DNA of 64,000 nucleotides from Desulfovibrio ferrophilus. Its GTDB lineage: Bacteria; Desulfobacterota; Desulfovibrionia; Desulfovibrionales; Desulfovibrionaceae. The notes under the pieces are model-generated. The model saw only the letters and a program-made list of their open reading frames with translations. It was not told the DNA's origin and searched no databases. Numbering within the stretch: position 1 is the stretch's first letter; each line of letters begins with the position of its first letter. Made by a program: the position numbers and the translations under genes. This document shows positions 1-64,000 of this stretch, piece by piece. Where the stretch lies: the NCBI RefSeq assembly GCF_003966735.1, contig NZ_AP017378.1, positions 2,500,905-2,564,904 on the forward strand, given 5' to 3'.

Positions 1-1
1 C

Positions 2-2584
2 GAATTCATTCATGTCGCACACCCCATCCTTGCAGGAGAAATTGGCAGCGTTCATATCGGCATGGACAAGGGCCTGATCAACAAGGCCATCCTCGGGGCC
101 ATCATCAATCATCAGATTCTGACCCTGGCCCTGTTCCTGACCTGCGCGCTGATCGCCTATTTCTTCATGGAAAACATCTCGCGCCCGTTAATCGCACTCA
201 CCGAGTACGCCCGCAAGATCAAGGGCCGCGACTTTGAAGCCACCCTGGACATCGACTCCAACGATGAACTGGGCGAACTCGCCGGCGCCTTCCACTCCAC
301 CTCTCAGGAACTCTCGACCCTGATTACCGGGCTGGAAGAATCGGTGAAAAATGCAACGGACGAGTTGCAGGACACCTTGGCCACTGTCTCGGCCATTGTG
401 AACAACATGGCCGATGGCCTGCTGGTGACCGATGCCGAAGGCAACCTCCTGCAATTCAACTCCGCTTTGCTGGATATGTTTGGTGCCACCTCCGGCAACT
501 TGATCGAAACCAACGTCCGCGACCTGCTGGGAGCGGAGATGCACGCCATGCTGACGTTGGCCGGACTGGACCACTGCAATATTTCCACGGAGGACGGCGA
601 CTCCGAATCTCCCCAACAACAGGCAACCATAGAAGTCAACGGACAACGGCTGGATGGGACATCCTTCCCTGCCGAAATGTCCATGGCCATGCTCCCGCTC
701 AAGGGTGATCTCAATATTGTTGGCATCATCCGCGATATCACCAACCGTAAGCAGGCCGAACTCAAACTCAAACTCGCCCACGCCGAGTTGGAAGAACGCG
801 TCGAACAACGCACGGCCGAACTCTCCGAATCCAACAAACAGCTGACGGCAGAAGCTGCCGAACGCAGTGCCGCCGAACTGGCTTTGCGTCAGGCCGAGGC
901 CAAATATCGGGGCATCTTCGAGAACGCCATCGAGGGCATCTTCCAGCTCGCTCCGGACGGCACCTATGTCGCCGCCAACCCCGCTCTGGCCCGCATTTAC
1001 GGCTACGCCAACCCCATGGAACTTCTGGGGGCGGCAGGCTGCGGCATGGCTGGCTTCCATGTGGACGAATCCCATGGCGAAGAGTTTTGGTCACAACTTA
1101 AGGAAAACAAGGAAGTCCGTGACTTCGAATCCCAAGCCAGACGCCAGGATGGTCGTATCGTATGGACTTCCCAAAACGCCCGGGCCGTCCATGACGAAAG
1201 GGGTAAGCTTCTCTTTTATGAAGGATCGGTGGAAGACATCACCAACCGCAAGGAAGCCGAATCAGCCTTACGGCACCAGGCCTTCCACGATCCTCTGACC
1301 GGACTGCCCAACCGCATCCTGTTCCTGGATCACCTGCGTCAGGCCATGGAGCGCACCAAGCGGACCAAGGACTTTGTCTACGCTGTGCTCTACATGGACC
1401 TCGACCGCTTCAAGATCATCAATGACAGCCTGGGCCACAACATCGGCGATGAACTCCTGAAGCACGTGGCGCGCAAGCTGGAAGAGGCCGTGCGCACCAT
1501 GGATACCGTCGCCCGCTTCGGAGGCGACGAATTCGCCGTGCTGCTCGAGGATATGCGGGCCCCGCGCGAGGCCATCAAGATCGCCAAGCGCATTTCCGAC
1601 GCAGTCAAGGAACCGGCGCATCTGGGTGGCTACGACGTGCACACATCGGCCAGCCTCGGCATCGTATTGGTCAAGAAGGACTATGACCGCCCCGACTCCA
1701 TCCTACGCGACGCCGATACGGCCATGTACAGAGCCAAGGAATCCGGGCGCTCACGCTTCAAGGTCTTCAGCCAACGCATGCACGACCAGAACGTGAGGCT
1801 GCTGGAACTGGAAACCGAACTACGAAAATCCCTGGAACGCGATGACTTCGTGACCCTGCTGCAGCCCATTGTGGACCTGGACAACAAGCGCCTGAACGGA
1901 TTCGAGGCCCTAGTCCGTTGGAACCACCCCAAGCTCGGCATGATCTCCCCAGCGGAGTTCATCCCTCTGGCCGAGGACACTGGTCTGATCCACCCCCTGG
2001 GTGAATGGGTACTGCGAAATGTCTGCAGCACCATCCGTGATTGGGAAAAACAATTCCCGCCAGGAACTCCGCTCAACATTTCCATCAACCTCTCGGCCAA
2101 GCAGTTCGTTCAGCCCACGCTCATCCCGCAGTTACGCGAGATCCTTGAACTGACCGGCATCACCCCCTCCAATCTGCGCCTGGAGGTTGCCGAAACCGTT
2201 CTCATGAATCATGCCTCCATCGCCATTGAGATGCTCGGGCAACTCAAGGACCTGGGCATCTCCCTGTCCATGGATGATTTCGGTACCGGCTATTCGTCTC
2301 TGTCCTATCTCCGCCAATTCCCCATCGATGCGCTGAAGATCGACCGCAGCTTCATCTCCCGCTTCGGGGAAGACGCTGAATCCCAGGTACTGGTCAGGTC
2401 CATCATCTCCCTTGCCAAGAACATCGGCGTCGCCGTGGTGGCCGAGGGAGTGGACACCGATGTTCAAAGCGCCATGCTCAAAGACTTGGGCTGCGAATAT
2501 GCCCAAGGCTACCTCTTTGCCCGCCCCATGCCCCGCGAGAAGGCAGAAGCTTTGCTCCGTGGCGACGAAGTCCTCGACATCTAG
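2..2584 (+). CDS. Membrane GGDEF-EAL protein with HAMP and two PAS domains (5' partial)
   Basis: Cyclic-di-GMP turnover protein. The frame is open to the left edge, so the true start and most of the periplasmic sensor lie outside the window. Numbering from the internal Met at 62, a membrane segment (about 17-36) is followed by HAMP (37-90), PAS (105-225), a coiled coil, a second PAS (280-400), GGDEF and EAL. The cyclase keeps the GGDEF signature and an upstream RxxD inhibitory site (RTMD). The phosphodiesterase keeps EAL (FEALVRW), the DDFGTGYSSL loop and KIDRSFI. Both catalytic domains therefore look intact, and which activity dominates cannot be read from sequence. No partner gene is visible on the left. 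Confidence 0.93.
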   Translation, partial: EFIHVAHPILAGEIGSVHIGMDKGLINKAILGAIINHQILTLALFLTCALIAYFFMENISRPLIALTEYARKIKGRDFEATLDIDSNDELGELAGAFHSTSQELSTLITGLEESVKNATDELQDTLATVSAIVNNMADGLLVTDAEGNLLQFNSALLDMFGATSGNLIETNVRDLLGAEMHAMLTLAGLDHCNISTEDGDSESPQQQATIEVNGQRLDGTSFPAEMSMAMLPLKGDLNIVGIIRDITNRKQAELKLKLAHAELEERVEQRTAELSESNKQLTAEAAERSAAELALRQAEAKYRGIFENAIEGIFQLAPDGTYVAANPALARIYGYANPMELLGAAGCGMAGFHVDESHGEEFWSQLKENKEVRDFESQARRQDGRIVWTSQNARAVHDERGKLLFYEGSVEDITNRKEAESALRHQAFHDPLTGLPNRILFLDHLRQAMERTKRTKDFVYAVLYMDLDRFKIINDSLGHNIGDELLKHVARKLEEAVRTMDTVARFGGDEFAVLLEDMRAPREAIKIAKRISDAVKEPAHLGGYDVHTSASLGIVLVKKDYDRPDSILRDADTAMYRAKESGRSRFKVFSQRMHDQNVRLLELETELRKSLERDDFVTLLQPIVDLDNKRLNGFEALVRWNHPKLGMISPAEFIPLAEDTGLIHPLGEWVLRNVCSTIRDWEKQFPPGTPLNISINLSAKQFVQPTLIPQLREILELTGITPSNLRLEVAETVLMNHASIAIEMLGQLKDLGISLSMDDFGTGYSSLSYLRQFPIDALKIDRSFISRFGEDAESQVLVRSIISLAKNIGVAVVAEGVDTDVQSAMLKDLGCEYAQGYLFARPMPREKAEALLRGDEVLDI

Positions 2585-2658
2585 CCCTCCAAGCATTGAA
2601 TTTCTCGATGCGATAACCTAGGGTCGTATCGACATTCCAAATGCAAGGAGAGAGCAAC

Positions 2659-2865
2659 ATGGCGATCATCATCTATGGGAAATCCGGTTGACCGCATACC
2701 ATCAGGGCCAGGTCGGCCCACCCGGATGCCACATATTTCGACGTTAGCATGGACCCCGCCAAACTGGACGAAATGCTCAAGCTGGCCGATGGGGCAAGAA
2801 AAGTTCCCGTGCTGGTGGAAGACGGCAAGGTCACCATCGGATTCGGTGGCACCTGAGGCTGCTAA
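2659..2865 (+). CDS. Glutaredoxin-like selenoprotein with two Sec (UGA) codons, UXX-star type
   Basis: Small thiol/selenol redox protein of 68 residues, visible only if two in-frame TGA codons (2689-2691, 2854-2856) are read as selenocysteine. It opens MAIIIYGKSG-U-PHT, a glutaredoxin beta strand with Sec at the CxxC position, has the cis-Pro strand KVPVLV and the GFGGT motif, and ends U-G-C-stop. AGGAG lies 8 bases before the ATG. Each TGA is followed at about 20 nt by a perfect 5-bp hairpin with an AGGU loop, as in bacterial SECIS elements. I recall a glutaredoxin-like family named for a C-terminal U-x-x-stop, and this fits it. Ordinary gene calling would see a 10-codon fragment. A convergent MFS gene shares its terminator. 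Confidence 0.88.
2689..2719 (+). promoter_or_regulatory. SECIS-like element for first UGA codon
   Basis: Downstream of the TGA at 2689, GGGCC (2705-2709) pairs perfectly with GGCCC (2715-2719) around the loop AGGTC. The loop GG lies 19 nt after the UGA. An exposed GGU(C) apical loop at this distance is the SelB-recognition feature of the E. coli fdhF SECIS. Confidence 0.75.
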
Positions 2866-2886
2866 ATCGCTCCGGCAGGTTGCCGG
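2854..2886 (+). promoter_or_regulatory. SECIS-like element for second UGA codon, located past the stop
   Basis: After the TGA at 2854 come GGC TGC TAA. Then CCGGC (2872-2876) pairs with GCCGG (2882-2886) around the loop AGGTT. The loop GG is 21 nt after the UGA, nearly the same geometry as the first element, but the hairpin is in the 3' untranslated region because Sec is the third-last residue. Confidence 0.72.
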
Positions 2887-2907
2887 CACACAGAACGTCT
2901 TTCATAA

Positions 2908-2946
2908 AAGAAGCCCGAGCTATCGAAGATGGCCCGGGCTTCTTGT
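2908..2946. terminator. Bidirectional intrinsic terminator
   Basis: AAGAAGCCCG (2908-2917) pairs with CGGGCTTCTT (2935-2944). It lies between the selenoprotein gene and the convergent MFS gene and can serve both. Confidence 0.7.
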
Positions 2947-2960
2947 TAGCATCGTCGATG

Positions 2961-4103
2961 CTACGAAGCGGCAGGAGTCCGAATCAGCTGCACACAGACC
3001 AAAGACACCAGAGCCAGTCCGGCACCAGCATAGAACACCATCGCCGGGTCCACGAGCCACAACAGGCCACCGGTAACCGGCACGACCACCGCCGCAATGT
3101 GGTTGATGGTGAATCCCACAGCCATGCTCGGGGCAATGTCTGCTGGCTTGGCAATCTTCTGAAAATAGGTTCGGATGGCAAAGGCGCAGTTGAACAGAAG
3201 ATGATCCAGCACATACATCAGCGCCACCACAGCCTTGCTCCCGGTCTGGGCATAGACCATGAAGACCAGCACCAGTCCGGCATACTCCACCGACAAGACT
3301 CGCCGTTCGCCCAGGCGGACCACTGCCCTGCCGATCCAGGGCCCGGCAAACCAGTTGATGGCGTTGTTCAACACGAACAACGCCGTGACTTCACGCACGG
3401 AAAAGCCAAATCGCTCCACCAGCAGAAACACCGAAAAAGCCACAAAAATCTGCCGTCTGGCCCCTGCCAAAAACGTCAGCAGGTAATACAACCAGTACTT
3501 CCAGCGCAGGACCATGGTCTTTCGCTGCGGCTCGGTCTGGCCACCACGAGGCTCGAACCACAGCATGCTCGCTCCTGCCACGGCCACGGCCACACCAACC
3601 AGCGCGAACAACTGGGTATACTCCAACACCGGAGCCAGAATAAAAATCGCACCACCCATGATGAGATTGCCCACGGACATCATTCCCCGCAAGCGTCCGA
3701 AGACAATGGGAGCCGTGGCTGAATCGAAATGTTGGAGGGTCAATGACTGATTGCAGGTCTCAAAATAATGGAACCCAAAAGACATGACCAGGGTGGTCAG
3801 GGCCAGCCCCCAGACCGAGGGGAACAATCCCGTGCCGGCAACTCCCAGTCCCATAATGAGAACCGATAGGGCAGCCAGCCGATGCTCGCGGATAATCAGC
3901 AGCAGATAGACCACCAGCAATGCCAGAAAGCCCGGGATCTCGCGCACGGACTGAACTACCCCCATCCCCAGCCCATCCAGCCCGGCGGCTTCCACCGCGA
4001 AATTGTTGATCAACGTCCGCCAGCCCTGCAACCCCATGGCTGAAGCGACAGTCAAAATGATTAAAAACAGATAGATGCGCTTCTTTTGAGCGTGGATATC
4101 CAT
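2961..4103 (-). CDS. MFS transporter
   Basis: A 380-residue polytopic inner-membrane protein with about 12 hydrophobic segments and the short basic start MDIHAQKKR typical of a major facilitator carrier. The loop FGRLRGMMSVGN between predicted helices 4 and 5 and a charged central loop (EPRGGQTEPQRK) divide it into two six-helix halves. Substrate is not identifiable. It stands alone on the minus strand, converges on the selenoprotein gene and shares its terminator. Nothing in the sequence links it to selenium or redox functions. Confidence 0.85.
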   Translation of the reverse strand: MDIHAQKKRIYLFLIILTVASAMGLQGWRTLINNFAVEAAGLDGLGMGVVQSVREIPGFLALLVVYLLLIIREHRLAALSVLIMGLGVAGTGLFPSVWGLALTTLVMSFGFHYFETCNQSLTLQHFDSATAPIVFGRLRGMMSVGNLIMGGAIFILAPVLEYTQLFALVGVAVAVAGASMLWFEPRGGQTEPQRKTMVLRWKYWLYYLLTFLAGARRQIFVAFSVFLLVERFGFSVREVTALFVLNNAINWFAGPWIGRAVVRLGERRVLSVEYAGLVLVFMVYAQTGSKAVVALMYVLDHLLFNCAFAIRTYFQKIAKPADIAPSMAVGFTINHIAAVVVPVTGGLLWLVDPAMVFYAGAGLALVSLVCVQLIRTPAAS

Positions 4104-4332
4104 GTCTGGTTACTCCAGATTGCATTATATTGGGAGTGGGAGGGCACTTTTGCGCGAGCTCGTGCTGTGCTTAATTCAAGCCCAAAAGGCAAGTTTTTTC
4201 TCCATTCATGTCAGTTGATTGCAATATGATTTCATATTTTATCACAAATCCCCCTAAAGGAACGGCCATAATGCCCGATAAGACTTGCAACCAGAAGGCA
4301 ACATGTACCCTTCGCAAGGATGCGAGAACAAC

Positions 4333-5310
4333 ATGGCAAAGATTATCGACATCACACCCCGAGCGCAGGACGTCAGCCCCGTCCTGGTGCTACTGACCTC
4401 CCACCGGGTGGATTGCCTGCTGTTGTGCATCAAGTGCCTGGAACTTTTCACTGATCTCGGGCGCTTCAAGAAGATATACGTCGTCGCCAACGACGTCAGC
4501 GACGAGCACGCAGTCATCATCAAGTCCTTCCAGCGCCGGCACGCCAACGTCATCGACGTTCACGCCACACCACGTGGTCAGATCCCTGCCATGCTCTCCA
4601 TGGAAAATTTCATCTTTGAGCGCCACAAGCAAGATGTCATCGTGCGACTATCCGAAGACGTCTTCGTAACACCGTTCTGGCTGGAGCACCTGCTGGCCAC
4701 CTACAAGCTGCACAAGGGGCACAAGGACATTCTGGCGATCTCGGCACTGACGCCTATCAGCCGAATCGGACGCCAACTGATGGACCGGGCACTCAGAGCC
4801 CACTACCCGGCAGAACGAAAGCGGCTGCCCCTGATTCCCGTCGAACAGAACGCCGTCTATCATCGCTTTGTGTGGGAGAAGGTACTGGGCGACAACCTTG
4901 TGGGAAAGTACCTGGAACTGAACCGCCCCAAACAGGTCTACCTGAGCCATGTCTCAGTGGACTGCCTGCTCTTTGACGGTGACCTCATAGAGCGCATCGT
5001 ACCCATGGCACTCCGCCTGCCGGACGGGGCCACACGGGCCGACGAATTTTACATTAACAGCGCCCTGCGTAACGGCGGTATGCGTGCTGCAGTGGTCACC
5101 GATGCCCTGGTCCACCACTTCAGCCATGGCAGACCGGAGGCTTACCTGCGCAAGCACGTCAGCATGGACGACATCTGGTGGTACATGACTTTCATCGAGT
5201 CACATGTCCAGGCCACACCGGCAGCAGCCTTCCGGCCACGCCCCGGCAAGGGCAGCAGACTCGAACTATTGCGCCTGATGAAAGAACGGGAACTCAGGGT
5301 CCTGCAATAA
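4333..5310 (+). CDS. Glycosyltransferase-like (GT-A fold) protein
   Basis: About 325 residues. The N-terminal half has a family-2-like strand order: VLVLLTSHR, a helix, then KKIYVVANDV. RLSEDVFVTPFWL follows, with a polar-acidic SEDV where the metal-binding DxD sits in GT-A enzymes. It would move a sugar to an unknown acceptor in the cytoplasm; catalysis is not proven. I place the start at ATG 4333, which has AAGGA 12 bases upstream. ATG 4303 and TTG 4285 are in-frame alternatives with weaker sites. It is a single-gene unit followed by a terminator. Confidence 0.6.
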   Translation: MAKIIDITPRAQDVSPVLVLLTSHRVDCLLLCIKCLELFTDLGRFKKIYVVANDVSDEHAVIIKSFQRRHANVIDVHATPRGQIPAMLSMENFIFERHKQDVIVRLSEDVFVTPFWLEHLLATYKLHKGHKDILAISALTPISRIGRQLMDRALRAHYPAERKRLPLIPVEQNAVYHRFVWEKVLGDNLVGKYLELNRPKQVYLSHVSVDCLLFDGDLIERIVPMALRLPDGATRADEFYINSALRNGGMRAAVVTDALVHHFSHGRPEAYLRKHVSMDDIWWYMTFIESHVQATPAAAFRPRPGKGSRLELLRLMKERELRVLQ

Positions 5311-5395
5311 ACAAATTACCAGAGACGGGTGGGAAATCCAGGGGAGGGGAGAGACTCTACTGGGCGACCCGCCACCCCGAAGACATTCGGGCTGG

Positions 5396-5446
5396 AATGC
5401 GCCAGAGGCCGAGGACATAGGGTCCGCGGCCTCGCGCATTTTTATA
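5396..5446 (+). terminator. Intrinsic terminator after the glycosyltransferase-like gene
   Basis: AATGCGC-AGAGGCCG pairs imperfectly with CGGCCT-CGCGCATT and is followed by a T run at 5439-5443. The tail overlaps the stop codon of the opposing Na/Pi gene. Confidence 0.6.
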
Positions 5447-7082
5447 ACGCCTTCGGGCGACTGTACACCCCAAGCCGCAGCCCCAGGCCACGCAACCAGC
5501 CACCGCCCTTAGCTGTCTGGTCCATCATTCTATGGATACTCGACAAGTAATCCAGGTACCCCACCATGGAATCAACACCAAGCCGGTTGGCCGATCCGGC
5601 ATCCAGAATGTCCTGCTTCAGATACTGGTAGCGCTGTTCAAAGATTTCCACTTTTTCTGCCAGACGCAAACTGGAAAAACTGGCATCCGAGGGATCGGCG
5701 TGCAGAGACAGGGTGACTGCACTGTCCAACAGTTTTTCCAGAGCCTCATCCAACTCGGCATCCTCAGTAGGCTCCAGGTTCTTATAGATGGTCTCCGCCT
5801 CCAAGGCGGAATCCCCGGTCATGACATAATACCTGAGGGAGCGCAGGATATCGGGGATCAATTCAGCAGTTTCCTGGGGCAGGCCATGCTTGCGCAGCTT
5901 GGCCGAAAACATGGCAATCTCGGCCTGAAGCTTATCCAGAACGGCTTTCTCGCGATGCAACTCCCGGCACGGCTGCTCCTTGCTCCGGCAACGCAGGGCA
6001 GCATGGGCCATGCGTTGTGCCGTTGCGCCAACCCGGGCCACTTCACGCACCATCGCTCCCACAGCCACGGCCGGGGTGGAAAGGACGTTGCTATCCAAGT
6101 ACCTGAGGGTGCCCTCTTCTTCCTCTTCCGTCCGAAACCAGTTTTCAACCATTCCGGTCAAACGAGTGGTAAAGGGCCCCACCAAAAACACACCAAGGAT
6201 ATTGAATGTTGTATGGAAGAGCGCAAGCACGGGCACCGGGTCCAAGGTCATATTCAACAGCAGACGCAAGTGTAAAATCCCGCCCAGGATCAAGGAGAGT
6301 GCACCAAAAGCAGCCAGCCCCGTGATCAGATTAAAAATCACGTGCATGGCAGCAACGCGTTTGGCGTTCGAAGTCGCCCCTATGACCGCGATGGCCGCCG
6401 TACTTGTGGACCCCAGGTTGGCACCGATCACAGCCGATGCAGCCAACTCCAGTGGCAGCATGCCCTGCGCCGTCGCCGTCAGGATCAGAGCCATGGAGGC
6501 ACTGGACGACTGCATGAGGAAGGTCATGCCAAATCCAATACCGCACAGGGACAAATACCCAGCCCACCCATCAAAGACCCACTGCTCAACCCGAACCGTC
6601 TGACTGAGGCCGATAAACACTTCCTGCAGTGCCTCAATCCCCAAAAAGAACAGACCAAATCCGGCCAAAGCCTCACCAAGAGCTGCGCGGCGCGTCCCGC
6701 CCCTGGACAGCCACAAGGCAGTACCCACAGCAATCAGTGGCAGGGCCAGAATCTTGATATTGAGCTTCAGCCCAAGGGAGGCCACGATCCAGGCCGTGGA
6801 TGTCGTGCCGATGTTGCTGCCATAAACCACCCAAACGGTCTGGCCCAGAGTCATCACTCCGGCATTGACAAAACCGATGGCCGCCACGGTCACCGCAGCA
6901 GAAGATTGCACCGCCGAGGTCATCACAAACCCGGAGGTCAAACCACGAAACGGGGTCTTGGTCGAATTGGACAACACCCTGCGCAGTGCGCCACCGGCAG
7001 CCAACTTCAGGCCATCGCTCATCAGCTTCATGCCCAATAGGAGCAGGCCCAGTCCTCCGGCCAGCGAAATAATCATCTGCAA
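5442..7082 (-). CDS. Na+/Pi cotransporter family protein with C-terminal PhoU-like domain
   Basis: A 546-residue NptA/PNaS-type phosphate transporter. The N-terminal 320 residues form the membrane part, with the two inverted QSS signatures of the family (TSAVQSSAAVT near residue 55 and LMQSSSASMAL near 190). A cytoplasmic helical PhoU-like domain occupies about 330-525. The start is probably TTG at 7082: AGGGAG lies 7 bases before it but 13 before the ATG two codons later. The gene is divergent from the hybrid kinase at 7537. Phosphate uptake coupled to sodium is the known family role; specificity here is inferred. Confidence 0.88.
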   Translation of the reverse strand: MQMIISLAGGLGLLLLGMKLMSDGLKLAAGGALRRVLSNSTKTPFRGLTSGFVMTSAVQSSAAVTVAAIGFVNAGVMTLGQTVWVVYGSNIGTTSTAWIVASLGLKLNIKILALPLIAVGTALWLSRGGTRRAALGEALAGFGLFFLGIEALQEVFIGLSQTVRVEQWVFDGWAGYLSLCGIGFGMTFLMQSSSASMALILTATAQGMLPLELAASAVIGANLGSTSTAAIAVIGATSNAKRVAAMHVIFNLITGLAAFGALSLILGGILHLRLLLNMTLDPVPVLALFHTTFNILGVFLVGPFTTRLTGMVENWFRTEEEEEGTLRYLDSNVLSTPAVAVGAMVREVARVGATAQRMAHAALRCRSKEQPCRELHREKAVLDKLQAEIAMFSAKLRKHGLPQETAELIPDILRSLRYYVMTGDSALEAETIYKNLEPTEDAELDEALEKLLDSAVTLSLHADPSDASFSSLRLAEKVEIFEQRYQYLKQDILDAGSANRLGVDSMVGYLDYLSSIHRMMDQTAKGGGWLRGLGLRLGVYSRPKAL

Positions 7083-7536
7083 ATGGGAACTCCCTTGATC
7101 TGTCGTCCATGTTCAATCTGGTCACACATCTTCAATGACCGCAATTCTTAGCGTGGACGCCCCAAAATGAAAAGAAGAAGAAAAATCAACCCGCACTCAG
7201 CGGTGGGGCGCCCCACAGCAGGAGCACCTTGCCGTTCATCACGCTCCAGGCACTATCGACACAACACACAATGAGAATCGGGCTGAGAGAAACAACGATC
7301 ATCTTGACGACTACCGCCCCTCATCCAAGGCAATGTGCCTGCTTTGCACCAGGCCTATAACCAAACGCGCACTGCGTCGCAGCCTCTGAAGCACAACATG
7401 ATTTTAGCCCTATCACCAGCACTTGGAAGAATCACAGGCCATATCGTCCATCCGTAATCGACGATTTGATATTCAGTGACTTACCAACATACTCCTTTTT
7501 GCTGCATTTAATGCGACTATCCAGTATATTGACGCA
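7083..7536. other. Divergent intergenic region
   Basis: This 454-base gap separates two divergent genes and must hold both promoters. I see a GGGGCGCCCC palindrome near 7205 but no convincing -35/-10 pair, RNA gene or small coding frame. Confidence 0.5.
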
Positions 7537-9768
7537 ATGATTTCCAACGATGCCCCCTCCATTCCTCAGCGCCCATTCCGCATGGTCCTGATCAGCGTCG
7601 TCATCTATGCCATGTTCGTCGCCACGTTTGTCGTCTGGTATACCCAGCGCGCCGAAGATCAGATACTGGCGGACATCGACAGCAGACTCCTTGTCTCTGC
7701 CTCGGCTCTTAAGCATATCCTGGCCAAGGACTTTCATGACCGCACCACGGACAAAGACTCCATCAGCTATCAAGAGGAACTGTCCAACCGCGAACGTTTC
7801 AATGCGTTTGTCCGGGAAAGCGGCTTGAACTATGCTTACACAATCATTGAAGAACAAGGGCGATACTACTTTTCAGCTCCCACGGTCACACCCGAAGAAG
7901 CCGAAGAAATTCGGCGTTGGTATTACTATCCCTACCGTGAGATACCCAACGAATTCGTCCTGGCGTTGGAGAACGATCAACCGGTATATCTGACCTACAC
8001 AGATGAGTGGGGAACCTTCCGTTCCGTGGCCCTGCCCGAGCTTTCTCCTGCCGGCCGAAGATACCTGGCCTGCGCAGACTTTGCCGTACCCAAACTCGAA
8101 GTGCTGCTGCACAACAAGCGCTGGGAGGCCGTGGCCATCGGCATCCTGTTCCTGCTTTTTTCCATCCCGTTCATCATTGCGCACCGGACTCAGAACTCCC
8201 GCTATTCCTCCGTTCTCAAGCGCACCAATGCTCAATTGAGGCGGCACAAGGACCAACTGGAACAGCGGGTCAAGCTACGGACAGAAGAACTCCAGAAAGC
8301 AAAGGAACATGCCGAAGAGGCAGAAAGAACCAAAAGCCGCTTCCTGGCGGTCATGAGCCATGAAATCAGAACCCCTCTGAACACAATCCTGGGCATGGCC
8401 GAAGTGTTGGATGCTCCCAGCTTGTCCCCCCGCCAACGCCGCGGACTCAAGAACATCTCGGATGCGGGCGGACATCTGCTGGAACTCGTCACCGACATCC
8501 TGGATATCTCCCGCATCGAATCCGGAATCATTGAACTGGAAGAACGACCATTCGACCTGTTCGAACTGTTGCAGGTCTGCGCCAGAGTGGTCCGCAACGC
8601 CGCCGGAGGCAAAGCCGAGCAATTGGGCTTCGACATCAACTTAGATCCCGCGATTCCACCATTTAGAGTCGGTGACCCCATGCGCCTGCGTCAGGTCCTG
8701 GTGAATCTGCTGTCCAATGCCTATAAATTCACCAGCCAGGGCAAAATCGAACTATCGGTCACGCCCCAAGGCGAACATGACCTGCATTTTGTCGTGCATG
8801 ACACCGGCATCGGCATCCCGGCCGACAAGCTCGTCACGATCTTTGAAGACTTCACACAGGCCGATCCGTCCACCACCCGTGAATACGGCGGCACAGGACT
8901 CGGGCTGTCCATCTGTCGCCGATTGGTGGAAGCCATGGCCGGACAGCTCTGGGTGGACAGTGTGTTGGATCAGGGCTCATCCTTCCACTTCACATTGCCC
9001 CTGCCAGTGACGGAATACCCCCTGCACGTCACTACAGAAGGCAGGAAAAATCGCACTGCGGAAGAGGTCCCTCCTATCCGGACGCTGGTGGCCGAAGACC
9101 TAGCCTCAAACTATGAAATCATTGAGTTATTCCTTGAAGGAACACCGGCAAAACCCGAACGGGCCGTCAATGGACGAGAAGCGGTTGAAAAAGCGCTCAG
9201 TGGTCAATATGGCCTGGTGCTAATGGACATCCAAATGCCCGAAATGGATGGGCTGGAAGCAGTACTCTCCATTCGCAAACAGGAACAGGAGAGGGGACTT
9301 GGCCGTTTACCAATCATTGCGCTTACTGCAGATGCCCTGCCCTCCCGCCGGCGGGAGGCAATGGACGTAGGCTGCGATGAGGTACTGACCAAACCGCTGA
9401 CCCGGTCCGAACTCCTTGCGGCCATGAGCATCCATGCCCACATCACGGCACAAACGACTGCCACTGACATGCACCCGACCGGCGCATCAACTTATCTGGA
9501 GCCGGGAATCCAGGCCCTGCTCCCAATTTTCCATGAAGAATTGGAGGAAGGACTTCTGACCATCGAACAATGGATTGAACAGGAAGACTTCGACAAGATC
9601 ACGCGCATGGCGCACGGCCTGAAGGGCGCGGCCCGAAGCTATGGCCTCCCGGAACTGGGACGGCAGATGGGCACTCTGGAGCAGGCGGCGCTGGCCAGGG
9701 ACAGTAAACAGACTGCGGCAGCTCTTCACACCGCAAAGGCCATGAGCAGACATTCTCAGAAACTATAG
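7537..9768 (+). CDS. Tripartite hybrid sensor histidine kinase (sensor-HisKA-HATPase-REC-HPt)
   Basis: A 743-residue inner-membrane phosphorelay kinase. TM1 (about 15-35) and TM2 (200-218) enclose a 160-residue periplasmic sensor. A coiled coil leads to the H box [10 protein letters not shown], then the N, G1 and G2 boxes (NLLSNAYKF, DTGIGIP, GGTGLGLSI). A receiver follows with acidic pocket (AED) and phospho-Asp in [12 protein letters not shown], and an HPt domain ends the protein (MAHGLKGAAR). All phosphotransfer residues are present, so the full His-Asp-His chain is contained. The final acceptor would be a separate receiver; the convergent one at 9951 is the nearest candidate. Signal unknown. 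Confidence 0.93.
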   Translation: MISNDAPSIPQRPFRMVLISVVIYAMFVATFVVWYTQRAEDQILADIDSRLLVSASALKHILAKDFHDRTTDKDSISYQEELSNRERFNAFVRESGLNYAYTIIEEQGRYYFSAPTVTPEEAEEIRRWYYYPYREIPNEFVLALENDQPVYLTYTDEWGTFRSVALPELSPAGRRYLACADFAVPKLEVLLHNKRWEAVAIGILFLLFSIPFIIAHRTQNSRYSSVLKRTNAQLRRHKDQLEQRVKLRTEELQKAKEHAEEAERTKSRFLAVMSHEIRTPLNTILGMAEVLDAPSLSPRQRRGLKNISDAGGHLLELVTDILDISRIESGIIELEERPFDLFELLQVCARVVRNAAGGKAEQLGFDINLDPAIPPFRVGDPMRLRQVLVNLLSNAYKFTSQGKIELSVTPQGEHDLHFVVHDTGIGIPADKLVTIFEDFTQADPSTTREYGGTGLGLSICRRLVEAMAGQLWVDSVLDQGSSFHFTLPLPVTEYPLHVTTEGRKNRTAEEVPPIRTLVAEDLASNYEIIELFLEGTPAKPERAVNGREAVEKALSGQYGLVLMDIQMPEMDGLEAVLSIRKQEQERGLGRLPIIALTADALPSRRREAMDVGCDEVLTKPLTRSELLAAMSIHAHITAQTTATDMHPTGASTYLEPGIQALLPIFHEELEEGLLTIEQWIEQEDFDKITRMAHGLKGAARSYGLPELGRQMGTLEQAALARDSKQTAAALHTAKAMSRHSQKL

Positions 9769-9950
9769 AGCAGGTACATCTCGCCCAAGGCTTTCCTGCC
9801 CTCTCACGACCTGACGGAAGCAATAAACCGCCCCAGACCTCAGCGGACTTCTCCATGCTCGAATCACGGGCCTCAGCCTCGACTCCCATCGATTTCTCAA
9901 CATACACAGTCATGGTCAGAAACAGCAGATCCACCGTTCCAAACCATCCG

Positions 9951-10325
9951 TCATTCCCGCTGAGCTGCGTCCAGCACCCGGGCCAACAGGGTTTCCAGAT
10001 CACAAGGCTTCATCAGGTAGTCCTTCGCTCCAAAGCGCATCCCCTCGATGGCGGCCTGTTCCGAACCATGCCCAGTGAGAAAAATAATCGGCAGTTCAGG
10101 GGCCATCTTCTTGAAGATCTTGAGCACCTCAATGCCGTCCATATCCTCCATCTTCAGATCAAGCACACAGACATCGAAATCCTGTTTGCGCAGGGCCTGA
10201 ATGGCTGATTCCCCCGAAAGGGCCGTGACCACTTCCAGCCCGCGCCGAGTCAAGCGCTTGTACAAGACGTCGACAAAGCCAGCCTCGTCGTCAACCAGCA
10301 GGAGTCGGATGGGAGTGTCAGACAT
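9951..10325 (-). CDS. Single-domain response regulator
   Basis: A 124-residue stand-alone receiver: LLVDDEAG acidic pair, phospho-Asp in CVLDLKMEDMDG, switch Thr in FLTGHGS and conserved Lys in YLMKPCD. There is no output domain, so it works as a phosphate shuttle or by protein contact. It closely resembles the receiver at 15981 (both have LTGHG and KPC), suggesting duplication within this signalling block. AGGA precedes the ATG. It converges on the hybrid kinase ending at 9768 and is divergent from the kinase at 10610. Confidence 0.92.
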   Translation of the reverse strand: MSDTPIRLLLVDDEAGFVDVLYKRLTRRGLEVVTALSGESAIQALRKQDFDVCVLDLKMEDMDGIEVLKIFKKMAPELPIIFLTGHGSEQAAIEGMRFGAKDYLMKPCDLETLLARVLDAAQRE

Positions 10326-10609
10326 GAGATACCGTCCTTTCGATTACCTGAATTTTTCCACCGGTAGCACGCCCCGAAGCCGTGACACAACCTGTTTTCA
10401 GTCCTGTATCTCTGAATCTTGCACCTGTAATGTAGGTTAGCAGTGAGATACAGCGTCCCTTTCCTCACTTAACGGAGCAGCAAGGCATGATCGACGGAAG
10501 ATGAGGAATCCTGTATTTTTCCTTTACTTCCATCCATGTTGTCCTCAGCATCACGCAAAGATACGTTTCGTCGATACCCGAAGCGATACGAAATCAAAAG
10601 GAATCACTG

Positions 10610-12115
10610 ATGGATACAAGCACACTGGCTCGTCTGTTCAAACCCAGCCTCAGAGGGCGCATCTATTTCCTGCTTCTGGGGCTGGTGGCCATCAATATCA
10701 TCGGTGCCAGCGTAACTTTCTGGTACTCCTATCGAACCCGTGACCTGTACACCACGCTTGTGGACTCCGAAATTCAGGCCCTGACCGCCGCCCAAGGCCT
10801 GGAATCCGCCCTGGTGATGCAAAAAGGCTTCGCCACCTACTATTTTTTGAATGACGACCCCGCCTGGCTTGAACGTCTGGAATTTCATCATCAGCGATTC
10901 GAAGAATGGATCAAGAAGGCCAGGCGCTCCCCTATGGAAATGGAAGCCCTTGAAATCCTGAGCAATATAGAGTCACACTATCTACGCTATGTGGTCAATC
11001 GCGACCGTGTACTGGACCTGTACAAGAAAGGACAACGCGATGCGGGAGCCAACCTGCACTGGGAGGTCCGCAAGGAATTTCTGAGTCTTTACAATCTGTG
11101 CAAGGCCTACAAGACGTTGCACGAGGAGCTCCTGACCAGGGAAAGTGAAAAATACAAGGAAAAGGCCGATCTGGTGGCCGTCATGGCAGGAGTGGCCCTC
11201 CCAGGCTCGGTCCTCTTCGGGGTGCTTCTGGTCCTTATCCTACTCAAGCAGGTCCTGGGCCCCATCCGCCAACTGGCCATGGAAACTCAGGAAAAATCCA
11301 AGGTCAACGGCGTAGGAGACGAAGTCGAAGCCTTGCGCCAAAGGGTTCACCACCTGATTACGGACGTGGACAAGGCCAAGAGCAAACTGGAAGAAAGCCG
11401 GGAGCATCTGCTCCAGTCCGAAAAACTGGCCATGGTGGGCAAGCTGGCGGCTGGTGTGGCTCATTCCATCCGCAATCCTCTGACATCGGTCAAAATGCGC
11501 CTGTTTTCCCTGGAGCGAACCCTGCGTCTGGACTCCGTGCAAAAAGAAGACTTCGAAGTCATCTCCGAAGAAATCCGCCATATCGACACCATCGTGAAGA
11601 ACTTTCTGGAGTTCGCCAGACCCCCAAAGCTCAAGGTCCAACCCGTGAGTCCGTCAGAGGTAGTGGACACAGCTCTGCAGCTGCTTCGCCACAGGCTGGA
11701 ATCCCATGGCGTCGAAATAAAGGTCGTTCGCAACAGACGGCTACCCATCCTTGCCGTGGATGGCGATCAGCTCAAGGAAGTCCTGGTCAATCTCCTGCTC
11801 AATGCCTGCGACGCCATGGCTGGAGGCGGCAAAATCAACATCCGGGAAGAAGAAGGCATCATCGAGCCACGGGGGCGCGTGGCCCTGATCCGCATCAGCG
11901 ACACCGGCCCGGGGATTTCCGAAGACCTTCAAGCCGAGATCTTCCAGCCCTTCTTCAGCACCAAGGAGGAAGGCACGGGACTGGGGCTGAGCATTGCCCG
12001 ACGCATTGTGGTTGAACATGGCGGCTGGCTGCATGTACACTCCACCGAGGGTCAAGGTGCAACATTTGTCATCGGGCTGCCCTGCACGGAGGAGGACTCA
12101 TGGCTTCAATCCTGA
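10610..12115 (+). CDS. NtrB/ZraS-type sensor histidine kinase
   Basis: A 501-residue membrane kinase. TM1 (17-39) and TM2 (187-210) flank an all-helical periplasmic domain resembling a four-helix bundle, followed by a HAMP-like linker. The H box is VAHSIRNPLTS, and the ATPase boxes are NLLLNACDAM, DTGPGIS and GTGLGLSIA. The gene end overlaps the NtrC-type regulator at 12100 by 16 bases, so the two are translationally coupled and form a cognate pair. By analogy with ZraSR/AtoSC families it would phosphorylate that regulator; the stimulus is unknown. Confidence 0.92.
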   Translation: MDTSTLARLFKPSLRGRIYFLLLGLVAINIIGASVTFWYSYRTRDLYTTLVDSEIQALTAAQGLESALVMQKGFATYYFLNDDPAWLERLEFHHQRFEEWIKKARRSPMEMEALEILSNIESHYLRYVVNRDRVLDLYKKGQRDAGANLHWEVRKEFLSLYNLCKAYKTLHEELLTRESEKYKEKADLVAVMAGVALPGSVLFGVLLVLILLKQVLGPIRQLAMETQEKSKVNGVGDEVEALRQRVHHLITDVDKAKSKLEESREHLLQSEKLAMVGKLAAGVAHSIRNPLTSVKMRLFSLERTLRLDSVQKEDFEVISEEIRHIDTIVKNFLEFARPPKLKVQPVSPSEVVDTALQLLRHRLESHGVEIKVVRNRRLPILAVDGDQLKEVLVNLLLNACDAMAGGGKINIREEEGIIEPRGRVALIRISDTGPGISEDLQAEIFQPFFSTKEEGTGLGLSIARRIVVEHGGWLHVHSTEGQGATFVIGLPCTEEDSWLQS

Positions 12116-13548
12116 TCGTTGATGACGACGCCCAGCTCCGACAGAGTTTCGACAAACTCCTGATGACCGAGGGGCACTCCATCCGCGTCGCCGCCTCCGG
12201 GGAAGCCGGATTGGAGGAGGTCAAAGCCGAAAGCCCTGATCTGGTCATTATGGACGTGCGCCTGCCCGGCATGAACGGCCTTGAAACCTTCGCGGCCATG
12301 CGCGGCATGGATCCTCATCTGCCCGTGATCATCATGACGGCATACGGCACAACCGAAACAGCCATCGAGGCCACCAAGCTGGGAGCCTTCGACTACATTC
12401 TGAAGCCCTTTGAAATCCCGGCCGTACTCAAGCTCATCGGCGAAGCCCTGAAAGCAGGGCGCTTCACCCGCTCGCGGGTAGAGGTTGACGCTCGCCCGGA
12501 ATCCGCCTCCAGCGATGCACTCATTGGCCGCAGCCAGGTCATGCAGGAGGTCTACAAGGCCATCGGGCGAGTAGCCCCGACCGACGCCACGGTCATGATC
12601 CGGGGCGAATCCGGTACCGGCAAGGAACTGGTCTCCAGGGCCGTGTATCAGCATAGCTTAAGAGCGGAGCAGCCTTTTTTGGTCATCAACTGCGTGGCCA
12701 TCCCCGAGACCCTGCTGGAAAGCGAACTCTTCGGCTACGAAAAGGGGGCCTTTACCGGAGCCTCCAGCCGTCGAGTCGGCAAGATCGAACAGGCCCACAG
12801 AGGCACCATCCTGCTAGACGAGATCGGCGACATGCCCGTTTCCATCCAGGCCAAGATCCTGCGCCTGCTTCAGGAAAAAAAGATCGAGCGACTCGGCAGC
12901 GGGCACCCCGTTCCCGTGGACGTACGCATCATCGCCGCCACCAATCGCGATCTCGAAGCAGCCGTTGCCGACGGCAGGTTCAGGGAAGATCTGTACTACA
13001 GGCTCAAGGTCGTCACTCTGCACCTGCCCCCGCTCAGGGAGCGGGTGGAGGACATCCCCCTGCTGACAGACTATTTCCTGGCCCGCTTCGCCCGAGACAT
13101 GGACAGCGAAAATCCGGGGCTGACAACCGATGGACTGGCACGACTCACAAGCCATTCCTGGCCCGGCAATGTGCGGGAACTATCCAATGCATTGAAGAAC
13201 GCCTTGATCTTCAGCCGGGGGGCTCCTCTGAATCGGGACGATGTCGACCGGGCGCTGGAAAGCCGTGAAAGCGCTTTGCGCCGCGCTGCTCCACCAACCA
13301 TCAAAGGTGATCCTCTGCAAAACTGGGTGCACCAGGCCATGAATGCGCAAGGAAACGACAACCTGTTTGACACTCTCATGGACGAAATCGGAACCCGTAT
13401 CATTGCCGAGGCCTTGACGCGAACCGGAGGCAACCGCACCCAGGCCGCCAAACTGCTGGGAATATCCAGACCCACTCTCATCGCCCGCATTGAAAAATAC
13501 GGTCTGAAGGTTGGGACCTCCGTTTCTCACAATGGATCTAGCGACTGA
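12100..13548 (+). CDS. Sigma-54-dependent NtrC-family response regulator
   Basis: A 482-residue transcription activator. The receiver (1-120) has LIVDDDA, phospho-Asp in VIMDVRLPGMNG and Lys in YILKPFE. The AAA+ domain (about 145-375) has Walker A GESGTGKE, the sigma-54 contact loop GAFTGA, Walker B LLDEIGD and the arginine-finger region. A Fis-type helix-turn-helix (GGNRTQAAKLLGISRPTL) ends the protein. Partner kinase is the overlapping gene upstream. A good -24/-12 promoter lies about 180 bases downstream in front of the next operon, which is the obvious local target. Confidence 0.95.
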   Translation: MASILIVDDDAQLRQSFDKLLMTEGHSIRVAASGEAGLEEVKAESPDLVIMDVRLPGMNGLETFAAMRGMDPHLPVIIMTAYGTTETAIEATKLGAFDYILKPFEIPAVLKLIGEALKAGRFTRSRVEVDARPESASSDALIGRSQVMQEVYKAIGRVAPTDATVMIRGESGTGKELVSRAVYQHSLRAEQPFLVINCVAIPETLLESELFGYEKGAFTGASSRRVGKIEQAHRGTILLDEIGDMPVSIQAKILRLLQEKKIERLGSGHPVPVDVRIIAATNRDLEAAVADGRFREDLYYRLKVVTLHLPPLRERVEDIPLLTDYFLARFARDMDSENPGLTTDGLARLTSHSWPGNVRELSNALKNALIFSRGAPLNRDDVDRALESRESALRRAAPPTIKGDPLQNWVHQAMNAQGNDNLFDTLMDEIGTRIIAEALTRTGGNRTQAAKLLGISRPTLIARIEKYGLKVGTSVSHNGSSD

Positions 13549-13727
13549 TCACTTTCAACTCCCCCTCTCCGGGGGAGGACAATACGACTCCCGGCATCCC
13601 ACCTGCCCGAAGGGGCAATCTCTCCTGCTTTGACAAATCGTAAAAATTCCTGACACCTATACTCTTCCTTCGCCTTCTCTTCTTAAAAATACACCTGATA
13701 TTTCAGCATATTGCGTCGCCAGCCTTT

Positions 13728-13743
13728 TGGCATGCGCATTGCC
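13728..13743 (+). promoter_or_regulatory. Sigma-54 (-24/-12) promoter
   Basis: TGGCAT-N5-TTGCC: GG (13729-13730) and GC (13741-13742) are separated by exactly 10 bases, matching the TGGCAC-N5-TTGC consensus. The predicted start of transcription is near 13754, about 22 bases before the receiver gene. The preceding gene encodes a sigma-54 activator. Confidence 0.65.
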
Positions 13744-13775
13744 CTTACCCCAGCGGAGACAATGGGGGTTTTTGT

Positions 13776-14198
13776 ATGTGCGCATCGGATTTTCACATCG
13801 TCATCACGGACCGCAATTCCCACGTGCGCGAATTGCTGTTCCGGGAACTGCTTCGGGAAGGCTACCGCGTGACCGAGGCCAAGAACGGCGCACATCTACT
13901 GGAAATACTGGGGTCCTCCCAAGTCGTTCATCTCCTCGTACTGGACCCCGAATTCTGTGGCATCCGACACTGCACAAGAATCGACCCGGGCCAGGCCAAG
14001 GTGGTGCTCCATGCTCTGGAAGACGTGGACTGCTCCACCCTCCCGGCAGGAATCTCCACCGTCGCAGCCTGCGTGGAGAAAACCGGCGACCTGGACAAAC
14101 TCAAACGCGTGCTGCGGAATCTTTTGAATGAGACCGCAACCACGCAAGAGGCGACACCGGACCTGAGCCACCCCAAACCGGGAACAGACAATGTTTGA
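13776..14198 (+). CDS. Divergent receiver-domain protein
   Basis: A 140-residue protein folded like a response regulator receiver: FHIVITDRN (only one acidic residue where two are usual), candidate phospho-Asp in LLVLDPEFC and a Lys in CVEKTGD, but no clear switch Thr/Ser. The C-terminal 20 residues are polar and probably disordered. It is first in the run driven by the sigma-54 promoter and overlaps the kinase at 14191 by 8 bases. The weakened pocket suggests low or no phosphorylation and perhaps a regulatory contact with that kinase. Confidence 0.7.
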   Translation: MCASDFHIVITDRNSHVRELLFRELLREGYRVTEAKNGAHLLEILGSSQVVHLLVLDPEFCGIRHCTRIDPGQAKVVLHALEDVDCSTLPAGISTVAACVEKTGDLDKLKRVLRNLLNETATTQEATPDLSHPKPGTDNV

Positions 14199-15984
14199 CG
14201 AAGCCTATTACAAGCAACTCACCAGAACCATGGTCCTGTCCGTGGTGCTGGTTTCGTTCACGCCCCTGATCCTCATCTCGGGCATCGTAGGCTATGAATT
14301 TCACACCTCATACCGCAACAAGGTCATCGACCATCTGGAAGAAGTCGTTGAAAAGCACAAGCAGAACATCGACAGCTTCCTCAACGAACGCCAAGCCGAA
14401 ATCCGCGTTCTGGCCAATTCCTTCTCCTTCACCCGACTGCGTGATCCCAAGGAACTGCAAGGGTTGCTGTCCGCACTGCAAGGCTATCACCAGGGCATGT
14501 TCGTGGACCTGGGGCTGATCCGTAGCGATGGTATTCAAGAAGCCTATGCAGGCCCCTTCCGACTGGGGAAAGCCGACTATTCAAACGCCCAATGGTTCAA
14601 GGAAGTCATGCGCCGCAAGGTCCATATCAGTGATGTCTTTCTGGGGCTCAGGGGTGTTCCGCATTTCATCGTGGCCGTTCGCATGGAGTCCGGCGAGCGG
14701 GATTGGGTCCTGCGGGCAACCATCGATTTCGTGGCTTTCAACCAGTTGGTGGAAAACATCCGCATCGGCCGCACGGGGCTGGGATTCATCATCAGTAACA
14801 AGGGTGAATTTCAAACCAAGCCCAGAGTCAATGTCCAAAATGAAATTCCAGCCATCCTCGATCTCATCGCAACGCAGACAACGCAAAAGGACGTCAGCGA
14901 GGAAATCAAACCAGCCAGAAACGTCAACGTCAGCATTATCCGCCCGCCAGCTGTGGAACGTGATGTGATCATTGTGACCACGCCGCTCAAGGGCGGAGAA
15001 TGGACCCTGGTCTATCGCCAGGACGCGGACGACGCCCTGGAAAGCCTGTACCACACCCGCAACCTCGGCCTTGTGGTGTTCCTGCTGGGCGGTGTGGCCA
15101 TTATCGTGGTGGCCGTATGGCGCTCGCACCGAGTGGTGGGGCGCGTGCGCCAGGCTGACGAAGAAAAAGAAATGCTCAACGAGCAGTTCATCGAGGCCGG
15201 CAAGCTGGCTTCAGTGGGTGAACTGGCCGCCGGAATTGCCCATGAAATCAACAATCCCGTGGCCATCATGGTCGAAGAAGGCGGATGGATATCAGACATC
15301 CTGTCCGATGATGTCCCCCTCAGCGAAGCCGACCGCACCGAAATCGGACAATCCCTGGTGCAGATCAAGACGCAAGGCGCACGATGCAAGGAAATCACCC
15401 ACAAGCTCCTGAGCTTTGCCCGCAAGACCGACGCCACCCTGAAGGCCGTTGATCTGAACGAACTGATCGAAGAAATGACCGCCCTCTCCGGTCAACGCGC
15501 CCGGTACGCCAATGTCCAAATCGTCACCAACCTGCAATCCGACCTGCCGGGTATCTGTGCCTCTCCCTCGGAGATTCAGCAGGTTCTGCTGAACCTCATC
15601 AACAATGCCCTGGACGCCATGAGCAAGGACGGCGGGCAGTTGGATCTCAGTTCCAAGGCCATCGACAGCACTGTTCATGTGGTGGTCAAGGACACCGGCC
15701 ATGGCATTCCACAGGCCAATCTGGCCCGAATCTTCGACCCCTTCTACACCACCAAGCCCGTGGGCAAGGGCACAGGTCTCGGACTGTCCATCTGCTACGG
15801 CATCGTGACCAAGATGGGTGGTGACATCACAGTCAAGAGCACCGTGAACAAGGGCACGACTTTCACCGTAATTCTTCCTCAGGAACCCCGTGCTGGGAGC
15901 CTGGGAACTGGCGACGACAACTGCAGCGAAACGGCCCAGCAATGCAGTGACTGTAAGAACATGAACAATGGAGGTACGTCATGA
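14191..15984 (+). CDS. dCache-type sensor histidine kinase
   Basis: A 597-residue membrane kinase. TM1 (15-36) and TM2 (about 292-310) bound a 250-residue periplasmic region with double-Cache features (FVDLGLIRSDG, YSNAQWFKEV, RIGRTGLGFII). The cytoplasmic part has the H box GIAHEINNPVA and ATPase boxes NLINNALDAM, DTGHGIP and GKGTGLGLS. The C-terminal tail after the ATPase carries three cysteines (NCSETAQQCSDCK), which is not usual for the family. It overlaps the receiver at 15981 by 4 bases (ATGA), its likely partner. Cache domains bind small metabolites; the ligand here is not identifiable. Confidence 0.92.
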   Translation: MFDEAYYKQLTRTMVLSVVLVSFTPLILISGIVGYEFHTSYRNKVIDHLEEVVEKHKQNIDSFLNERQAEIRVLANSFSFTRLRDPKELQGLLSALQGYHQGMFVDLGLIRSDGIQEAYAGPFRLGKADYSNAQWFKEVMRRKVHISDVFLGLRGVPHFIVAVRMESGERDWVLRATIDFVAFNQLVENIRIGRTGLGFIISNKGEFQTKPRVNVQNEIPAILDLIATQTTQKDVSEEIKPARNVNVSIIRPPAVERDVIIVTTPLKGGEWTLVYRQDADDALESLYHTRNLGLVVFLLGGVAIIVVAVWRSHRVVGRVRQADEEKEMLNEQFIEAGKLASVGELAAGIAHEINNPVAIMVEEGGWISDILSDDVPLSEADRTEIGQSLVQIKTQGARCKEITHKLLSFARKTDATLKAVDLNELIEEMTALSGQRARYANVQIVTNLQSDLPGICASPSEIQQVLLNLINNALDAMSKDGGQLDLSSKAIDSTVHVVVKDTGHGIPQANLARIFDPFYTTKPVGKGTGLGLSICYGIVTKMGGDITVKSTVNKGTTFTVILPQEPRAGSLGTGDDNCSETAQQCSDCKNMNNGGTS

Positions 15985-16409
15985 CCAGAGTCCTACTCAT
16001 CGATGATGAGCACGCTTTCGTGGAGACACTGGCCAAGCGTCTGGACAAGCGAGGAGCCAAAGTCCTCAAGTCCTATTCCGGACAAGAGGGACTGGACCTG
16101 CTGGTCAGCGAGGACAACATCGATGTGGTCATTCTGGACGTCAAGATGCCCGGTCTGGACGGCGTCGAAACCCTGAAGCGAATCAAGGCCAATCACCCCC
16201 TGGTGGAAGTGATCATGCTCACCGGCCATGGCACCGTGGAAACAGCCATCGACGGGATGAGAGAAGGTGCTTTCGACTACCTGCTCAAGCCCTGCGAGAT
16301 GGACGACCTGATGCAGAAGATCGGCGAGGCAAACGCACACAAGGAAAAGGCCGAAGCCCGAATCAATGAGGCCGAAGCTCAACTCATAGTCCTGAGACGA
16401 GGGGATTAA
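15981..16409 (+). CDS. Single-domain response regulator with coiled tail
   Basis: A 142-residue receiver with LLIDDEHAF, phospho-Asp in VILDVKMPGLDG, switch Thr in MLTGHGT and Lys in YLLKPCE, then a charged 25-residue helix (AHKEKAEARINEAEAQ). No DNA-binding domain. Coupled to the upstream kinase by a 4-base overlap and followed after 171 bases by the TauE/SafE gene, so it probably relays the kinase signal to an unlinked or protein-level target. Confidence 0.92.
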   Translation: MTRVLLIDDEHAFVETLAKRLDKRGAKVLKSYSGQEGLDLLVSEDNIDVVILDVKMPGLDGVETLKRIKANHPLVEVIMLTGHGTVETAIDGMREGAFDYLLKPCEMDDLMQKIGEANAHKEKAEARINEAEAQLIVLRRGD

Positions 16410-16580
16410 TCCTGGCCCCCCGCTCATTCGGTGCCAGCGGGACGCACAGCGGGGAGTACCAGGGCCTGAGCCACGGTTCAAGGTCAACTCCGTGCTTCCC
16501 TGACCGGTGAGCGCCGGCAACCGAACATGGCCCGACACCAACGGCACAACGAGACAACATCTTCACAAGGAGACGAAGCA

Positions 16581-17837
16581 ATGCGAACGTTATTCAACTT
16601 TCTCATGGAAGGAGCCAAGGCCCACGCACGATGGGACTATGAGGTTTCCATGAGTATTCTGCACAGCAGAAAACGGATGATCCTGGTGCTGTGCCTGGCT
16701 CTTCCGGCAATCATATTCTCCGTGGCCATGGCTGGGGACATTGGCGGACTGCCCGAGATCCTGGGCGGTAAGAAGGCCTACACTCCGGCGTTCTACACCC
16801 CTGAAGTCTTCCTGGTTTCCATCGTCATCGGCCTCTGTGCCGGACTGATTACAGGCTGTATCGGCGCAGGTGGTGGATTCATCATCACCCCTGCACTGAT
16901 GAGTGCAGGTATCAAGGGTATCCTTGCGGTGGGAACGGACCTGTTCCATATTTTCGCCAAGGCCATCATGGGCACCGCTGTTCACAAGAAGTTGGGCAAC
17001 GTCTCCGTGGGGCTGGCCGTGGCATTCCTGGTGGGCTCCATTGTCGGAGTCACGGGCGGGGGGTTGATCAACCGGGCCCTGTACGACATCAACCCGGTGC
17101 TGTCCGATACGTTCATCAGCGTCATCTACGTGGTGCTGCTCGGATTCCTGGGCATCTATGCCATGGTGGACTTCCTGAAGCTCAGGGGCAAGGACTCCGA
17201 CGGCGACGCCCACGGCTCCGCCCCCTCCGGCGAGCTTGGCCTGCCTGCCAAGCTCCAGGCCACCAATATCCCTCCCATGATCACCTTTGACGAAGATCTG
17301 GTCCCCGGTGGCAAGAAGATCTCCGCCCTGTTCGTGGCCCTGTCCGGCGCACTGGTGGGCTTCCTGGCCGCCATCATGGGCGTGGGTGGCGGATTCGTGA
17401 CCTTCCCCGTGTTTGTCTATGTGCTGGGCGTTTCGTCCTTCACCACCGTGGGTACCGACATCCTGCAGATCATCTTCACCGCAGGTTATGCCTCCATCAC
17501 CCAGTACGCCATTTATGGCTTCATTTTCTACACCCTGGCCATGGGCATGCTGCTCGGTTCGCTGCTGGGTATCCAGGTCGGCGCACTGACCACCAAGCTG
17601 GTCAAGGGTATCTACATCCGTGGCTTCTACGCCACCGCCATCCTGGCCGGTTTCATCAACCGACTGTTTGCCCTGCCCGGCAAGCTGACCGAGATGCAGT
17701 ACCTGTCATTGTCCAGTGACACCACGGGGCTCCTCACCAGCATCGGCAACTGGAGCTTCTTTGTGGTGGTGGGCATCTTCGGAGTCTGGGTCATCGGAAC
17801 GTTCATCACCAAGATCGGTCAACTGAGGGAGGACTAA
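16581..17837 (+). CDS. TauE/SafE-family sulfite/anion exporter
   Basis: A 418-residue membrane protein. It has the repeated family signature CIGAGGGFIITPAL (first half) and IMGVGGGFVTFPVF (second half), each opening a four-helix unit, plus an extra N-terminal helix and a long cytoplasmic loop (about 205-255). Longer than the usual 250-residue members. The start is ATG 16581, which has AAGGAG 7 bases upstream; an earlier in-frame ATG has none. Family members export sulfite, sulfoacetate or related anions, which fits a sulfate reducer, but the substrate is inferred. It is 2 bases from the next gene. Confidence 0.88.
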   Translation: MRTLFNFLMEGAKAHARWDYEVSMSILHSRKRMILVLCLALPAIIFSVAMAGDIGGLPEILGGKKAYTPAFYTPEVFLVSIVIGLCAGLITGCIGAGGGFIITPALMSAGIKGILAVGTDLFHIFAKAIMGTAVHKKLGNVSVGLAVAFLVGSIVGVTGGGLINRALYDINPVLSDTFISVIYVVLLGFLGIYAMVDFLKLRGKDSDGDAHGSAPSGELGLPAKLQATNIPPMITFDEDLVPGGKKISALFVALSGALVGFLAAIMGVGGGFVTFPVFVYVLGVSSFTTVGTDILQIIFTAGYASITQYAIYGFIFYTLAMGMLLGSLLGIQVGALTTKLVKGIYIRGFYATAILAGFINRLFALPGKLTEMQYLSLSSDTTGLLTSIGNWSFFVVVGIFGVWVIGTFITKIGQLRED

Positions 17838-17839
17838 TC

Positions 17840-18550
17840 ATGCTAGTCAAAGACAAGAAGCACTTCAACCTGGGCCTCGCGATGGCAGTGGGGTTCCTGG
17901 CCGTATTTGCCTATATGTTCACTCCGAACTTCGGAAACGGACAGAACGCCTTCGAAGCCTCGGACAAGATGTTCAACTCCATCTCCAAGGGGTCGACCAA
18001 CTATATCCCGATGCTCAAGGACCAGGCCAAGGCCTTTGACAGCACCAGAGTCGATTTGATTGTGCTCGCCAAGGAAGCGGCCTTTGCCGAAAGGGCAATG
18101 CGGCTGCTCTCTGCCAACAATCTGAGCGCCACTCTGGATGGTTCGGGACTCCGCATCCAGGAGAACCTTGGAGCCATCCTCGGGGCAGCCCTTGATGATT
18201 CCAAGCTCATGTTCAACAACAACGGCGCAGACCTCACCAGCCGGTATGGCATGCCGGAAAAGGAAGCCATGTATGTCTGGTGGAAGCTCTTCCAGAGTAT
18301 GGACAAGAGCCTCAAGGCCAAGAAGCAGTTCAAGGAGGCCAAGTTCACGGCCACAGTCGTGGCAAAGGGAGTGGAAGTCGGCTACAACTATTACAAGGTC
18401 GAACCGGAGAGCGCATCCAGCAAGATGGGGATGCTTGTTTTCTCTCTGGTCTTCTATGTCGTCTACACCCTCTGGTGGGGATACTCCATCTTCTTCCTGT
18501 TTGAGGGAGTGGGTCTGGTCATGAAGGCCGGAGCCAAGAAGGAAATGTAG
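17840..18550 (+). CDS. Uncharacterised membrane protein, TauE-linked
   Basis: A 236-residue protein with an N-terminal membrane anchor (about 10-28) and a C-terminal membrane segment (about 200-222, rich in Phe/Tyr/Trp). The 165-residue region between is probably extracytoplasmic and mostly helical (DQAKAFDSTRVDLIVLAKEA). No family recognised. It begins 2 bases after the TauE/SafE stop with the same orientation, so it is very likely cotranscribed and may be an accessory subunit of that exporter. Periplasmic orientation is inferred from topology only. Confidence 0.75.
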   Translation: MLVKDKKHFNLGLAMAVGFLAVFAYMFTPNFGNGQNAFEASDKMFNSISKGSTNYIPMLKDQAKAFDSTRVDLIVLAKEAAFAERAMRLLSANNLSATLDGSGLRIQENLGAILGAALDDSKLMFNNNGADLTSRYGMPEKEAMYVWWKLFQSMDKSLKAKKQFKEAKFTATVVAKGVEVGYNYYKVEPESASSKMGMLVFSLVFYVVYTLWWGYSIFFLFEGVGLVMKAGAKKEM

Positions 18551-18589
18551 CAATCAGAAGCGCATCCGCCGTGGCACGCACGACGGAAC

Positions 18590-18614
18590 ACGGGGCGGGC
18601 GATGCCCGCCCCGT
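18590..18614 (+). other. Perfect intra-operon hairpin
   Basis: ACGGGGCGGGC and GCCCGCCCCGT form an 11-bp perfect inverted repeat around GAT. No T run follows, so it is better read as an mRNA stability or processing structure than a full terminator. It covers an alternative ATG (18602) of the next gene, which argues for the later start at 18641. Confidence 0.6.
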
Positions 18615-18640
18615 CAAACCGACGTCCAAACAGGCTTGCC

Positions 18641-21241
18641 ATGATCAATTTTTTTCGACGCATCTTCGGACGCAGCACGACAAACGCCGTGGATGAAGAG
18701 AGGTTGCGAGCCGAATTCCAATCTCGCTACCACCACTTCCGACAACTCCTGCGTCACGACCGTGAGGCGCACGAATGCATGATGGATATCGAGGAAGCAC
18801 TGCGCGGTGAAGCCCTCTTCGATATGCCTTTCGTCCGCCAGCTCGCCACCCGTGCTACGGAATCCACCTCACGAATTGTCGCAGACCTGATGTCCCTTGC
18901 CCCAGGCCGCTACGACAACCTTCAGACCAGATTTCAGACCATCCAGGCCAATATCTCTCCACATATCGAACCCCGACAGCCCCCGAAAACAGGCCCTCTG
19001 ACGGTAAACCTCGCCGAAATCAGTAGAGAACTGGCAGATTTCGTGGGCCCAAAGATGGCTTACCTCGGAGAAGCCGGGGCCATGCCTGGCATCGACATCC
19101 CGCAAGGCTTTGTCATCAGCGCCGAATCCTATCGCAGGTTCATGTCCCACCGTGGCTTGAAGCAGGAAATTCGACAGCGAATACGTACAGCCAACCTGAA
19201 TGGAGCCAAGGAAAACGAGGAAGTCCTGTTCCAGTTGGCCTCCTCCCTTCAACAACTGATCATCGAGTCCCCCCTGCCCGATGATGTTGCCGCAGCCATC
19301 ATGGACGGCATGGACAGCCTGGATGATGGTCAACGGCTGCGTGTGGCCATGCGTTCCAGTGGCCTTGGCGAGGACTTGGCCGAAGCCGCCTTTGCCGGAC
19401 AATACAAAACAAAACTCAATGTCAGCCGTGACGAAGCACTGCTGGTCTATAAAGTGGTGGTGGCCTCCAAGTATGGCCGCCAGGCCATGAGCTACCGCTG
19501 GAGAAAGGGCATTCGTGACGAGGATGCCGCCATGTGCGTCGGAGTGATGCGCATGGTCGATGCCACGGCAGGAGGTGTTGCCTATTCCTCGGGCGCCATG
19601 GACCCTCTGGATTTAAACGTCTCGGTGCATTCGACCTGGGGTCTGCCCAAGACTGTTGTGGACGGTTCCGCCGATGCGGACCTGTTCCGCTTTGATCGGT
19701 GCAATCCTCCGACCATGCTGGACAGAACCATCGCCCACAAGGACACGTTGTTCGCCTGCCGCCCGGATGAAGGCACCTGTAGCCAGGAGGTGGAATCCTC
19801 ACGTTGCGACAAGCCATCACTGACCAACAGCAAAGCCAAAGCAATCGCCGCACTGGCCCTGAGACTGGATGAGCATTTCGGTTCCCCGCAGGACATCGAA
19901 TGGGCTCTGGATGCAAAGGGCAACATCATTCTGCTCCAGACACGCACTCTTTTGCGACCACTCGCCCCGATTCAGGATCTGTGGCAGGCGGCGGAACAGG
20001 ACGACGCAGCACCTCTGGGCCACGTGCTGTTGTCCGGAGGCAACACGGCCTCCCCCGGCTCAACCTGCGGCAAGGTCTTCCGTGCCCGTTCCCAGGCCGA
20101 TCTGCTGCTGTTCCCGGAAGGTGATATCCTGTTGATCCGGCAGGCTCTGCCCTCATGGGCACCTCTGATGCACCGGGCACGTGGAGTGATCTCGGAGATG
20201 GGCAGCGCGGCAGGACACCTCGCCAATGTTGCTCGGGAATTTGATGTCCCCGCCCTGTTCGGGCTCAAAGGGGCATACGGTTCACTGGAACCGGGAGCAA
20301 CAATCACCCTCGATGCCAACACCCGCAAGGTCTATCAGGGGCGGATTGAAGGCCTACATGGATGTGGCCCCCGCAGCGCAGAGACCATCCGAAACAGCCC
20401 TGTACACGCCTCGCTCAGGGGCGCAGCGAGGCATATTCTGCCCCTGCACCTGCTGGACCCGGACTCACCTGAATTTCGGCCCAGAAACTGTGAGAGCCTG
20501 CACGATCTCGTACGCTTCTGCCACGAGAAATCCGTGCGCGAGATGTTCTCATTCGGGCAGGACAGGCAGTCACCCCGCACATCGGCCAAGCAACTGTACC
20601 ACGACGGAGCCAAGCAATTCTGGGTGCTCAACCTGGACGATGGCTATTTGAAAGACGAGGACGAACGGTTCATCCGGCTGGAGAACATCGCCTCTATCCC
20701 CATGTTGGCCCTGTGGGAGGGAATAAATGCCGTCCCTTGGGAAGGGCCACCGCCCGTCAACGCCAGGGGATTACTATCCGTGATGTTCGAGGCCACGGCC
20801 AATCCGGCTCTGGAGCCTGCTCTGGCGTCCCACTACGCCCAGCGGAACTATTTCATGGTCACCAGAAATTTCGTCAGCCTCCAATCCCGGTTCGGCTTCC
20901 ATTTTTGCGGAGTGGAAGCCCTGGTGGGCGAGCAGGAATCCGACAACTATGCCGAATTCCAATTCCAGGGTGGCGCGGCGGGGCGGAGGCGCAGAATCCT
21001 GCGCACGAAACTGATTGCGGATCTGCTTCAGGAAAGGGACTTCCGGGTCAAGCTGCGTGGGGACGCCCTGTCTGCCAGGATGGAAGGCTTCGACCGCGCA
21101 TCCATGGTACGACGCCTTCGGGCCTTGGGCTACCTGATCATCCACACCCGTCAGCTGGACATGATCATGGCCGACCCGGCCGAGGCGCAGCGACGACGAA
21201 AGATGCTCTCGGGACAGCTGGACAAATTTTTTCTTGACTGA
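18641..21241 (+). CDS. PEP-synthase-like protein (PEP/pyruvate-binding plus phosphohistidine domain)
   Basis: About 866 residues. The region after a helical N-terminus (about 130-420) resembles the ATP-binding domain of PEP synthase/PPDK (VAMRSSGLGEDLAEAAFAGQY, then DIEWALDAKGNIILLQTRTL). A swivelling phosphohistidine domain follows near 480-550 with GSAAGHLANVAREFDVPALFG, which retains the catalytic His. The C-terminal 300 residues do not show the PEP-binding TIM barrel motifs of true PEP synthase. It may therefore phosphorylate something else or act as a regulator. It closes the sigma-54-linked run after the TauE/SafE and membrane-protein genes. I chose ATG 18641 (MINFFRR) because AGG lies upstream and the earlier ATG is inside a hairpin. 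Confidence 0.78.
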   Translation: MINFFRRIFGRSTTNAVDEERLRAEFQSRYHHFRQLLRHDREAHECMMDIEEALRGEALFDMPFVRQLATRATESTSRIVADLMSLAPGRYDNLQTRFQTIQANISPHIEPRQPPKTGPLTVNLAEISRELADFVGPKMAYLGEAGAMPGIDIPQGFVISAESYRRFMSHRGLKQEIRQRIRTANLNGAKENEEVLFQLASSLQQLIIESPLPDDVAAAIMDGMDSLDDGQRLRVAMRSSGLGEDLAEAAFAGQYKTKLNVSRDEALLVYKVVVASKYGRQAMSYRWRKGIRDEDAAMCVGVMRMVDATAGGVAYSSGAMDPLDLNVSVHSTWGLPKTVVDGSADADLFRFDRCNPPTMLDRTIAHKDTLFACRPDEGTCSQEVESSRCDKPSLTNSKAKAIAALALRLDEHFGSPQDIEWALDAKGNIILLQTRTLLRPLAPIQDLWQAAEQDDAAPLGHVLLSGGNTASPGSTCGKVFRARSQADLLLFPEGDILLIRQALPSWAPLMHRARGVISEMGSAAGHLANVAREFDVPALFGLKGAYGSLEPGATITLDANTRKVYQGRIEGLHGCGPRSAETIRNSPVHASLRGAARHILPLHLLDPDSPEFRPRNCESLHDLVRFCHEKSVREMFSFGQDRQSPRTSAKQLYHDGAKQFWVLNLDDGYLKDEDERFIRLENIASIPMLALWEGINAVPWEGPPPVNARGLLSVMFEATANPALEPALASHYAQRNYFMVTRNFVSLQSRFGFHFCGVEALVGEQESDNYAEFQFQGGAAGRRRRILRTKLIADLLQERDFRVKLRGDALSARMEGFDRASMVRRLRALGYLIIHTRQLDMIMADPAEAQRRRKMLSGQLDKFFLD

Positions 21242-21410
21242 AAAAGGCCGCAACACCTGAGACCAGCCCAACGTCATCAAATCACGCCCTCTCCATTCAA
21301 AACAGGCGAATCCTGCGTCCCTACCAGGAAAGCTCCACCTGTAAACTCATGATTTAATGGACAACTCATACCGGCATTGATTTTGAAGGTACATTTCAAA
21401 GAGGTGCAAG

Positions 21411-21746
21411 ATGTGTATCGCTGTTGCTGCTGATGGGCCGAAAATGGAGAGCCATGTGGAACCAGTCCTGGGGCGTGCCGATTGGTTCGTCATCGTGGAG
21501 GACGGAAAAACTCTCATTGAAGCCATCCAAAATCCTCATCGAGATGATAAGGAAGGCTGCGGCGTGAAGGTTGCCCGTATGCTGGAGTCCATGGGCGTAA
21601 AGGCTGTACTCTCAGGCAATTGTGGCCCCAAAGCGGCTCTTGCCTGCCGTAGTTCAGGAACAAGCATCTCTTTTTCGCGTAAAGACACGGTGAGTGAAGC
21701 CGTTGTCCGATACATGGAACTGGAGGAGACCAGCCGGTTGAAATAG
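21411..21746 (+). CDS. NifX/NifB-type dinitrogenase iron-molybdenum cofactor family protein
   Basis: A 111-residue single-domain protein of the NifX/NafY/NifB-C-terminal family: MCIAVAADGP start, GRADWFVIVEDG, and the central GVKVARMLESMGVKAVLSGNCGPKA. Members bind iron-sulfur or FeMo-cofactor precursors; several act outside nitrogen fixation. There is no nif gene in the window, so a general metal-cluster role is as likely. AGAGG lies 7 bases before the ATG. Monocistronic. Confidence 0.85.
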   Translation: MCIAVAADGPKMESHVEPVLGRADWFVIVEDGKTLIEAIQNPHRDDKEGCGVKVARMLESMGVKAVLSGNCGPKAALACRSSGTSISFSRKDTVSEAVVRYMELEETSRLK

Positions 21747-21857
21747 CCTCGCACCATGAACCACATGCTCATCTGCGCCCCCCGCAAAAGAAGGAGGAGC
21801 AAGGTGTTCCCTCATGCCAAGACCTCAATCAGACACGACTCCATCGACAACGTTGAA

Positions 21858-21893
21858 TAAAAAAAGGGCCTACGATTCTCATCGTAAGCCCTT
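21858..21893 (-). terminator. Intrinsic terminator of the tRNA-fMet operon
   Basis: On the minus strand, AAGGGCTTACGAT pairs with ATCGTAGGCCCTT and is followed by a run of T. It lies just downstream of the last tRNA. Confidence 0.8.
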
Positions 21894-21903
21894 GAACTTC
21901 ATT

Positions 21904-21980
21904 TGGTAGCGGGGACAGGATTTGAACCTGCGGCCTTCGGGTTATGAGCCCGACGAGCTACCGTACTGCTCCACCCCGCA
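21904..21980 (-). tRNA. tRNA-fMet (CAT), copy 2 of the operon
   Basis: A 77-nt cloverleaf with encoded CCA. The anticodon loop is CTCATAA on three consecutive G-C pairs (GGG/CCC), and position 1-72 is a U-U mismatch. Both marks identify an initiator tRNA. The sequence is identical to the copy at 22037. Confidence 0.95.
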
Positions 21981-21997
21981 ACACTATTCTGTTAAGA

Positions 21998-22028
21998 AAG
22001 GGCCTACAGTTTATTCACTGCAAGCCCT
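21998..22028 (-). other. Spacer hairpin between the two initiator tRNAs
   Basis: On the minus strand, AGGGCTTGCAGT pairs with ACTGTAGGCCCT, echoing the operon terminator but with only a weak T tract. It is probably a processing signal or partial terminator left by the tRNA duplication. Confidence 0.5.
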
Positions 22029-22036
22029 GAAAATTT

Positions 22037-22113
22037 TGGTAGCGGGGACAGGATTTGAACCTGCGGCCTTCGGGTTATGAGCCCGACGAGCTACCGTACT
22101 GCTCCACCCCGCA
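22037..22113 (-). tRNA. tRNA-fMet (CAT), copy 1 of the operon
   Basis: A 77-nt cloverleaf identical to the copy at 21904, with encoded CCA, anticodon CAT, three G-C pairs in the anticodon stem and unpaired U1-U72. It is nearest to the shared promoter. Confidence 0.95.
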
Positions 22114-22131
22114 ACGCTGTCGAGAAAGGGC

Positions 22132-22160
22132 TTATAAACATCCGGGCTCGCCATTGTCAA
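22132..22160 (-). promoter_or_regulatory. Sigma-70 promoter of the tRNA-fMet operon
   Basis: On the minus strand, a perfect -35 TTGACA (22155-22160) is 17 bases from -10 TTATAA (22132-22137), placing the start of transcription a few bases before the first tRNA. Confidence 0.8.
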
Positions 22161-22205
22161 ACCCTATTTACAATTATTTTTGATTCCCGTATTCCTCTCC
22201 CGGTC

Positions 22206-22931
22206 ATGCCAAACATAAAGTCCATATCGCTGGTGATCCCCGTTTTCAACGAGGAAGCCAACCTACCGGTCCTGCATAAGGAAATCAGCACTGCCCTGAC
22301 GGGAATCAAGCCCAGTTGGGAAGTGATCTATATCAACGACGCCAGCACGGATAACTCCCTGGCCGTCATCCGCGACCTCGCCGCCAAGGACGAGCACGTG
22401 CGCTATCTGTCCTTCAGGGAAAACCGGGGCCAATCCGCAGGATTCGCCGCAGGATTCCAGCATGCCACGGGGGACGTCGTCGTCACCCTGGACGCCGACC
22501 TCCAAAACGACCCCGCCGACATCCCGTCCATGCTCGCCATGTACGATGCCGAGGGAGCTGACATGGTCATTGGCTGGCGCACCACCCGCAAGGATACCGC
22601 CGTCAAACGCCTGTCCTCGCGCATCGGCAACGCCGCCCGCAACTGGTGGACCCGCGAGACCGTGCACGACACTGGCTGTTCGCTGAAGGTCATGCGCACC
22701 GAGATGGCCCGCCGGATGCCCATGTTCAAGAACATGCACCGTTATCTGCCCACGTTGATGAAGATGCAGAAGGCCAAGGTGATGGAGACTCCGGTCAATC
22801 ACCGCCACCGCATGCACGGCGAAAGCAAATACGGCACTTGGGACCGCTTGAAGGCTGGCCTCTACGACCTGATTGGCGTGCGCTGGTTGCTGGACCGGGC
22901 CATCGATTACGACATCGAAGACCAGAAGTAA
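22206..22931 (+). CDS. Family 2 glycosyltransferase, DPM1/GtrB-like
   Basis: A 241-residue GT-A enzyme: SLVIPVFNEEANLPVL start, nucleotide-binding INDASTDNS, then TLDADLQNDPADI with the metal-binding DAD. These are marks of polyprenyl-phosphate hexose synthases. There is no C-terminal membrane pair, so it is a soluble or peripheral form. The frame stays open back through the tRNA, but translation must start later; ATG 22206 has only a weak ribosome site. A VTT-domain membrane protein follows 71 bases on and may be cotranscribed. Likely product is a lipid-linked sugar for envelope glycans. Confidence 0.85.
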   Translation: MPNIKSISLVIPVFNEEANLPVLHKEISTALTGIKPSWEVIYINDASTDNSLAVIRDLAAKDEHVRYLSFRENRGQSAGFAAGFQHATGDVVVTLDADLQNDPADIPSMLAMYDAEGADMVIGWRTTRKDTAVKRLSSRIGNAARNWWTRETVHDTGCSLKVMRTEMARRMPMFKNMHRYLPTLMKMQKAKVMETPVNHRHRMHGESKYGTWDRLKAGLYDLIGVRWLLDRAIDYDIEDQK

Positions 22932-23002
22932 TCCCGGCCTTCCCTCTTCGCTCACCCTGAGCTACCCTGCGCCCACAGCAAACACCAACGGACAGACGCC
23001 GC

Positions 23003-23674
23003 ATGGATCGCAAACAGGCCCGTACCTATCTGAAAGGATCAATCATGCTCGCCACACTGGTGGGCGTGGGTCTTGCCTTGCGCATGGCGGGTCTGGATGA
23101 AGCCCTGAACGAACGCTGGATCGACGCCCATATCCGCGGGCAGGGGCTGGCAGGCTGGGCACTGTTCATCGGCATGGCGGGCCTGTTCACGGGCATTGGC
23201 CTGCCCCGGCAGATCATCAGCTTCCTTGCGGGATATGCATACGGATTCATAGGTGGAACCCTTGCGGGGACCATCGGCACGGCTCTGGGCTGCGCCCTGG
23301 CCTTCTGCTTTGCCCGGTTCTTGGGCCGGCGCACCGTAACCGAGCGCTTCGGCGGCAAGATCGGAAAGGTCGACAAATTCCTGCGGAACAATCCGTTTTC
23401 CATGACCCTGATCATCCGTTTCATGCCCGTGGGCAGCAACATCCTGACCAATCTCGTGGCAGGAGTCAGCTCTGTTGGAGCCTTGCCATTCCTGGCCGGA
23501 TCGACCATCGGCTTCATCCCCCAGACCCTGATCTTCGCCCTGTTGGGCAGTGGCTTCAAGGTCGATTTCGCCTGGCGAGTCACCCTGGCCGTCATCCTGT
23601 TCGGCATCTCCACCTGGTGGGGATTTGTGCTCTATCGCAAGAAGCGGGCGGGCAGCGTGATCAACGGGGACTAG
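23003..23674 (+). CDS. TVP38/TMEM64 (VTT domain) membrane protein
   Basis: A 223-residue inner-membrane protein of the DedA-related VTT superfamily. It has the GxGxPRQIISFLAGYAYG re-entrant loop motif, a second glycine-rich segment (GTIGTALGCALAF), the RFMPVGSNILTNLVAG signature and a basic C-terminus. Bacterial relatives move or flip undecaprenyl phosphate or phospholipids; that would fit the neighbouring polyprenyl-sugar transferase. Function here is inferred from family and position. Confidence 0.82.
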   Translation: MDRKQARTYLKGSIMLATLVGVGLALRMAGLDEALNERWIDAHIRGQGLAGWALFIGMAGLFTGIGLPRQIISFLAGYAYGFIGGTLAGTIGTALGCALAFCFARFLGRRTVTERFGGKIGKVDKFLRNNPFSMTLIIRFMPVGSNILTNLVAGVSSVGALPFLAGSTIGFIPQTLIFALLGSGFKVDFAWRVTLAVILFGISTWWGFVLYRKKRAGSVINGD

Positions 23675-23825
23675 TTCCCCGACTCTCATTTCAGCCCCAC
23701 CATTACGCATCAGGGGCCAAGCCACACGCCACCAGACCACTCTTATGCCCATGCAATTGCACTGGCCCCGAGTCACAAGATAAATTGCGCTGCACCCTAC
23801 TCGTCCGGGGTTCTCTTGCCCCGAC

Positions 23826-24425
23826 CTAGCCGCCGGGCAGCCCCAAGGGCCTCCCGCCACGGACCAGTTTGAGCACAATCCAGACCGCCAAGGCCGCACC
23901 AATCCCGAACAGCCAGCCCATGAGCACGTCCGTGGGATAATGCTTGCCCAGATACAGTCGCGACCAGCCCACCAGCAGAGGCATCGCCCAGACATAACGC
24001 CGGGTCCCAGGCCAGAGCAGCCAGATGAGTACGGCGGCAGCCATGGCATTGGCCGCATGGGCCGATGGATAGGAATTGCCGTGCACCTTGGTCTGTACAA
24101 AATCTGCGGGGCGCTGCTGCCACTGCCCATCCTCCACGAAATGGGTCTGAGCCAGGGCATTCAGGGGTCGGACCCGACCGGTGGCCTTCTTGACCAGATT
24201 CGTTCCGCCATCAGCCGCGCCTACGGCCAGGGCCAGAATGAGCAGGCCCGCCAACTGAGCCTTGCCGTAACGCCGCGCACCCAGCGCCAATCCACCCAGC
24301 ACAATCAACCACAGGAACACGGCCGATGAAATGAGCGGCATCAGCCAATCGAACAGGCCATTTCTGAACACGCCATTGGCGAATTCGAATAGGGCCAGAT
24401 CCCAACTGGGTGTCATAAAATTCAT
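23826..24425 (-). CDS. PAP2-family membrane phosphatase
   Basis: A 199-residue membrane phosphatase with all three PAP2 motifs: KKATGRVRP, SYPSAHAANA (Ala for the usual Gly) and SRLYLGKHYPTDVL. The two His and the Arg/Lys of the active site are present. Substrates in the family are undecaprenyl pyrophosphate, phosphatidic acid or lipid A phosphates. I start at ATG 24425 because AAGGA lies 7 bases upstream; the frame continues 5' for 33 codons without a ribosome site. It converges on the VTT-domain gene. Confidence 0.87.
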   Translation of the reverse strand: MNFMTPSWDLALFEFANGVFRNGLFDWLMPLISSAVFLWLIVLGGLALGARRYGKAQLAGLLILALAVGAADGGTNLVKKATGRVRPLNALAQTHFVEDGQWQQRPADFVQTKVHGNSYPSAHAANAMAAAVLIWLLWPGTRRYVWAMPLLVGWSRLYLGKHYPTDVLMGWLFGIGAALAVWIVLKLVRGGRPLGLPGG

Positions 24426-24767
24426 ATTCTTCCTTGGTCCAAGCGGATGAAAAACGCACGGTTGCTTCGGTGTTTCGGATCGATGCAATTCTCGCGTACT
24501 GATCGTGTACGCGTCGGCCCGCATTGATCCTCACGCCTCGAACTCGCCCATTTTTGAGCCGCTTGCAAGCCGGGATGTTGCACTCCAAGCAGCCCTTTCA
24601 GATTCTGAAGGCGCTCAATAATCCAATTCCAACTCATTCTTCAAAGGTGGCTCAAAAGGGAGCGGATGTCAGGAGCAAGAAAGAATCGAGATCGACGCGT
24701 ATCTGAACATACGCAAGAGTTCGATTATTTCACAGTGACACCGCAGACGGCCCCTTTTCAGCCGCCT
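24426..24767. other. Intergenic region holding a structured 3' end
   Basis: This 342-base gap separates two minus-strand genes. The right part (24644-24768) is copy A of the conserved 3' element described separately. The left part presumably contains the PAP2 promoter; I see no further gene. Confidence 0.5.
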
Positions 24768-24768
24768 T
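24644..24768 (-). terminator. Conserved structured 3' element, copy A (after LUD-domain gene)
   Basis: Read on the minus strand from the stop codon, a closing stem AAGGCGGCT/AGCCACCTT encloses a second pairing TGTCA/TGACA and a terminator hairpin (24684-24726). Its inner stem GCGTAT/ATACGC is flanked by the shared internal loop motif. A T-rich tract and TTGCTCCTGACATCCGC follow, matching the other copies. Confidence 0.65.
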
Positions 24769-25433
24769 TAAAAGCCGAGTTCCTGGTCGATTAGGATCAC
24801 CTTGATGCGATTCTTAGGCCACGACTTCTCGGTAATCGCCCAAGTATTGCAAATACGCTCCGGGCTGGTGCAATTCTCACAGCGCAGGGTCTTGACGCAC
24901 GGAGTCTTGCGGTCCAGGCGCATGCTATTCACAGGAGCGGCGTGGTCCTTGATCCGAGCAAAGGCTGCGTCCAGATTCGGAACGATCTTGTTGCGGCCTA
25001 CCACCACAATGACAAACCTCGGACCAAAGGCCAGAGCAGCCACACGATTGCCCGTGCCATCCAGATTCACCAGTCGACCGTCCTCGGTAATGGCATTGGT
25101 GCCGGTCAGGAACACATCGGAAAGCAATGCCTTGCGCCGTATATTGAGCACCTCGAAACGCGGCACTGAGGTGTCATAGGTATCCAGCACCTCCAGCTCG
25201 GGCACAGCCTTGACCCCTTCGTAAATGCCCGAGTGCACCAAGGTCATGGAGCCGCCAAAGGAGGCTGACTTGACGTGCTCGTCCTGCATCATCCTGGGCA
25301 GCAACTCGTCAACCACCAGCGTTCGCGCAGCTCCAGCACCAGACACGATATATGGCTCGAAATTATTACGGGCCAGGGCCTTTTTCAATTGATTCAGCCT
25401 TCCTTCGTGGAACGCATCAAGGGGCTTATCCAT
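24768..25433 (-). CDS. LUD-domain (LutC/DUF162-type) protein
   Basis: A 221-residue cytosolic protein of the lactate-utilisation LUD family: start MDKPLDAFHEGRL, then the fold motifs ASFGGSMTLVHSGIY, FLTGTNAITEDGRLVNLDGTGNR and FVIVVVGRNKIVPNLDAA. Four cysteines near the C-terminus (CVKTLRCENC, ICNTW) could hold a metal or cluster. LutC acts with LutA/LutB in lactate oxidation, but no lutAB is next door, so the specific role is open. GGGAG precedes the chosen ATG at 25433; the upstream open frame lacks one. Its 3' end carries conserved element A. Confidence 0.82.
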   Translation of the reverse strand: MDKPLDAFHEGRLNQLKKALARNNFEPYIVSGAGAARTLVVDELLPRMMQDEHVKSASFGGSMTLVHSGIYEGVKAVPELEVLDTYDTSVPRFEVLNIRRKALLSDVFLTGTNAITEDGRLVNLDGTGNRVAALAFGPRFVIVVVGRNKIVPNLDAAFARIKDHAAPVNSMRLDRKTPCVKTLRCENCTSPERICNTWAITEKSWPKNRIKVILIDQELGF

Positions 25434-25565
25434 CTGTCGATCTCCCTTTGGTTTCTTCAGCCACAAGTGCCAAGCCGCAGGCCTGGGGTCAAGGTCGTCC
25501 ATGCACGCCTCGCTTGCCACCTTCTGCAAAAAATTCATTCAATTCCAGAAAAAGCCTGCCACCCC

Positions 25566-25592
25566 TTAAGTTTTCCTGGTTATGGACGATAG
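25566..25592 (+). promoter_or_regulatory. Sigma-28 (FliA) promoter of flagellin
   Basis: TTAAGTTT-N11-GACGATAG against consensus TAAAGTTT-N11-GCCGATAA: 13 of 16 positions agree with exact spacing. Transcription would start about 60 bases before the flagellin ATG at 25663. Confidence 0.75.
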
Positions 25593-25662
25593 GAAAGTTG
25601 GTAACGGATTTTTGTTTCCACCGTCTGGCGTGCCACTCAATCCGATTCAACATGGGGCAAAC

Positions 25663-26556
25663 ATGTCATTGGTTATCAACAACAACCTCATGGCCATAAA
25701 CGCCGCCCGAAATATGGGATCGGCCTTTTCCATGCTGGCCTCATCGGTCAGCCGCCTGTCTTCGGGGCTGCGCGTCACCAGCGCTGCGGACGACGCAGCA
25801 GGCCTCGCCATTCGCGAATTGATGCGCTCCGAAATCGCCGCCATGCATCAGGGTGCCCGCAACGTCAACGACGCCATTTCCCTCATCCAGACCGCAGACG
25901 GCGCAGCCCAGGTCATCGATGAAAAATTGATTCGCATGAAAGAGCTGGCCGAACAGGCCGCCACCGGAACCTACAACTCAGACCAACGCCTGATCATCGA
26001 TTCCGAGTATCAGGCCATGGCCTCTGAAATCACCAGAATCGCCAACGCCACGGACTTCAACGGCATCCACCTGCTCAATGGCAACCTTTCGGGCGAAAAT
26101 TCCGCCCACGTTGGCTCGGCTCTCGTCCCAACCGGACCGCTCAAAGTGCACTTCGGCTCGGGTAACGATTGCTCCGAAGACTACTATTACATCTCTATAA
26201 ACAACGCCACGGCCTCGGCTCTGGGCGTGGGCAACCAATCCGCTGCGGGTGCCGGGTTCTCCATCTCCACCCAGTCCGCTGCCCAGTTCGCCCTGGATGC
26301 CATCAAGAACGCCATCGTCTCCAAGGACAAGATCCGAGCCAACCTCGGCGCACTGGAAAACAGGCTCTATGCCGTAACCAACCTGGAGATCATGGCGGAA
26401 AACCTCCAGGCCTCGGAATCACGCATTTCGGATGTGGATGTGGCCCTGGAGATGACACAATTCGTGCGTGCCCAGATCATGTCCCAGGCCGCTGTCGCCA
26501 TGCTGGCCCAGGCCAATTCCCTGCCTCGCATGGCCATGCAACTCATTGGCGGCTAA
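25663..26556 (+). CDS. fliC: Flagellin
   Basis: A 297-residue flagellar filament protein. The N-terminal D0/D1 signature (SLVINNNLMAINAARN, then SRLSSGLRVTSAADDAAGLAI) and C-terminal signature (RANLGALENRL, ESRISDVDVALEM, LAQANSLPRMAMQLI) are intact, with a short central region, so a compact filament. The central part has a Cys (GSGNDCSED), uncommon in flagellins. The upstream in-frame ATG at 25582 lies inside the sigma-28 promoter and cannot be used; 25663 is right. No other flagellar structural gene is adjacent. Confidence 0.95.
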   Translation: MSLVINNNLMAINAARNMGSAFSMLASSVSRLSSGLRVTSAADDAAGLAIRELMRSEIAAMHQGARNVNDAISLIQTADGAAQVIDEKLIRMKELAEQAATGTYNSDQRLIIDSEYQAMASEITRIANATDFNGIHLLNGNLSGENSAHVGSALVPTGPLKVHFGSGNDCSEDYYYISINNATASALGVGNQSAAGAGFSISTQSAAQFALDAIKNAIVSKDKIRANLGALENRLYAVTNLEIMAENLQASESRISDVDVALEMTQFVRAQIMSQAAVAMLAQANSLPRMAMQLIGG

Positions 26557-26788
26557 TCTCCGGTTTGAAAAATCAGAACACAGGATAGGCTTGACAAGCA
26601 AGCCGCGCTGGTGCACATAGACCAGCCGCGAAGAGACTGATCGTGGAACGTGGGATACCGCGTCCTTTCAGCCTTTTCGCACCACGAAACGATGAAAACC
26701 CGCTGGCCGCGCGCACCCTCCGGGGTTGACTTCGCGCCGGGCAACGGTTAATTACTGCCGTTTACTTTGCCACTCAAGGAGAGTTCAA

Positions 26789-26923
26789 ATGAAAAGAACA
26801 TATCAGCCCAGCAAAATCAGAAGAAAAAGGACCTGCGGATTCCGTGTCCGTTCCAGCACCAAAAACGGCCGCGCCATCCTGCGTCGCAGGCGCGCAAAGG
26901 GACGCAAGAGATTATCAGCTTAA
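26789..26923 (+). CDS. rpmH: 50S ribosomal protein L34
   Basis: A 44-residue basic protein, [19 protein letters not shown]...[13 protein letters not shown], diagnostic for L34. AAGGAG is 8 bases before the ATG. It heads the classic rpmH-rnpA-yidD-yidC-jag order. TTGAC-type -35 boxes at 26590 and 26726 are promoter candidates, but neither has a good -10. One internal Cys replaces the common Thr/His position. Confidence 0.97.
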
Positions 26924-27288
26924 GCTTTCCGCGAGATAACCGTCTTTTGAAACGACCCCGGTTCCTTGCCTGCTATGAGCGGGGAAGGAAATTCCATTCC
27001 AGGCATTTCATTGTATTCGCGCTCCCCAATACCGCCCCACAGGCGACCTGGCGTCTTGGGGTGGCGGTGAGCAAGAAACTGGGGTCAGCGGTTCGTCGCA
27101 ACCGCATCAAGCGCCTCCTGAGGGAGTTCTTCCGCTTGCACAGGGCCGAACTGACGGCTCCCATTGACTACGTCGTAGTCCCCAAGCGCCATGTGGACGC
27201 CAAACGATTGGGCATGGCACTTGTTCAGGAAGAACTCTCGGCACTGGTGGCCAAATCATTAAAAGCACCAGGCCCTACCGCGGGTTGA
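26911..27288 (+). CDS. rnpA: Ribonuclease P protein component (start uncertain)
   Basis: RNase P protein subunit: conserved start of fold [20 protein letters not shown], then HFIVFALPN and the RNR signature [16 protein letters not shown]. The frame overlaps the end of rpmH, and no ATG or GTG exists near the domain start. Candidates are ATT 26911 (AAGGGA 8 bases upstream), TTG 26947 (would cut the domain) or TTG 26767, which would read through the whole of rpmH in another frame, as known for Thermus. I give the first as the most conservative extent. yidD begins just after the stop. Confidence 0.85.
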
Positions 27289-27308
27289 ATCCCGCAGGCA
27301 ATAAGAGC

Positions 27309-27581
27309 ATGAGAACCGCACTCTGTCTGCTCATTCGCGCCTATCAGCGCGCCATTTCTCCCTTATTCCCGCCATCGTGTCGGTTCGTCCCCACTTGCTC
27401 GTCATACGCCATCGAAGCCCTCACCGTTCACGGTGCTCTCAAGGGGTCCTGGCTTACCCTGCGCCGCTTGCTGCGCTGCCACCCCTTGTGCAAGGGAGGT
27501 CTCGATCCCGTGCCTCCCAGACCGGACTCGGCCGCAGGGTCCCCAACAGCCAACATCCACACAGGTATGAACAATGGATAA
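27309..27581 (+). CDS. yidD: Membrane protein insertion efficiency factor
   Basis: A 90-residue YidD protein with the family pattern [31 protein letters not shown] and [14 protein letters not shown], including the three conserved cysteines. It is thought to assist YidC/Sec insertion at the inner membrane. It overlaps the yidC start by 8 bases. A TTG at 27285 overlapping the rnpA stop is an alternative start. Confidence 0.95.
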
Positions 27582-29178
27582 TGACAATACAAAACGTACG
27601 TTGATCGCCATTGGCCTCTCCACCCTGATCCTGCTGGGCTGGACGTATTTCTTTTCCCCCCAGCCCCAGCCCGCACAGGCGCCTGCCGAGCAGGCTGCGA
27701 CCATGCAGAATTCCCCGGCAACGGCATCCGTTCCGGCGGAACCCAAAGAGGCTCCCGCCTTCGTTCCGGTCGATGGCCAGGATGTGGTGGTCGAGACCCC
27801 TTTGTTCAAGGCCGTCCTCAATTCCGCAGGCGGTATCCTGACCGACTTCGAACTCAAGAATTACACGACCAGCATTGAGCCCGGTGCTCCCCAGGTGAAT
27901 CTGGTGTCCTCCGCCGCCATGGACAAAGGCCTGCTGGGTATCCTTTGGAATGGTCAGGGCTCCTGGCGCAGCGGCCAGTGGGCCGCGCCCGAGCAGACCC
28001 GGGTTACCGTTTCCGAAGGTGACGAGACCAACGTCACCTTCTCCGGTGTGTTTGGCGGGTTGGCCATTGTGCGCACCCTGACTTTCAAGGCCGATTCCTA
28101 CCTGATCAAGGAAGACATCGCCCTGACCAACACCTCGACGACCCCCATCTCGGGTCGCCTGGGCTTCACCCTGGCCAGCAAGCCCCTGACCCACCCTGAC
28201 GATCGTTACAACATGACCCGTGTCTCCTGGCTCGACGCCGAAGGCACTGACAACGAGAATGACCGCGAAGATCTGGGTGCTGGAGTCTCCCGCCTCGATG
28301 GCGTGGGCTGGGGCGCTATCCAGTCCAACTATTTCGTCCTGGCCGTAGCCCCCGAAGCGGGCAACCTGGCCATGCACGCCAAATATGCCGGCGATCTGTT
28401 CCGCATCCAGATGGATAAGGAAAACATCGATCTGGCTCAGGGCACTCAGGTAAACGTTGGCAACAACTACTACTTGGGTCCCATCAGCGAGAACTTCCTT
28501 GCAGGCACCCCCAACGGCCTGGAAAGCATCGTGACCTACGGGTTCTTCGATGTCCTGGCCAAGCCCTTGCTGCAACTGCTGAACTTCCTGTACGGCATGG
28601 TCGGCAACTGGGGTGTCGCCATCATCCTGCTGACCGTCATCATCAAGATCGTGTTCTGGCCGCTCTCCAACAAGAGCTACAAGTCCATGAACAAGATGAA
28701 GAAGATTCAGCCGCTCATGGCCAAAGTCCGCGAGCAGTACAAAGATGACCGCCAGAAGATGAACGAAGAGATGATGCGGCTGTACAAGACCTACAAGGTC
28801 AACCCGGCTGGCGGCTGCCTGCCGATGATGATGCAGATCCCCGTATTCTTCGGCCTGTACCAGGCACTGCTTGGAGCCATTGAGCTTCGCCATGCCTCGT
28901 TCATCGCCCACGTGCCCTTCACTGACATCGTCTGGCTGGCCGACCTTTCGGCCAAGGATCCCTTCTACGTCACGCCGCTGATCATGGGTGCATCCATGTT
29001 CCTGCAGCAGAAAATGACTCCTTCGCCCGGCGACCCGACCCAGGCCAAGGTGATGCTGTTCATGCCGGTCATCTTCACCTTCCTGTTCCTGAACTTCCCT
29101 TCGGGGCTGGTTGTGTACTGGATGGTGAACAACGTCCTGTCTATCGCCCAGCAGTGGATGCTGACCCGCGACGCCTAA
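27574..29178 (+). CDS. yidC: Membrane protein insertase YidC
   Basis: A 534-residue insertase of the Gram-negative type: N-terminal membrane anchor (7-27), a large periplasmic domain (about 30-335) and the five-helix insertase core. The core has [20 protein letters not shown], the cytoplasmic helical hairpin with [14 protein letters not shown], and [20 protein letters not shown]. The conserved Arg of the hydrophilic groove is not separately checked, since the family varies there. Operon with yidD upstream and jag 57 bases downstream. Confidence 0.97.
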
Positions 29179-29235
29179 CGGCGTCGCGCAGGCTGGCACC
29201 GGTAGCTCCCCCTGGTATCATTGCAAGGAGTTCTG

Positions 29236-30249
29236 ATGAGCGAGTTCAAGGAATTCACGGGCAAAGGCGTAGACGACGCCATCGAAGCTGCGTGCACGCA
29301 CTTTGCCCTTTCCAGAGAGAAACTAGAGATCGAGATCATCTCCGGCGGATCGGCAGGTATCTTCGGCCTGATGGGCAAGAAGAAGGCTGTGGTTCGCGCC
29401 AAGCGCCGCGAGAAGCGTCAGCCTTTTGCTGATCTGCAACGTGACGCAGCGACCAAACGTCGTGAAGAGCCTTCGGTACAGGAAGCCAAGCCGCAGGTCG
29501 AACAGACTCCGCGTGAGGAAGCGAAACCACGCACCGAGGTTAGGCCCGCAAGCGAACCGAAGCCACGCCGCGAGGCAAAGCCCGAACCCCGTCGCGAGAA
29601 CAAACCGGCTCCGGCACGTGCCCCTCGGCCCGAACGAGAGAAGGAGACAGCTCCGCGGCGCGATCCCGCACCGGAGCCTCGTCGCAAAACTCAATCCGAA
29701 CCGACTAGGCGCCCCCAGAACGTTGATCCCCGCCCTGCGGCAACGCCTCCTGACGCCCAAGCCCTCGAAGACGCTGTCCGCGAGGTTCTGGTCAAACTGC
29801 TGGAGCCCATTGTCGGCGAAACCAAGCTGGTCTTCAGCCAGGAGTCCGGACGCCTCAAGGTCCTCATCGATGACGAGCCCAACTCCGGCCTGATCATTGG
29901 CCGCGAGGGCCAGACCATCACGGCTCTGCAATACATTACCAATCGCATCGTCGCCCGCAAGTTCCAGACTTCGGTCCGCGTCCATCTGGATGCAGGCGAC
30001 TACCGCGACAAACAGGACGACAACCTGCGCAAGCTGGCTTTGTATCTGGCTGACAAGGCCAAGAATCAGGGCCGGACGCAGAGCACCAAGCCGCTGTCTT
30101 CCTATCATCGCCGCCTGGTCCACCTGGCCTTGCAGGACGATGCCAGCATCGCCACCCGTTCCAAGGGTGAGGGACCGCTCAAGCGCGTGCTGATCTACCC
30201 CGCAAACGACAATCGCCGCGGCGGAGGACGTCAGCAGCAGCGGGCCTAG
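29236..30249 (+). CDS. jag: Jag/KhpB-type RNA-binding protein (Jag-N, KH, R3H)
   Basis: A 337-residue protein: Jag-N domain (1-52: FTGKGVDDAIEAAC, ISGGSAGIFGLMGKKKA), a long Pro/Arg/Glu-rich linker (about 60-180) with repeated EAKP/EPRR units, a KH domain (GLIIGREGQTITALQYITN) and an R3H domain (LSSYHRRLVHLAL). It binds RNA and is tied to YidC in gene order. The linker is longer than in most relatives. Start ATG 29236 has AAGGAG 6 bases upstream. mnmE, often next in this cluster, is absent. Confidence 0.95.
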   Translation: MSEFKEFTGKGVDDAIEAACTHFALSREKLEIEIISGGSAGIFGLMGKKKAVVRAKRREKRQPFADLQRDAATKRREEPSVQEAKPQVEQTPREEAKPRTEVRPASEPKPRREAKPEPRRENKPAPARAPRPEREKETAPRRDPAPEPRRKTQSEPTRRPQNVDPRPAATPPDAQALEDAVREVLVKLLEPIVGETKLVFSQESGRLKVLIDDEPNSGLIIGREGQTITALQYITNRIVARKFQTSVRVHLDAGDYRDKQDDNLRKLALYLADKAKNQGRTQSTKPLSSYHRRLVHLALQDDASIATRSKGEGPLKRVLIYPANDNRRGGGRQQQRA

Positions 30250-30307
30250 CAACACGACTCCAGGCGGATGACCGCAGCTAGCGCTTCGCTATGCGGACTC
30301 GACAAAT

Positions 30308-30343
30308 CAAAAGGGGAACTCCAAACGGAGTTCCCCTTTTTTT
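30308..30343 (+). terminator. Intrinsic terminator of the rpmH-jag cluster
   Basis: AAGGGGAACTCC pairs perfectly with GGAGTTCCCCTT around AAAC, followed by TTTTTTT. It may also serve the convergent decarboxylase gene. Confidence 0.9.
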
Positions 30344-30374
30344 CATGGGCTCGAAAAGTATCCTGAAAAATACA

Positions 30375-31673
30375 TTATTCCCAAAAACGCAGGACCTGTT
30401 CCACGCTTTCCCGTGCCCGCAGGATCGTGAAGCGCGGGCCTTCTTCACTACGCGTCATGCCCAGCACCGCTGGCATCTGGCGCGAATTATAGCGGGACCA
30501 CATGGAGAGGGTGTAAGCGCCCACATCCCGAAAACAGACAGCATCTCCCTGCTCAAGAAGCGGCAGCGACACATCACGGGCAGGCAGATCTCCTTGAAAG
30601 CACAAGGGCCCGGCAATGGTCTGCACAACGGCCTCGCCAGCCTTGATCTGCCCGGAACCATCAACAGCCAGCACATCATGATGCCAATCGCCGGGGTTGT
30701 AGCATTTGCGCAGAAACATATCCGCCCCAAGATGCGTCACAGCGGTGACCACTCCGGCTTGTGTTTTCACGTATTCCACGCGGGCAGCAGCAAAGGCCGC
30801 GTTGGCATGGATGGCCCGTCCGAATTCCGTGGCAATGCGATAGCGCCCCGACCAGAGTTCCGGGCATCTTTGGCGCAAGGCCTGGGCGTAGTCCATCAGG
30901 GATGATTTGGGTTCGGAATCCCTATAGGTTGCGGGTAAGCCCCCCCCGATGTCCAGCAGACGAATCCGCTCCGGCAACCGCGAATTGATCTCCTCGGCCA
31001 GATCGAGCAGGGTCCGCACCCCGGCACAGAGTTGCTCCAGAGAACAGCCCTGAGAACCAACATGAGAATGCAACCCGGTCAACCATGAATAGCGCTCAAA
31101 AGCGGCCAGAATCTCATCACGGCACTCGCTCACTGGGACGCCGAATTTGGAATATTGACCTGCCACTGAGGTCGTGGCGATAGCCCCTGCCCCAACCTGC
31201 GGGTTGACGCGCAAGCCAATCCCACCGTGGAGCTTCGCAGCACCAATGCTCGCTCCCCCCAGCAGCCCGGCCATGCGCTCAAGTTCCTGAAAATTGTCGG
31301 CATTAAGGACAATCCCGCGTTCTAAAGCCAAGCGCAATTCGGCATGGGTCTTGGCAGGGGAATCAAACAGGATGCGCTCCGGCCCGAAACCGGCCCCAAG
31401 GGCCAATTCCAACTCGGGCAGGGATGCGGCTTCGGCCCCTATACAGGGATGCTCGTCGGCCAATCGCCGCAGCACTGCAGGGAGGGGGTTGGCCTTGACC
31501 GCCACGGCATGCAATGTGCCCTCTGGAAATGCCTGTCTGGCTTCCTGCAATCGCGAACGCAGCCGGTCGAGATCATAGATGATCAGACTTGTATCTTCGC
31601 TGCCCATCAGCCCCCGCTCCATGGCCGATTGCAGGGCCCGAGCCACCTCCAAGGGTGTCATTCGAATGTCCAT
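30375..31673 (-). CDS. Fold III PLP-dependent decarboxylase, LysA-like
   Basis: A 432-residue enzyme of the Orn/DAP/Arg decarboxylase type: PLP Lys in HAVAVKANPLPA, barrel motifs GLHSHVGSQG and LLDIGGGLPATY, and the C-terminal active-site GPLCFQGD with catalytic Cys, then DVGAYTLSMWSRYNSRQMPA. The last motif is where substrate is read. Against the usual DAP decarboxylase pattern (GAY..SM.S.YN..P) it agrees well, so diaminopimelate decarboxylation to lysine is plausible, but a related diamine-forming reaction cannot be excluded. Monocistronic. Confidence 0.82.
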   Translation of the reverse strand: MDIRMTPLEVARALQSAMERGLMGSEDTSLIIYDLDRLRSRLQEARQAFPEGTLHAVAVKANPLPAVLRRLADEHPCIGAEAASLPELELALGAGFGPERILFDSPAKTHAELRLALERGIVLNADNFQELERMAGLLGGASIGAAKLHGGIGLRVNPQVGAGAIATTSVAGQYSKFGVPVSECRDEILAAFERYSWLTGLHSHVGSQGCSLEQLCAGVRTLLDLAEEINSRLPERIRLLDIGGGLPATYRDSEPKSSLMDYAQALRQRCPELWSGRYRIATEFGRAIHANAAFAAARVEYVKTQAGVVTAVTHLGADMFLRKCYNPGDWHHDVLAVDGSGQIKAGEAVVQTIAGPLCFQGDLPARDVSLPLLEQGDAVCFRDVGAYTLSMWSRYNSRQMPAVLGMTRSEEGPRFTILRARESVEQVLRFWE

Positions 31674-31797
31674 GACCCCATGCTAATCCCTGCCTGCCGG
31701 ATTGGGAAGCCTTGACAGGGCCTGTTTTTTACCGCATTCCACGCCGGGTGGGGAGGGCATCCCACACCCCGCTCAATGACCACACAGGAAGAACGAA

Positions 31798-32337
31798 ATG
31801 GTAGCTTTCAGCACCAGACAGACAGACGAAGGTTGCGTCACCCTGATCGGCATGGCCGGTGCAGGGAAGACCACTGTGGGCAAGGCCCTGGCCGAGCATC
31901 TGCAATGGGCCCACATGGATACTGACCACCTTCTCGAGTCCTTCTTTGGCCGCCCTTTGCAAGATATCTTCGATGCTCTCGGTCGCGAGAGCTTTATTCG
32001 GACCGAAGAGGAAATCGTTACGCAGATTTTTGCCAAGCGTGCTGTCATTTCCACCGGCGGCAGCGTCATCTACGGAGCCGAAGCCATCGCGCGCCTGAAC
32101 ACACTTGGTCCTCTGGTCCATCTCGACCCCGGCGTTGAGACCACCTGTGCTCGTGTAGGCGGCGCCCAGGGACGTGGCCTTGCCATCGCCGACGGGCAGA
32201 CCGTCCAGGATCTCTACAACGAACGCAAGCCGCTCTACGAGCAGATCGCCGACCTCACGCTGGACACCGCCAGCCTGTCCCCCGAGGATTGCGCCAGGCA
32301 TATCGCGGATTGGCTTGCCCATCAGGATAAATCATGA
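31798..32337 (+). CDS. Shikimate kinase-like P-loop kinase
   Basis: A 179-residue small-molecule kinase: Walker A GMAGAGKTTVG, DTDHLLESFFG, then STGGSVIYG where shikimate kinases have GGG, and the C-terminal YNERKPLYEQIADLTLD lid/adenine region. The altered GGS suggests a different acceptor. I recall, without being able to check, a shikimate-kinase-like protein proposed as the missing homoserine kinase in Desulfovibrio; this could be its counterpart. The stop overlaps the next gene by 4 bases. Confidence 0.8.
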   Translation: MVAFSTRQTDEGCVTLIGMAGAGKTTVGKALAEHLQWAHMDTDHLLESFFGRPLQDIFDALGRESFIRTEEEIVTQIFAKRAVISTGGSVIYGAEAIARLNTLGPLVHLDPGVETTCARVGGAQGRGLAIADGQTVQDLYNERKPLYEQIADLTLDTASLSPEDCARHIADWLAHQDKS

Positions 32338-32915
32338 AACGCAACCGCACCGGCGTATTCCGCCGCCTGGAAGCCCTGTACGCACGCATGCAACAGGCTT
32401 ACGACACCACCGTAGGCGAGACGGGATTTACCTGTCAGGGCTGCGAGAACAACTGCTGCACCAGCTATTTCCAGCACCATACTTATGTAGAGTGGAGTTT
32501 TCTGTTCAAGGGACTGGATGACCTGCCCGCTGAAAAGCGCGAGCAGTACATGACCCGTGCTCAGGACTATGTCCATGCCGCTCAGGACTCCCTGAACAAG
32601 GGCGAACGGCCTTCGGCCATGTGCCCTCTGAACGATGACGGATTGTGCGGATTGTATCGCCATCGCTTGATGATCTGCCGACTGCACGGGGTTCCGCACG
32701 TGCTGGCCGGACGGATGGGACAACTCAACGAATACCCCGGTTGTTTCCGCTTTCCCAACGAGGCCGGTGCAAACCCACTGGACCGCACCCCCTTGTACCG
32801 GGAACTTGCCAAGCTGGAGATGGATTTCCTGGGTTCTCGCATGGCTCGCCTGCCCAAAGTCAACTTGACTCTTGCCGAAATGATGGTGCAAGGTCCTCCT
32901 AAGCTCACAACCTAA
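32334..32915 (+). CDS. YkgJ-type Cys-cluster protein
   Basis: A 193-residue cytosolic protein with CQGCENNCCTS near residue 37 and CPLNDDGLCGLYRHRLMICRLHG near 99, the arrangement of the YkgJ/UPF0153 family thought to bind zinc or an Fe-S cluster. A further Cys lies at GCFRFPN. Function unknown. Coupled by a 4-base overlap to the kinase upstream and 16 bases from the lipoprotein gene downstream, so all three are probably one transcript. Confidence 0.82.
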   Translation: MKRNRTGVFRRLEALYARMQQAYDTTVGETGFTCQGCENNCCTSYFQHHTYVEWSFLFKGLDDLPAEKREQYMTRAQDYVHAAQDSLNKGERPSAMCPLNDDGLCGLYRHRLMICRLHGVPHVLAGRMGQLNEYPGCFRFPNEAGANPLDRTPLYRELAKLEMDFLGSRMARLPKVNLTLAEMMVQGPPKLTT

Positions 32916-32931
32916 GCCCTTGGAAGCACCG

Positions 32932-33417
32932 ATGAAACGCCTGATCGCCTGCCTTGCGATCATCATAAGCCTGACAGCCCTGTGGGGCTGCTCCAGCACC
33001 AACGTCAAGCACCTTGCCCGGCAGCCCTGGACTCTGGATGCCAATCAAAGTTTGGCAATGAAGTTCTGGCGTTTCGACTACCGTATCGTCCCCACCAATG
33101 ACCAGTTCAGCGTATGCGGTTCGGCTCTTCCTTTGAGTGACGCCATCCCCGCCTGGGCCAATCAAGTGGCTGACATCTGGTTTGCCGCCTATCTCTCCGA
33201 CGCCAGCGGCAAGGTAATCGCGCAGGACCTGCGCGTGTTTGAGCCTGGCTCTCTGGACAGGGATTCGGGCATCGGCTTCGAATTCCGCTTAAAACCCGAA
33301 ACTCTTCCCACCAGAAACGAATTGTTCATCACCTTTGGCTACCGCATGAAACTCACTGGTGACCGCGGCAAGAATGAAGTCTTCTTTGCCAGTGAAGGCG
33401 CCATGACCCGTTTCTAA
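32932..33417 (+). CDS. Hypothetical lipoprotein
   Basis: A 161-residue protein. The signal sequence MKRLIACLAIIISLTALWGC ends at a lipobox Cys (LWGC), giving an outer- or inner-membrane-anchored lipoprotein; Ser-Ser after the Cys favours the outer membrane. The mature part is beta-rich (FRFDYRIVPT..., FITFGYRMKLT) with no family recognised. Start 32932 is favoured by the signal peptide; GGAAG precedes it. Confidence 0.8.
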   Translation: MKRLIACLAIIISLTALWGCSSTNVKHLARQPWTLDANQSLAMKFWRFDYRIVPTNDQFSVCGSALPLSDAIPAWANQVADIWFAAYLSDASGKVIAQDLRVFEPGSLDRDSGIGFEFRLKPETLPTRNELFITFGYRMKLTGDRGKNEVFFASEGAMTRF

Positions 33418-33539
33418 CTGCCCTTCCCCTCTCCGCGCTTCCCCCATTGCCGCGACAGCGGAAACCCGCTATATTCGAGATGATTTTCGATCGCCTTGCT
33501 GCGATCATTTTATGATCACGATGCGCGCAGGAGGTCTGC

Positions 33540-34169
33540 ATGGCCAGCCCAAAAAGCTCTTTTCTGGTTCGAAACTTTCTCAAATACTCCGTCATCTTCG
33601 GTGAGGGGTCCAAAGGGGACTCCGCCTATCTGCTCAAGGAAGGGCGCGTTGAAATCTCCAAGATGATGGACGGCAAAAAGAAAGTGTTCGCCATCCTGAA
33701 GCCCGTCTCGATGTTTGGCGAGATGGCCATCCTGCTGGGTGACGAAAAGCGCACAGCCACTGCTGTGGCCCTCGAAGATTCCAAGGTTGTCGAAATCAAG
33801 AACGACGATTTTCAGGAATACATCAGGCAAAGCCCACCCATGATCTCCACACTGCTCAACGTGCTGGTACACCGTCTGAAGACAGCAACCAGCAAATCCC
33901 TGCGTGTTCCGAATATTTTTGTGGGAATCTGTAATGTGTTCACCCTGTTTGGTAAACACGGAAATAGAAACCTAAACTATCTCGACTCGTTGAATTACCT
34001 GAGTTCTTCCTTCAATACCAACAAGGAAACCATCGACAAGGTTCTGGAAACTCTGGAGCAGGAGAAAATGATCGAATTTCGCATGAACGACCAGCGAGAA
34101 AAGACCATTTATCTCATCGAGATTGAAGATTTCGCTGCCAAGGCCGCCGAAAAACGCAAAGGCCTGTAG
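33540..34169 (+). CDS. Cyclic-nucleotide-binding (Crp/Fnr-like) regulator
   Basis: A 209-residue protein: a cNMP-binding beta-roll (about 10-120: YLLKEGRVEIS, MFGEMAILLGDEKRTATAVA, with the FGEMAxLx...RTATxxA phosphate-binding cassette), then a helical C-terminal part. That part holds a possible degenerate winged helix (FNTNKETIDKVLETLEQEKMIEF). No Cys for an Fe-S cluster as in Fnr. Whether it binds DNA is uncertain. AGGAGG precedes the ATG. Confidence 0.82.
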   Translation: MASPKSSFLVRNFLKYSVIFGEGSKGDSAYLLKEGRVEISKMMDGKKKVFAILKPVSMFGEMAILLGDEKRTATAVALEDSKVVEIKNDDFQEYIRQSPPMISTLLNVLVHRLKTATSKSLRVPNIFVGICNVFTLFGKHGNRNLNYLDSLNYLSSSFNTNKETIDKVLETLEQEKMIEFRMNDQREKTIYLIEIEDFAAKAAEKRKGL

Positions 34170-34193
34170 CCGATCACTCCCACCCATTCCATC

Positions 34194-34222
34194 AAGGGCG
34201 CTCCTGCGGGCGCCCTTCTTTG
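34194..34222 (+). terminator. Intrinsic terminator
   Basis: AAGGGCGC pairs with GCGCCCTT around a short loop and is followed by CTTTG, 25 bases after the cNMP-regulator stop. Confidence 0.7.
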
Positions 34223-34252
34223 CTCTCTGCCCCCCTGACTCAACAGTTTCCC

Positions 34253-34279
34253 TCAAGTTTTGACCGAACTCGCCGATAG
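34253..34279 (+). promoter_or_regulatory. Sigma-28 (FliA) promoter of the FlxA-like gene
   Basis: TCAAGTTT-N11-GCCGATAG against TAAAGTTT-N11-GCCGATAA: 14 of 16 positions with exact spacing, 21 bases before the FlxA-like ATG. Confidence 0.82.
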
Positions 34280-34299
34280 GATATCGAGAGGAGTCCGTC

Positions 34300-34767
34300 A
34301 TGCCGTCAATTTCTTTGGATGCTATGCTCGATGCAGCCCTGTCATTCACCATGGGCAAAAAGCAGGAGCCTGTGGTGGCCAAGCCCGTCGAGGAATCCAC
34401 GGGAGATCCCATGCGGGATTACGTGATCGAACTCTCCGAAACGGCCAAGAAGCTGGCTGCCGAAGACAACCCCTTTGACAATCTCTTGAATAAGGCTGGG
34501 CTGGGGGGAGGCTCGGGAGATACTTCGGAAGACGAGGGCACAAGCATCATCGACCAGTTGAAAGAACGTATCCAGCAATTGCAGGACGAAATCAGCGAAA
34601 TTCAGTCCAGTGACCTGTCTGCCGAAGAAAAACAGCAGCAACTGGCACTCAAACAGTCCGAGCTGGCCCAACTGCAATCGCAGTTGCAACAGCTATACGA
34701 TGATCAGCAGGGAGCTGGGGCCCAGGTCGGAGGTAGCAGTTTCATGAATACAGGCAGCCTGACCTAG
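34300..34767 (+). CDS. FlxA-like coiled-coil protein
   Basis: A 155-residue cytosolic protein. The second half is a Gln/Glu-rich coiled coil (IDQLKERIQQLQDEISEIQ, LSAEEKQQQLALKQSE) matching the FlxA-like pattern of enteric bacteria. E. coli flxA belongs to the FliA regulon, and this gene has an excellent sigma-28 promoter, so it is a late motility gene here too. Molecular role unknown. The N-terminal 70 residues (GDPMRDYVIELSETAKKL) have no known match. Monocistronic with its own terminator. Confidence 0.8.
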   Translation: MPSISLDAMLDAALSFTMGKKQEPVVAKPVEESTGDPMRDYVIELSETAKKLAAEDNPFDNLLNKAGLGGGSGDTSEDEGTSIIDQLKERIQQLQDEISEIQSSDLSAEEKQQQLALKQSELAQLQSQLQQLYDDQQGAGAQVGGSSFMNTGSLT

Positions 34768-34792
34768 GCAACTCTTCCCACTCGACACAACA

Positions 34793-34826
34793 AAGGCCCG
34801 GGCATATTCCCGGGCCTGTTCTTTTC
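34793..34826 (+). terminator. Intrinsic terminator after the FlxA-like gene
   Basis: AGGCCCGGG pairs with CCCGGGCCT around CATATT, followed by GTTCTTTT. Confidence 0.85.
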
Positions 34827-34928
34827 ATTGCCAGACGACCTTCTGGTCCAATCATCCCGACACCCTGCTCTTAATCTCCACTGAAGCAGGGACGCTGAGT
34901 CTCAAGACATCTACGAGCGAACCGGAAA

Positions 34929-35318
34929 TCAGTAATCGAATTTGGCTTCGAATTCGAAATCGGCAAGATGCCGGGGTTTGAGGGGAAAGCTTCCCGAGAA
35001 ATCACATCCGGCTTCCATGGACTCCAGCTTGAGCTTGCCCTTGCCATCGTAAGCGACAAACGAAGCAGAGACCTTGCCTTTGGCAACCACGAAACCGTCC
35101 TCGAATTCAAATTCGAAAATTGAATTCTTCTGGTCGAGCAGCCCCGTTGCCACGGACTTGCCAAAGACCCAGGCCTCGACCTTGACCTGAGGCGGATAGG
35201 TCTTGCCCGCATCCCATTTCAAGGTCACGCACTGCAGCAGGACATCTCCCGTGTTCTCGGCATGGGTAGGCACTGCCAATACAAGGACCAGCACTAGCGC
35301 CGCGATGATTCTATACAT
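34929..35318 (-). CDS. Small exported protein, function unknown
   Basis: A 129-residue protein. The start MYRIIAALVLVLVLAVPTHA is a signal peptide with cleavage after AHA-type THA. The mature domain is beta-rich with two Cys (LLQCVTLKW, MEAGCDFSG), which may form a disulfide in the periplasm. GGGGAG precedes ATG 35318; an earlier in-frame start lacks both signal peptide and ribosome site. Family not recognised. Confidence 0.75.
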   Translation of the reverse strand: MYRIIAALVLVLVLAVPTHAENTGDVLLQCVTLKWDAGKTYPPQVKVEAWVFGKSVATGLLDQKNSIFEFEFEDGFVVAKGKVSASFVAYDGKGKLKLESMEAGCDFSGSFPLKPRHLADFEFEAKFDY

Positions 35319-35373
35319 AGTCACTCCCCTGTTCCAGACATCATAGCAGACCCGGCCCGGGCCTCCAAACATA

Positions 35374-35404
35374 ACCGCCCGCCCTGTGCATGACAGGACG
35401 GGCG
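35374..35404 (-). terminator. Terminator-like hairpin after hemC
   Basis: CCGCCCG-CCTGT pairs with ACAGG-CGGGCGG (one mismatch), 37 bases past the hemC stop. The T tract is short, so termination may be partial. Confidence 0.6.
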
Positions 35405-35440
35405 GAACTATTGATGGATCAGGAGCACGGTTCCGGGTGA

Positions 35441-36364
35441 TTACAATTCGCCGTAGACCCGCTCAAGGATTTCGTCGCCACCGGCCTCGATCACCTTTCT
35501 GGCCAAGCCCAGACCGATCTCGAAGGCATCAGCCACCGGACCTTCAGCTTCCATGCGGATAGGGTTGGAACCATCGGTATCGGACAGGTAGCCCGTCAGG
35601 TGCACGGTCTGCCCGTCGTGCTCCGCATAGGCGGCAATGGGGACCTGACAGCCACCTTCCAGGCCAGTCAGAAAACCACGTTCAGCCTGAACCTGAATTT
35701 TGGAAGGTTCATGATTCAAAAAGGCCAGCATCTCTGCCATGGGACCATCAGCCTTGTATTCGATCCCCAGAGCGCCCTGGGCAACGGCAGGCAGAAATTC
35801 GGGCGGTGCCAACAGCGAGGACTTGGGCGCTTCGAGTTCCAAACGCTTCATGCCCGCAGTGGCCATGACGATGGCGTCGTATTCCCCTTCCACCAGCTTG
35901 CGCAGACGGGTGTCCACATTGCCTCGCAGGTCACGCACTTCCAGGTCTGGACGCAGCGCCTTGACCTGTGCGCCACGGCGCAGGCTGGAGGTTCCAACAG
36001 TGGCGCCCTGAGGCAATTCGGCCAAGCTGCCGTAATGGACGGACAGCAGCGAGTCGGTATTATCCTCACGTTCGGGGATAACACCCACAATAAGCCCTTC
36101 GGGTAATTCGGTGGGAACATCCTTCATGCTGTGCACGGCCAAATCGGCACGGCCATCCAGCAGGGCTTCCTCGATCTCTTTCACGAACAGGCCCTTGCCG
36201 CCGACCTTGGCCAGAGGAACATCAAGAATCTTGTCCCCGGTAGTCTTGATCTTGAGCAGATCGACTTCAAGGCCGTGATACTGACCTTCGAGCAGGGACT
36301 TGATGTGATTGGCCTGCCACAGAGCGAGTCTGCTGCCACGCGTGGCGATGGTGATCTTTTTCAT
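35441..36364 (-). CDS. hemC: Hydroxymethylbilane synthase (porphobilinogen deaminase)
   Basis: A 307-residue tetrapyrrole enzyme joining four porphobilinogen units. It shows [14 protein letters not shown], the catalytic Asp in [15 protein letters not shown], the arginine-rich [10 protein letters not shown], and the Cys that carries the dipyrromethane cofactor in [15 protein letters not shown]. Normal length. It stands alone rather than with other hem genes in this window. Confidence 0.97.
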
Positions 36365-36687
36365 TGAGTATTCCCGATAGCTTGATGGGGTATGCCGTCA
36401 AAGGGCAAACATCCATTATTTGTATTGTCTACTAGCCGGTCAGTGACACATCCCAAAAAATCGCCGGCCCTGCTGACCGCCCAGAGTGATTTGGGGGTAG
36501 GCCCAGAAGAATCAACCCACGGGTATCCAGAGGTTATTCCTCAAGTCTAACCACTAACATTCTGGCGAAATTGTTCAGAATGGTTCAAGAACGAGGTGCA
36601 AAAAAGGCATTGGGCCGAAGTGTATATGAAACACATGAGGATCAATGTCTTTCGCAGCACCAAGGTCATTGGATCATTCTGGACGAT
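36365..36687. other. Intergenic region with a structured 3' end
   Basis: Upstream of hemC and downstream of the FmdB-like gene (both minus strand). The right part (36573-36687) is copy B of the conserved 3' element. The rest should contain the hemC promoter; I see no gene in it. Confidence 0.5.
36573..36687 (-). terminator. Conserved structured 3' element, copy B (after FmdB-like gene)
   Basis: On the minus strand after the stop, CAGAATG/CATTCTG closes the element, with GGTGC/GCACC inside it. The terminator hairpin (36605-36648) has the ATCCTC and TTCGG internal-loop sequences, then TTTTTT and GCACC. Most diverged of the four main copies in the hairpin, but all parts are in the same order. 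Confidence 0.55.
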
Positions 36688-36930
36688 TTAGCCGCAGGAA
36701 GAGCAGTCGCCACCGGAACACCCGGCACAACCACCGCCGCCACCAGCAGACGCCGCCGGGGCGGTACCCAGATCAGCGGCAGGGCCACCGGCCTTGTGCC
36801 GACAGCAGGACATCAATTTCCCGGTCTTGTCGGAGCCGCAAGCCGGACACTTCACGATACCAGGGGTACCGAAGACGATTTCCTCGAATTCGTTGCCGCA
36901 CTTGTCACATTTGTATTCAAAAATAGGCAT
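36688..36930 (-). CDS. FmdB-family zinc ribbon protein
   Basis: An 80-residue protein starting MPIFEYKCDKCGNEFEE with the second pair KCPACGSD, a zinc ribbon typical of the FmdB regulatory-like family. A Gly/Ala-rich tail ends in a second Cys-rich patch (CAGCSGGDCSSCG) that could bind another metal. GGAGG precedes ATG 36930. It follows gmhA by 16 bases and is probably cotranscribed. Function unknown; FmdB was first seen beside amidase genes. Confidence 0.88.
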   Translation of the reverse strand: MPIFEYKCDKCGNEFEEIVFGTPGIVKCPACGSDKTGKLMSCCRHKAGGPAADLGTAPAASAGGGGGCAGCSGGDCSSCG

Positions 36931-36946
36931 CAATTCCTCCGTGAGA

Positions 36947-37564
36947 CTATTCGCCCTCAAGATAGGGCTGCAGTTCGGTCACGGCTTCAAAGAGGTAATA
37001 GTCCACCAGGCGACACAACATGTGCCCGATGGTGATCTGGACCTCCTGGATCAGCGGGGTCTGCTTGCTGGGGACCATGAGCAGATGGTCACAGAACGGG
37101 GCCATCTCGCCACCGCCCTGGCCCACCATACCAACGGTGGTCACCCCACGCTCGCGTCCGGCACGCAGGGCATGCACCAGATTCGGGCTGTTGCCCGAGG
37201 TGGAAATCGCCACCAGCACATCACCCCGGTTGCCCAGGGCCAGAACCTGTTTCTCAAAAATCTGATCGAAGCTGTAATCGTTGCCAATAGCGGTAATAAT
37301 GGAAGTATCCGTGGTCAAGGCCACAGCGGGTAACGGAGGCCGTTCCAGCAGGAAACGATTCACGAATTCCGCGGCCAGATGCTGGGCATCCGCTGCTGAA
37401 CCACCGTTGCCTGCAAACAGCATCTTCCCGCCACGAGCCAGAGCCACAGCCATAATGCGTGCCACATCCACGACCTTGTCGGTCGACTCCCGAAAATACT
37501 TTTCCCGGAGTTCGCACCCGGCAGCCGAATGCTCTAATACAATCCTGCGTGTTTCATCGGACAT
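36947..37564 (-). CDS. gmhA: Phosphoheptose isomerase
   Basis: A 205-residue SIS-domain enzyme converting sedoheptulose 7-phosphate to D-glycero-D-manno-heptose 7-phosphate for LPS core. It carries FAGNGGSAADAQHLAAEFVNRF (split motif GNGGS...AAEF), the phosphate-binding STSGNSPN and the Gln/His region near the end (IQEVQITIGHMLC). AAGGAG precedes ATG 37564; an upstream in-frame extension of 16 codons lacks a site. Shows that the cell makes heptose-containing LPS. Confidence 0.95.
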   Translation of the reverse strand: MSDETRRIVLEHSAAGCELREKYFRESTDKVVDVARIMAVALARGGKMLFAGNGGSAADAQHLAAEFVNRFLLERPPLPAVALTTDTSIITAIGNDYSFDQIFEKQVLALGNRGDVLVAISTSGNSPNLVHALRAGRERGVTTVGMVGQGGGEMAPFCDHLLMVPSKQTPLIQEVQITIGHMLCRLVDYYLFEAVTELQPYLEGE

Positions 37565-37931
37565 GCATTGCTCCTTCCTGAAAATCACAAACCTTTTCAG
37601 GCCTGCTGTCAACGGACCTCAGCTACCCCAATTCCCGCCTGCTGACAACTCCGCACGCCGCTCCTACAGCGCCCATTCGCTGCGCATTTCACAAAAGTGG
37701 AACCTCTTTTTTGCACAAACACAACAAATCCTATTAACAAAATTGTATACACCCAACTTCCCGGAATTGTAACACTTTCATATATAACCTTCGCTTTTGT
37801 CACTGTTTGAGCGTACAACCTACCGTATTTTTTGCAAAAACGAATAATTCGACGGCTTTCCATTTTATATATTTTCAGTTACTTCGGCAGGACGTCAGTT
37901 GCGAACATTTCACTTTTGAGGAGGTACAGTT
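37565..37931. other. Divergent promoter region gmhA/livK
   Basis: A 367-base, partly AT-rich gap between divergent genes. A strong ribosome site (GAGGAGG) precedes livK. AT-rich stretches near 37745-37790 and 37860-37880 are likely promoters, but no pair matches consensus well enough to call. No small gene seen. Confidence 0.5.
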
Positions 37932-39089
37932 ATGAAACGCGTTGTTGCAATGGCATTGGCCGCTGTCTTTATGATGGCCAGCGTTGCTTTGGCTGCCGAC
38001 AGCATCAAACTCGGCTTTAACATCCCGCTGACCGGTGACATTCCGGATGTGGGACAGTCTTCCAAGAACGCCGCAGAAATGCTGAAGGAAGAAATCAACG
38101 GTGCCGGCGGCCTGATGGTCGGTGGTAAGAAGGTCATGGTCGAGTTCGTCTACGAAGACAACGAATCCAAGGCTGAATCCGCCGTTAAGGCAGCTACCAA
38201 GCTGATCACCGAAGACGAAGTGCTCGCCATTGTCGGGCCCCAGTCCTCCAAGCAGGCCGTACCCGCTGGCGAAATCGCCAACAACTACGCCACTCCCATG
38301 GTGAGCCCCTGGTCCACCAACCCCAACACCACCATGGACCGTCCCTACGTGTTCCGCGGCTGTTTCCTGGATCCCTTCCAGGGTCCGGTTGTTGCCAAGT
38401 TCGCCACCGAGGAACTGGGCGCCAAGAAGGCTGCCGTCCTGTACGACATCGCCTCTGACTACCCCAAGGGTCTGGCTGAATTCTTCAAGGCCGCTTTCGA
38501 GGAAATCCACGGTCCCGGCTCTGTTGTTGCTTTCGAGACCTTCACCACCAAGGACGTGGAATTCGGCGCGCAGATGACCAACATCGTCATGTCCGGCGCT
38601 GATGTCATCTTCGTTCCCCAGTACTACAACGAGATCCCCCTGATCGTGAACGCCGCCCGTGAAATGGGTTGGAACAAGCCCATTCTGGGCTCCGATTCCT
38701 GGGGTTCCGGCGATCTGATGGGTCTGTGTGGCGATGCCTGTAAGGGCTACTACTTCTCCACCCACTACGCCGCTGCCGGCGCCAAGGGTGACACCAAGGC
38801 ATTCATCGACGCTTACAAGGCCAAGTACGGCAAGACTCCTGACGACGTGGCTGCCCTGACCTGGGACTCCACTCGCCTGATGCTGCAGGCCATCCAGGAC
38901 GCCAAGCTTACCGGCTTCCTGAAGGCTGACCGCGCCGAAGTCATGAAGGCCCTTGGTAAGGTCAAGGAATTCCCCGGTATCACCGGTGGCATGACCTTCA
39001 CCCCCGAAGGTGACCCCATCAAGTGCGCTGTGGTGGTTCAGATCGACGATGCTGGCCAGTTCAGCTTCCACAAGTCTGTCTGCCCGTAG
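37932..39089 (+). CDS. livK: Branched-chain amino acid ABC transporter, periplasmic binding protein
   Basis: A 385-residue type I periplasmic binding protein. The signal peptide (MKRVVAMALAAVFMMASVALA, cut before ADS) is followed by IKLGFNIPLTGDIPDVGQSS, VGPQSSKQAVPAGEIAN and the two-lobed Leu/Ile/Val-binding fold. First gene of livKHMGF, with a strong GAGGAGG site. A stable hairpin after it probably raises its transcript over the membrane genes. Ligand could also be an amide or another amino acid. Confidence 0.93.
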   Translation: MKRVVAMALAAVFMMASVALAADSIKLGFNIPLTGDIPDVGQSSKNAAEMLKEEINGAGGLMVGGKKVMVEFVYEDNESKAESAVKAATKLITEDEVLAIVGPQSSKQAVPAGEIANNYATPMVSPWSTNPNTTMDRPYVFRGCFLDPFQGPVVAKFATEELGAKKAAVLYDIASDYPKGLAEFFKAAFEEIHGPGSVVAFETFTTKDVEFGAQMTNIVMSGADVIFVPQYYNEIPLIVNAAREMGWNKPILGSDSWGSGDLMGLCGDACKGYYFSTHYAAAGAKGDTKAFIDAYKAKYGKTPDDVAALTWDSTRLMLQAIQDAKLTGFLKADRAEVMKALGKVKEFPGITGGMTFTPEGDPIKCAVVVQIDDAGQFSFHKSVCP

Positions 39090-39104
39090 AATACGACTCA
39101 CACA

Positions 39105-39132
39105 ATGGCGGCCCGCAAACGCGGGCCGCCAT
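39105..39132 (+). terminator. Intra-operon hairpin between livK and livH
   Basis: ATGGCGGCCCGC pairs perfectly with GCGGGCCGCCAT around AAAC. Only GTTTG follows, so it is likely a partial terminator or 3' stabiliser giving excess binding protein. Confidence 0.7.
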
Positions 39133-39227
39133 GTTTGATATCGCCGTCGTGTCGGGTCAGGACAACCCGCCGACAATCCAAGGCCGGGGCACAAGCGCCT
39201 CCGGCCTGTCCTCTGGGAGCCATTTGC

Positions 39228-40193
39228 ATGACTATCACGTTCCTTCTCCAAAACCTGGTCAATGCCCTGCAGTGGGGGAGCTTCTACGCCCTCATCGCCT
39301 TGGGCTACTCCATGGTCTACAGCATCCTGATGCTGTTCAACTTCGCTCACGGCGACATTTTCATGGTCGGAGCCTACATCGGCCTGGGAGTGGCCATGTC
39401 ACTCCTGGCACTGGTCGGGACTGGCGCTACGGCCATCCTGCCCGGCTGGGTCATCCTCACCCTGACCATCCTGATCTCGATGTTCCTCACCTCATTCGTG
39501 GGTGTCTTTGTCGAGCGGGTTGGCTATCGCCCCTTGCGTAATGCACCGCGCGCCTCGGCAGCCATTACCGGTCTGATGATCGGTATCATCCTGGAGACGG
39601 GCAACCTGATCTTCCTGGGTGCCGAACGACTCAAATTTCCGCAGCTCATCCAGTCAGAGACCTATAATCTGGGTGGAGTCTTCGTGACCAACAAGAAGAT
39701 CATGATTGTATTGATCTCCCTCGGTCTGATGCTTGCGCTGCACCAATTCGTCATGCGGACCAAATGGGGCATGGCCATGCGGGCCATGGCCTATGACTTC
39801 GCCGTCGTGCCCCTTGTGGGCGTGCCGCTGAACACCATTGCCGCCATGACGTTCGGCATCGGCTCCGCCCTTGCCGCCGCAGCAGGCATCCTGTTCAGCC
39901 TGGCCTACCCCGTACTGGACCCCTACATGGGAGTCACCTTCGGTTGGAAGGCCTTTGTGGCCGCCATTCTCGGAGGCCGCGGGTCCATCATGGGCGCCTG
40001 TATCGCAGGGTTCATGCTCGGGTTCATCGAAATCATGGTCGTGCCGTTGATCATGGTCATCAACAAGGTGTTCGCCATGAACATCGGTTCGAACCTGCGT
40101 GACCTGATTGCCTACTCCATCATTTTGATCATTCTCGTCTACCGGCCCCATGGTCTGTTCGGTGAGTCTTATAGCGCCAAACTGCGCCTGTAA
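39228..40193 (+). CDS. livH: Branched-chain amino acid ABC transporter permease LivH
   Basis: A 321-residue inner-membrane permease: NLVNALQWGSFYALIALGYSMVYSILMLFNFAHGD, RMLRNAP-like APRASAAITGLMIG, and the ABC contact loop followed by GGRGSIMGACIAGFMLGFIE. Start ATG 39228 has GGGAG 9 bases upstream; the frame extends back through the livK hairpin without a site. Pairs with LivM to form the channel. Confidence 0.93.
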   Translation: MTITFLLQNLVNALQWGSFYALIALGYSMVYSILMLFNFAHGDIFMVGAYIGLGVAMSLLALVGTGATAILPGWVILTLTILISMFLTSFVGVFVERVGYRPLRNAPRASAAITGLMIGIILETGNLIFLGAERLKFPQLIQSETYNLGGVFVTNKKIMIVLISLGLMLALHQFVMRTKWGMAMRAMAYDFAVVPLVGVPLNTIAAMTFGIGSALAAAAGILFSLAYPVLDPYMGVTFGWKAFVAAILGGRGSIMGACIAGFMLGFIEIMVVPLIMVINKVFAMNIGSNLRDLIAYSIILIILVYRPHGLFGESYSAKLRL

Positions 40194-40234
40194 TCGTTTC
40201 ACCCCACAAGCCTCGACCCGAAAAGGTAATGATA

Positions 40235-41569
40235 ATGGAAGACAATACAATCACCAGCCAGAAAAAAGGGCCCATCCGGCGCTTCTTCACTGGCGTCCCC
40301 ATGTTGGCCTGGCTCCTGGGCGGACTGATCTGCGTTCTGTTGGAACGCAGCTTCGGCCTCGGGCTTGCCAACGCCATGGGGCTGCATAAAATTCCCGTGC
40401 TATTCGGCATCAACACCACGTTCAAGGTCATCGCGAGCATCATCGAATCCATGCGCGGTGGCGACGCCTTCATGGCAAGAGAACTGCTGAACATTCCCAG
40501 CGCATTCATCTACGTACTGTGCATCTTCGCCATCCCCATGGCCCTGTTCTTCAAGGTCGCGGGTAGCGCCTGCAACGGCATCTCACGTGCGATGTCCCAC
40601 ATGCCACTCATCGTCACCGCCGCCGTGCATCTGGCGATCATGTTCGCGGTGTTCCATTTCTGGGCGAGCATGAGTGACTATCGACTGATCACCTTGAAGC
40701 TGATGCTCATCGCCATCCTGTTCACCCTCTCCCTGAACATCATCAACGGCTACATGGGCGAATTCTCGTGCTCGCATCCGGGCTTCATGGCCCTGGGCGC
40801 TTACGGAGCCTCGCTCTTTTCCGTGGGTCTGTTCGTGGATGACAAGGTCCTGGGCAGCCCGGTCTTCGAGTGGGCTCAGGCCTACCTGACCTTCCCCCTG
40901 GCGCTGATCTTCGGTGGACTGATGGCTTCCCTCTGGGCACTCATCATCGCCATCCCGTCGTTCAAGACACGTGGCGACTATCTGGCCATCATCTCGTTGG
41001 CATTCCTGTTCATCGTCAAGAGCTTCTTTGAAAACGTCCAGGCTCTGGGCGGCCCACGCGGCCTTTCCAGCCAGCCGGACTGGGCAACACTGCCCGTGGT
41101 TTTCCTGGTCGTTGTTGCCGGTGTCTGGATCATCAACAACTTCGTGACATCGACCATGGGCAAGGCGCTGAACGCCGTGCGTGACGACGAGTCCGCCGCC
41201 GAGGCCATGACCGTGAACACCCGCACGACCAAGATGTCCGCCTTCCTGTTCGGAGCATTCTGGGCCGGTGTGGCGGGCGGGCTGTTCGCTCACGTGCTGC
41301 GCTACGTGAACCCCGCCATGTTCGGTGTGCAGAAACTGGCCGAGGTCCTGGCCATGGTCTACTTTGGCGGCCTGAACTCCGTGACCGGCTCCATCATCGG
41401 CGCCGTGAGCATCAGCGTGCTTGGCGAGGCTCTGCGACCGCTGGGTATCTTCAAGTGGATCTGCATTCCGCTCTTGCTCATCCTGGTCATGATCTACCGG
41501 CCTACCGGACTGTTTGCCTTCAGGGATTTCAATATCCGCAGCATGTTCGGCCCCAGGGAGGAGAAGTAG
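40235..41569 (+). CDS. livM: Branched-chain amino acid ABC transporter permease LivM
   Basis: A 444-residue permease, longer than LivH because of an N-terminal extension with two or three extra membrane segments (about 20-140). The core starts at LKLMLIAILFTLSLNIINGYMGEFSCSHPGFMALGAYGA, with the ATPase-contact loop SAAEAMTVNTRTTKMSAF and GGLNSVTGSIIGA. AAAAGG is 8 bases before ATG 40235. Between livH and livG in the operon. Confidence 0.93.
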   Translation: MEDNTITSQKKGPIRRFFTGVPMLAWLLGGLICVLLERSFGLGLANAMGLHKIPVLFGINTTFKVIASIIESMRGGDAFMARELLNIPSAFIYVLCIFAIPMALFFKVAGSACNGISRAMSHMPLIVTAAVHLAIMFAVFHFWASMSDYRLITLKLMLIAILFTLSLNIINGYMGEFSCSHPGFMALGAYGASLFSVGLFVDDKVLGSPVFEWAQAYLTFPLALIFGGLMASLWALIIAIPSFKTRGDYLAIISLAFLFIVKSFFENVQALGGPRGLSSQPDWATLPVVFLVVVAGVWIINNFVTSTMGKALNAVRDDESAAEAMTVNTRTTKMSAFLFGAFWAGVAGGLFAHVLRYVNPAMFGVQKLAEVLAMVYFGGLNSVTGSIIGAVSISVLGEALRPLGIFKWICIPLLLILVMIYRPTGLFAFRDFNIRSMFGPREEK

Positions 41570-41570
41570 C

Positions 41571-42338
41571 ATGGCACTTCTTGAAGTTAAAAACATGGGA
41601 CACAACTTCGGTGGCCTGCGCGCCGTCAATGAATACAATCTGACCCTGGAACCGGGACAGATCACCGGCCTTATCGGCCCCAACGGGGCGGGCAAGACCA
41701 CTATCTTCAACCTGATCACCGGCATCTATACGCCCACTGATGGTGACGTGTTCTTCGAGGGCAAATCCATCCGAGGCAAACGCACCAGCGAAATCGCAGG
41801 CCTGGGCTTGGCGCGCACCTTCCAGGAAATGCGCCTGTGGCGGCACATGACCGTGCTTGAGCACGTCAAGATGGCCCGCTACTCCAAGCTGACCTATGGT
41901 ATGATTGGGGCACTGTTCGACACGCCCAAGCGTAACCGCGAAGAAGCCGCAGCCACCGAAATGGCTATGGAATACCTCAAGATCTTCCGTGTGGACCAAT
42001 ATGCGGACGACCTTGTCGGAAACCTGCCCTACGGCGCACAGCGCCGGGTGGAAATGGCCCGCGCCATGGTCACTGAACCCAAGGTCCTGTTCCTGGACGA
42101 ACCCACCGTGGGCATGACCCCGGAGGAACTCCAGGGCATCATCGATGTGGTCAAACTGGTGCACGAACGCTTCAATCTGGCCATCTTCCTGATCGAACAC
42201 CGGCTCAAGTTCGTGCGCGACCTGTGTACACACGTTCAGGCGCTGGTCTTTGGTGAGTTACTGGTCGAGGGTGACCCGGACGTGGTTCAGAACCATCCCA
42301 AGGTCATCGAGGCTTATCTGGGCGGGGAGGAAGACTAA
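41571..42338 (+). CDS. livG: Branched-chain amino acid ABC transporter ATP-binding protein LivG
   Basis: A 255-residue ATPase: Walker A GPNGAGKTTIF, a LivG-type insertion (RNREEAAATEMAMEYLKIF), signature NLPYGAQRRVEMARAM, Walker B VLFLDEPTVGM and switch His in LIEHRLKFV. It begins one base after the livM stop and ends with a 1-base overlap (TAATG) with livF. Confidence 0.95.
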   Translation: MALLEVKNMGHNFGGLRAVNEYNLTLEPGQITGLIGPNGAGKTTIFNLITGIYTPTDGDVFFEGKSIRGKRTSEIAGLGLARTFQEMRLWRHMTVLEHVKMARYSKLTYGMIGALFDTPKRNREEAAATEMAMEYLKIFRVDQYADDLVGNLPYGAQRRVEMARAMVTEPKVLFLDEPTVGMTPEELQGIIDVVKLVHERFNLAIFLIEHRLKFVRDLCTHVQALVFGELLVEGDPDVVQNHPKVIEAYLGGEED

Positions 42339-43045
42339 TGCTGAAGGTTGAGAATCTCCACGTCTCCTATGACAATATCCGTGCTCTGCAAGGCATTGAT
42401 TTCCATATTGAACAAGGTGAGATCGTAACCATCATCGGTGCCAATGGGGCGGGCAAGACCACGACTCTGCGCGCCATCTCACAGGTCGCCAACATCACCC
42501 AGGGCACCATGACCTTCAAGGGCAAGGATTTGAGGTCCTACCCACCTGAAAAGGTCGTCTCGGAGCTTGGCATCTCGCACGTGCCCGAAGGCCGCCGCTT
42601 GTTCGGCAACCTGACCGTGCACGAGAACCTGAAGCTCGGCGCCTTTGCCCGCAAGGACACCGATCAGGTCAAGCGCGACATCGACCGCGTGTTCGAGATC
42701 TTCCCGCGGCTGTTGGAACGCAAGGACCAGAAAGCCGGGACCATGTCCGGCGGCGAGCAGCAGATGCTGGCCGTGGGCCGTGCCTTCATCTGCGGGCGCG
42801 AGCTGATGATCCTGGACGAGCCGTCCATGGGCCTGTCACCACTGCTCATGAAGCGCGTGTTCGCCGCCCTGCGCGAGATCAACAATCAGGGCACCACGAT
42901 CCTGCTTGTGGAACAGAATGCTCGCATGGCGCTGAAGTTCGCCCAGCGGGCCTACCTGCTGGAACACGGACACGTGCTCAAGGAAGGCCCCACCGAAGAG
43001 TTCATGAATGATCCTGAGGTTCAGAAATCCTACCTCGGCGGCTAG
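42338..43045 (+). CDS. livF: Branched-chain amino acid ABC transporter ATP-binding protein LivF
   Basis: A 235-residue ATPase: Walker A GANGAGKTTTLR, Q loop region, signature MSGGEQQMLAVGRAF, Walker B LMILDEPSMGL and C-terminal YLEHGHVLKEGPTEE. It overlaps livG by one base and ends the operon. Its stop codon is directly followed by conserved 3' element C, which contains the operon terminator. Confidence 0.95.
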   Translation: MLKVENLHVSYDNIRALQGIDFHIEQGEIVTIIGANGAGKTTTLRAISQVANITQGTMTFKGKDLRSYPPEKVVSELGISHVPEGRRLFGNLTVHENLKLGAFARKDTDQVKRDIDRVFEIFPRLLERKDQKAGTMSGGEQQMLAVGRAFICGRELMILDEPSMGLSPLLMKRVFAALREINNQGTTILLVEQNARMALKFAQRAYLLEHGHVLKEGPTEEFMNDPEVQKSYLGG

Positions 43046-43175
43046 GCAAGCGGCTGAAAAGCGCGCGTCTGCTACGTTGCAATTAAAAACCGCCGAACCC
43101 TCACGTACCTCTCGTACGCATCGGGCTCGGCGGTTTTTTTGCGCCTTGCATCCGCACACTTTTTTAGCCGCTTGC
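43046..43175 (+). terminator. Conserved structured 3' element, copy C (after livF)
   Basis: A perfect 10-bp closing stem, GCAAGCGGCT (43046-43055) with AGCCGCTTGC (43166-43175), starts on the base after the livF stop. Inside is a terminator hairpin (CCGCCG/CGGCGG, 43091-43133). It has the AACCCTCACGTA and TACGCATCGGGCT core, then seven T and GCGCCTTGCATCCGC. The lower linker GGCTGAAAAG is shared with copy A. Confidence 0.75.
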
Positions 43176-43397
43176 GTGGAATGGAGGATTACTCCTTCTC
43201 GCAAAACCCTACAAAATGACAAGCCATCGGCACTCACCGATGCATGTGTAGTCGTTGTATAGCTAGTTTTTCAACAACATCTCTCCTTTTTTCAATACCC
43301 AACCTTAGACAGTACAATTATAAACTGATATCTAAAACCAAATGATTAATCATAAGGCTGTGCATCTGGATCACTATAAAAATGCGAGGATTAATAC
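43176..43397. other. AT-rich leader of the AvcD-type gene; possible AvcI-like RNA
   Basis: Base composition drops sharply here. I see a CATCGG/CCGATG hairpin (43225-43242), a perfect 12-bp palindrome ATGATTAATCAT (43342-43353) and a candidate promoter TTTTCA-N18-TACAAT ending near 43315. In Vibrio the AvcD antitoxin RNA AvcI is encoded just upstream of avcD, so this is the place for one. No structure proves it. Confidence 0.3.
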
Positions 43398-44957
43398 ATG
43401 AAGGCTGCCAAAATCGTAAAAGCTGTCTCTAATAAAAAATCCTTAACCAGTGATGCAGAACGCATTCGAAAAAGACAATCGCAAGAAATCGTTATTGCCT
43501 TATGTGGCTTTGCTGGTTGCGGAATTTCAACTGTCACTGAAAAATTATCGAAGCACTTTGAAAATTATAATTACAATGTCCTACCAATTAAAATCACCGA
43601 CATAATCAAAAACCTTTCTGAAATTGAAATAGCATCTTCAGATGCAGGCAGTAGCATTAAGGAACTACAAGAAGCTGGATTAAATATTAGAACAAAATTT
43701 GGCCCAGAGGCCTTAGCCAGAGAAGCTATTGTCAAAATTCGAACAGAAAGAGAAAAATTACGAGCTGAAATTTTTTCAGACCACATCGAAGCCGATAAAT
43801 CTCAACCAGTTATCCCGGGCAATGAAAAAGACCATGAAATACGCACGGTAAGCATTATTGATAATATTAAGCACAAATCAGAACTTGAACTTCTTCGGGC
43901 CACATATGGGGATAGGTTTTTCCTCATTGGTGTCCTGTGCCCTGAAGAAGAAAGACGAAATAGGCTCTCAATCAATAAGCGCATCTCCGACAATGTTGTT
44001 TCAGAAATAATAAACAGAGATCGCAAAGATGCAGATAAATTGGGCGTTCAAGTTTCAAAGGTTTTATGTAAATCTGATTTTTTCATTGAAAACAGCAGCG
44101 ACCATATTTCAAATATAGACCCAAAACTCACTCGTTTCATTGAACTTCTTCTCGGAATTAATGCACATTCACCAACCAAAGCTGAATTTGCGATGTGTTG
44201 CGCCCAAGCATCATCTTGTCGTTCAGCATGTATCTCTAAACAAGTAGGAGCAGCAATCGTCACAGAAGATGGTGACATCATTTCTGTCGGAAGAAATGAC
44301 GTTCCTAAATTTGGTGGGGGGCTATACACGCATGACGATGGAGTCAATGACAACCGATGTGCATTTAGATTCAACAGAAAATGCAAAAACTCTTCTATAA
44401 AAGAAGACATTAAGAATGATGCAGAATCAATAATATCTAAAATTTTGCCAGATCAAGACGCTGAAACAATATCAGAAATCATTTCGAAATTGACTCAAAT
44501 CGAAGGATTAACAGAATATTCACGAGCAATACATGCTGAAATGGACGCCATAACGACAGCCGCACGCAATGGTGGTAATGGGATAAAAAACTCTACTCTC
44601 TACTGCACAACATTTCCCTGTCACAACTGCGCGAGGCACATAGTTTCATCCGGAATCAAACAGGTTTACTACATTGAACCATACGACAAGAGTCTTGCGA
44701 TCCATATCCACGACGATTCAATCAGAGTAGACAAGCCGGAAGGCGATGGCACAAATCACCTTAGAATCAATCAATTCGAAGGAATCGCACCTCGAGTTTA
44801 CCTCAGACTCTTTGAGGCTGGAGAACGTAAGCGTAACGGGTGCTATTTAGAACTCGACCCGTTAACAGCCAAACCTAAAATAATAAGCCAAATTGACACC
44901 ACAGAGGACAATGAAAATGGAATCCTTCAGACGGTAGATGAGGTTCATAGGAGATAA
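43398..44957 (+). CDS. avcD: AvcD-type anti-phage deoxycytidylate/dCTP deaminase
   Basis: A 519-residue two-domain protein. The N-terminal P-loop kinase-like domain (30-250) has GFAGCGIST (37-45), where Ile43 replaces the Walker Lys; I recall that the Vibrio protein also lacks it. The C-terminal deaminase has the zinc His and catalytic Glu in IHAEMDA (H379, E381) and the other ligands in PCHNC (C408, C411). Length and order match AvcD, which depletes dC nucleotides during phage infection. Strong AT bias unlike all neighbours indicates transfer. Alternative: a deoxycytidylate deaminase of metabolism, but these lack the P-loop half. Confidence 0.82.
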   Translation: MKAAKIVKAVSNKKSLTSDAERIRKRQSQEIVIALCGFAGCGISTVTEKLSKHFENYNYNVLPIKITDIIKNLSEIEIASSDAGSSIKELQEAGLNIRTKFGPEALAREAIVKIRTEREKLRAEIFSDHIEADKSQPVIPGNEKDHEIRTVSIIDNIKHKSELELLRATYGDRFFLIGVLCPEEERRNRLSINKRISDNVVSEIINRDRKDADKLGVQVSKVLCKSDFFIENSSDHISNIDPKLTRFIELLLGINAHSPTKAEFAMCCAQASSCRSACISKQVGAAIVTEDGDIISVGRNDVPKFGGGLYTHDDGVNDNRCAFRFNRKCKNSSIKEDIKNDAESIISKILPDQDAETISEIISKLTQIEGLTEYSRAIHAEMDAITTAARNGGNGIKNSTLYCTTFPCHNCARHIVSSGIKQVYYIEPYDKSLAIHIHDDSIRVDKPEGDGTNHLRINQFEGIAPRVYLRLFEAGERKRNGCYLELDPLTAKPKIISQIDTTEDNENGILQTVDEVHRR

Positions 44958-45025
44958 TATTTGCCTGCAACCCAGAACCTCGATAACACACTCCCGAGCT
45001 TGACTCGCTTTGGCAAATTTATTTG

Positions 45026-45055
45026 TTGAAAAAATCACAATCATGTGCATAAGAT
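45026..45055 (+). promoter_or_regulatory. Sigma-70 promoter for the small AT-rich gene
   Basis: TTGAAA-N18-TAAGAT, with a start of transcription expected near 45062, about 30 bases before the ATG at 45091. Confidence 0.55.
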
Positions 45056-45090
45056 CAGTCTAGTATATACATAACGAGGGGTAGGGATGC

Positions 45091-45285
45091 ATGAATAATC
45101 GTAAGATAAAATCTTTCGAGAAAACTAAGGAAGCATGCAATTCATCCGCGTATTCGACTAACGACGCATGCAAAATTGTCTCATTCGAAAACTTCCGAAA
45201 AGACAAAGCTGCAAGCCAACAAGCCGACTTTCAAGAGCAAGTAATTAATCGAGCTGCAGAAACAGCAAGAAATCGTGGCTGGTAG
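45091..45285 (+). CDS. Small hypothetical protein next to the AvcD-type gene
   Basis: A 64-residue hydrophilic protein (KIKSFEKTKEACNSSAY, ... QVINRAAETARNRGW), probably helical in its second half, with two Cys. It has its own promoter, a GGGG-rich ribosome site and a strong terminator six bases after the stop, so it is likely expressed. Its base composition matches the deaminase gene, suggesting it arrived with it. No family recognised; it could be part of the defence unit or an unrelated cargo gene. Confidence 0.6.
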   Translation: MNNRKIKSFEKTKEACNSSAYSTNDACKIVSFENFRKDKAASQQADFQEQVINRAAETARNRGW

Positions 45286-45291
45286 TTTCTG

Positions 45292-45318
45292 AAAGGACCC
45301 CTCTAAGGGGTCCTTTTC
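45292..45318 (+). terminator. Intrinsic terminator of the small AT-rich gene
   Basis: AAAGGACCCC pairs perfectly with GGGGTCCTTT around TCTAA, followed by TTCT. Confidence 0.88.
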
Positions 45319-45413
45319 TATCAAATTTCAAAATCCATCCTGTCAAACCAAAATCAACGCCACGCACCCCATTCTCTAGCACCCATCTCCCAGCAAGACG
45401 CCCTGTTTACATG

Positions 45414-45641
45414 TCAAGAATCGGTGGGGAGTTCGCAATCGGCGGGCACAGTAGACCCCGGCCCTGCCATGGGTCGGAAGCACTTCCGAGTGCCGCCGCA
45501 GATGGGGCAGCGCCAGGTGTCCGGCAAGTCCTCGAAGGCCGTTCCCTTCGCAATCTTGCCCTTGCGGTCGCCCCGGTCCGGATCATAGATATAGCCACAG
45601 TTCACGGTCTGACAGCGGTACATTTCTTCGGGTTGCGCCAT
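45414..45641 (-). CDS. Rubredoxin of the CX4C type
   Basis: A 75-residue electron carrier. The second iron-binding pair is standard (WRCPICGG), but the first is CQTVNCGYIYDPDRGD, with four residues between the cysteines instead of two. Rubredoxins with this spacing are known from Desulfovibrio. An 18-residue tail after the domain carries one more Cys (ADCELP), unusual for a 52-residue fold. It probably passes electrons to oxygen- or peroxide-reducing enzymes such as the rubrerythrin 420 bases away on the same strand. Confidence 0.9.
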   Translation of the reverse strand: MAQPEEMYRCQTVNCGYIYDPDRGDRKGKIAKGTAFEDLPDTWRCPICGGTRKCFRPMAGPGSTVPADCELPTDS

Positions 45642-45728
45642 GGTATCCTCCAGCTGAGTTCAGGCAAAAGGGATTTCTACCCTACCATCTATTTACTCTC
45701 TTCGTGAATTCAATTCCTTTCTGTTCCC

Positions 45729-45865
45729 CCGATTGTTCAGCAGCGTGTGAGTGCAACCTTGAGCCGCTGAGATAGAATGGGCTTATGGATAAAGAAAGCA
45801 ACGTGATGCAAAAAGAGGCTCAACCCCTTACGCATGTTACACGCAAGGGATTGAGCCTTTGAAAT
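45729..45865 (-). terminator. Conserved structured 3' element, diverged tandem copy E
   Basis: On the minus strand, AGGCTCAA/TTGAGCCT hairpin (45816-45858) with inner ATCCCTTGCGTG and GCGTAAGGGG, then CTCTTTTTGCATC. Its distal end (CCGATTGTTCAGCAGCG on the plus strand, 45729-45745) is nearly a repeat of the distal end of copy D. Confidence 0.5.
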
Positions 45866-45930
45866 TCTTACCGCGGTCGGCGGTCAAGAAACCGTGCTGG
45901 CAAGGCGCGAGTTTTTCAAATCGCCGAAAA

Positions 45931-46057
45931 CCGATCGTTCTGCGGCGTGTGAGTGCCAGGCGCAAGAAGGGCCTCAAGCCCGATGCGTATCAAGACATAC
46001 GCGAGGGTTTGAGGCCCTTTGAAGCAACGCCGCAATCGCGCGTCGCAGGACGATCGG
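45931..46057 (-). terminator. Conserved structured 3' element, copy D (after rubrerythrin)
   Basis: A closing stem of 13 in 14 (CCGATCGTCCTGCG with CGCAGAACGATCGG, minus strand) begins 3 bases after the stop. The inner GGCG/CGCC pairing leads to a long hairpin (45967-46019: AAGGGCCTCAA/TTGAGGCCCTT). This has the ACCCTCGCGTA and TACGCATCGGGC core, then TTCTTGCGCC. Confidence 0.72.
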
Positions 46058-46060
46058 AAA

Positions 46061-46555
46061 CTAGCCGAGATTGACAAAGGCCTTAGCGGCCGCCTTACAG
46101 ATAGGACAGGAGTCCGGCGCATCGTTCTCGTGGATGTATCCACACACGGTGCAGAGGTAGAACTCGGCATCAGCTTTGGCGTCCAGACCATCCAGATACT
46201 TCTGATACAGGTCGGCATGGATCTTCTCGGCGTCATTGGCCAGACGGAACGCACGCTCGGCCTTCTTGTTGCCCTCGGCAATGGCCTCTTCGAGCATGGG
46301 CGGATACATGGTCTCGAACTCAAAGGTCTCACCGGAGATGGCAGCCTGCAGATTCTCGGCGGTCGTGCCCACAGCGCCCAGGGCTTTGAGATGATTATGG
46401 GCGTGAATGGTCTCTGCCTCGGCAGTGGCGCGGAACAGCTTGGCGACAGTGGCGAGCCCTTCCTTTTCGGCCTGGGCAGCAAAAGCAAGATACTTACGGT
46501 TGGCCTGGGACTCGCCAGCAAAGGCATCTTTGAGATTCTTTTCGGTCTTGGACAT
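46061..46555 (-). CDS. Rubrerythrin
   Basis: A 164-residue peroxide-scavenging protein. The four-helix diiron domain has the ExxH-type ligands (AGESQANRKYLAFA, AEAETIHAHNHLKAL, EEAIAEGNKKAERAFRLANDAEKIHADLYQ). The C-terminal rubredoxin domain is FYLCTVCGYIHENDAPDSCPICKAA. Cytoplasmic reduction of H2O2 in anaerobes, with electrons from rubredoxin. A sigma-70 promoter lies 50 bases upstream, and two structured terminator elements follow. Confidence 0.96.
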   Translation of the reverse strand: MSKTEKNLKDAFAGESQANRKYLAFAAQAEKEGLATVAKLFRATAEAETIHAHNHLKALGAVGTTAENLQAAISGETFEFETMYPPMLEEAIAEGNKKAERAFRLANDAEKIHADLYQKYLDGLDAKADAEFYLCTVCGYIHENDAPDSCPICKAAAKAFVNLG

Positions 46556-46605
46556 CGTGATATTCTCCTAGGTTTGATTCTTATTGGTAAAAGTTATTGA
46601 TAGCG

Positions 46606-46634
46606 TTTATATCCACATCAATACTTGGCGTCAA
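46606..46634 (-). promoter_or_regulatory. Sigma-70 promoter of rubrerythrin
   Basis: On the minus strand, -35 TTGACG (46629-46634) and -10 TATAAA (46606-46611) are 17 bases apart. Downstream, between promoter and gene, TTATTG-N7-TTATTG (46581-46600, plus strand) could be a regulator site such as PerR/Fur, but it does not match the box well. Confidence 0.7.
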
Positions 46635-46847
46635 CCCCTTTTCAAAGAAAAGACACTCCCCCTATCCCCTTGGGATTCTGAATATTCATATCATTATCGT
46701 ACACTCAAGTCACAGGATCGAGAAATATATGCTTTCACTTGATTTTTAAGATTTCCGTCAATAATCCGATAGGGTAGAGAGCTAGAGTTGCACAACTCGC
46801 TTCAAGCGGTTTATAGATATGAAAATCCCTGAGAAGGAGCTCATCCC

Positions 46848-49295
46848 TTGGCCATCCTCAAATGCAAAAAATGCGATTTCTCCAAGAAGGTTCCCGAACG
46901 CTATGTTGACGCCAAGGTGCGCTGCCCCGAGTGCAACGAAGTCGTTACCGTACAGGCCGAGGCCGAGGATTTGGCCCTTGAAGATGTCATCGGTATGGTC
47001 CCCGAAGACTCTGCTCCCGAACCTGCTCGACGCCATGAAGCCATTCCCGAAGAAGAGCTGACCCGCAAGGATGCCCCGCTGGGCGATCAACCCGGTATTT
47101 TCGAAGGAGGCGCCGCCAAGAACATCATGGCCGGACTTGCCTCTGGTATCGTCACCGTCATGATCTCCATCGCCATCGCCGGGCTTGTCTTCTCCCAGGG
47201 GCCACTGGCCGACAATTTTCATCATGCCATCAGCATGGCGCTGATCAGCGCCATCATCATGAGCATGGTCGTGGCTGCTCGCAGCGGCATTGCCTGCTCC
47301 GCTGCCGGACCGGAATCCATGGCCGGTTTGTTCCTTTTTCTGCTGACCAGCTCGATCTACCACCAGATGGGCGCTGGCCCTGCCGAAGCCCTGTATCCCA
47401 CAGTTCTGGCCTCCGTCTTCGTGGCCGCCGTCTTCACGGGCCTGTGCCTGCTGGCCGCGGGAATGACCCGCAGTGGAGATTTCATCCGCTACGTGCCCAT
47501 CCAGGCCGTGGGTGGCGTCCTTGCAGGCATTGGCCTGATCATCATTATCCAGGCCTTCAACCTTGCCCTGGGCACCAATGCCTGCCTCGAAGAACTGTTC
47601 ATGAAATATGCACAGATGGAATTCTGCATCAAGTGGGCCCCCGCCGCCGCGCTGGGGATCGTCCTATTCATCTGCATCCGCTGGATTCACAACGCCTATG
47701 TCATCGCCTCGGTGCTGTTGTTGTCCATGGGCGGCCTTTTCGGATTTCTGCATTACGAGGGCATCGGCCTGGCCCAGGCCCGCGAATTGGGCTGGCTATT
47801 CGCCGCACACGAACCCGACCTGTTCTGGTTACAGGTTTATGACGTCGGCTTTCTCAAACAAATCGACTGGAACGTAATTCTTGATCACGCAGGACACTAT
47901 GCGGCCCTGGCCGGACTGGTTCTGGCCTCGACCATGATTCGCGTCTCGGAGATGGAGGTGCTGGACTCGCGCCCCATCGATCTGAACCGTGAATTCACGG
48001 CTCTTGGTTTCGGCAGCATCTTCACAGGATTTGCGGGCGGCATGCCGGGCGCGCTGTCGCTGGACCGCAGCCTTGCACGGCGCAGTGCCGGTGCACATGG
48101 CAAGATCGCCGGATTCATCGTGGCCCTGGTCTGTATGAGCGCATTGGCCTTCTCACACAAACTGCTGCCCTATCTGCCCCGCTTCATCCCGGCGGGCATC
48201 CTGTTTGCTTTGGGCCTGGGACTGATGTGGCGCTGGATCATCGAAACCCGCACCCGCTTCACCCAAAAAGGCGACTACGCACTGTTGATCCTGATCTTCC
48301 TGCTCACCTCCACCATGGGCCTGCTGCCCGGACTGGCCATGGGAGCCGGGCTGGCCATGCTGGTGACAGCCGGACGCTACGGCTCGGTGAGTGTGGTCAA
48401 ACACGACATCTCCGGGGCCCACTTTCATAGCAACGTGGACCGTGCTCCTACACAGATCGCCATGCTCAAAACCAAGGGCGACCATATCTATGCCATGACC
48501 CTGCAGGGGTTCATCTTCATGGGCACCACCAACAATCTATTGGAAATGATTCTGGACCGGGCCAGGGATGAAGAACGCCTGCCCCTGAAATTCGTACTGT
48601 TGGACTTCACCTTCATCAGTGGACTTGATTCCTCGGTAGCCATCAGCTTCATCAAGCTCAAGCAGATGGCACAGCGCCACGAATTCATCCTCATCTTCAC
48701 CAACGTGCCCTTTGAGCTGGAAGCGCAGCTGGGCCGAGCAGGGTGTGAACTGGACGACCCCTACGGCGGCTCAGTCACGGTCGTTTCTATGGATTACGCT
48801 CTGGAATGGGCCGAAGACCGCATCCTGGAAGAAGAAGACATGCTGACCATCAAGCAGCAGGCGTTGCCCTCGCTGTTGGCCCCCATCTTCCCGGAGCAGA
48901 AGTACATCCCGGCGCTGATGAAGATATTGAAGCGCATCGAGGTCAAAAAGAACAAGCCCGTCTTCTCACAGGGTGACCCATCTGATGCCATGTATTTCAT
49001 CGAGAGCGGCATGGTGAACGTCCAACTCGAACTCGAAGGTGGCAAAAAACTGCGCCTGAAGAAAATGGGACCGGGAACGGTCTTTGGCGAAATGGGTCTC
49101 TACACCTCGGCCCCACGCACAGCCTCCATCATCGCGGCGGAAAACTGTGTGCTGTACAAGCTGTCCACCAAGGTCATGAACCTGTTGCAGGCCAAACGTC
49201 CCGAGATTGCCTCGTCCGTGCATCGATTCGTGGTCAGCCTGCTGGCGGATCGTGTCTCTGGCGCCAACGCCACCATCCGTGACATCCTGCGCTAG
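46848..49295 (+). CDS. SulP-type anion transporter fused to Zn-ribbon, STAS and cNMP-binding domains
   Basis: An 815-residue fusion. N-terminal zinc ribbon (MAILKCKKCDFSKKVP, VRCPECNEVV), acidic linker to about 85, SulP/SLC26-like membrane domain (about 90-505), STAS domain (about 525-655: FVLLDFTFISGLDSSVAISF) and cyclic-nucleotide-binding domain (about 690-805: VFGEMGLYTSAPRTASIIA). The start is TTG 46848 with AAGGAG 8 bases upstream. Presumed sulfate, bicarbonate or carboxylate uptake gated by a nucleotide second messenger. The zinc ribbon on a SulP protein is unusual. Confidence 0.85.
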   Translation: MAILKCKKCDFSKKVPERYVDAKVRCPECNEVVTVQAEAEDLALEDVIGMVPEDSAPEPARRHEAIPEEELTRKDAPLGDQPGIFEGGAAKNIMAGLASGIVTVMISIAIAGLVFSQGPLADNFHHAISMALISAIIMSMVVAARSGIACSAAGPESMAGLFLFLLTSSIYHQMGAGPAEALYPTVLASVFVAAVFTGLCLLAAGMTRSGDFIRYVPIQAVGGVLAGIGLIIIIQAFNLALGTNACLEELFMKYAQMEFCIKWAPAAALGIVLFICIRWIHNAYVIASVLLLSMGGLFGFLHYEGIGLAQARELGWLFAAHEPDLFWLQVYDVGFLKQIDWNVILDHAGHYAALAGLVLASTMIRVSEMEVLDSRPIDLNREFTALGFGSIFTGFAGGMPGALSLDRSLARRSAGAHGKIAGFIVALVCMSALAFSHKLLPYLPRFIPAGILFALGLGLMWRWIIETRTRFTQKGDYALLILIFLLTSTMGLLPGLAMGAGLAMLVTAGRYGSVSVVKHDISGAHFHSNVDRAPTQIAMLKTKGDHIYAMTLQGFIFMGTTNNLLEMILDRARDEERLPLKFVLLDFTFISGLDSSVAISFIKLKQMAQRHEFILIFTNVPFELEAQLGRAGCELDDPYGGSVTVVSMDYALEWAEDRILEEEDMLTIKQQALPSLLAPIFPEQKYIPALMKILKRIEVKKNKPVFSQGDPSDAMYFIESGMVNVQLELEGGKKLRLKKMGPGTVFGEMGLYTSAPRTASIIAAENCVLYKLSTKVMNLLQAKRPEIASSVHRFVVSLLADRVSGANATIRDILR

Positions 49296-49327
49296 CCTGA
49301 AGCCAGCGCTGATCCCAACACATCACA

Positions 49328-49352
49328 GGGCCGGTTTTCCGGCCCTTTTTTA
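49328..49352 (+). terminator. Intrinsic terminator
   Basis: GGGCCGG and CCGGCCC around TTTT, followed by TTTTTTAT. Confidence 0.88.
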
Positions 49353-49436
49353 TATAATTCATCCCCCGCATGGATGTTTTGCCCTGCTTCGCCCGAATAA
49401 CCTCACAAGAACAGAGCAACACTTCGGGAGGGATCC

Positions 49437-50009
49437 ATGCTCGATTGGCAAGACTTCGACCAGGCACTGTGCGACGGCACCATTTCTCAGAACGTCAACC
49501 CGGACGACCTCTTCGAGTTGACCCGAGGCACGGTTTTCACCACCGTGGCCAAGACCCTGGAAGACACCACCGGACGCCTGCCCCGCATGGATATCCTGAT
49601 GATCGTGGACACCGTGTACGAGCGCATCACCTCCATGTCCGCACCGACCATGAATCGTGAACGCATCCGCTTCGGAGACGCCCTGAAATTCATCCATGGC
49701 TTCGCCAAGGAAGTCACCATGGAGTATGTGCGGGCCGTGCACTACCCCACCACCCCGCTGGCCCGCATCCTGAAACTCCTGGGCGGTAAATCCTTCGGGC
49801 TGGAACTGGTGCTCGACGAAAGCGAAGATCCACTGACCTCCAGCCAACGCACAGTGTTATGCATGCGCCATGGCGAGGGCATGTCTGTGGATGAAACAGC
49901 AGGGGCACTGGGCACCAGCCGCAATGAGATCAGGACGATGGAAACCCGAGCGCTGGAAGCCTTGCACCTGCATCTGGGCGCCCTGCCTCCCACTGCGACC
50001 ATTCACTAA
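49437..50009 (+). CDS. Sigma-factor-like protein with region 4 helix-turn-helix
   Basis: A 190-residue protein. The C-terminal 60 residues (LTSSQRTVLCMRHGEGMSVDETAGALGTSRNEIRTMETRALEAL) match sigma-70 region 4 with its helix-turn-helix. The N-terminal 120 residues do not show a clear region 2, so it may be a degenerate sigma factor or a LuxR/sigma-4-type DNA-binding protein. GGAGG precedes the ATG. Monocistronic. Confidence 0.6.
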   Translation: MLDWQDFDQALCDGTISQNVNPDDLFELTRGTVFTTVAKTLEDTTGRLPRMDILMIVDTVYERITSMSAPTMNRERIRFGDALKFIHGFAKEVTMEYVRAVHYPTTPLARILKLLGGKSFGLELVLDESEDPLTSSQRTVLCMRHGEGMSVDETAGALGTSRNEIRTMETRALEALHLHLGALPPTATIH

Positions 50010-50039
50010 TTTTCCAAGACCACTTGTTTTGACTAAGCC

Positions 50040-50077
50040 GGCCGGGTTGCATTTCGCATCCCGGCCCGTGCTTTTTG
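50040..50077 (+). terminator. Intrinsic terminator
   Basis: GGCCGGGTTGC pairs with GCATCCCGGCC around ATTTC, then CGTGCTTTTT. Confidence 0.75.
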
Positions 50078-50211
50078 GAACTCTGCCTACTCGAACTCCC
50101 ACGGAGTTTTTCTTGTTTCTTTTCCCTGATTTGTTATATCTATAGACAGATATTCCCTTTTCCTGCTGGCCTCAGGCAGGGCGGCACTTCTGCCGCAAGG
50201 AGGTTTGGGCA

Positions 50212-50625
50212 ATGCCCGACTTGAAGGTATGGGGAGAGCAGCAACTCTCCAGAATGAAGCACGACATGGACAAGCTATTCGAAGCCCTATGCTCGGATTT
50301 TGGCCTTCCCCCGGCCCGGCCTCTGGGCAAGGCGGGCCTGTCCGTAACGCATACCGAATCCGAAATCCTGATCAGAACGGAAGCGCCGGGCCTGATGCCC
50401 GAAGACCTGTCCGTGACCGTGACCGAACGACGGCTCATTATCTCCGGCCGCAAGGTGGAGCACTCCGAAGACGGCACACGCAAAGAGCAATCCTTCAGAC
50501 GCGAGATGTACCTGCCCTGTCCGGTGGAACCGGGAACAGTCAGTGCATCCTATGAAGACGGCATTGTCGAAGTGAAACTGCCCCGCAGTTGCAGCGCCGA
50601 CGAATATTCTTCCCTCAGCGAATAA
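50212..50625 (+). CDS. Hsp20/alpha-crystallin small heat shock protein
   Basis: A 137-residue holdase chaperone with the alpha-crystallin domain (about 40-130: IRTEAPGLMPEDLSVTVTERRLIISGRK, FRREMYLPCPVEPG, ASYEDGIVEVKLP). The I-x-I/V tail motif is not evident, so oligomer assembly may differ. AAGGAGG precedes the ATG. A possible promoter TTGTTT-N16-TATATC lies 70 bases upstream; no CIRCE or sigma-32 site is visible. A Lon-family protease follows 23 bases after it, a coherent proteostasis unit. Confidence 0.92.
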   Translation: MPDLKVWGEQQLSRMKHDMDKLFEALCSDFGLPPARPLGKAGLSVTHTESEILIRTEAPGLMPEDLSVTVTERRLIISGRKVEHSEDGTRKEQSFRREMYLPCPVEPGTVSASYEDGIVEVKLPRSCSADEYSSLSE

Positions 50626-50648
50626 CTACTCCGACCAGGGAGGTCCGA

Positions 50649-53144
50649 ATGGCCCCTTTGACACAATCTCTCAAGGTTCCCATCGAACAGCTTCGCTGGA
50701 AGCTGAACCCGACAGGCCTGGGCTTCAAGACCACCGCAGAAGTGGAGCCCCATGACGAAATCATCGGACAGCAACGCGGCGTTGATGCCTTCCGCTTCGG
50801 CATGGGCATGGCCAAGAAGGGCTACAATATTTTCGTGACGGGCGAACCCGGTACCGGTCGTCAGGCCACGGTCAAGAAGCTTCTGAAGGAATTATCCCAT
50901 AAGGACAAGGCGCCTGATGACCTTGCCTACGTCAACAATTACAAGCATTCCGAACAACCCATCCTGCTGCGCTTCCCTGCCGGAGGCGGTGCTAAATTCA
51001 AGAAGGATGTTCAGGGATTTCTGGACAACGTGAAGCGGGAGATTCCCCAGCTCTTCGAGAGCGAGGAATACATCGCCCGCAAGAACGAAATCGCCGAAGC
51101 CCACGAACGGCGCGTTCGCGAATTCTACAAGTCCATCGAGGAAAAGGTCGCGGACACCGGACTGGTGGTCGTACGCATGCAGATGGGCCCCATACAGCGC
51201 CCGGACCTGGTGCCCATGGTGGATGGCGAGCCCAAACGCCTGGTCGATATCGAAGACCTCGTGGAAAAGGGCCGCTTCCCGCGTGAAGAATTTGAACGCC
51301 TGCGCGACAAGCGCCTGGAGCTCAAGGAAGAGCTGGATAACATCGTCAAGCAGGTCAAGGAACTCCAAAAGGAAGTCGGCAAGAAGCACGAGGAAGTGGA
51401 CCGCTTGATGTTCCTGTCTCTAGCCGAGGATTTCGTTGCCCCAGTACGCAAGAAATACAAGGCCAAGAAAGTCCGCACACACCTGGACGCCATGCTGGAG
51501 CACATGGCCGACAATCTGGATGAGATAAAGATGCTGGGCGGGCAACAGTCCCAGGCACCTCAGGGAATGCCGTTCATGATGAGCGCTCCCAACCCGGACG
51601 ACCTGCTGCGGCCCTACCAAATCAATCTGCTGGTGGACAATTCCGAACGCAAGTCGCCACCTGTCATCTTCGAGACCTACCCCACCTATCGCAACCTGTT
51701 CGGGGCCATTGATCGGCAGGGAGATCGCTTCGGGGGATGGAGAACGGACTTCACCAAGATTCAGGCAGGATCCTTCGTCAAGGCCAATGGAGGCTACCTG
51801 GTCATCAACCTGATGGACGCAATCATGGAACCCGGGGTCTGGCCGACTCTGAAGCGCTCACTGAAGACCGAACGCATCGAGATTGAAACCTTCGATCCTT
51901 ACTATTTCATGGCCGGTGCGGGCTTAAAGCCCGAGCCCATCGACATGGACGTCAAGGTCGTTGTTCTTGGTGATACCCGGCTCTACCATATGCTCAGGCA
52001 CTACGATCCCGACGGACCGAAAATCTTCAAGGTCCGGGCCGACTACGAGTCCGCCATGGACCGCACGGATGATGCCGTGCAAAAAATGGCTCAATTCGTG
52101 GCCGCCGAAGTAAAGAAGGAAAAACTGCGCCCCTTTGATGCCTCAGGCGTGGCCGCTCTGGTGGAAGAGGCCGTGCGCATGGCCGGACGTCAGGAGAAGC
52201 TCTCCACATCCTTCCCTGCGCTGGCAGACCTGCTGGCCGAAGCCGACTACTATGCAGGTGTCGACAAAGCCAAGGCCATCACCGACAAGCACGTCCTTGA
52301 AGCCCTTGAGGCCAAGATCCATCGGGCCAATCAGATCGAGGACCGCATTCAGGAAATGATCGATCGGGGCAGCCTGTTCGTAGATACCTCCGGTGAAGAG
52401 GTGGGGCAGGTCAACGGCCTGGCCGTCTATTCCATGGGCGACCACATGTTCGGCAAGCCCTCGCGCATCACCGCGGTCACCAGCCTGGGCAAGGAAGGAA
52501 TCATCAATATCGAACGCGAGGCCGACATGTCCGGCCCCACACACAACAAGGGCATGCTCATCCTTTCAGGCTGGTTGCGCAATTTGTTTGCCCAAGACAA
52601 GCCCCTGTCCCTGGCCGCGTCCATTGCCTTTGAGCAATCCTATGGTGGGATCGATGGCGATTCGGCTTCCTCCACAGAACTGTACGCCCTGCTTTCCAGC
52701 CTCTCGGGCAAGCCGATCCGCCAATCCGTGGCAGTCACTGGTTCGGTCAACCAGAAGGGCGAGGTCCAGCCCATCGGCGGGGTCAACCAGAAGATTGAAG
52801 GCTTCTACCTGTGCTGCAAGAACGCGGGGCTGACCGGCGATCAGGGGGTGATGATCCCCAAGCCCAACGTCAAGGACCTGATGCTCCGTCCCGAGGTGAT
52901 CCAGGCCGTCAAGGACGGCACCTTCCATATCTGGGCCGTAGAAACCATTGAGCAGGGCATCGAGATTCTGACCGGAGTCAAGGCGGGCACCCGCACCAAG
53001 ACAGGGTGGACCAAGGGTTCCATCTTCGCTTTGGCCAACGAGAGACTCAAAGAACTTGGAGAATCCCTGCGTGACTTTGGCAAGAAGGGAGACAAAAAGA
53101 CATCTTCCAAGCCCAAGAAAAAGACTCCGGCAAAGAAGAAGTAG
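50649..53144 (+). CDS. Lon-family ATP-dependent protease (AAA_32 type)
   Basis: An 831-residue cytosolic protease distinct from housekeeping Lon, with no N-terminal Lon substrate domain. Walker A reads GEPGTGRQATVKKLL, with Arg where the Lys should be, as I understand is normal for this subfamily. A long coiled-coil insertion (about 170-260) follows. The C-terminal Lon protease domain has the catalytic Ser in GIDGDSASSTEL and Lys in GGVNQKIEGFY. A Lys-rich tail ends the protein. ATG 50649 has GGGAGG 7 bases upstream. Likely cotranscribed with hsp20. Confidence 0.92.
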   Translation: MAPLTQSLKVPIEQLRWKLNPTGLGFKTTAEVEPHDEIIGQQRGVDAFRFGMGMAKKGYNIFVTGEPGTGRQATVKKLLKELSHKDKAPDDLAYVNNYKHSEQPILLRFPAGGGAKFKKDVQGFLDNVKREIPQLFESEEYIARKNEIAEAHERRVREFYKSIEEKVADTGLVVVRMQMGPIQRPDLVPMVDGEPKRLVDIEDLVEKGRFPREEFERLRDKRLELKEELDNIVKQVKELQKEVGKKHEEVDRLMFLSLAEDFVAPVRKKYKAKKVRTHLDAMLEHMADNLDEIKMLGGQQSQAPQGMPFMMSAPNPDDLLRPYQINLLVDNSERKSPPVIFETYPTYRNLFGAIDRQGDRFGGWRTDFTKIQAGSFVKANGGYLVINLMDAIMEPGVWPTLKRSLKTERIEIETFDPYYFMAGAGLKPEPIDMDVKVVVLGDTRLYHMLRHYDPDGPKIFKVRADYESAMDRTDDAVQKMAQFVAAEVKKEKLRPFDASGVAALVEEAVRMAGRQEKLSTSFPALADLLAEADYYAGVDKAKAITDKHVLEALEAKIHRANQIEDRIQEMIDRGSLFVDTSGEEVGQVNGLAVYSMGDHMFGKPSRITAVTSLGKEGIINIEREADMSGPTHNKGMLILSGWLRNLFAQDKPLSLAASIAFEQSYGGIDGDSASSTELYALLSSLSGKPIRQSVAVTGSVNQKGEVQPIGGVNQKIEGFYLCCKNAGLTGDQGVMIPKPNVKDLMLRPEVIQAVKDGTFHIWAVETIEQGIEILTGVKAGTRTKTGWTKGSIFALANERLKELGESLRDFGKKGDKKTSSKPKKKTPAKKK

Positions 53145-53166
53145 CCGTTTTCGCTTCTACACACAG

Positions 53167-53196
53167 GGGCCGTCGCTTACGCGGCGGCCCTTTTTG
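53167..53196 (+). terminator. Intrinsic terminator after the Lon-family gene
   Basis: GGGCCGTCGC pairs with GCGGCGGCCC (one wobble/mismatch) around TTAC, followed by TTTTTGC. Confidence 0.88.
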
Positions 53197-53275
53197 CTTT
53201 GCACCACGGCCTGATCGTCGTATAGGACGAGCACTCCTGCAAAGCCAAAGCATCCTGCGTTGGGGCTGCAACCAA

Positions 53276-53485
53276 CTATTTTCCGCACAGGGTGTGGGCA
53301 GGGAAAAAGCAATAGAAATCATCGCGACCAGAAGTGGCCACTCGCTGCCTGACAACGCGAATCCCCGCAGCAATGACCTTTCTGGATACAGACAGACAGG
53401 AGTGCATCACGGCATCGGCCCTGAAAACCAACACAATCAGCGAAAATAACAACAGGCATTCAGTAAATAGCCATTCAAAGAACAT
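53276..53485 (-). CDS. Small membrane protein, hypothetical
   Basis: A 69-residue frame: MFFEWLFTECLLLFSLIVLVF is a single membrane helix, followed by a basic segment with no recognised family. The main support is a perfect AGGAGG with 7-base spacing before the ATG at 53485, in a region otherwise empty. Codon use is not strongly biased, so it could be fortuitous. Confidence 0.4.
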   Translation of the reverse strand: MFFEWLFTECLLLFSLIVLVFRADAVMHSCLSVSRKVIAAGIRVVRQRVATSGRDDFYCFFPAHTLCGK

Positions 53486-53660
53486 GGCAAAACCTCCTTT
53501 CCTCTCAACGCTACTCCACAAAAGAGTCGAGTCAAGAAGGCAATGCTAATTCTTTTTTTCACTACCAACACCAAGCTATGTTTTCAATTCGAAGACCTTC
53601 ATGGGCAACAGCATTTCCTGAAACTCGCACCTGTATAGCAGTCTTTCCTCAGGAGGAAGA

Positions 53661-53975
53661 ATGATCCTGACCAATATCGAAACCGTCCCCGGAAAAACCA
53701 TTGTCGAGCATTTCGGGCTGGTGTCCGGCAACACCATCCGCGCCCGCCATCTGGGTGTGGACATCCTGGCAAAACTGAAGAACCTGATCGGTGGCGAACT
53801 GCGCGGTTACACCAAACTGCTTCAGGACTCCCGCAAGGAAGCCACGGAGCGCATGACCGCCCAAGCCGAGCAACTCGGGGCCAATGCCATCGTCAATATC
53901 CGCTTTGCCACCTCCAGCATCGCAGGCGGAGCGGCCGAGCTATATGCATACGGCACTGCCGTGCGTGTGGAGTAG
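53661..53975 (+). CDS. YbjQ family (UPF0145) protein
   Basis: A 104-residue YbjQ-type protein: TVPGKTIVEHFGLVSGNTIRA, then LTIGGELRGYTKLL-like GGELRGYTKLLQDSRKEATERM, and ANAIVNIRFATSSI. Pentameric fold, function unknown, once called heavy-metal-binding. AGGAGG precedes the ATG. It is 5 bases from a second, longer member, a local tandem duplication. Confidence 0.88.
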   Translation: MILTNIETVPGKTIVEHFGLVSGNTIRARHLGVDILAKLKNLIGGELRGYTKLLQDSRKEATERMTAQAEQLGANAIVNIRFATSSIAGGAAELYAYGTAVRVE

Positions 53976-53980
53976 CAACC

Positions 53981-54439
53981 ATGTTCCCCGACTATTATTT
54001 CTTCATCATCCTGCTTATCGTGGGCTATGTGGTCGGAACGTTCTTTGAGCGCCGCCACTTCCGCTCTCTGGAGCAGCGCGAACGTGCCTCCATCAATCTG
54101 CCTATGGTTTGCGCCAAGACCCTGCCCTTTGCCCCGGACAAGGCCGAAGCCGTGGCGGTCGTCAGTGGCAGTGCCGTCATCTCGGTGGACTATTTCAAGC
54201 GCTTCCTGGCCTGGCTCAAAAACTTCTTTGGCGGGCGCATCAAGTCCTACGAGACGCTGCTCGACCGCGCTCGACGCGAAGCCCTGCTGCGCATGAAGGA
54301 ACAGGTGCCCGATGCCGACTACATCGTAAATGTTCGCATCGAAACGGCCTCCATCAGCAAATCCAAGAAAAAGAACGGCGTCAGTTGCGTGGAAGCCGTG
54401 GCCTACGGCACCGCCGTCCGCCTGAGGAAAGACGTTTGA
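53981..54439 (+). CDS. Membrane-anchored YbjQ-like protein
   Basis: A 152-residue protein with an N-terminal membrane helix (YYFFIILLIVGYVVGTFF) followed by a YbjQ-like domain: AVVSGSAVISVDYFKRFLAW, FFGGRIKSYETLLDRARREALLRM, ADYIVNVRIETASI. It is paralogous to the upstream gene with an added anchor. The stop overlaps the protease start (TTGA), so the three genes form one translationally linked unit. Confidence 0.82.
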   Translation: MFPDYYFFIILLIVGYVVGTFFERRHFRSLEQRERASINLPMVCAKTLPFAPDKAEAVAVVSGSAVISVDYFKRFLAWLKNFFGGRIKSYETLLDRARREALLRMKEQVPDADYIVNVRIETASISKSKKKNGVSCVEAVAYGTAVRLRKDV

Positions 54440-55257
54440 AATATACCCCCCGCCTGCCCGAGACCAACGTCAACGTCAGTCCCGGCTCTCCCATCAAAGA
54501 CCTGCTGCTGATGCTGGCAGCAGCTTCGGCCATTGTGGTCGGCATCTATGTCGCTCTGGGCTTTGCCGTGGACAAAATCGCCCCACATATTTCCTACGAG
54601 ACGGAACTCGCCATCGGCGGATTCCTGGGCAAGCATCCCATCCTGAAGAATGCCAGCCCGGCTCCGGAAGCCATCCAGAAACTGGCCGAGACCATCCGCA
54701 CCCGCAGCACCGACATTCCCTTCCCCGTGACCATCTCCATCCGCGAGGACCCGCAGGTCAATGCCTTTGCCGTTCCCGGCGGGCAAATTGTTCTGACCAC
54801 GGGCATTCTGGATGCCATTGAATCGGAAAACGAACTGGCCTTCATCCTTGGGCACGAACTGGGGCACATCGCCCATCGTGATCATTTGCGGGGCATGGGC
54901 CGCGGCCTGGTGCTCCTGACCCTGTCCTCTCTGGTGCTGGACGCCGGCGACTCCATTGGAGGCTCCCTGGGCAATATGGTCGTGCTGACAGAACTGACCT
55001 TTACCCGCAGGCAGGAAACCCTGGCCGACGAAGCCGGTCAGGACGCCCTGATGTCCGTATTCGGACATATTACGGGAGCGGAGCAGGTGTTCTCGCATTT
55101 TGCCAAACGCGCGGAGACCAACTACCTGACGCGCTTTGCCCTGAGCCATCCCGAAACCCAGTCGCGCATCCAGCACCTGCGCAACCGCGCCAAGGTGGAA
55201 GGATTCCCTGCCGGACCGCTCACTCCGCTGAACCCGGAGCCACAACTTTCGGTCTGA
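54436..55257 (+). CDS. M48-family membrane metalloprotease
   Basis: A 273-residue protease. One N-terminal membrane helix (about 20-42), then the peptidase domain with zinc motif HELGHIAHRDH and downstream ligand Glu in RRQETLADEAGQDAL. HPETQSRIQHLRN marks the C-terminal helix of this family. The start is TTG 54436, overlapping the previous stop, with GAGGAAAG at correct spacing. The active site probably faces the periplasm. With the YbjQ pair it may form a membrane quality-control unit; that is inference from gene order. Confidence 0.87.
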   Translation: MKYTPRLPETNVNVSPGSPIKDLLLMLAAASAIVVGIYVALGFAVDKIAPHISYETELAIGGFLGKHPILKNASPAPEAIQKLAETIRTRSTDIPFPVTISIREDPQVNAFAVPGGQIVLTTGILDAIESENELAFILGHELGHIAHRDHLRGMGRGLVLLTLSSLVLDAGDSIGGSLGNMVVLTELTFTRRQETLADEAGQDALMSVFGHITGAEQVFSHFAKRAETNYLTRFALSHPETQSRIQHLRNRAKVEGFPAGPLTPLNPEPQLSV

Positions 55258-55289
55258 GCTTATCCTCACCTTATTCCAACGAATCATAA

Positions 55290-55321
55290 GCGGGGGGAGA
55301 AGTACACAACCCCCCGTTTTC
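55290..55321 (+). terminator. Intrinsic terminator
   Basis: CGGGGGG pairs with CCCCCCG around a 12-base loop, followed by TTTT. Confidence 0.8.
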
Positions 55322-55355
55322 CCTCCCTTCGTTGTCCTGAAGACCGGTCCATGCT

Positions 55356-58300
55356 ATGGATGGGCCAGAGGCCACTTCACCTCTCGACAGTCTTGATCAA
55401 GAACGATGGGCACAAGGTATGGACAAGGAAAATACCACAACGCGATCCCTGACCGAGATGATCCGCCGATTCGGCCCGGTCATCCTCGTTGCCGTGGTGG
55501 GAAGCCTGTTGGCCTTAGCCTCCTACATTGCCATCAAGTCACGGGAAGACCTGGCCCTAAAACGGGAATTTCATAACGCTGCACAGCTTCGCTACCTGAA
55601 TGTAGAGAACTTTTTCAATGAGTATCTGGTTCTGCTCGAACTTGTCCGCGGAACCTTTCAGGCCACGGATTTCATCTCGCGCAACGAGTTCAAACTCTCC
55701 ACAGATCCTGCTCTGAAGCAGATTAAAGGTATTCAGGCCATCAGCTGGAACCCTCGGGTCAGTTCCGCAGAGCGATCCATCTACCGGTCAGCAGCACGTG
55801 CCGATGGTTTTAAGAAATTTGAAATCACCGATCTTGACGCTGATGGGCGATTGATCCCTGCGAAACTCCGAGACGAGTATTACCCCGCCTATTATATCAA
55901 CCCGCTGGAGGGCAACCTCAATGCCCTAGGCTTCAACATCGCATCCAGCCCGTCCCGGGCTACTGCCCTGCAGCAAGCCCGAGACTCCGGGACAATCCAG
56001 GTCACTGAGCGCCTGACCCTGGTCCAGGAAAAGGAAAGTCAATTCGGCGTCCTTGCCATCCTCCCTGTTTATCATCGCAATCACCCTCAAGAAAAACTGG
56101 AAGACCGACGGGCAAATCTCAAGGGATTCGTCATTCTGGTTCTTAGGGGGGGAGACTTCATTGAAGAAGCCCTTTCAGGTTTGGAAGACCAGGGGGTCGC
56201 CCTCTACCTGCACGATATGAGTGCGCCCGAAGATAAACAGTTTCTCCACGCCGCCCAGACCGACGGCACCCCCTACCCCAAAATTCTCGAAGGCATACAC
56301 GACGAAAAGGACATCTCCATCGGCGGGCGTATCTGGCGCATGACCTGCGTACCCAAGCAACAATTCTTCGACCGCTTCGAATCCCGCTACCCTGTCATTA
56401 TCGGTGCCGCCGGCCTCGCACTGACAGTGGTCCTGTGCGCGTACCTCGCCACCATCACGGGCCAGACTCAACGCATCCGCAGACTGGTGGACCAGCGTAC
56501 CGACGAGCTGCGCAACAGCGAGGAGCGACTGGAGCTGGCTCTGCAGGGCGCAGACCTTGGACTCTGGGATTGGGACATGCTGACCGGGGATGTCACCATC
56601 AATGACCGCTGGGCTGAAATGCTGGGATACCAGGTATCGGAAATCGAGCCCAAATTCGAATCATGGGCCAATCTGGTCCACCCCGAGGATATGCCATGGG
56701 TCTCGGACGTGCTGCAAAACCATCTCGCCGGTATCACCCCGCTCTATAGCGCCGAAATCCGAATGCAGGCAAAATCTGGCCAGTGGAAATGGATTCTCAC
56801 GCAGGGCAGGGTCGTGGAGCGGGCCTCGGATGGGACACCGCTACGTGCAGCAGGCACGCACATGGACATCACCGATCAAAGGCAAGCGCGCAACCAGCTG
56901 GAAAACCTCAAAGAACGCCTGGAGTTGGCTCTTGTGGGCTCTGCCTCCGGACTCTGGGACTGGAACATTGCCAGCGGAGAGGTCTACTACAGTGACCAAT
57001 GGGCAATCATTCACGGCTACGATACCGCTGAATTGCCGCCGTCAATGGAAACCCTTGAAATGACGCTCCACCCCGATGATCTACCCATGGTCATGCGCCG
57101 CCTGAAGGCCAGCCACCAACCGGATTTCATCGGCATCTATCAGGTGGAATACCGTGCCCACCAGAGGTCCGGTAACCTGATTTGGGTGATGGCCCGGGGG
57201 CGTGTGGTCGATTACGATTCCGATGGCAAACCTTTGCGCATGATCGGCATCATCCAGGATGTCACTGCACGAAAGACCCTTGAGCAGCAGTTGGTCGAAG
57301 CCAAGGAAGAAGCTGATCAGGCCAACCGGGCCAAGAGCGACTTCCTGGCCAACATGAGCCATGAAATCCGCACCCCGATGAACGCCGTAATCGGTCTGAC
57401 AGACCTGGCCCTGAAAACGGAACTTTCTCCCAAGCAGCAAGACTATCTCTCCAAGATCAAACATTCCTCCAATTCTCTGCTGCGAGTCATCAACGACGTT
57501 CTGGACTTTTCCAAGATCGAAGCCGGAAAACTCCAGCTGGAGCAAACAACCTTTGCCCTGCAAGAAATCCTGACACGCCTTCACGATGTGTTTGCATTTC
57601 AAGCCACGGACAAGGGACTCGATTTTTCCATCCACACCGCGCCGGATGTCCCCAGCCATCTGCAAGGCGACTCCCTGCGCCTTGAACAGATCCTGATGAA
57701 CCTCATGGGCAACGCCTTCAAATTCACCAGCCAGGGAACCATTGATGTCATCGTCACGCTGGCACCCGACCCTGCCACACCAGAGGCAATTTCGGTTCAA
57801 TTCAGCGTCCGGGATACAGGCATCGGCATTACCGAGCAGGACCAGTCCAAGCTCTTTGATTCCTTTACTCAGGCCGACTCCTCCACGACTCGACGCTACG
57901 GAGGGTCAGGCCTGGGCCTTGCCATCTGCAAACGCTTGGTGGACATGATGAACGGCCAAATCACGGTGCAAAGCACTCCCGGTCAGGGCAGCACCTTCAC
58001 CTTTACGGTAGAGTTCGCACCGGGCACAGAAAAAGCTCTCGAGGAAGCCACCTCCCAGTCGCGAAGGCTCCCCCCCAACGTCAAGATCTCCTTCCCCGGA
58101 GCACGCTTACTGCTGGCGGAAGACAACGCCATCAACCAACAAGTGGCCAAGGAAATTTTGCAGCAGGTGGACATCGACGTCGAACTGGCCGTCAATGGTC
58201 AACAGGCAACCGACCGGATACTCATGGGGGCACCCTTTGACGCCGTGCTCATGGATATCCAGATGCCACTCATGGATGGCTACGAGGCTACCCTGGCCAT

Positions 58301-59141
58301 ACGCGCAGACCAGCGGTTCAAGGATCTGCCCATCATCGCCATGACTGCTCACGCCATGGCCGGAGATCGTGAGCGCTGCATTGCTGCGGGCATGAACGAT
58401 TACGTATCCAAGCCGGTGGACACTCAGGAGCTGTTCGAAACTCTGGCTCGCTGGATCAACCCAACCATGGTGGAAACGCCCCTTTCTGATGAACCGATCA
58501 TCGCTGGCAACGCTTTGCCTCAGGACGAACTCCCAACCTCACTCCCTGGTCTAGACATCCCCTTGGGGCTGGAACGGCTGGGGGGAAATGCATCTCTGTT
58601 CCGCAGGCTGCTGATCGACTTTGCCCACCAGCACAGCGATTTCGATGAACAATTATCCGCTGCTCTGGCGGCGGAAGACTTCAGCTCGGCTCACACTCTG
58701 GTGCACACCATCAAGGGGGTCTCAGGCAACATCGCAGCCATGGATCTGCACCACGCAGCCTCGGCTCTGGTTCACGACCTGCGCCGCAACCATCCCCCGG
58801 AGGCCCAAGCCCTGACGCAGTTCAGGCACGAGCTGTCACGGTTACTGGCCTCCCTGCAACTGGTGACGGAATCCAAAGACAAATTGTCACCCTCGGGCAC
58901 ATTCGACCCCTCAGAAGCCACCAGACTCCTGCGAGAGCTTGAGGATCTGTTGACTCTCAACAACTTTACGGCAGCACAAATGGCACCCCACGTCAGCAAA
59001 GCGCTGGCCGGGTCCGAGGCGACGAAACTCGCTGGCACTCTGGAAGATCAATTGGCACATTTTGATTTCTCTGGCGCCAGAGAAACGGTTAATGCTATCC
59101 TTACATCTCTTGGCCTCGATCCTGATGGAGATCATTCATGA
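55356..59141 (+). CDS. CHASE-PAS-PAS hybrid sensor histidine kinase with REC and HPt
   Basis: A 1261-residue inner-membrane phosphorelay protein. TM (about 40-62), periplasmic CHASE-type domain (75-300), TM (345-370), PAS (390-510), PAS (515-635), HisKA with [12 protein letters not shown], and HATPase with [16 protein letters not shown] and [10 protein letters not shown] receiver with [11 protein letters not shown] and KPVDTQEL, an HPt with [10 protein letters not shown], and a further 90-residue helical tail complete it. All phosphotransfer residues are present. The stop overlaps the GGDEF regulator start by 4 bases, so the output is probably cyclic-di-GMP. In-frame ATG 55419 is an alternative start. 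Confidence 0.93.
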
Positions 59142-60046
59142 ATAGTGAAAGAAGCAGAGTTCTTATCGTTGACGACTCGTCGTTTAACATCACCATCCTC
59201 GGGGAAGCACTGTCCGACGAGTTTGAAGTCAGTGTCGCCACCAATGGCGAAGACGCCCTGGCGGCAGTCTCTGGGCCGGCCCCGCCCGATCTCGTCCTGC
59301 TGGATATCATTATGCCTGGCATCGACGGGCACGAGGTCTGCCGCCGTTTGAAGAACAACCCGTCCACCGCTTCCATTCCAGTGATTTTCATCACTTCCAT
59401 GTCCGAAGAGGATGATGAAACCAAGGGCTTGGAACTGGGTGCCGTGGACTACATCACCAAGCCCTTCAGCATCCCCATTGTCAAAGCCCGTGTCCGTTCT
59501 CATGTGGAGCTCAAGCGCCAACGGGATATCCTGCGGGATCTTTCCGCTCTTGATGGACTGACAGGCATTCCCAACCGGCGCCGTTTTGATGAGTTCCTCA
59601 ACATGGAATGGCTGCGCAGCAGGCGGAGTCAGTCCCCGGTATCCCTGATCATGGCCGATATCGACCATTTCAAGGCCTATAATGACAACTACGGGCATGC
59701 CGAAGGCGATGAGTGTCTGCGTCAGGTGGCCCGGGCGTTGAAATTCTGCATCAAACGCCCCTCCGACCTGATCGCCCGCTACGGAGGCGAGGAATTCGCG
59801 GCCATTCTGGCCGAGACTGAAACCGACGGAGCAGAACATCTTGCCGAGGATATCAGGAATGCAGTGGAGAGCCTGAACATACCCCATGCTCACTCGCTGG
59901 TGACTGACCACGTGACGATCAGCGTAGGTGTGGCAACTCTGGTCCCAGGCGCATTGAAGGACCCTGAGTTCCTGATCAAGAAAGCCGACGCAATGCTGTA
60001 CGAGGCCAAGGAAAATGGTCGCAACCAGGTGCGCATCTCCCGCTAG
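59138..60046 (+). CDS. Response regulator with GGDEF diguanylate cyclase output
   Basis: A 302-residue PleD-like protein with one receiver (LIVDDSSF, phospho-Asp in [12 protein letters not shown], Lys in YITKPFS) and a GGDEF domain. The active site is GGEEF and the RxxD inhibitory site RPSD precedes it, so it should be a product-inhibited active cyclase. Coupled by a 4-base overlap to the giant hybrid kinase, the expected phosphodonor through its HPt. Confidence 0.95.
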
Positions 60047-60078
60047 ACCGGGCCATTGAATTAGCCCCTATCCCAACG

Positions 60079-60117
60079 AAAAAATGCCCGACGCGATGAA
60101 CTCGCGCCGGGCATTGC
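60079..60117. terminator. Bidirectional intrinsic terminator
   Basis: AATGCCCG-CGCGA pairs with TCGCG-CGGGCATT. T tracts lie on both strands, serving the GGDEF regulator and the convergent GntR gene. Confidence 0.88.
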
Positions 60118-60140
60118 TCTTCTTTATCTCAACAAACGGG

Positions 60141-60800
60141 CTAGCTGCCCTGCCCAAACATCTTCTTGATGTCTGAAAAATGCTCATGGATGGTGTTGGC
60201 AACCCGTTCCTGGTCGCGACTCTCCAGAGCCTCGATAAGTTCGGTGTGCAAGGAGGCCTGACGTTCGGGATCAATACCCGAAGATCCGTAATGGATCCCC
60301 AACAGCGCCCAGTAGTAGTTCCCGAGTGACTCCCAAGCCTTGAGCAGGAACTCGTTGCCAGCGGCCTTGACCAGTTCCTTATGGAAATCGATGTCGTATT
60401 TCCTCAGGTTTTTGGTGTCACCGATCTTGGCGCACTCGAACATCTTATCCACGCACTCCCTCAAGCTGGAGAGATCGAAAAGCTTGCCGCCCTTCTTAAT
60501 GGCCCATTGAACGGCCATGGTCTCCAACTCGATGCGCACCGCGTAGTAATCCCCGAGTTCTTCGGGGGAAAACTCACGGACCCGCGTACCCTTGTAGGGC
60601 TCTGTTTCCAAAAAACCCTTGGCGATCAGATCGCGGATGGCTTCACGCACCGCGCCCTGACTGACCTGGAGCTCCTTTGAAATCCTTGTCTCAACGATTT
60701 TATCGCCGGGCCGGAACTCTCCGGAGAGGATCGCATCAATCAAATAATCAGCGACCTCGTCTCGGAGCACCCGCCGGGTGATCACATTATTTCCTTCCAT
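60141..60800 (-). CDS. GntR-family (FadR/FCD subgroup) transcription regulator
   Basis: A 219-residue repressor-type protein: winged helix (about 5-75: LIDAILSGEFRPGDKIVETRISKELQVSQGAVREAIRDL) and a helical FCD ligand domain with metal-ligand candidates (DIDFHKELVKAAGN, IEALESRDQERV...HEHF). Effectors of this subgroup are usually organic acids. It is divergent from the RarD-like permease gene, a possible target. GAGG precedes the ATG. Confidence 0.93.
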   Translation of the reverse strand: MEGNNVITRRVLRDEVADYLIDAILSGEFRPGDKIVETRISKELQVSQGAVREAIRDLIAKGFLETEPYKGTRVREFSPEELGDYYAVRIELETMAVQWAIKKGGKLFDLSSLRECVDKMFECAKIGDTKNLRKYDIDFHKELVKAAGNEFLLKAWESLGNYYWALLGIHYGSSGIDPERQASLHTELIEALESRDQERVANTIHEHFSDIKKMFGQGS

Positions 60801-61083
60801 TTGATACCTCTTGCTGTAACCGCACTTAACCGCCAGGCATACAAAAACGGCGGCAACAAACGCTCACTGAACAGACAACGCAACCAACTCTCCCGTGACA
60901 GCTGCGGTCCTCCTCAACGGCGGCGCGAGTGTAGCAGTCGAACCATTCCATGGCAATCCACTCTCCATGATCGATTATGCGAGGTCATTCTCCGCATCCC
61001 ACCGGAACTCATTGACTTCCTCAACTAGAACATTACTTAATGCCCTGCCACATAATCCATCCCACGATCAGGAGCGCTGCCCC

Positions 61084-61998
61084 ATGCCATCCCGCCCCCC
61101 ATCTCCCCCCAGTACAACAGGTGGACTGGCTGCTCTTGCGGCCTTTCTTTGTTGGGGGCTGTTACCCGTTTACTGGAAAGCTCTGGGGATGGTGCCCGCG
61201 CTGGAACTGCTTTGCCACCGAATCGCCTGGTCCCTGCTCTTCCTGGGCCTGGTGCTGACAACCACGGGCCGGATGGCCGAAGTCTACTCTGCCCTGAAAT
61301 CACCACGAATCATGCTGCCATTGACCATCAGCAGCGCACTCATTTCCATCAACTGGTTCACCTACATCTGGGCCGTCAACTCCGGGCATGTGGTGGAATC
61401 CAGCCTGGGTTATTACATCAACCCACTGGTCAACGTGATTTTGGGATTCATATTCTTCAAGGACCGATTGCGACCTCTTCAAATGCTGGCCATCCTGTTG
61501 GCTCTGGCAGGGGTCATCAATCTGATCGTGGCCTATGGACACTTCCCGTGGATCGCGCTGACCCTGGCCTTTTCCTTCGGCTTCTATGGATTGGTGCGTA
61601 AAATCGTACACGTAGAGTCCGCACCCGGACTCTTTCTCGAGACCCTGATTCTGGGCCTCCCGGCCGCAGCCTACCTGCTGCATCTCTGGGGACAGAACAC
61701 AGGCGCATTGGGAGCTTATGGCCTTCAGGCCGACGCCTTGATGGTTGGCGCCGGAGCCGCTACCGCCCTGCCGCTCATGGCCTTCGCCTTCGGAGCCAGA
61801 AGGTTGTCTCTGGTGACCCTGGGAGTACTGCAATACGTGGCCCCCACCTGCATGTTCCTACTGGGCATCTTCGCCTACGACGAAACCTTCACCCCCGCAC
61901 ACATGACCACCTTCTTGCTGATCTGGGCTGGCATTGGCCTGTACACGGTCGATGGAGTGAAGAGGCTGCGCCGGGCCTCCGTTCGCCAAACCGGTTGA
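61084..61998 (+). CDS. rarD: RarD-type EamA permease
   Basis: A 304-residue ten-helix transporter of the drug/metabolite superfamily. It matches RarD in GGLAALAAFLCWGLLPVYWKAL, HRIAWSLLFLGLVL, INWFTYIWAVNSGHVVESSLGYYINPLVNV and the late VAPTCMFLLGIFAYDE. Substrate unknown (RarD was named for chloramphenicol sensitivity). ATG 61084 has AGGAG 9 bases upstream; the frame runs back another 63 codons without support. Divergent GntR regulator. Confidence 0.9.
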   Translation: MPSRPPSPPSTTGGLAALAAFLCWGLLPVYWKALGMVPALELLCHRIAWSLLFLGLVLTTTGRMAEVYSALKSPRIMLPLTISSALISINWFTYIWAVNSGHVVESSLGYYINPLVNVILGFIFFKDRLRPLQMLAILLALAGVINLIVAYGHFPWIALTLAFSFGFYGLVRKIVHVESAPGLFLETLILGLPAAAYLLHLWGQNTGALGAYGLQADALMVGAGAATALPLMAFAFGARRLSLVTLGVLQYVAPTCMFLLGIFAYDETFTPAHMTTFLLIWAGIGLYTVDGVKRLRRASVRQTG

Positions 61999-62059
61999 CG
62001 CAAAGGCCCGTGCTTCGTAACACATTCACTGGCCCATCCCTCTTGGTGCAGGAGTCGCC

Positions 62060-63271
62060 ATGAATGCTTCCCCTGGGCGAAAGCCCCGGCGCAACTCGCC
62101 CCGCATCCTGTTTCTTCGTTTCGGCTACTTTCTGGAACGGGAACTGATGGCGGCCTTTGCCCTGACAGGAGCCGATGTCACGGCCTTCTGGCCCGAGCGC
62201 GAAGCAGCACCCGGAGCACAGGGATATGTGACCTCACTTCTGGAGCGCATTCAGGCCCACCGACCCGACACACTGCTCAGCATCAATTTTCTGGGTGGAG
62301 ACCTCGAAGGGCCACTCATGGACCTGCTGAACAAGCTGCGGTTGACGTTCGCCACATGGTTCGTGGACAGCCCGGAATTATTCCTACACGGGCGGTCCCA
62401 CCTCACTTCTACCCGTTCCGTCCTGTTTTGCTGCGATCCCGACGCCCGGACAAAACTCGAACCCATGGGTTTCGATAACGTCCATCACCTGCCTCTGGCT
62501 GCCGACAGCACCCGCGTCGACCTTGAGGCACCCATAGCGACCTCGGGCACGACTCTGCCAGTCTCCTTTGTAGGCTCCAACTGGGTGGACAAGCTCGGAC
62601 GAACGCTGTGCAATTTCAACTTCCCGCGTGGACTCCTGCGCCATTACCGCTCTGCAGGGTGGGCCCTGGCGCAAGGCGACTACCAAAGCGACACCTTAAG
62701 TTGTCTCCAAAAACGGTACCCAAAATTTGCGACCGCCGTTGCGCCACTAAGCGCCAGCGACAGACGCGGCGCACTGCATCTGGCCTGTTGGGAAGCCAAC
62801 CGGGCCTACCGCCAACACTGCGTCTCCCGACTGGCCCCCTTTAACGCCACCATCGTGGGAGACAGGCACTGGCAACGGCAACTCGGCCCGCTCGCTTCGC
62901 AATTTTCCCTGCATCCAGCAATTGGCTATTACACCCCCGACCTGCCACGCCTGTACCGCGCCTCAACCATCAACTTCGCCTGCTCGAGCACGCAGATGCC
63001 GGGGGCCGTCACCCAACGGGCCTTTGATGTCCCGGCGGCCGGAGGTTTCCTGCTCACGGACCGCAGGCGCCAGATGGATGAGTTGTTCGAACCGGATGTT
63101 GAAAGTGCCTGCTACGATACGCCAGAAGACATCCCCGAGGCCGTGGCCCGCTGGAGCAAGGACACGACCCGGGCAAGGGCCGTAACCCGCGCTGCACGAA
63201 AACGGATTGCCGCAGAGCACACCTACGTCCACAGAGTCCGGCGAATGATCGATATCTTGTGCGCCCAATAA
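62060..63271 (+). CDS. CgeB-like glycosyltransferase
   Basis: A 403-residue GT-B-type protein: ILFLRFGYFLERELMAAF start, DTLLSINFLGGDL, ATWFVDSPELF, and the C-terminal nucleotide-sugar region YTPDLPRLYRASTINFACSSTQMPGAVTQRAFDVPAAGGFLLTD. The last pattern is that of CgeB/DUF3880-like transferases found in flagellin or surface glycosylation loci. GTGCAGGAG precedes the ATG. The acceptor is unknown; modification of the flagellin encoded at 25.7 kb is possible but not shown by context. Confidence 0.8.
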   Translation: MNASPGRKPRRNSPRILFLRFGYFLERELMAAFALTGADVTAFWPEREAAPGAQGYVTSLLERIQAHRPDTLLSINFLGGDLEGPLMDLLNKLRLTFATWFVDSPELFLHGRSHLTSTRSVLFCCDPDARTKLEPMGFDNVHHLPLAADSTRVDLEAPIATSGTTLPVSFVGSNWVDKLGRTLCNFNFPRGLLRHYRSAGWALAQGDYQSDTLSCLQKRYPKFATAVAPLSASDRRGALHLACWEANRAYRQHCVSRLAPFNATIVGDRHWQRQLGPLASQFSLHPAIGYYTPDLPRLYRASTINFACSSTQMPGAVTQRAFDVPAAGGFLLTDRRRQMDELFEPDVESACYDTPEDIPEAVARWSKDTTRARAVTRAARKRIAAEHTYVHRVRRMIDILCAQ

Positions 63272-63288
63272 GGTATTTCTTGCGCACG

Positions 63289-63329
63289 AAAAAAGGCCGA
63301 CACCTGATGGCGTCGGCCTTATTCTTTTC

Positions 63330-63331
<2 letters not shown>
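63289..63331. terminator. Bidirectional terminator (CgeB-like gene and tRNA-Thr)
   Basis: AAGGCCGAC pairs with GTCGGCCTT around ACCTGATGGC, with A-run/T-run on each side, placed directly after the tRNA on the minus strand. Confidence 0.85.
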
Positions 63332-63405
<74 letters not shown>

Positions 63406-63430
63406 AAATTGCGTCAAAGACGCAGACGGC

Positions 63431-63459
63431 GATTTAAGTCATTCACCCGCGCGGGTCAA
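63431..63459 (-). promoter_or_regulatory. Sigma-70 promoter of tRNA-Thr
   Basis: On the minus strand, -35 TTGACC (63454-63459) is 17 bases from -10 TAAATC (63431-63436). Confidence 0.7.
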
Positions 63460-63571
63460 GAAAAAATGAGCGCTTCAGTCGCCTTTATGTGGCCGTTACA
63501 GCACCACATAATCAACCCTGCCGCGCGATCTTTGCTCGAAAACAAGGGAAAATCCTTGTCTGGCAATATTT

Positions 63572-64000
63572 TTAAAATTTGTATCCGAGCTTCAGACCAA
63601 TCGTATCAAGCCCCTCATTACTTGAGGCCAGATTGGCGTTGGACACATGATCAACAACAAGCAAGACATTCATCCGCTCATTGAGCGCATAGCCCAAGGC
63701 AACTCCCAATCGGAACAACAGACTCGTCCCCAGAGATTTGCGATCACTTTCATCGGTATCCAACTTGCCGTCGTGCAATGCACCGCCGAACATACCCTCA
63801 ACGAAGAATCCACGCCCGAGCTGTCCATCCCAGGTCAGACCTGCATAGACCTGCGAAGTGTCCCCCGTGACATTCAAACTCCCTCCGATGTGCGGCCTGG
63901 GCGCACCAATAGCCTGCAAAAAAACAGGAGAAACAAAGAGCACCTCAGCATTCAAATCCGCTCCGGACTCCCTATTAAAGCTTACAAAAGGGACATCGTG
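63572..64000 (-). CDS. PagL-like lipid A 3-O-deacylase / acyloxyacyl hydrolase (5' partial)
   Basis: C-terminal part of an outer-membrane beta-barrel. The frame is open to the right edge of the window, so the N-terminus and signal peptide are missing. The end shows alternating strands and VVDHVSNANLASSNEGLDTIGLKLGYKF, with the catalytic His-Ser (HVSNA) and the terminal Phe of PagL enzymes. Such proteins remove an acyl chain from lipid A. The TTG at 63955 should not be taken as the start, because codons upstream continue the barrel sequence. Confidence 0.78.
   Translation of the reverse strand, partial: HDVPFVSFNRESGADLNAEVLFVSPVFLQAIGAPRPHIGGSLNVTGDTSQVYAGLTWDGQLGRGFFVEGMFGGALHDGKLDTDESDRKSLGTSLLFRLGVALGYALNERMNVLLVVDHVSNANLASSNEGLDTIGLKLGYKF

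Follow-up and report, generated by a model that had tools for sequence, protein, structure and literature searches.

The closest described system to the locus analysed here is UXX-star selenoprotein family 1 (model NF041114). Table 1 of a 2026 review (PMC13188914) lists it as Distant Grx-like protein 1, with a UxxT motif and two selenocysteines (Sec), and cites Zhang and Gladyshev 2008 for it; in the part of that paper available to us (PMC2398784), the family does not occur under that name. For other UXX-star families, the review cites Haft and Tolstoy 2025. UXX-star families 2 and 3 (NF041211 and NF047338) are related short glutaredoxin-like models. PMC13188914 also gives limits for the bacterial SECIS (bSECIS) element: a loop of 3-9 nt with a G in the first two loop positions, an upper stem of 4-16 bp, a distance of 16-37 nt from the UGA, and an energy of -7.5 kcal/mol or lower. 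It places bacterial SECIS elements within coding regions.

The window, a 64,000-nucleotide stretch of the Desulfovibrio ferrophilus chromosome, holds a frame on the plus strand that starts with ATG at 2659, has in-frame TGA codons at 2689-2691 and 2854-2856, and terminates with TAA at 2863-2865, being otherwise open. If both TGAs are taken as Sec, the gene (2659-2865, 68 codons and TAA) encodes 68 residues, MAIIIYGKSGU...GGTUGC-stop, with U11 as the first residue of a UPHT motif and U66 as the third residue from the C-terminus. A Shine-Dalgarno-like AGGAG, recognized from the sequence, lies at 2646-2650 (+), 8 nt upstream of the ATG, and the same-genus relative L013 likewise has AAGGAG ahead of its start. 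The initial annotation had placed a 68-residue selenoprotein gene and its hairpins at 2659-2886, and these coordinates hold. It had also predicted that a conventional gene finder would see a 10-codon peptide and leave the region empty. By the standard code the frame does end after 10 codons, but the mechanical ORF list of the region shows two other frames, 2675-3076 (+) and 2581-2889 (-). Both were set aside; the homologs and the codon pattern belong to the Sec frame. A strong hairpin at 2908-2944 (fold z -5.31), terminator-like but lacking a T run, separates the gene from the convergent ORF 2961-4103 (-), which by eye has the look of an MFS transporter. A scan of 2400-3000 for promoters and consensus terminators found none. 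Rfam returned eight matches at 2600-2960, all under their own gathering scores (best E 0.14), and over the whole window only three tRNAs at gathering scores. Two minus-strand tRNA genes, at 21907-21980 and 22040-22113, have an equal Rfam score of 65 bits each.

With Cys in place of Sec in the query, the protein matches NF041114, a model that the initial annotation had proposed searching, over positions 1-69 of 70 at 103.5 bits (cut-off 72), and the wider model NF041212 at 71.2 bits (cut-off 66). It resembles the family in score, in the UxxT motif and, if both TGAs are Sec, in having two of them (U11-P-H-T14 and U66). The U-x-x-stop that gives the family its name is present as U-G-C-TAA. This ending sets the gene apart from most relatives: among 68 family members in the order, U-G-C occurs only here and in the same-genus relative, while 44 others end in U-G-V or U-H-V. 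The models of UXX-star families 2 and 3 give 42.6 and 43.2 bits, under their cut-offs of 100 and 97. The protein was also claimed to be glutaredoxin-like with U11 in the CxxC position. The first part stands, as the Pfam Glutaredoxin model PF00462 scores 31.8 bits against a gathering score of 22.9; the motif, on the other hand, is UPHT, a UxxT and not a U-substituted CxxC. The protein shares a predicted glutaredoxin fold with glutaredoxin 3 and NrdH-redoxin and differs from them in having UPHT for CxxC and in ending at residue 68. It falls outside the dithiol glutaredoxins by both score and motif: the glutaredoxin 3 model TIGR02181 gives 25.1 bits (cut-off 90) and CxxC is lacking. TIGR02194 gives 12.2 bits (cut-off 85.75), and the NrdH and glutaredoxin 3 models are far under their cut-offs.

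Prediction assigns the fold class. The AlphaFold model, computed with Cys for Sec and 66 aligned sequences, has a mean pLDDT of 85.5, a pTM of 0.69 and the order E-H-E-H-E-E. A sequence-profile search of solved structures gave glutaredoxins as best matches (best E 2.9e-8), and Foldseek against the PDB gave an E. coli glutaredoxin as the best match at E 1.2e-3, no match reaching 0.001 or below. In the top 20 rows of VIA-align, the thioredoxin-like protein BC3987 reaches the highest Z of 9.3, and glutaredoxins and NrdH have Z of 8.3-9.0; nearly level with the glutaredoxins are SspA/MglA, with values up to 8.7, and glutathione transferases, with values up to 8.3. The structural alignments end at residue 64 of the model, and E. 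coli glutaredoxin 3 is aligned over its own residues 1-67. Near that point glutaredoxins bind glutathione through a GG motif, which is followed by the last helix. The window protein stops about where the GG motif and last helix would come, and it lacks that helix. The host genome has no match to PF04262 or PF04107 (glutamate-cysteine ligase), and its best gshB score is 71.4 bits, under the cut-off of 299.

As most fold matches reach residue 64 only and the domain would survive the loss of three residues, one could read UGA 11 alone as Sec and UGA 66 as the true stop of a 65-residue glutaredoxin-fold protein. Conservation, which is the basis for the assigned Sec positions, argues strongly against this. 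We compared the 68 over-cut-off matches of the order, the window gene counted. At position 66 all 68 have TGA, while three codons further on the variation is that of ordinary stops, with TGA in 29 matches, TAG in 22 and TAA in 16; L083 alone has a sense codon there. At position 11, 31 matches have TGA and the other 37 a Cys codon (TGC or TGT), so that homologs with U or C at both sites, for which the initial annotation had called, do exist. Site 2 is moreover the sole Sec site in those 37, and a hairpin follows it in 64 of the 68. Reading UGA 66 as a stop is very improbable. Ten outgroup loci (L114-L123) were left out of these counts, as the motif search found five of them and in three of these took the following UGA as site 2. 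Two members of the set are unusual. In L083 (genome G148, match 301-492) no stop follows U-I-V and the frame continues for 12 residues up to a TAG, which puts its site-2 hairpin in coding sequence. L034 (G042, match 1501-1695, minus strand) has an additional in-frame TGA, its third, in place of the conserved Gly of YGK, giving YUK; a sequencing error, decay or an odd variant would each account for it.

A decayed gene, with both TGAs acting as genuine stops in a pseudogene or a non-coding region, would agree with the 10-codon standard frame and with the ordinary folding energies of the hairpins described below. The comparison with L013 speaks against it: the two genes differ at 6 first, 2 second and 24 third codon positions, and over 66 codons 20 of the 30 changed codons are synonymous, the 10 others including TGA to TGC at site 1. 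So do the restriction of site 1 to TGA or a Cys codon in 68/68 matches, the TGA at site 2 in 68/68, and the Sec machinery of the host. These points largely refute decay, which we regard as more improbable still than a stop at UGA 66. In a site-1-masked tree of the 68 rows, five changes between U and C are needed, and the window gene and L013 group together (support 100/97) within a group of 24 U genes and one C gene, the latter being L013. This relative (genome G074, match 1501-1692) has TGC at site 1, yet GGCC-AGGUC-GGCC is still found at the place of hairpin 1. Since the hairpin is retained despite the Cys codon, L013 looks like a recent Sec-to-Cys change with a leftover SECIS.

Both TGAs are followed by a hairpin as the initial annotation had described, with a 5-bp stem and an AGGU loop 19-21 nt past the UGA. 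Hairpin 1 (GGGCC-AGGUC-GGCCC, 2705-2719, +) lies within the coding region, its loop starting at the 19th nt past the UGA. Hairpin 2 (CCGGC-AGGUU-GCCGG, 2872-2886, +) has its loop from the 21st nt, or alternatively 6 bp with a GGU loop, and is wholly 3' of the stop codon at 2863-2865, as was also claimed. Both fit the bSECIS consensus in loop, stem, G position, spacing and energy. Specifically, hairpin 1 has 5 bp, AGGUC, 18 nt and -16.4 kcal/mol over a 47-nt stretch, and hairpin 2 has 5-6 bp, AGGUU or GGU, 20-21 nt and -10.5 kcal/mol over a 47-nt stretch. The description of bacterial SECIS elements in PMC13188914 differs from hairpin 2 in location, and the same difference holds in 67 of the 68 matches if the stop is real. 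In the literature on bacterial SECIS as covered by titles and the starts of abstracts, and by PMC12013277, we identified no report of a 3'-located element; we do not claim priority. The two hairpins had further been called matching. Their loops are near-identical in the window gene, but relatives often have unlike loops at the two sites, and a matched pair is not a rule.

Against dinucleotide shuffles, the folding energies are not distinctive (z -1.52 for hairpin 1 and +0.71 for hairpin 2). As folding energy alone does not mark out the hairpins, we put the weight on homology and conservation. Hairpins were scored by a rule of our own, which takes a 3-6 nt loop beginning 14-26 nt past the codon, asks for a G in the first or second loop place followed by G or U, and values the stem by pair type. 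The two strands of the 64-kb window hold 2254 TGA trinucleotides, 45 of which have a hairpin scoring at least 15 by this rule. Of the consecutive in-frame TGA pairs in the window with a spacing of 15-150 codons and an interval free of TAA and TAG, none but the pair described here has two hairpins that reach 15. In the order, hairpin 2 scores at least 12 in 64/68 matches (under 12 in 4/68), compared with 4.9% of mononucleotide shuffles put through the same scoring. Because this hairpin is outside the coding sequence (except in L083), selection on the protein does not account for it. Its 59 distinct stems form pairs 1-5 in 59, 57, 58, 59 and 58 cases, using four to five kinds of standard pair at each of the five loop-proximal places; the stem is thus kept through varied base pairs. 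Over seven pairs the stems are 0.896 paired, against at most 0.676 in 2000 permutations of the 3' arms. This contrast is overstated, because each stem was anchored at the 4- or 5-nt loop that gave the most inner pairs, a choice that raises the pairing and that the permutations did not make anew, and because related stems were counted separately; the mononucleotide shuffles are the fairer control. Hairpin 1 scores at least 12 in 23 of the 31 Sec genes, against 1.4% of shuffles, and in 3 of the 37 Cys genes, against 7.1% of shuffles. Raw counts give a Fisher p of 2.8e-8 for its link with the site-1 codon, which is not formally established, as the tree has too few independent changes, with only two independent pairs on well supported branches. 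By raw counts the site-1 codon also goes with the stop: UGA is the stop in 5/31 U genes and 24/37 C genes (p 6.5e-5, again with too few independent changes). In the 29 genes concerned (e.g. L038, L057 and L061), an apparent stop UGA comes nine nt past the Sec-UGA, and both UGAs precede a single hairpin.

The host is equipped to decode Sec. A search of its genome (3.72 Mb, 99.98% complete), which the initial annotation had suggested, gave selB at 396.6, selA at 617.9 and selD at 340.5 bits, all above cut-offs, and a tRNA-Sec at 80.9 against a gathering score of 47, i.e. the set that marks a Sec-decoding organism. Neither of the two grounds for rejection named by the initial annotation applies, since homologs with U or C at both sites exist and selB and tRNA-Sec are present. 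The host selD (L040, G000:C1:455441-456355) has one in-frame TGA, and the selenophosphate synthetase is probably itself a selenoprotein. Counting the host, 68 of 297 genomes of the order have an NF041114 match over the cut-off. A selA match of E 1e-60 or better occurs in 67 of these 68 and in 180 of the 229 others (Fisher p 1.4e-5; the lists were matched by eye and 180/229 was obtained by subtraction from 247/297). The one gene-bearing genome without a listed selA, G287, is 81% complete. A peptide pattern derived from the Cys reading, which Sec forms are unable to match, found four loci, including L090, which seems to belong to the same-genus genome that carries L013.

Taken together, the window very probably carries a stand-alone functional gene of UXX-star family 1 that encodes a selenoprotein of 68 residues with a glutaredoxin fold. 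Both UGAs are most likely decoded as Sec, a prediction that sequence comparison supports well. A point against is that NF041114, curated as a selenoprotein family model, is biased toward such matches. The gene is real and easily overlooked. The claim that two Sec in so small a bacterial protein is rare is not supported, as the family is already recorded with two Sec. Over-cut-off matches occur in 100 of the 395 genomes of a phylum sample and number 104 in all; two in-frame TGAs are present in 76 of these, one in 24 and none in 4, as counted by eye within the matched stretch, where some matches end before site 2 and TGAs were not assigned to sites. Judged by these sequences, two TGAs is the common state in the sample. 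The review listing (PMC13188914) and this count together indicate that two Sec is usual in the family.

We infer how the gene is decoded in the cell, together with the chemistry, partner and substrate of its product. SelB with Sec-tRNA-Sec would act on hairpin 1 to decode UGA 11 and on hairpin 2, in the 3' untranslated region, to decode UGA 66, and UAA would terminate translation after U-G-C. PMC4513850 puts UGA recoding in vivo at 30-40%. Simple arithmetic from this rate, which is not data on this gene, suggests that two UGAs in series would yield about a tenth to a sixth of full-length product, plus 10- and 65-residue products.

Placed where the first helix begins, the selenol of U11 would attack a peroxide, a disulfide or a selenenylsulfide; the intermediate would then be resolved as a diselenide or selenenylsulfide by U66 near the C-terminus, joined in this genus by C68. 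U66 is proposed as the resolving partner because T14 occupies the place of the second Cys of dithiol glutaredoxins. Such a selenol oxidoreductase, with U66 partnering U11, is a plausible but tentative function. The absence of a second thiol from UxxT could also be taken to mean that, with gene and decoding as described above, no redox relay takes place, and that U11 and the U-x-x tail bind a soft metal or metalloid or carry selenium. The retention of U66 in 68/68 matches while Cys replaces U11 in 37, and the metallochaperone ArsD among the lower-ranked fold matches, are in line with such a role. The best sequence and fold matches, by contrast, are glutaredoxins, NrdH and a thioredoxin-like protein, and the neighbour comparison gave no recurring partner gene; metal binding or selenium carriage seems somewhat unlikely to us. 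This comparison covered 21 loci of relatives of about 7.5-10.2 kb, with L090 included and the window locus not among them, and none showed a recurring functional partner or a neighbour indicating a substrate. The commonest neighbour cluster occurs in 7/21 and is apparently one syntenic block of close relatives. The neighbours of the window gene itself were taken from the ORF list by eye.

Within the selenol oxidoreductase proposal, the tail may do the job of glutathione, because the domain stops near the glutathione-binding GG motif and no glutamate-cysteine ligase was found in the host genome. The U-x-x tail would then be a tethered stand-in, a selenol tripeptide at the glutathione site that resolves the U11 intermediate. 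As the tail is made only if the second UGA is read as Sec, a selenium-supply switch would follow. We consider this idea, switch included, speculative and on balance unlikely. If true, a protein of 68 residues would contain an entire catalytic cycle, and selenium supply would switch one mRNA between a 65- and a 68-residue protein.

The gene is a well supported new member, with a U-G-C end, of a known double-selenocysteine family, and its interest centres on the terminal Sec-UGA with a 3' hairpin and on the function of the protein. Because the second SECIS is outside the coding sequence, base changes in the 59 distinct stems should report on SelB recognition free of protein constraint. The 29 of 68 genes in which a Sec-UGA and a UGA stop lie nine nt apart, ahead of the same hairpin, offer a natural test of distance deciding between Sec and stop.
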